Shown here piece by piece: positions 1 through 14,879 of a stretch of DNA of 14,879 nt (its first letter is position 1; each line of letters opens with the position of its first letter). The position numbers and the translations under genes were made by a program. The notes under the pieces are model-generated. The model worked only from the letters and a program-made list of their open reading frames with translations. It ran no database searches and was not told the origin of the DNA. Source of the stretch: an uncultured Porphyromonadaceae bacterium. Its GTDB lineage: Bacteria; Bacteroidota; Bacteroidia; Bacteroidales; Muribaculaceae. Where the stretch lies: assembly GCA_900546835.1 (NCBI GenBank), contig UREH01000043.1:1-14879 (forward strand). Reading direction: 5' to 3'.

Positions 1-393
1 GAAATCAACCGCCCGGGCGCCCGCACGCGCTTCGTGATTGACTCGGCCGGCACGGGCGACTACCACATCGGCGACCTTCCCGACCGCCGCATGCGTATCC
101 ACGCCCGGCGCCGGGGATACAACCTCACCCACCGCGCACGTCAGGTCAGCGAAGCCGACTTCGACCGCTTCGACCTGATTGTGGGGATGGACGCCTCGAA
201 TCTCCGCAATCTGCGCTCTCTATCGCCCACGCCCGAGGCCGAGAAGAAGATAGTGCCGATGGCCGACTTTTTCCGGATAGCCACACGCTACGACTATGTG
301 CCCGACCCCTACTACGAGGGTGCCGAAGGATTCGAGCTGGTGCTCGACCTCCTCGAAGACGGTTGCCGCAACCTCTATGAACAGCTGAAATGA
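1..393 (+). CDS. Low-molecular-weight protein tyrosine phosphatase, 5'-truncated
   Basis: This is the C-terminal ~130 residues of a low-molecular-weight protein tyrosine phosphatase, a small cytoplasmic enzyme that removes phosphate from phosphotyrosine. The frame is open from base 1. Visible family marks are the strand VIDSAGTGDYHIGD, the RARQV segment after the second helix, the DLIVGMDASNLRNL stretch, and VPDPYY near the end. The Asp in DPYY (about residue 102 of the fragment) is the family's general acid. The N-terminal P-loop (CxxxxxR-S) lies outside the window, so catalytic competence cannot be checked. Family members are about 150-160 residues, so only ~20-25 are missing. The stop overlaps the next start (ATGA at 390-393), which suggests translational coupling. 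In many bacteria such enzymes act on tyrosine kinases of polysaccharide export. The glycosyltransferase operon nearby is suggestive but lies on the other strand. Confidence 0.9.
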   Translation, partial: EINRPGARTRFVIDSAGTGDYHIGDLPDRRMRIHARRRGYNLTHRARQVSEADFDRFDLIVGMDASNLRNLRSLSPTPEAEKKIVPMADFFRIATRYDYVPDPYYEGAEGFELVLDLLEDGCRNLYEQLK

Positions 394-1286
394 GACAGAA
401 CCGACTCAAACGCTATACCATATGGCTTATGGGAGCGCTCGGCGCGATGCTCGTGCTCTGGGCCTCCTTCGGCTCGCGCGGCGATGCCACGGAAACCGCC
501 GTCGCCCTTGAAAATGAAGATGTCGCTCCGGCCGAATCCGCCACGGCCCCCACGCCGGAACCCAAAGCCGCGCCAGAACCCAAGGCGAAGCCTGAGGCGC
601 CGGCACAGAATGCCGCCGACGCCGAAGCTACTCCAAGCCGTCTGCTGGCTATGCTTCTCCCCTCCGACACTATTCGCGCGCGCAACCCATACGAAGCCCA
701 TTTCGACTCGATGCCACCCGGAGGCATAAAAATGCATATCAATGCTGTAGGAGGCACCCTCGGCCGGGTGTTCAACGACTCCAACTACCTCCATATCGCC
801 ACAGCCGAGCGCATCGGCATCCGCCCTCTGCGCTCCCTACGCGACGCTTGGGATGGTGGCTCGCGCCTGGAGCGCATATCAAGCTGCGAGGCCTATTATC
901 TCGACAATCTCACCCACTCGCTCCCATTCCTCGTGCCTCAGGCGCATAGACTGCTGAAAGACATCGGCATGGCCTTCCGCGACTCACTGCAGGCTCGCGG
1001 AGGAGGCGATTACCGCATCAAAGTTACTTCCGTGCTCCGCACACCGCGTCTGGTAAGCCGCCTCCGGCGCCGCAACCGCAACGCCGTCGATACCTCGGCA
1101 CACCTCTACGGCACCACTTTCGACATCAGCTATGCCAAATTCATCTGCAATTCAACCCGCACACCGCGCACCCAGGAGGATATGAAAAACCTACTTGCTG
1201 AGGTAGTCAACGACATGCGCGCCCGCGGCCGCTGCTACGTGAAATACGAACGCAAGCAGGCATGCTTCCACATCACCGCCCGCTGA
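390..1286 (+). CDS. DUF5715-like envelope protein with M15-peptidase-type motif
   Basis: A 298-residue protein starting inside the stop of the phosphatase gene (ATGA overlap). It begins with a basic stretch and one membrane segment (about residues 10-26), followed by an Ala/Pro/Glu/Lys-rich linker (about 40-80) and a folded region from about 95 to the end. The C-terminal third carries SAHLYGTTFD (236-245) and ends in CFHITAR (292-298). This resembles the metal-binding arrangement of M15 D-Ala-D-Ala peptidases: SxHxxGxxxD, then a late His. Here H238, D245 and H294 would be the ligands. SVLRTPR (214-220) sits where M15 enzymes have a substrate-binding Arg. The assignment to DUF5715 is from memory of Bacteroidetes proteins with the SAHLYGTTFDI signature. 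Peptidoglycan-trimming activity in the periplasm is inference. The protein is membrane-anchored, and the Pro-rich linker fits spanning the periplasm. Confidence 0.72.
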   Translation: MRQNRLKRYTIWLMGALGAMLVLWASFGSRGDATETAVALENEDVAPAESATAPTPEPKAAPEPKAKPEAPAQNAADAEATPSRLLAMLLPSDTIRARNPYEAHFDSMPPGGIKMHINAVGGTLGRVFNDSNYLHIATAERIGIRPLRSLRDAWDGGSRLERISSCEAYYLDNLTHSLPFLVPQAHRLLKDIGMAFRDSLQARGGGDYRIKVTSVLRTPRLVSRLRRRNRNAVDTSAHLYGTTFDISYAKFICNSTRTPRTQEDMKNLLAEVVNDMRARGRCYVKYERKQACFHITAR

Positions 1287-1335
1287 TCCTCCACGCCCCC
1301 TCAAGCCACGGAAACCCGCCGCAGACGGCCCGTCA

Positions 1336-2115
1336 TCACTGCCCCTCAGGGTGCTGGCGTAGCAATGTCGTCAGCTTATAGTGCGCCTCCAGGAGCGCCC
1401 ACACCAGCCCGGGCCGGCCGTCGCGCCAGCCACCCTTGAGGAAATAGCTTCTTACAAACCGACCCAGCGGCTTAACGGCATATGCCGCCGCAGAATAGCG
1501 GCGCTTGCCGCGGCGCTCGACCTCTTTTTCAGCATATCGCGACGCCTTCTCCATCCGCGAATTTATCGTATTCTCCTCCAGATGGATAATCGCCAGGTCG
1601 CGACGCGAGGTCGGTATAGACTTTACATCGCCGGAAACCACCGGCTGAGCATGAATCACCGGGGGCCAGTCGATTGCATCGCGGCGAGCGAAGCGGGTGA
1701 CGTAGTCGGGATAAAGCGAATGCAACTCGCGCCCCATGAAGCTGTTGCGCCGGGGAATGCGCAGGGCCGCGGGCGCGTCTGCCCGAGCCGCAACCTCGTA
1801 AAGATAATCACGCAGACGCCCGGGCACCACCTCATCGGCATCGACAATGAGTACCCAGGGCGACGTAGCAGCCTGAATCGCGGCGTTGCGCGCAGGCTCG
1901 CAGATGCCGCAGCGCTCGAAATCCACGATGCGCGCCCCGTGGGCGGCAGCAATCTCTCGCGTGCGGTCGGTGCTGTGCATGTCGACCACCACTATCTCGT
2001 CGAAACCGCGGAGCGAGCGGAGAACATCCTCCAGGTAGCGCTCGGCGTTGTAGGTGTTCATCACGGCTGAAATCCGCGGTCGGGGGGCGCCTTGGTTTAT
2101 CTGCTGGGTCGGCAT
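1336..2115 (-). CDS. Glycosyltransferase family 2, WaaE/KdtX-like
   Basis: A 259-residue GT-A-fold glycosyltransferase, the last gene of a three-gene minus-strand operon. The nucleotide-sugar-binding N-terminus reads ISAVMNTYNAERYLEDVL (15-32) with VVVDMHSTDRT (42-52). The DxD motif is VDADE (91-95), which coordinates the metal and the sugar diphosphate. The features EPARNAAI (73-80) and the C-terminal FLKGGWRDGRPGL (225-237) resemble the WaaE/KdtX group, which adds glucose to lipopolysaccharide core. The actual sugar and acceptor here are unknown. No membrane segment is visible, so it should be a cytoplasmic or membrane-associated enzyme. Its start overlaps the end of the upstream GT4 gene by 19 bases, implying coupled translation. 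The convergent gap to the plus-strand DUF5715 gene is only 49 bp, and I see no clear terminator in it. Confidence 0.9.
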   Translation of the reverse strand: MPTQQINQGAPRPRISAVMNTYNAERYLEDVLRSLRGFDEIVVVDMHSTDRTREIAAAHGARIVDFERCGICEPARNAAIQAATSPWVLIVDADEVVPGRLRDYLYEVAARADAPAALRIPRRNSFMGRELHSLYPDYVTRFARRDAIDWPPVIHAQPVVSGDVKSIPTSRRDLAIIHLEENTINSRMEKASRYAEKEVERRGKRRYSAAAYAVKPLGRFVRSYFLKGGWRDGRPGLVWALLEAHYKLTTLLRQHPEGQ

Positions 2116-3272
2116 AAGTCTAACAATTGATTTACAGATTCATGGATATCGAAAGTCCTGGCACGCTCGACCGAGGCAGCAGCAAGGCGCTCGCGCATTG
2201 CGGGGTCAGCCGCCAATTGCGAAAGCGCCGAAGCCAGCGCGTCGACGTCGCCAACAGGCACGAGTATTCCGGCTCGCCAGCCATCGAGCACCTCGGCCGG
2301 CCCCGATGGGCAGTCGGATGCCACCACCGGACGTCCGAGCACCATGGCCTCGACGAGCACCAGCCCGAAACCCTCGTATTTCGAGGCGAGCACAAGTGCT
2401 TCGGCACGCGATATATATGGGGCGGCATCGCTCTGGAATCCAGTGAAGACGGTGGCATCCTCGATATGAAGTTCGGTGGCGAGATGGCGCAGCATGGCTT
2501 CGTCGCGTCCGGCGCCGACAACCACCAGTCCGGGAAACGGTCCGTCAGCCTCTGTGCGTGCTTTGGCATAGGCCCGCAAAAGAGTCGATACATCCTTCTG
2601 GCTCTCTTCAAGCCGCTCCACGGCAACGAAATACGGTTTTCGCACCTCCACTCCCGTCTTCCCCTCACCGCGACGGCGCAGGTCGGCGAAGTTGTATCCG
2701 TTGTAGATACGCGTAAATCTGGATGCGAGCTCCGGAAAGAGGCGCTTGCCCTCCTCCACCATTACATTGGAAATCAATGCAATATGCGCGTAATTAGCCA
2801 TACCGCGCATCTGCCGGAGCGTATGGCGGCGGCTACGGCGCAGATTCTCCTCAATACTGAAATGATAGAACCCAACCACTGGCACCCGGCAACTGCGGAG
2901 CATCGTGTAAAACGTTGCATCGAAGTCGATTACAGCATCCGCCTTACTGATGAGCCGCTTCAGCCGACGGTGCGCCACGGCTGTGCGTATCGGATTGAGT
3001 ATCAGTTCATCGTAGATTTTAGCCGCCGCGGGGATGCGACGCCTGATTTTTTCTTTGCGCCAATGGGTAAGCGCCGGAGCGTCGACCAGATACTCCACGC
3101 TCACACCCTCGGGAAGACGGGAGCGGTGCACCTCCAGATCGCCCATGGCCGTACCGATGGCGAGTGTCACGTCGTAGCGGTCGAGCGGGATATTGCGCAG
3201 ATACTCCGTAAGAATCGTATCTATACCACCGTCGAGAAACCGACTGATCATAAAAAGCAGGCGTGTCTTCAT
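2097..3272 (-). CDS. Glycosyltransferase family 4 (GT-B fold)
   Basis: A 391-residue glycosyltransferase. The N-terminus LLFMISRFLDGGIDTILTEYL (5-25) is the family's glycine-containing acceptor-side loop. The C-terminal donor domain holds YFVAVERLEESQKDVSTLL (214-232), VVGAGRDE (251-258) and the retaining GT4 signature EGFGLVLVEAM (300-310), where E300 and E308 form the EX7E motif. It is full length for the family and has no transmembrane helix. It is the middle gene of the operon: 21 bp separate it from the upstream GT2 gene, and its last codons overlap the start of the downstream GT2. Donor and acceptor cannot be read from sequence. The context of two GT2 enzymes points to stepwise assembly of a surface glycan such as a lipopolysaccharide core, O-antigen or capsule repeat. 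A long open frame on the opposite strand (2127-3293) is a codon-bias shadow. Confidence 0.9.
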   Translation of the reverse strand: MKTRLLFMISRFLDGGIDTILTEYLRNIPLDRYDVTLAIGTAMGDLEVHRSRLPEGVSVEYLVDAPALTHWRKEKIRRRIPAAAKIYDELILNPIRTAVAHRRLKRLISKADAVIDFDATFYTMLRSCRVPVVGFYHFSIEENLRRSRRHTLRQMRGMANYAHIALISNVMVEEGKRLFPELASRFTRIYNGYNFADLRRRGEGKTGVEVRKPYFVAVERLEESQKDVSTLLRAYAKARTEADGPFPGLVVVGAGRDEAMLRHLATELHIEDATVFTGFQSDAAPYISRAEALVLASKYEGFGLVLVEAMVLGRPVVASDCPSGPAEVLDGWRAGILVPVGDVDALASALSQLAADPAMRERLAAASVERARTFDIHESVNQLLDLCRPSR

Positions 3273-3293
3273 ATTATGGGCGAAAGATGGTGA

Positions 3294-4286
3294 TTAGTGC
3301 TGTAGCCCTGTGAAATTAAGGTACTTGTCGACCTCGTAGAGCGCTATAAGGCGCCGGCGCCGCGTCGACGCCCCGGGGCTGAGCCGGTCGAGGTTCGCCA
3401 GAATCGCCGCGCCATGGCTCTCTATCACCGCCGGGAAGCTACCGAGGCGCTTCCACGTGCGCCCTGCGAGCATTGCCCGCTGCGCAGGAGTCAGCTTCAA
3501 TGCATCGGCCACACGCACCATAATCGGCAGACCCTCGATAAAATATACCCCTGATTTCGACGCTCCCGGCGATACCTTGGCGTTGTGCTGGCGGAAATAG
3601 TTGAGCTTTTCGCGCACCTCGACAGCCGCGCCGCGCCGGGCGAGGTTCACCCAGAACAGCCAGTCGCCGCAATATCGCATCCGCGTCTGGGCATCTTCGA
3701 TTTCCGGAGCCGCCGAGCGGCGGAAAATCGCCATCGAGGCGTTGTAGAGGTCGGCCGTCCACAGCAGTTTCTTCTTAATGAAATCCTGACCTTCGTAGCG
3801 CTCTATGTGCGGCTGGCCCGGGCGATAACGGTCCCAGTCGGCCCCGGGAATAGAAGCGCCGGCAGCGTCGACCATGTGCGAGCCGGTAAAGGCCACCACG
3901 GCATCCGAATCCGCATCGAGCAGCGGCACCAGCGTGGCCAGAAATCCCGGATCAGCGTAGTCGTCGCTCTCGGCAATCCACACGTAGCGGCCGCGCGCCA
4001 GCGCCAGCCCCCGGCGCCACTGGGCGAACGTCGAACCGGAATTGCGCTCGTTCACTACGATATGCGCCACCTTGGGATGCTCCCGATAGCGCTCGATAAC
4101 CTCCCGGCTGCTGTCGGTCGAGCAATCGTCGAGCAGAATAAGTTCGAAATCAGCAAACGTCTGGGCGAGAATACTGTCAATACGCTGCGCAAGATAAGGA
4201 GCGTGGTTGAAGTTCGGTACAATCACGCTCACGGCAGGTTCCGGCAAGCGCCCCTGCGGTTCAATATCTGCTGATGTGGTCTGCAT
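3294..4286 (-). CDS. Glycosyltransferase family 2
   Basis: First gene of the glycosyltransferase operon, 330 residues from the ATG at 4286. The open frame reaches a TTG at 4319, but that extension overlaps a good promoter (see 4295-4325) and precedes the fold, so ATG is preferred. The GT-A core starts at VSVIVPNFNHAPYL (19-32), with LLDDCSTDSS (51-60) for the nucleotide and AESDDY (105-110) as the DxD region. The C-terminal half (about 150-330) is a less conserved acceptor region without membrane helices. It likely transfers a sugar from a nucleotide donor to a growing surface glycan; specificity is unknown. It ends 21 bp before the GT4 gene. The apparent start is almost leaderless relative to the predicted promoter, which is unusual enough to leave some doubt about the exact N-terminus. 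Confidence 0.88.
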   Translation of the reverse strand: MQTTSADIEPQGRLPEPAVSVIVPNFNHAPYLAQRIDSILAQTFADFELILLDDCSTDSSREVIERYREHPKVAHIVVNERNSGSTFAQWRRGLALARGRYVWIAESDDYADPGFLATLVPLLDADSDAVVAFTGSHMVDAAGASIPGADWDRYRPGQPHIERYEGQDFIKKKLLWTADLYNASMAIFRRSAAPEIEDAQTRMRYCGDWLFWVNLARRGAAVEVREKLNYFRQHNAKVSPGASKSGVYFIEGLPIMVRVADALKLTPAQRAMLAGRTWKRLGSFPAVIESHGAAILANLDRLSPGASTRRRRLIALYEVDKYLNFTGLQH

Positions 4287-4294
4287 TACACCGG

Positions 4295-4325
4295 CAAAAA
4301 TACGAATAAGCGAGGGCAATGCAAA
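4295..4325 (-). promoter_or_regulatory. Promoter of the glycosyltransferase operon
   Basis: Read on the minus strand, TTTG (4325-4322), a 19-bp spacer and TATTTTTG (4302-4295) match the Bacteroidetes consensus TTTG-N19-21-TAnnTTTG exactly. Transcription would begin a few bases downstream, very close to the ATG at 4286, so the transcript would be leaderless or nearly so. The -33 part lies inside a strong dyad (4315-4343). Confidence 0.55.
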
Positions 4326-4343
4326 ATTAATTTTAGCATTGCC
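4315..4343. repeat. Inverted repeat overlapping the -33 region of the GT promoter
   Basis: GGCAATGC (4315-4322) and GCATTGCC (4336-4343) are perfect complements. They enclose the palindrome AAAATTAATTTT plus one extra A, so the whole 29-bp stretch is a dyad with a single bulge. It covers the predicted -33 element of the glycosyltransferase operon. An operator for a dimeric regulator is possible. As RNA it could also stop read-through from the outer-membrane gene, although that gene has its own terminator at 4391-4435. Confidence 0.6.
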
Positions 4344-4390
4344 GAGCGTGAGTATTTAAGACAGAAGTCAATAATACAAAAAAATTATGC

Positions 4391-4435
4391 CAACGGCAAC
4401 CGATGCTCCGCCAGAGCCACCGAATTGCCGTTGGT
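4391..4435 (-). terminator. Intrinsic terminator of the outer-membrane protein gene
   Basis: CCAACGGCAA (4391-4400) and TTGCCGTTGG (4426-4435) form a perfect 10-bp stem. The 25-nt loop can itself fold (GCTC/GAGC). On the minus strand the stem is followed by a T-rich tract, the complement of the A run at about 4379-4385. It lies 20 bp past the stop of the minus-strand gene at 4455. Confidence 0.75.
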
Positions 4436-4454
4436 CATTATTATCTCCTGGCGT

Positions 4455-4979
4455 TTAGAGCGAGAAGCGGGCTCCGACCTGCAGCAGGCCCTGGGCGCCG
4501 AAGCCGAGTTCGCCGAAGAGCGTCACCGACCGCGAGATGCCCACCGATGCCCCCAGCGGAGTAAACTGATAGGCGAAATAAGTGCAGTTGTACGAGTCCA
4601 TGTGGTGCGGCATCATATGGGAAATCACTGCACCGAGACCCACGTGGCCGTAAAGCGTCACCATACTGTTGCGCCAGTAGTTGTAGCGCCCGTTGAGCAT
4701 CAGCACGTGGTAAGCGATCGACGAATGGTCCGGACCACCCTTGGTCGTACACGTGGAAATTGAATAACTCGGCCCGATCCAGAAGTTGCGGGCCACGTTG
4801 AAATTCACGCCGAGCGTCACGGCACCCCAGGCGTTGTTCACTCCGCCCCAGCCGTCGTGGCAGTCGGTGGCATCCATCTGGGTGTAGCCGCCGTAGCCGA
4901 GTTGAATTTCAGCCTTCTGGGCCGATGCGGCCCCAACCAGGCCCACAAGAGCCACTAACGCGACAAGAAAACGTTTCAT
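4455..4979 (-). CDS. Small outer-membrane beta-barrel protein
   Basis: A 174-residue exported protein. The signal peptide is MKRFLVALVALVGLVGAASA, with predicted cleavage after A20 (AASA|Q). The mature part is built of alternating, Gly/aromatic-rich amphipathic strands (for example LQVGARFSL and VTLGVNFNVARNFWIGPSYS). It ends in a C-terminal aromatic-x-x pattern (ARFSL), as expected for a barrel inserted by the Bam machinery. Its size suggests a narrow barrel of about eight strands, in the range of OmpW/OmpA-like or OmpX-like proteins. I cannot assign a substrate. Three Cys residues are present in the mature protein. It is monocistronic: a terminator follows it, and the gene upstream diverges. 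No clean TAnnTTTG promoter was found upstream in the AT-rich stretch after 4980. Confidence 0.8.
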   Translation of the reverse strand: MKRFLVALVALVGLVGAASAQKAEIQLGYGGYTQMDATDCHDGWGGVNNAWGAVTLGVNFNVARNFWIGPSYSISTCTTKGGPDHSSIAYHVLMLNGRYNYWRNSMVTLYGHVGLGAVISHMMPHHMDSYNCTYFAYQFTPLGASVGISRSVTLFGELGFGAQGLLQVGARFSL

Positions 4980-5445
4980 AATACTGATGATTGAGGTTTT
5001 ACTTTTTTGAAGTCATTTAAACTTTTCTTCGAAAAGAATACGTCTTGTGAAAACATTTTAAGAAAACGTTTAAAGACTTATTAAATCGTTTTTACCCCTT
5101 TTAAACATCCCGTCCCCCCAAAAGGTTTGCCACCTCACATATGAGGTTTTCAGCCCGATTGCCCCGTCTCGCATATTTAAGCAACTTTAACAAATTGGAG
5201 GGTGGCGAAATGTGCCCATTATAATTGCCTTTGCATAAATTGCATGTAACCCGTTCCAATCATACCACTAACCTATAGCCATTTTCTCTCTATCCAATAT
5301 CACCTGTCTCATTTCGAATCACTTCTGTTAACCGCTCACTATAATTATCGACCGCAATCTGCTTGAGGCCAACCCGACGGGGAGCCAGAATCCCGGCCAT
5401 CAGGGTCTCTGATTGTCCCCTGCCATTTCTAAACCTATTATCCCG

Positions 5446-5471
5446 AAAGTGCTCTTTGTATAGAGCACTTT
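5446..5471. repeat. Hairpin 1 upstream of the ATPase (TGCTCT-N6-AGAGCA type)
   Basis: AAAGTGCTCT (5446-5455) and AGAGCACTTT (5462-5471) form a perfect 10-bp stem with loop ttgtat. It is followed by TT. It shares the core GTGCTCT/AGAGCAC with the next hairpin, whose core is ATGCTCT/AGAGCAT. It could end transcription arriving from the left, but its repetition makes a protein-binding site equally likely. Confidence 0.7.
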
Positions 5472-5476
5472 TTCGC

Positions 5477-5504
5477 AAAAATGCTCTATCCGGAGAGCAT
5501 TTTT
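5477..5504. repeat. Hairpin 2 upstream of the ATPase, same core
   Basis: AAAAATGCTCT (5477-5487) and AGAGCATTTTT (5494-5504) form a perfect 11-bp stem with loop atccgg. Its dyad centre (5490.5) lies 32 bp from that of hairpin 1 (5458.5), about three helical turns. It sits directly upstream of the ATPase promoter. Confidence 0.7.
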
Positions 5505-5515
5505 TATTAAAAACA

Positions 5516-5546
5516 TTGTTTGCAAAATGCACTTTTACTATTTTTG
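5516..5546 (+). promoter_or_regulatory. Promoter of the AAA_14 ATPase gene
   Basis: TTG (5516-5518), a 20-bp spacer and TATTTTTG (5539-5546) match the Bacteroidetes vegetative promoter consensus. The start codon at 5577 lies about 25 bp past the expected transcription start. The promoter falls inside the open frame that could begin at a TTG at 5520, which argues for the ATG at 5577. Confidence 0.65.
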
Positions 5547-5576
5547 CAGAGAAATAGGCAACAGAAACCTGATTTT

Positions 5577-6785
5577 ATGGAAAACCTGATACGCACATCC
5601 CAAAGGCTTGTCAACCTGATTGACACCTCTACACACCGATATCTTTTCAACCATATAAGCTGGGACTCAAGGCAGGTTATGATAAAGGGCGCACGCGGAG
5701 TGGGGAAAACCACGATGCTACTCCAGCGGATCAAGGAACAGTTCGGGCTATCTGAGAAGGCCCTCTACGCATCATGCGACAATATGTGGTTTACTGACAA
5801 CCGGATAATTGACCTCGTGGAGTGGCATGAAGCGCACGGAGGCACACACCTGTTTCTCGACGAGATACATCTTTATGAAGGAAACTGGCACCGCGAACTG
5901 AAAAACATCTACGACAGTTTCCCGAACTACCATGTAGTGTTTACCGGGAGTTCCATAATTCACCTTGATGCCGCCCTGGCCGACCTGAGCCGGCGGTGCA
6001 TCCCGTATCGGCTCTACGGCCTTTCGTTCAGGGAATGGCTGAAATTTATGAATATTGCAGACATCGGAGCAATACCACTCGAAGAGCTACTCACACAACA
6101 TGGACAGCTAGCATGGAGTATCATCAACCGAATCGGCAACAATAAGATTCTACCGCTTTTCAATCAATATCTCGGCAAAGGTTATTATCCTTATTTCAAG
6201 ACAGATTCCAAATTAGGCGACTATTACGGTCGAGTGGAGCGCAGCGTGGACACAACCATCATGCGCGACCTGCCTGCCGCCGAACGAATCGAATACGAAA
6301 CATTATACAAGCTACGGAAACTTCTGTATATCATATCGTCGGAAGTTCCGTTCAGTCTGAACGTGCAGGCGTTGAGTCAAAAGATTCAAGTGGCGCGCAA
6401 CACGGTGGTTCGCATGTTCGGATTGCTCGACAAAGGAGCGGTGCTCCGCTCTATTCACAGCGGCTGGCACTCTCCCAAATCCATCGCAAAACCTGAAAAA
6501 GTCCTTTTTGACAATACCGATATAATGGCTGCCTTAAGCAATATGAATGAGATTGGTACGGTGCGCGAAACTTTTGTGGCATCCATGCTCGCGCCAAATC
6601 ACAAGCTCGCCGAGCCACCGGCAGGCGATCTGATGGTCGACGAGAGACTGCTTTTTGAAATAGGAGGTAAAAACAAGAATTTCAGCCAGATTGCCGACAT
6701 TCCCGATAGTTATGTCATCGCTGACGACATCGAAACGGGGCTTGGCAATAAAATACCTCTATGGCTCATGGGGTTCTTATACTGA
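5577..6785 (+). CDS. AAA_14/DUF4143-family ATPase
   Basis: A 402-residue protein from the ATG at 5577; the frame extends to a TTG at 5520, but the promoter lies there. Walker A is GARGVGKT (38-45), Walker B is HLFLDEIH (91-98), and a sensor-like VVFTGSS follows (120-126). The layout YRLYGLSFREWL (144-155) right after the AAA core is typical of AAA_14. A winged-helix-like segment (about 260-290, with SQKIQVARNTVVRMFGLLDKG) leads to the C-terminal DUF4143 region, whose FEIGGKNKNF (360-369) is a family hallmark with a PD-(D/E)xK-like appearance. Such genes are abundant and variable in Bacteroidales. Their role is unknown; links to mobile DNA or toxin-antitoxin-like functions have been suggested. 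It stands alone, with its own promoter, and is lower in GC than the flanking AraC and glycosyltransferase genes, consistent with acquisition. Confidence 0.88.
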   Translation: MENLIRTSQRLVNLIDTSTHRYLFNHISWDSRQVMIKGARGVGKTTMLLQRIKEQFGLSEKALYASCDNMWFTDNRIIDLVEWHEAHGGTHLFLDEIHLYEGNWHRELKNIYDSFPNYHVVFTGSSIIHLDAALADLSRRCIPYRLYGLSFREWLKFMNIADIGAIPLEELLTQHGQLAWSIINRIGNNKILPLFNQYLGKGYYPYFKTDSKLGDYYGRVERSVDTTIMRDLPAAERIEYETLYKLRKLLYIISSEVPFSLNVQALSQKIQVARNTVVRMFGLLDKGAVLRSIHSGWHSPKSIAKPEKVLFDNTDIMAALSNMNEIGTVRETFVASMLAPNHKLAEPPAGDLMVDERLLFEIGGKNKNFSQIADIPDSYVIADDIETGLGNKIPLWLMGFLY

Positions 6786-6859
6786 AGGTTCCTTTGCCAT
6801 TATAGAAATTTCCGGAAGAATCCAGGAATAATTTTACCAAAAGAATTGGAACAAAAGGG

Positions 6860-6890
6860 TTGGCAAAATGGGAGAAAAGGCGTAAATTTG
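6860..6890 (+). promoter_or_regulatory. Promoter of the araC-eamA operon
   Basis: TTG (6860-6862), a 20-bp spacer and TAAATTTG (6883-6890) are a perfect Bacteroidetes promoter. The leader to the ATG at 6964 would be about 67 nt. I see no clear operator in it. Confidence 0.65.
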
Positions 6891-6963
6891 ATGCAGTATT
6901 TGCATAAAAGGGAAATTTTGCCCTGTAAGGCCTATAAATACCCAAATCAGCCAGCCACTCCCT

Positions 6964-7872
6964 ATGAAGAAGAAAGTCAAACTCGAGGACGAACCGCTGA
7001 GCCTCTCGCAGATCGCACAGCTCAAGAACGTGAGCGACGACTACTCGCATCTCGGCCAGGACTACATCCTGACCCACATCACTACCAACACATCCTATTT
7101 CTACGCCCCCGCCGCCCGCCGCTTCGACGGCTTCATCATCATAATAAGCGTGAAGGGCACCATAAAAATTACCATCGACCTCGACACCTTCGAGGTTGAC
7201 CCGGGTTCGGTTACGTTCGTGGCGCCCGACCGCGTATTCAAGCCCATCGACTGGGACGGCGACGAACTCGACGCCTACCTGCTCTTCCTGAGCAACCGCT
7301 TTGTCTACGACCTCAACATCGAACTCAACGCCATCAACACCAATCTCTTCACCTCGGCCAAACAGGTGATGGACCTGCGGCCAGACCAGCTCGACGTGCT
7401 GATCAAATACTTCCACATGCTCCATCAGAACGCTCTCGACCTCAACCCCTACACCCGCCATATAGCCCGCTCGCTCATGTCGGCCGCCGCCTACCAGCTC
7501 ATGGCCTACGGCGAGGAAGCCGAGCGCCACACCAAGGCCGAGCGCACCCACTCGCGCAAGCTCTCCTACGTGCAGACCTTCCTGCGCCTTGTGCGCGCCA
7601 ACTACCGCTCGCAGCGAGCCATAGCCTTCTACGCCGACAAGATGTTCATCTCGCCGAAATACCTCTCGCTCATCATCAAGGAAGCCACCGGCCGCTCCGC
7701 TGCCGAATGGATCGACTCCTACGTGCTTCAGGAAGCCAAAAACCTCCTGCGCTACTCCGGCAAAAACGTGCAGCAGATAGCCTACGAGCTGAATTTCACC
7801 AACCAGTCGTCGTTCGGCAAATACTTCAAGCACCTCACCGGAATGTCGCCCACCAGATTCCAGAACAATTGA
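6964..7872 (+). CDS. AraC-family transcriptional regulator
   Basis: A 302-residue regulator. The N-terminal half (about 45-130) is a cupin-like sensing domain, with FDGFIIIISVKGTIKITIDLDTFEVDPGSVTFVAPD resembling the AraC ligand-binding barrel. The C-terminal ~85 residues hold the two helix-turn-helix units. The first is around DKMFISPKYLSLIIKEATG; the second is VQQIAYELNFTNQSSFGKYFKHLTGMSPTRF, the classical AraC signature. The ligand is unknown. It is the first gene of an operon: its stop is 13 bp before the EamA exporter, so regulation of that exporter is the simplest guess. The 389-residue open frame on the opposite strand (6766-7935) is a shadow produced by GC bias. Confidence 0.92.
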   Translation: MKKKVKLEDEPLSLSQIAQLKNVSDDYSHLGQDYILTHITTNTSYFYAPAARRFDGFIIIISVKGTIKITIDLDTFEVDPGSVTFVAPDRVFKPIDWDGDELDAYLLFLSNRFVYDLNIELNAINTNLFTSAKQVMDLRPDQLDVLIKYFHMLHQNALDLNPYTRHIARSLMSAAAYQLMAYGEEAERHTKAERTHSRKLSYVQTFLRLVRANYRSQRAIAFYADKMFISPKYLSLIIKEATGRSAAEWIDSYVLQEAKNLLRYSGKNVQQIAYELNFTNQSSFGKYFKHLTGMSPTRFQNN

Positions 7873-7885
7873 GCGCACCCTAGCG

Positions 7886-8818
7886 ATGAACGGAAAAATC
7901 AAAGGATACGCCCTCGGAGCCGTCGCCGCCGCCACCTACGGTATGAACCCCCTCTTCGCCCTACCGCTCTATGCCGACGGCATGAGCCCGGCCAGTGTGC
8001 TGTTCTTCCGCTATCTGCTGGCCATACCGGTGCTCGGGGCGATGGTGGCATGGCGACGCCAGCGCTTCGGCGTCTCCCTCCGCCAGGGTGCCTCGCTGGC
8101 CGCCATGGGCCTTGTGTTCGCCCTCTCCTCGCTGCTGCTTTTCATGAGCTACAACTACATGAGCGCCGGAATTGCCTCCACGCTCCTGTTCGTCTACCCC
8201 ATCATGGTGGCCGTAATCATGACATGCGTCTACGGCGAGCGGCTCACACTATCCACCGTTCTATGCATTCTCATGGCCCTCAGCGGCATAGCGCTTCTCT
8301 ACAGAGGCGACGGCCATTCCACCCTCAGCCTCGCCGGCACGGCAATGGTGTTCGGTTCCTCGCTCTCCTATGCCGTCTACCTCGTCTACATCAGTCGCTC
8401 GCAGCTCGACCGCATGCCCACCGTGAAGGTCACATTCTATGTCCTCGCATTCGGATGGCTACTCTTCCCCGGCGTTGCACTGGCTGAAGGAGGCATCGAT
8501 ACCCCCTCGCAGCCATGGCTATGGACCGACCTTTTCGGACTCGCCGTCTTTCCCACCGCCATCTCACTGCTCTGCACCACGCGCGCCATCCACTACATCG
8601 GCTCCACCCCTACGGCCATACTCGGCGCTCTTGAGCCCGTCACCGCCGTAGTAATCGGAATCCTCGTGTTCGGCGAGCGCCTCACGCCCCGCGACTGTCT
8701 CGGCATCCTCCTCATCATCCTTGCCGTGAGCCTCGTAGTCGCCGGGAGCGCCTCCGCTCCCCTACTTCTCCGCATCCGCAGACTCTTCCCACGCCGACGC
8801 CGCAAAGCCCGTTTATAG
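7886..8818 (+). CDS. EamA-family (DMT superfamily) transporter
   Basis: A 310-residue inner-membrane protein with about ten hydrophobic helices arranged as two EamA repeats, roughly residues 6-140 and 150-292. Typical features are the GMNPLFALPLY start, the FFRYLLAIPVL segment in helix 2, and the repeat-end motifs YGERLTLSTVLCILMALSGIALLY and FGERLTPRDCLGILLIILAVSLVV. Both show the conserved (Y/F)GERLT of this family. Members export small metabolites such as amino acids or purines; the substrate cannot be read here. The C-terminal tail is strikingly basic (RIRRLFPRRRRKARL), consistent with a cytoplasmic end. It is co-transcribed with the AraC gene and is the last gene before the composition change. 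Confidence 0.93.
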   Translation: MNGKIKGYALGAVAAATYGMNPLFALPLYADGMSPASVLFFRYLLAIPVLGAMVAWRRQRFGVSLRQGASLAAMGLVFALSSLLLFMSYNYMSAGIASTLLFVYPIMVAVIMTCVYGERLTLSTVLCILMALSGIALLYRGDGHSTLSLAGTAMVFGSSLSYAVYLVYISRSQLDRMPTVKVTFYVLAFGWLLFPGVALAEGGIDTPSQPWLWTDLFGLAVFPTAISLLCTTRAIHYIGSTPTAILGALEPVTAVVIGILVFGERLTPRDCLGILLIILAVSLVVAGSASAPLLLRIRRLFPRRRRKARL

Positions 8819-8866
8819 CCCCGGAGATTTAGAGGGTGTTTAATAATAGATGTTAAATTGCAACAA

Positions 8867-8954
8867 GCATATTTTGAGGCAGTTTTGCCTTTTGAGAAAG
8901 GAGTGATGCGGGCATCACGACTGACGAGAAAGGAAAAAAATGGCCAAAATATGC
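8867..8954. repeat. Composite inverted repeat with nested hairpins
   Basis: GCATATTTTG (8867-8876) and CAAAATATGC (8945-8954) are perfect complements, 68 bp apart. Inside lie AGGCA-gttt-TGCCT (8877-8890) and GTGATGC-gg-GCATCAC (8903-8918). As RNA this would fold into a closing stem with two arms. The outer repeat resembles the arms of the 27-bp repeat on the other side of the integrase gene. Confidence 0.55.
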
Positions 8955-9195
8955 GATGAGTTTTACTCCTATTATCCATAATACCATCTTACGGTTGAAA
9001 TTTTCCAGATTTCTTTGATAGAAAAACAATGATAAGGCGAATAAGCTAACCATACTTGTTATCAGCGCAATAGCTATTGTGAAGATTGCGGCGGTTTTTC
9101 GGCTTTTGCCCCTATTTCCTCAAAAAGTACACCTTTTGTACCCCTAATCATGAACAGTAGCGGAGGTGTAAGTGTTAAGGGATGTGTATGGCGAT

Positions 9196-9226
9196 TTTCA
9201 AATTATTACACCCCGGATTATATTTG
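9196..9226 (+). promoter_or_regulatory. Probable integrase promoter
   Basis: TATATTTG (9219-9226) is a perfect -7 box. TTTC (9196-9199), 19 bp upstream, is a one-mismatch -33 box. The start codon is only 18 bp past the -7 box, so the leader is short. Confidence 0.5.
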
Positions 9227-9243
9227 CGCAAAATTAGAATTGT

Positions 9244-10491
9244 ATGGCAAATTTAGAAAATCGCAAGAAGCAGAATCCCAAGCTCCAGCAGTCGGAATTG
9301 AGCGACGGACGTGCCAGCCTCTACCTTGAATATTATCTCGGTAGGACTGAATCGCCCGTGCTTGACGAGGACGGAAATCAGGTGTTCTACACAGATGGAG
9401 CGATGGCAGGAAAACCGAAATACAAAATCAAACATTCCCGCAAGAAAGAAAACCTCAACCTCTACATCTGGCTTCATCCCCGAAACCAGCAGGAGCGTAT
9501 GCAGAATAAGAACACTCTCGCATTGGCTGAGAAAATCCGCTTTGAGCGTGAGCAGTCGTTTTTGGAGGACAGGGAGGGTTATCGTCTCCGCAAGGATATG
9601 GATGAGGACTTTCTCGAATTCTGCAAGGAGTTCATCAAATCCCCGTCGCTCACGAAATATACCCGTATAACGCTCAAGCATGGACTGCAAAAGTTCATGG
9701 ACTTTCTCGCAGTAACACCGAGATATTCCCTCTACAAGAAAAATCTGAAAATGACGCAGCTCACCGTTGACATGGTGGCGGCTTATGTGGAGTATCTTAA
9801 GGAGAACGGAACAGGCGATGGTCCGAAAATCTATTTTCGTATGTTCAAGCGTATGGTTACTGCTGCCGTTGACAAAGACCTCATCAAGAAAAATCCGTGC
9901 CGAGGTTTCGTGTTGAAAAATGATAACATGACTCTGCAAAAAGAGATTCTTCTGCCAGAGGAGATACAGCAGCTTGTGGCGACACATTTCGATGGCGAGA
10001 AGGGAGAGATTCACCGTGCCTTCATCTTCGGTCTATATACCGGGGTGCGTTGGTGCGACACAAGTCAGCTCACATATCGCAATGTGGATTACTCCACAAA
10101 GACGCTGCGTTTCCAACAGCAAAAGACGAAAGACCACAGCAGCCGGAGCTGGGTAATCGTTCCGTTGAACGACACACTTATCCGTCTGATTGGTGAGCCG
10201 AGCGATGACAACTTTGATGAACAAGTGTTCAAGCTGCCGCATTACAACATCTGCAACCTGTATCTTCGGAAATGGGTGAAGGAGGCAGGCCTCAAGAAGA
10301 AAATCACATGGCATTGCGCCAGGCACAGCTTCGCGGTGAATGTCCTCACCAAAGGAGCGAACATAAAAACGGTGTCAAGCCTTCTTGGGCACACCTCCAT
10401 AAAGATGACCGAGCGATACCTCCATGTCGTTGACAGCCTCAAGCAGGATGCTATCGACTCCCTTGGAGAAATCAACTATGCACCGATGTAA
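9244..10491 (+). CDS. Tyrosine recombinase / site-specific integrase
   Basis: A complete 415-residue tyrosine recombinase. The N-terminal ~100 residues form a basic arm-type DNA-binding region (residues 20-80, with RASLYLEYYLGR and LNLYIWLHPR). A SAM-like core-binding domain follows (about 120-225), and the catalytic domain runs from about 235 on. All catalytic residues are visible: R269 in TGVRW, K294 in QQKTKD, H357 and R360 in HCARHSF, H383 in LLGHTS, and the nucleophile Y392 in TERYLHV. The enzyme should therefore be active. It cuts and rejoins DNA through a 3'-phosphotyrosine bond to integrate, excise or invert a segment. It has its own promoter and a strong terminator. To the right lies AT-rich cargo, to the left the chromosome, so it is probably the integrase of the island. 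A local invertase role is the alternative. Confidence 0.95.
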   Translation: MANLENRKKQNPKLQQSELSDGRASLYLEYYLGRTESPVLDEDGNQVFYTDGAMAGKPKYKIKHSRKKENLNLYIWLHPRNQQERMQNKNTLALAEKIRFEREQSFLEDREGYRLRKDMDEDFLEFCKEFIKSPSLTKYTRITLKHGLQKFMDFLAVTPRYSLYKKNLKMTQLTVDMVAAYVEYLKENGTGDGPKIYFRMFKRMVTAAVDKDLIKKNPCRGFVLKNDNMTLQKEILLPEEIQQLVATHFDGEKGEIHRAFIFGLYTGVRWCDTSQLTYRNVDYSTKTLRFQQQKTKDHSSRSWVIVPLNDTLIRLIGEPSDDNFDEQVFKLPHYNICNLYLRKWVKEAGLKKKITWHCARHSFAVNVLTKGANIKTVSSLLGHTSIKMTERYLHVVDSLKQDAIDSLGEINYAPM

Positions 10492-10510
10492 GCATCTGCT
10501 ATCCAATCCG

Positions 10511-10546
10511 AAGCCGATAAGTCAGATGAGATTTGTCGGCTTTTTT
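10511..10546 (+). terminator. Intrinsic terminator of the integrase gene
   Basis: AAGCCGATAA (10511-10520) pairs with TTGTCGGCTT (10533-10542) through 10 bp including one G-U pair. It is followed at once by a T run (10541-10546). It lies 20 bp past the integrase stop. Confidence 0.85.
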
Positions 10547-10641
10547 CTTTTCGCCGCCAATCCCAATGAGAACAAAAAAGAAAAAATGGAGCGTGAAAAT
10601 CGGCAATGGGGATTACGACTTTGGAGTAAGACCAACCTAAC

Positions 10642-10707
10642 ATTCGGCAAGGTATGTTTTGAGGCGCAAATCTAATTTCGTGCGCCTCAAAACATACCTT
10701 GCCGAAT
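10642..10707. repeat. Perfect 27-bp inverted repeat with 12-nt loop
   Basis: The left arm (10642-10668, beginning ATTCGGCAAGG and ending GAGGCGCA) and the right arm (10681-10707, beginning TGCGCCTC and ending TTGCCGAAT) match over all 27 positions. The spacer is aatctaatttcg. No T run follows, so it is not an ordinary terminator. Its position near a tyrosine recombinase suggests a recombination or transfer-related site, but the role is unknown. Confidence 0.85.
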
Positions 10708-10994
10708 CCCGACGGATTCCGTTGCGCATTAAGTAATTATATAAGGTTGTGGAATACGGGGACACGGATCTTATGCCGGATTCATTTCTGAAATCGGGGA
10801 AAGTGGCATTTCAGTCTGTTGGAATCTCGAAGGGGCATAGATATCCGGGATGGCAATGAGGGAAGAATAAGATTTTGCAAAGGATAGTTAAGGTTGTTTC
10901 GGACTAAATATGTAATCAAGTTATGGTCTTGGAGTGAATAAGCTACAATAACACAGACTATTAACAATAGTAGTCTTGATTGCAAGACGGCTGA

Positions 10995-11066
10995 AATGAT
11001 GTAATGACGTATTTATTTATGAATGTCATGATGTCATGACGTAATGATGTATTGACGTGTTGATGT
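10995..11066. repeat. Degenerate octamer repeats NATGAYGT
   Basis: Two copies (AATGATGT, AATGACGT, 10995-11010) are followed after a 16-bp gap by five head-to-tail copies (CATGATGT, CATGACGT, AATGATGT, ATTGACGT, GTTGATGT, 11027-11066). T and C tend to alternate at the sixth base. Confidence 0.65.
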
Positions 11067-11111
11067 GCTTATATATTATTGTATTGAAATATTTTAGTCT
11101 GAATGTCTGGA

Positions 11112-11280
11112 CAGATGACTGAATGATTGGTCACTCAGATGATTGACTGAATGAATGATTGAGTGATGGAATGATTGAATGACTGGGTGATTGAATGATT
11201 GGTCATTCAGATGATTGACTGAATGAATGACTGAGTGACTGAATGATTGTTCATTCAGATGATTGGTTGATTAAATGGTT
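11112..11280. repeat. TGAN-type tandem repeats with three palindromic units
   Basis: The stretch is a degenerate 4-bp-period sequence (TGAA, TGAT, TGAC, TGAG). A palindrome recurs in it: TGAATGATTGGTCACTCA (11120-11137, one mismatch), TGAATGATTGGTCATTCA (11192-11209, perfect) and TGAATGATTGTTCATTCA (11240-11257, perfect). Spacings are 72 and 48 bp, both multiples of 4 and of 24. Each is followed by AGATGATTG or GATGATTG. Confidence 0.75.
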
Positions 11281-11323
11281 TGCCCTAAAATTAAGTGGAA
11301 ATTACTCATAGTGATTTGTCACC

Positions 11324-12343
11324 CTACTTACCATTGGCTTTTGCATTTAGTTCCTTGATGGTTTCGAGATAAGCTCTCTCTACAGGGGATAATTCTCGTA
11401 CTTGGAACAATCGGTATTCACGTTCAGCTTTCTCCATAGCTTGTTGGTGACTGATAGATCCTGCTCCTTTAAGCAGAGCCTCTCCAGTCGAGGAAAGGAT
11501 GTTGTCAAGCTGTTGGACATAATCGCTCATATACATCGGTCGGCGGCGCATAGCTTGAATCTCGGCAAAATCAAAATATCCCGAAACAAGGTTGTTCAGA
11601 ATCTTTAATTCTTCCTCGCTTAGATAGTTCTTGGCAATCTTTGCATCACGTAATGTCGGATGGTCTCCTTTGAAGGATGTAAGCCCCATTAGAGGGGATT
11701 CAGCATTTGCACGGTTGAAAATAACCTCTGCCGCAGTATGACCATGCGCAGCAAAGTGGAGTTTGTTCTGGACTATCTTGAAAAATTCAATGGAAATATC
11801 AGAACGCGGGTCGTAGTCAACGGCAGTTGCATAAAGGTCAAGAACCTGGCGATACATCACTTTCTCGGAACTGCGAATGTCGCGTATGCGGTCAAGAAGC
11901 TCACGCCAGTAAGCACCGCCCCCATTGCCTTTCAACCGTTCGTCATCCATCGTGAAGCCCTTTATTATATACTCTTTCAACCTTTCCGTCGCCCATCGTC
12001 TGAAATGAGTGGCGATAACAGACCGAATCCTATATCCCAACGAAATAATCATATCAAGATTATAGAATGGAATCTCACGGGAAACTTGCCGAGTGCCTTC
12101 CTGCCGAACCTGTAAGAAATTCTTACAGGTTGCCTTCTCCGCCAATTCTCCATCCTCATAAATGTTTCGGATATGCTGGACTATGTTTGGGCGAGTTGTC
12201 TGATATAGCTCTGCCATCTGTTGTTGCGACAGCCAAACAGTATCACCTGTAAACTTAACCTCAATATGGGTTTCGCCATTCTCTCCTTGATATATGATTA
12301 TCTGATTGGTGTCCATATTTGTGATTGTATTATATATCTTCAT
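11324..12343 (-). CDS. RhuM-family protein
   Basis: A 339-residue soluble protein of the virulence RhuM family, named from a Salmonella pathogenicity-island gene; the biochemical role is unknown. The N-terminus contains a helix-turn-helix-like segment, TVWLSQQQMAELYQTTRPNIVQHI (35-58), which suggests DNA binding. The centre has IPFYNLDMIISLGYRIRS (91-108) and a family-specific stretch, FAAHGHTAAEVIFNRANAESPLMGL (197-221). The C-terminal part has FDFAEIQAMRRRPMYMSDY (257-275). Such genes often sit in restriction-modification loci and other accessory islands. Here the gene lies 81 bp downstream of the DUF4209 gene on the same strand, possibly co-transcribed. That gap contains a 7-bp hairpin (ACATTTA/TAAATGT, 12374-12392) but no T run. 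A Met at codon 10 (12316) is an alternative start. GC content is intermediate between the integrase and DUF4209 genes. Confidence 0.88.
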   Translation of the reverse strand: MKIYNTITNMDTNQIIIYQGENGETHIEVKFTGDTVWLSQQQMAELYQTTRPNIVQHIRNIYEDGELAEKATCKNFLQVRQEGTRQVSREIPFYNLDMIISLGYRIRSVIATHFRRWATERLKEYIIKGFTMDDERLKGNGGGAYWRELLDRIRDIRSSEKVMYRQVLDLYATAVDYDPRSDISIEFFKIVQNKLHFAAHGHTAAEVIFNRANAESPLMGLTSFKGDHPTLRDAKIAKNYLSEEELKILNNLVSGYFDFAEIQAMRRRPMYMSDYVQQLDNILSSTGEALLKGAGSISHQQAMEKAEREYRLFQVRELSPVERAYLETIKELNAKANGK

Positions 12344-12424
12344 TCTGCCTTGTCGTGAGACTTTTATGAAGAGACATTTACGTATTAAATGTGATTATAT
12401 ATGTATTGTCTCCCACGCAAATGG

Positions 12425-14203
12425 TTAAGATTGTTGTTTCAGATTGTAGTTAACTGCCAAACGAATAATTGCGACAAATAAAAACATACAATAATGCAAT
12501 CCTACTTTTGTAATGTAATACGTATTATCATAAAATCCATGCGCTGCAGAATTCCTAATATTAAGACCAGAATCAGTCAGAATATATTTGAGGTAATCAA
12601 TATCGTCTTTTGGATATATTGTTTTAATACCCTCGGACTTTAATATATCATCCAGCAAAAACATCTGTTCCTTGCCATTTGGCAATTGTTTCATAGTTGA
12701 ATAGCCATTTAAATATAGCATATCACGCAGTATTCGCTCAATTTTGATACTTAATGTGTCTAATGGTATCGTAAAATTTATAGCCTTATGCAATGTCACT
12801 CTTTTTAGCTGAATAAAGAAATCATGAATAGGGAGTTCCACTAAATCAAAAAAACGACAGGGCATGCCATTACGTGTAGTATATACTTGTCCAAAAATAG
12901 TATTCTTAAGCAAAAAGGTTTTGACTTTATTATATGTCACAGTCTTTTCTACAATTTTGTGTAATAAAATTGTGGTAAAGGTTTCTGTAATTGGGTTTAA
13001 ATATTGCCCCATAATTCGATACTTGCTATCTTCATGAGTTTTTCCTTCTGAAACCGGAGCCGAATTATTATTTATGTCAATATTAACAGTTTGAAAACCA
13101 TCAATACTGTCCATCTGCTCTGCACACTTATCAAATATTGCAGAACATGGTATTGTCAAAAATAAATTTTGAGACAACCCAAACAAAAATGAATCAAGAT
13201 TTGCATCTCGCGCACTATTAATCATCTGGTTAACAAATGTCTCTCCGCTATCTGTATATAGTCTCTGTGAAAAACTGGGATACTGCAATTTATTTTTGAT
13301 TTTAATCAATTCTTGCTCCGCCTTATCCCTTTTCTCTATCGCTCCTGCACAATGGTACAAACTGAATATCCTTTGTAAAATGTGATGATTTTGGTGTGGG
13401 GTTACAATATTTGTTCCATCATCATCCAGTATAAAATTATACTCGTTATCAGCCAAGGCTTCTTGAAATTTCTTGATTTCAAGAGGATAACGAACACTAT
13501 CTTTCCCTATTAATTTTGAACATATTTTTATCGCGTTTTCTATTAAACGCTTTTTGAGATTAGGATTGTCAGTATTAGTTATTAAGAGTTCACAAACATC
13601 CGATATGCCATCAATGTTTTCAACCTTAAAATTCTTATTTTCAGAAACCGTAATAATATTTATGATATGAACCTTATTGATATATAAAATGTCCTTATCA
13701 TTAAGGATGTCCTTAATGGACTCATATATACTGGGATTGGGTTTGGTTTTTATTAAAAAATAAATCTCAATCAGTGAATATAGAACTTCAAATAAAGTTC
13801 CATAATCACAGATTGTATGTGTGATTTCTTTAAGGCATGAAACATTTGAATGATAAGCTTCTTCTTTTTCTTTTCCGAAAGATAACGCTAAAATGGCATA
13901 GTATCGTGACTTAAGTAAACTATTATGAGTCTCTTTAATGCGCTTATTTAAATAATCAATATACTGTGGAATAAGCGGTTTCCAGTGAGGTGATGTCACA
14001 ATACCTCGTATAGACGTAATTCTCTCAAAAGATATAAACTCGAATCTTATATGCGGTTGAGGACAGGACAAATATTCGTAATCCATACTAATCCTATCAA
14101 TTGAATCAATAGCCTCCAATCTCGCTATTAGCGAATCGTACATATCTTCAGTCGTCATCCTTAAATTGGGGTGAACAGGATTATTGTCGCAGAGTTTAAT
14201 CAT
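12425..14203 (-). CDS. DUF4209 protein with HEPN-like RNxxxHG motif
   Basis: A 592-residue, very AT-rich gene. The C-terminal region contains RNSAAHG (550-556; bases 12536-12556), the RNxxxHG motif that defines DUF4209. It also matches the R-[NDH]-x(3-5)-H active site of HEPN ribonucleases. Before it lie predicted helices (about 475-545, with IERILRDMLYLNGYSTMKQL); after it is a hydrophobic helix, VGLHYCMFLFVAIIRLAV. The larger N-terminal part (about 20-400) looks like all-helical repeat structure without a recognised motif, possibly a sensor or scaffold. The second helical region includes FLFGLSQNLFLTIPCSAIF, which is too weak to call membrane-spanning. No signal peptide is seen. The gene starts 39 bp after the DUF262-HNH gene on the same strand, so the two are probably one operon. 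RNase activity and a role in phage defence are inference; the DUF4209 assignment rests on the motif and its setting. Confidence 0.75.
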   Translation of the reverse strand: MIKLCDNNPVHPNLRMTTEDMYDSLIARLEAIDSIDRISMDYEYLSCPQPHIRFEFISFERITSIRGIVTSPHWKPLIPQYIDYLNKRIKETHNSLLKSRYYAILALSFGKEKEEAYHSNVSCLKEITHTICDYGTLFEVLYSLIEIYFLIKTKPNPSIYESIKDILNDKDILYINKVHIINIITVSENKNFKVENIDGISDVCELLITNTDNPNLKKRLIENAIKICSKLIGKDSVRYPLEIKKFQEALADNEYNFILDDDGTNIVTPHQNHHILQRIFSLYHCAGAIEKRDKAEQELIKIKNKLQYPSFSQRLYTDSGETFVNQMINSARDANLDSFLFGLSQNLFLTIPCSAIFDKCAEQMDSIDGFQTVNIDINNNSAPVSEGKTHEDSKYRIMGQYLNPITETFTTILLHKIVEKTVTYNKVKTFLLKNTIFGQVYTTRNGMPCRFFDLVELPIHDFFIQLKRVTLHKAINFTIPLDTLSIKIERILRDMLYLNGYSTMKQLPNGKEQMFLLDDILKSEGIKTIYPKDDIDYLKYILTDSGLNIRNSAAHGFYDNTYYITKVGLHYCMFLFVAIIRLAVNYNLKQQS

Positions 14204-14242
14204 GCCCTCTTATGGGAATTATATAATAACAATAAGTAATAC

Positions 14243-14879
14243 CTACTTGTTGCTCTTTGTGCGGTTACAGTGTAAGCAAAGCATTTGGCAATTATCTTTT
14301 ACGGTCTTGCCGCCTTTGCTCCACGGAATTATATGGTCTGCTTCCATCTCGCATAGCTCAAAATGCTCTTTGCAAATCGGGCATATACCATTCTGTTCCT
14401 CATATACCGCTTCTCTTATATCCTCTCCAAAGGTTCTAAGCCCTAAGTGGCGTTCATCGCCAGATAAGATATAGGGGATGATACCTTTTCTATTGGTAAC
14501 TTCACTATCCTTTAAAAGAACCGATATTTTCTTATCCAAATCAGCTTTATCTAAGGATTTATCAGCGTGATATTTTTCATATAGCGTACCCCAATCTAAT
14601 CCCTGCATTATACTCTTACGCTTAGTGATATTGAATTTACCCAAAGCCCAAGTAACTACATTTTGAAAATAGTTATATAACTCTAAAGCGTCCGCATCGC
14701 CTTGATGTTTACCCATATACTCTTTTATCTGGATTATGCCTTGTGCTGCACAAATCCACTTTAAAGCAGTCCTAAGATAATCCTGCCTTATTGGTGTACC
14801 TGTAAGCAAATGCTTTCCCCCGATACGATAAGCCGGGCAATTATTTTTACTGAATCTCTTTTTTGCGTCAGTTAAGAAT
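14243..14879 (-). CDS. DUF262-HNH endonuclease, 5'-truncated at the window edge
   Basis: The C-terminal 211 residues of a larger protein. The frame is open to the window end, so the TTG at 14809 is not the real start. The upstream codons read KKRFSKNNCPAYRIGG, followed by LTGTPIRQDYLRTALKWI. This matches the middle of DUF262 proteins, whose N-terminal half (DGQQR-type motif, NTPase) lies beyond the window. The C-terminus is an HNH nuclease with CPIC, then ADHIIPWSKGG, an Asn in KDNCQML, and CLHC: two Cys pairs holding a zinc around a beta-beta-alpha metal site. DUF262 is the GmrS domain of the GmrSD type IV restriction enzyme, which cuts glucosylated modified DNA. Fusion to HNH is a frequent defence-nuclease layout. 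It probably heads an operon with the DUF4209 gene, 39 bp downstream. Confidence 0.85.
   Translation of the reverse strand, partial: FLTDAKKRFSKNNCPAYRIGGKHLLTGTPIRQDYLRTALKWICAAQGIIQIKEYMGKHQGDADALELYNYFQNVVTWALGKFNITKRKSIMQGLDWGTLYEKYHADKSLDKADLDKKISVLLKDSEVTNRKGIIPYILSGDERHLGLRTFGEDIREAVYEEQNGICPICKEHFELCEMEADHIIPWSKGGKTVKDNCQMLCLHCNRTKSNK

Follow-up and report, generated by a model that had tools for sequence, protein, structure and literature searches.

Overall organization of the locus

The window, a 14,879-nucleotide stretch of DNA from an uncultured Muribaculaceae bacterium, most likely closes with the last part of a restriction-modification operon; some 157 residues of the nuclease and a methyltransferase (MTase) gene would lie beyond its end. 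We favor, with modest confidence, a reading in which the 3' end of this operon sits on an integrase-borne island and is followed by a DUF4209 protein, a putative HEPN ribonuclease that would serve as a second-line, abortive effector.

The nuclease is represented by a C-terminal piece of 211 residues (14243-14878, minus strand), whose N-terminal part and start lie beyond the window end. An intergenic gap of 39 bp (14204-14242, minus strand) separates it from the complete gene of a 592-residue DUF4209 protein (12425-14203, minus strand; Pfam PF13910). The coordinates, strand and spacing of this pair had been given correctly in an earlier sequence-only reading. The promoter pattern TTG-N18-22-TANNTTTG, the sole pattern tried, is absent from the 39-bp gap, which fits, rather than demonstrates, co-transcription of the two genes.

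A RhuM-family gene (11324-12343, minus strand; Pfam PF13310, E 7e-108; PADLOC PDC-S05, E 1e-155) follows DUF4209 by 81 bp on the same strand and is possibly a further member of the island. The probable mover of the island is a tyrosine integrase (9244-10491, plus strand; Pfam PF00589, PF13102 and PF17293). The pair had been placed beside an intact integrase; the integrase frame is indeed open, but it is separated from the DUF4209 gene by the RhuM gene and 832 bp of repeat-rich DNA. The GC content is 0.32 in the DUF4209 gene, 0.39 in the DUF262-HNH piece, 0.44 in the RhuM gene and 0.48 in the integrase gene; two genes further to the left have 0.58 and 0.62. These values indicate an acquired block of mixed make-up and a window that ends inside an acquired island.

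Several other features were observed in the window. A perfect 27-bp inverted repeat (10642-10668 and 10681-10707, arms 12 bases apart) between the integrase and RhuM genes could serve the island in recombination or regulation. Within the 832 bp of apparently non-coding DNA lies a degenerate repeat array (10995-11297) with an 8-base spacing and a strong GC skew. An AAA_14 ATPase gene (5520-6785, plus strand; E 5e-25; PADLOC candidate PDC-S01) marks a second patch of lower GC content, outside the island described here. An Rfam search gave no match.

An EcoRI-family methyltransferase is the steady partner of the nuclease family

The 211-residue piece matches Pfam HNH with an E-value of 7.1e-14, and the PADLOC profile REase_II PDLC03418 with an E-value of 1.6e-61, over profile positions 163-372 of 372, i.e. 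to its very end. The HNH motif (14246-14383, minus strand; fragment residues 166-211) contains the residues D181-H182, N196, N205 and K208, which are invariant in all 14 rows of alignment A4, in agreement with the HNH assignment made from the sequence alone. Besides the window piece, A4 comprises 13 full-length plasmid homologs of the same C-terminal end, with identities of 42-53% over the shared 211 residues. Nine Bacteroidales homologs, 38-52% identical over the same residues, also share this C-terminal end and the HNH residues. A PDB sequence search with A4 gave ten matches at E-values up to 0.01, all of them to the HNH end.

The gene had been named DUF262-HNH, of which the HNH part is present in the window; DUF262 itself is not detected by Pfam in the 211-residue piece and is assigned from the full-length homologs. 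Both full-length homologs scanned with Pfam possess PF03235 (GmrSD_N, DUF262) together with HNH, and all 13 full-length homologs in A4 keep DGQQR in addition to the HNH residues. The first residue of the piece aligns to residue 158 in six of the nine Bacteroidales homologs and to residues 163-166 in the other three, so that some 157 N-terminal residues are missing from the window. The nuclease part present is the HNH family PF01844, and Pfam shows no DUF1524 in the piece at E-values up to 1.

Relatives of the piece occur in 58 plasmid records, 14 of which were read for neighbors. An EcoRI-family adenine MTase is found upstream of the DUF262-HNH gene in all 14, and directly so in 13: in 12 loci within the record, with a broken MTase reading frame in L024, and in a thirteenth across the origin of the record. 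In the fourteenth, L043 from a plasmid of Enterococcus dispar, the annotation places optrA between the MTase and the nuclease. The family profile also matches in nine of 97 Bacteroidales genomes; leaving out G026, whose match covers the profile only in part, we read nine full-length loci from eight genomes (two in G078). An MTase is upstream in all nine, directly in seven and with one ORF between in two. Pooling both sets, the MTase precedes 23 of 23 DUF262-HNH genes, 20 of them directly. Plasmid and Bacteroidales loci of the family are L024, L025, L038-L050 and L133-L141.

By contrast, DUF4209 is beside none of the 23 relatives in profile searches of flanks of a few kb. For the 14 plasmid loci, neither tblastn nor the DUF4209 profile run on six-frame translations of stretches of 2.5-7.7 kb found DUF4209; the control locus L027, itself included in the profile, matched. 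Thus the EcoRI-family MTase is the steady partner of the DUF262-HNH family, whereas DUF4209 is the variable part. Since the MTase precedes every relative read, an MTase gene is predicted immediately past the end of the window.

Other same-strand genes were seen after DUF262-HNH in three Bacteroidales loci (L133, 1749-4479; L139, 4291-9435; L140, 5949-7735), and these could be additional accessories of this restriction system.

The DUF4209 protein has a predicted HEPN-like C-terminal domain

The 592-residue protein belongs to Pfam DUF4209 (PF13910; E 4.8e-13, residues 488-561), scoring 49.4 bits where the cut-off is 22.3, and only its C-terminal part matches the PADLOC candidate PDC-S39 (E 2e-8). 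The sequence-only reading had pointed to an RNSAAHG motif, which is borne out: residues 550-556 (12536-12556, minus strand) read R550-N551-S-A-A554-H555-G, an R-x4-H type HEPN active site. The arginine and histidine are kept in 51 of 51 DUF4209 ORFs and are invariant in the 12 rows of alignment A5.

The C-terminal region (residues 386-592; 12428-13048, minus strand) was modeled with a pLDDT of 86.5 and a pTM of 0.84. HEPN structures head the VIA list in structure comparison of this model. The domain is therefore predicted to adopt a HEPN-like fold with the conserved arginine and histidine, making DUF4209 a putative RNase. A fold search with the whole protein returned helical-repeat matches only, and the N-terminal part is predicted to be α-helical and repeat-like. 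The HEPN family concerned is PF13910; the other HEPN family, PF18735, has no match in the window at E-values up to 1. Of the four PDB sequence matches obtained with A3 at E-values up to 1, the best (4.6e-4, 59 residues of a retroviral integrase core) was dismissed as chance.

DUF4209, the bacterial counterpart of the eukaryotic C6orf70 family, has already been predicted to be a HEPN family found in restriction-related operons (Anantharaman et al. 2013, PMC3710099). The excerpt of that account considered here agrees with our analysis in a predicted active HEPN site, a restriction context and a helical repeat beside the HEPN domain; it names no partner nuclease, and DUF262-HNH, NgoPII and Septu are added as neighbors by the present analysis. 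Within the open-licence literature, subscription papers being outside the scope, we found no experimental work on DUF4209. The human gene of the C6orf70 family is now called ERMARD, a name that was not found together with HEPN in the same literature.

Two proteins, P0002 and P0003, are 95% and 90% identical to the DUF4209 protein of the window. The family is rare, occurring in 10 of 393 Bacteroidales genomes, 6 of 395 genomes from the order of Chryseobacterium tagetis and 23 of 400 from that of a Sphingobacterium MAG. A glycosyltransferase encoded in the window has two clear relatives in Bacteroidales genomes, at 58% (G245) and 53% (G149) protein identity, making a Bacteroidales host most likely. 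Among 297 genomes from the family to which the nearest relative of the host belongs, two carry DUF4209, both as distant members (L086 and L087), and neither of the two genomes of the genus of that relative has a match. No plasmid or phage home emerged for this branch of DUF4209: a tblastn search of plasmids and phages with the window protein gave no match, and profile A1 found no DUF4209 in viral contigs. Profile A2 detected four weak viral-contig relatives (L115-L118), and the nuclease fragment has one (L037); a second protein search with A2 yielded nothing past the same five proteins. Distant DUF4209 genes also reside on Hymenobacter plasmids (L119-L122), each with a gene immediately behind it whose product has about 173-194 residues; BREX, MmeI or HipA genes are nearby in three of the four loci.

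DUF4209 follows several unrelated defense systems

Neighbors of DUF4209 were counted at 47 loci including the window, with the near-duplicates L002, L009, L011 and L100 and ORFs shorter than 80 residues dropped. The upstream side is readable in 43 loci, 21 of which have a same-strand gene of at least 80 residues within 100 bp. All 21 were scanned with Pfam, PADLOC or both: ten are of defense or toxin type (a raw count), two gave weak matches (L097 and L113), and nine gave no match of this type. The upstream partner is the DUF262-HNH nuclease in the window, NgoPII in L027 (in the series HTH-C5 MTase-NgoPII-DUF4209), a DUF262 nuclease preceded by an N6 MTase in L087, PtuB of a Septu pair (PtuAB) in L001, HipA in L031, one of two paralogous TPR-HEPN genes of a single genome in L004 and L005, and the PADLOC families Upx, PDC-M62B and PDC-M54A in L098, L102 and L108, respectively. 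Several of the PADLOC families named as DUF4209 neighbors are candidates only, and the TPR-HEPN gene of L004 has no PADLOC match at 1e-5.

On the downstream side, 20 of 44 loci have a tight same-strand gene. Thirteen of the 20 were scanned (that of L092 with Pfam only), and five match defense or candidate families, namely RhuM in the window, GajA in L005, PDC-S58, PDC-S56 and, weakly, PDC-S31. DUF4209 thus has defense neighbors on both sides, and restriction nucleases were seen upstream only among the genes scanned.

In L005 (5671-12391), a TPR-HEPN gene (LA2681), DUF4209 and the Gabija pair GajA and GajB form one same-strand run; the TPR-HEPN and DUF4209 pair thereby occurs twice in one genome (L004 and L005). 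At L087, two ORFs before the MTase match ResIII and, below the cut-off, RE_endonuc in Pfam, and nothing in PADLOC at 1e-5; a type III system is only suggested.

The main rival to our reading, which we regard as doubtful, holds that DUF4209 is a self-contained defense gene with its own trigger, placed where it is by the clustering of defense genes on islands and coupled to none of its neighbors. In its favor, 31 of the 43 testable loci have no same-strand defense-type gene within 100 bp upstream, even with the two weak matches counted as defense-type, PADLOC files the family as the single-gene candidate PDC-S39, and the close relatives L027 and L090 differ in context, L090 having no same-strand gene within 100 bp upstream. 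However, DUF4209 recurs directly behind unrelated nuclease systems at gaps of 17-62 bp, and overlaps the upstream gene by 4 bp in L004 and L005, which argues for co-expression at least. We tentatively suggest a broader role, in which DUF4209 would be an exchangeable RNA-cutting fuse behind unrelated DNA-cutting defense systems (EcoRI-family/DUF262-HNH, NgoPII, a third MTase/DUF262 system and Septu), providing a common abortive back-up when DNA cutting fails.

Proposed mechanism and comparison with known systems

For the restriction-modification operon favored here, we propose the order EcoRI-family adenine MTase (beyond the window), DUF262-HNH nuclease, DUF4209 HEPN ribonuclease and perhaps RhuM. 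The MTase would mark the host DNA, and the nuclease would cut DNA without the mark, its DUF262 domain probably hydrolyzing NTP in the process. The helical N-terminus of DUF4209 may detect a cue from the phage or a nuclease that has failed, upon which its C-terminal HEPN domain would cleave RNA and stop the infected cell, in the way PrrC acts beside EcoprrI.

PrrC is a HEPN anticodon nuclease encoded beside the type I restriction system EcoprrI (PMC3710099, PMC12707154). Both PrrC and DUF4209 combine a HEPN RNase, predicted in the case of DUF4209, with a restriction system, and a guard logic is proposed for both. They differ in that PrrC has an ABC-ATPase domain, whereas DUF4209 has a helical repeat-like part.

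The nuclease itself is a member of a known, little described MTase-linked family. It shares the C-terminal end and the HNH residues with the MTase and DUF262-HNH family of PDLC03418, and differs in having DUF4209 behind it, compared to none of the 23 relatives; the window sequence ends before any MTase position. GmrSD, BrxU and SspE, which contain DUF262 and DUF1524 (PMC10952713, PMC12707154), are alike in joining DUF262 with a His-Me type nuclease, whereas in the window family the nuclease domain is a classical HNH (PF01844) and the relatives are MTase-linked. These systems read DNA modifications, and the DUF262 nuclease family considered here has an MTase as its partner. On this basis, the nuclease might use the host mark as a co-signal in the manner of SspABCD-SspE, instead of simply cutting unmarked DNA, with DUF4209 staying in the second line. 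We consider this unlikely, as the PADLOC model names the family a Type II restriction enzyme and the classical HNH differs from the DUF1524 of GmrSD, BrxU and SspE.

The sequence-only reading had proposed a bipartite system, with one part sensing or cutting foreign DNA and the other cleaving RNA. Spelled out, this would be a dedicated pair in which the DUF262-HNH protein acts like the type IV enzyme GmrSD by recognizing or cutting foreign and possibly modified DNA, and thereby activates DUF4209, with no need for an MTase. Part of this proposal stands: a DNA nuclease and a HEPN-type protein, with the corresponding motif and modeled fold, are tightly spaced on the same strand in a defense context. 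L087, the one other DUF4209 gene found with a DUF262 gene directly upstream, shows that the two genes have met more than once, GmrSD, BrxU and SspE all act on or sense modified DNA (PMC10952713), and PD-T4-2 is a published defense system listed under both DUF262 and the HEPN family PF18735 (PMC10952713). Nevertheless, an MTase-free two-gene system is the least supported account of this DUF262-HNH family and quite improbable, given the MTase upstream of all 23 relatives read and in L087 as well; the adjacency that was to be its own test is not generally conserved, DUF4209 having been found beside none of the 23, and a generally conserved DUF262-DUF4209 pair was rejected.

The idea that no such pair is known is too strong in view of PD-T4-2; removing this system from its native E. 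coli strain increased plaquing by T4 (PMC9519451). At the level of the published listing, PD-T4-2 differs in its HEPN family (PF18735 versus PF13910). As far as our searches go, three things are new: this exact combination of genes, the role of the MTase rather than DUF4209 as the constant partner of the nuclease, and the range of unrelated systems behind which DUF4209 is placed.

With the DUF262 nuclease firmly tied to an MTase, it can be asked directly whether the enzyme cuts unmarked DNA or needs the mark. If it is true that one HEPN family backs several unrelated DNA-cutting systems, PrrC-like guarding would be a general principle rather than a single curiosity.
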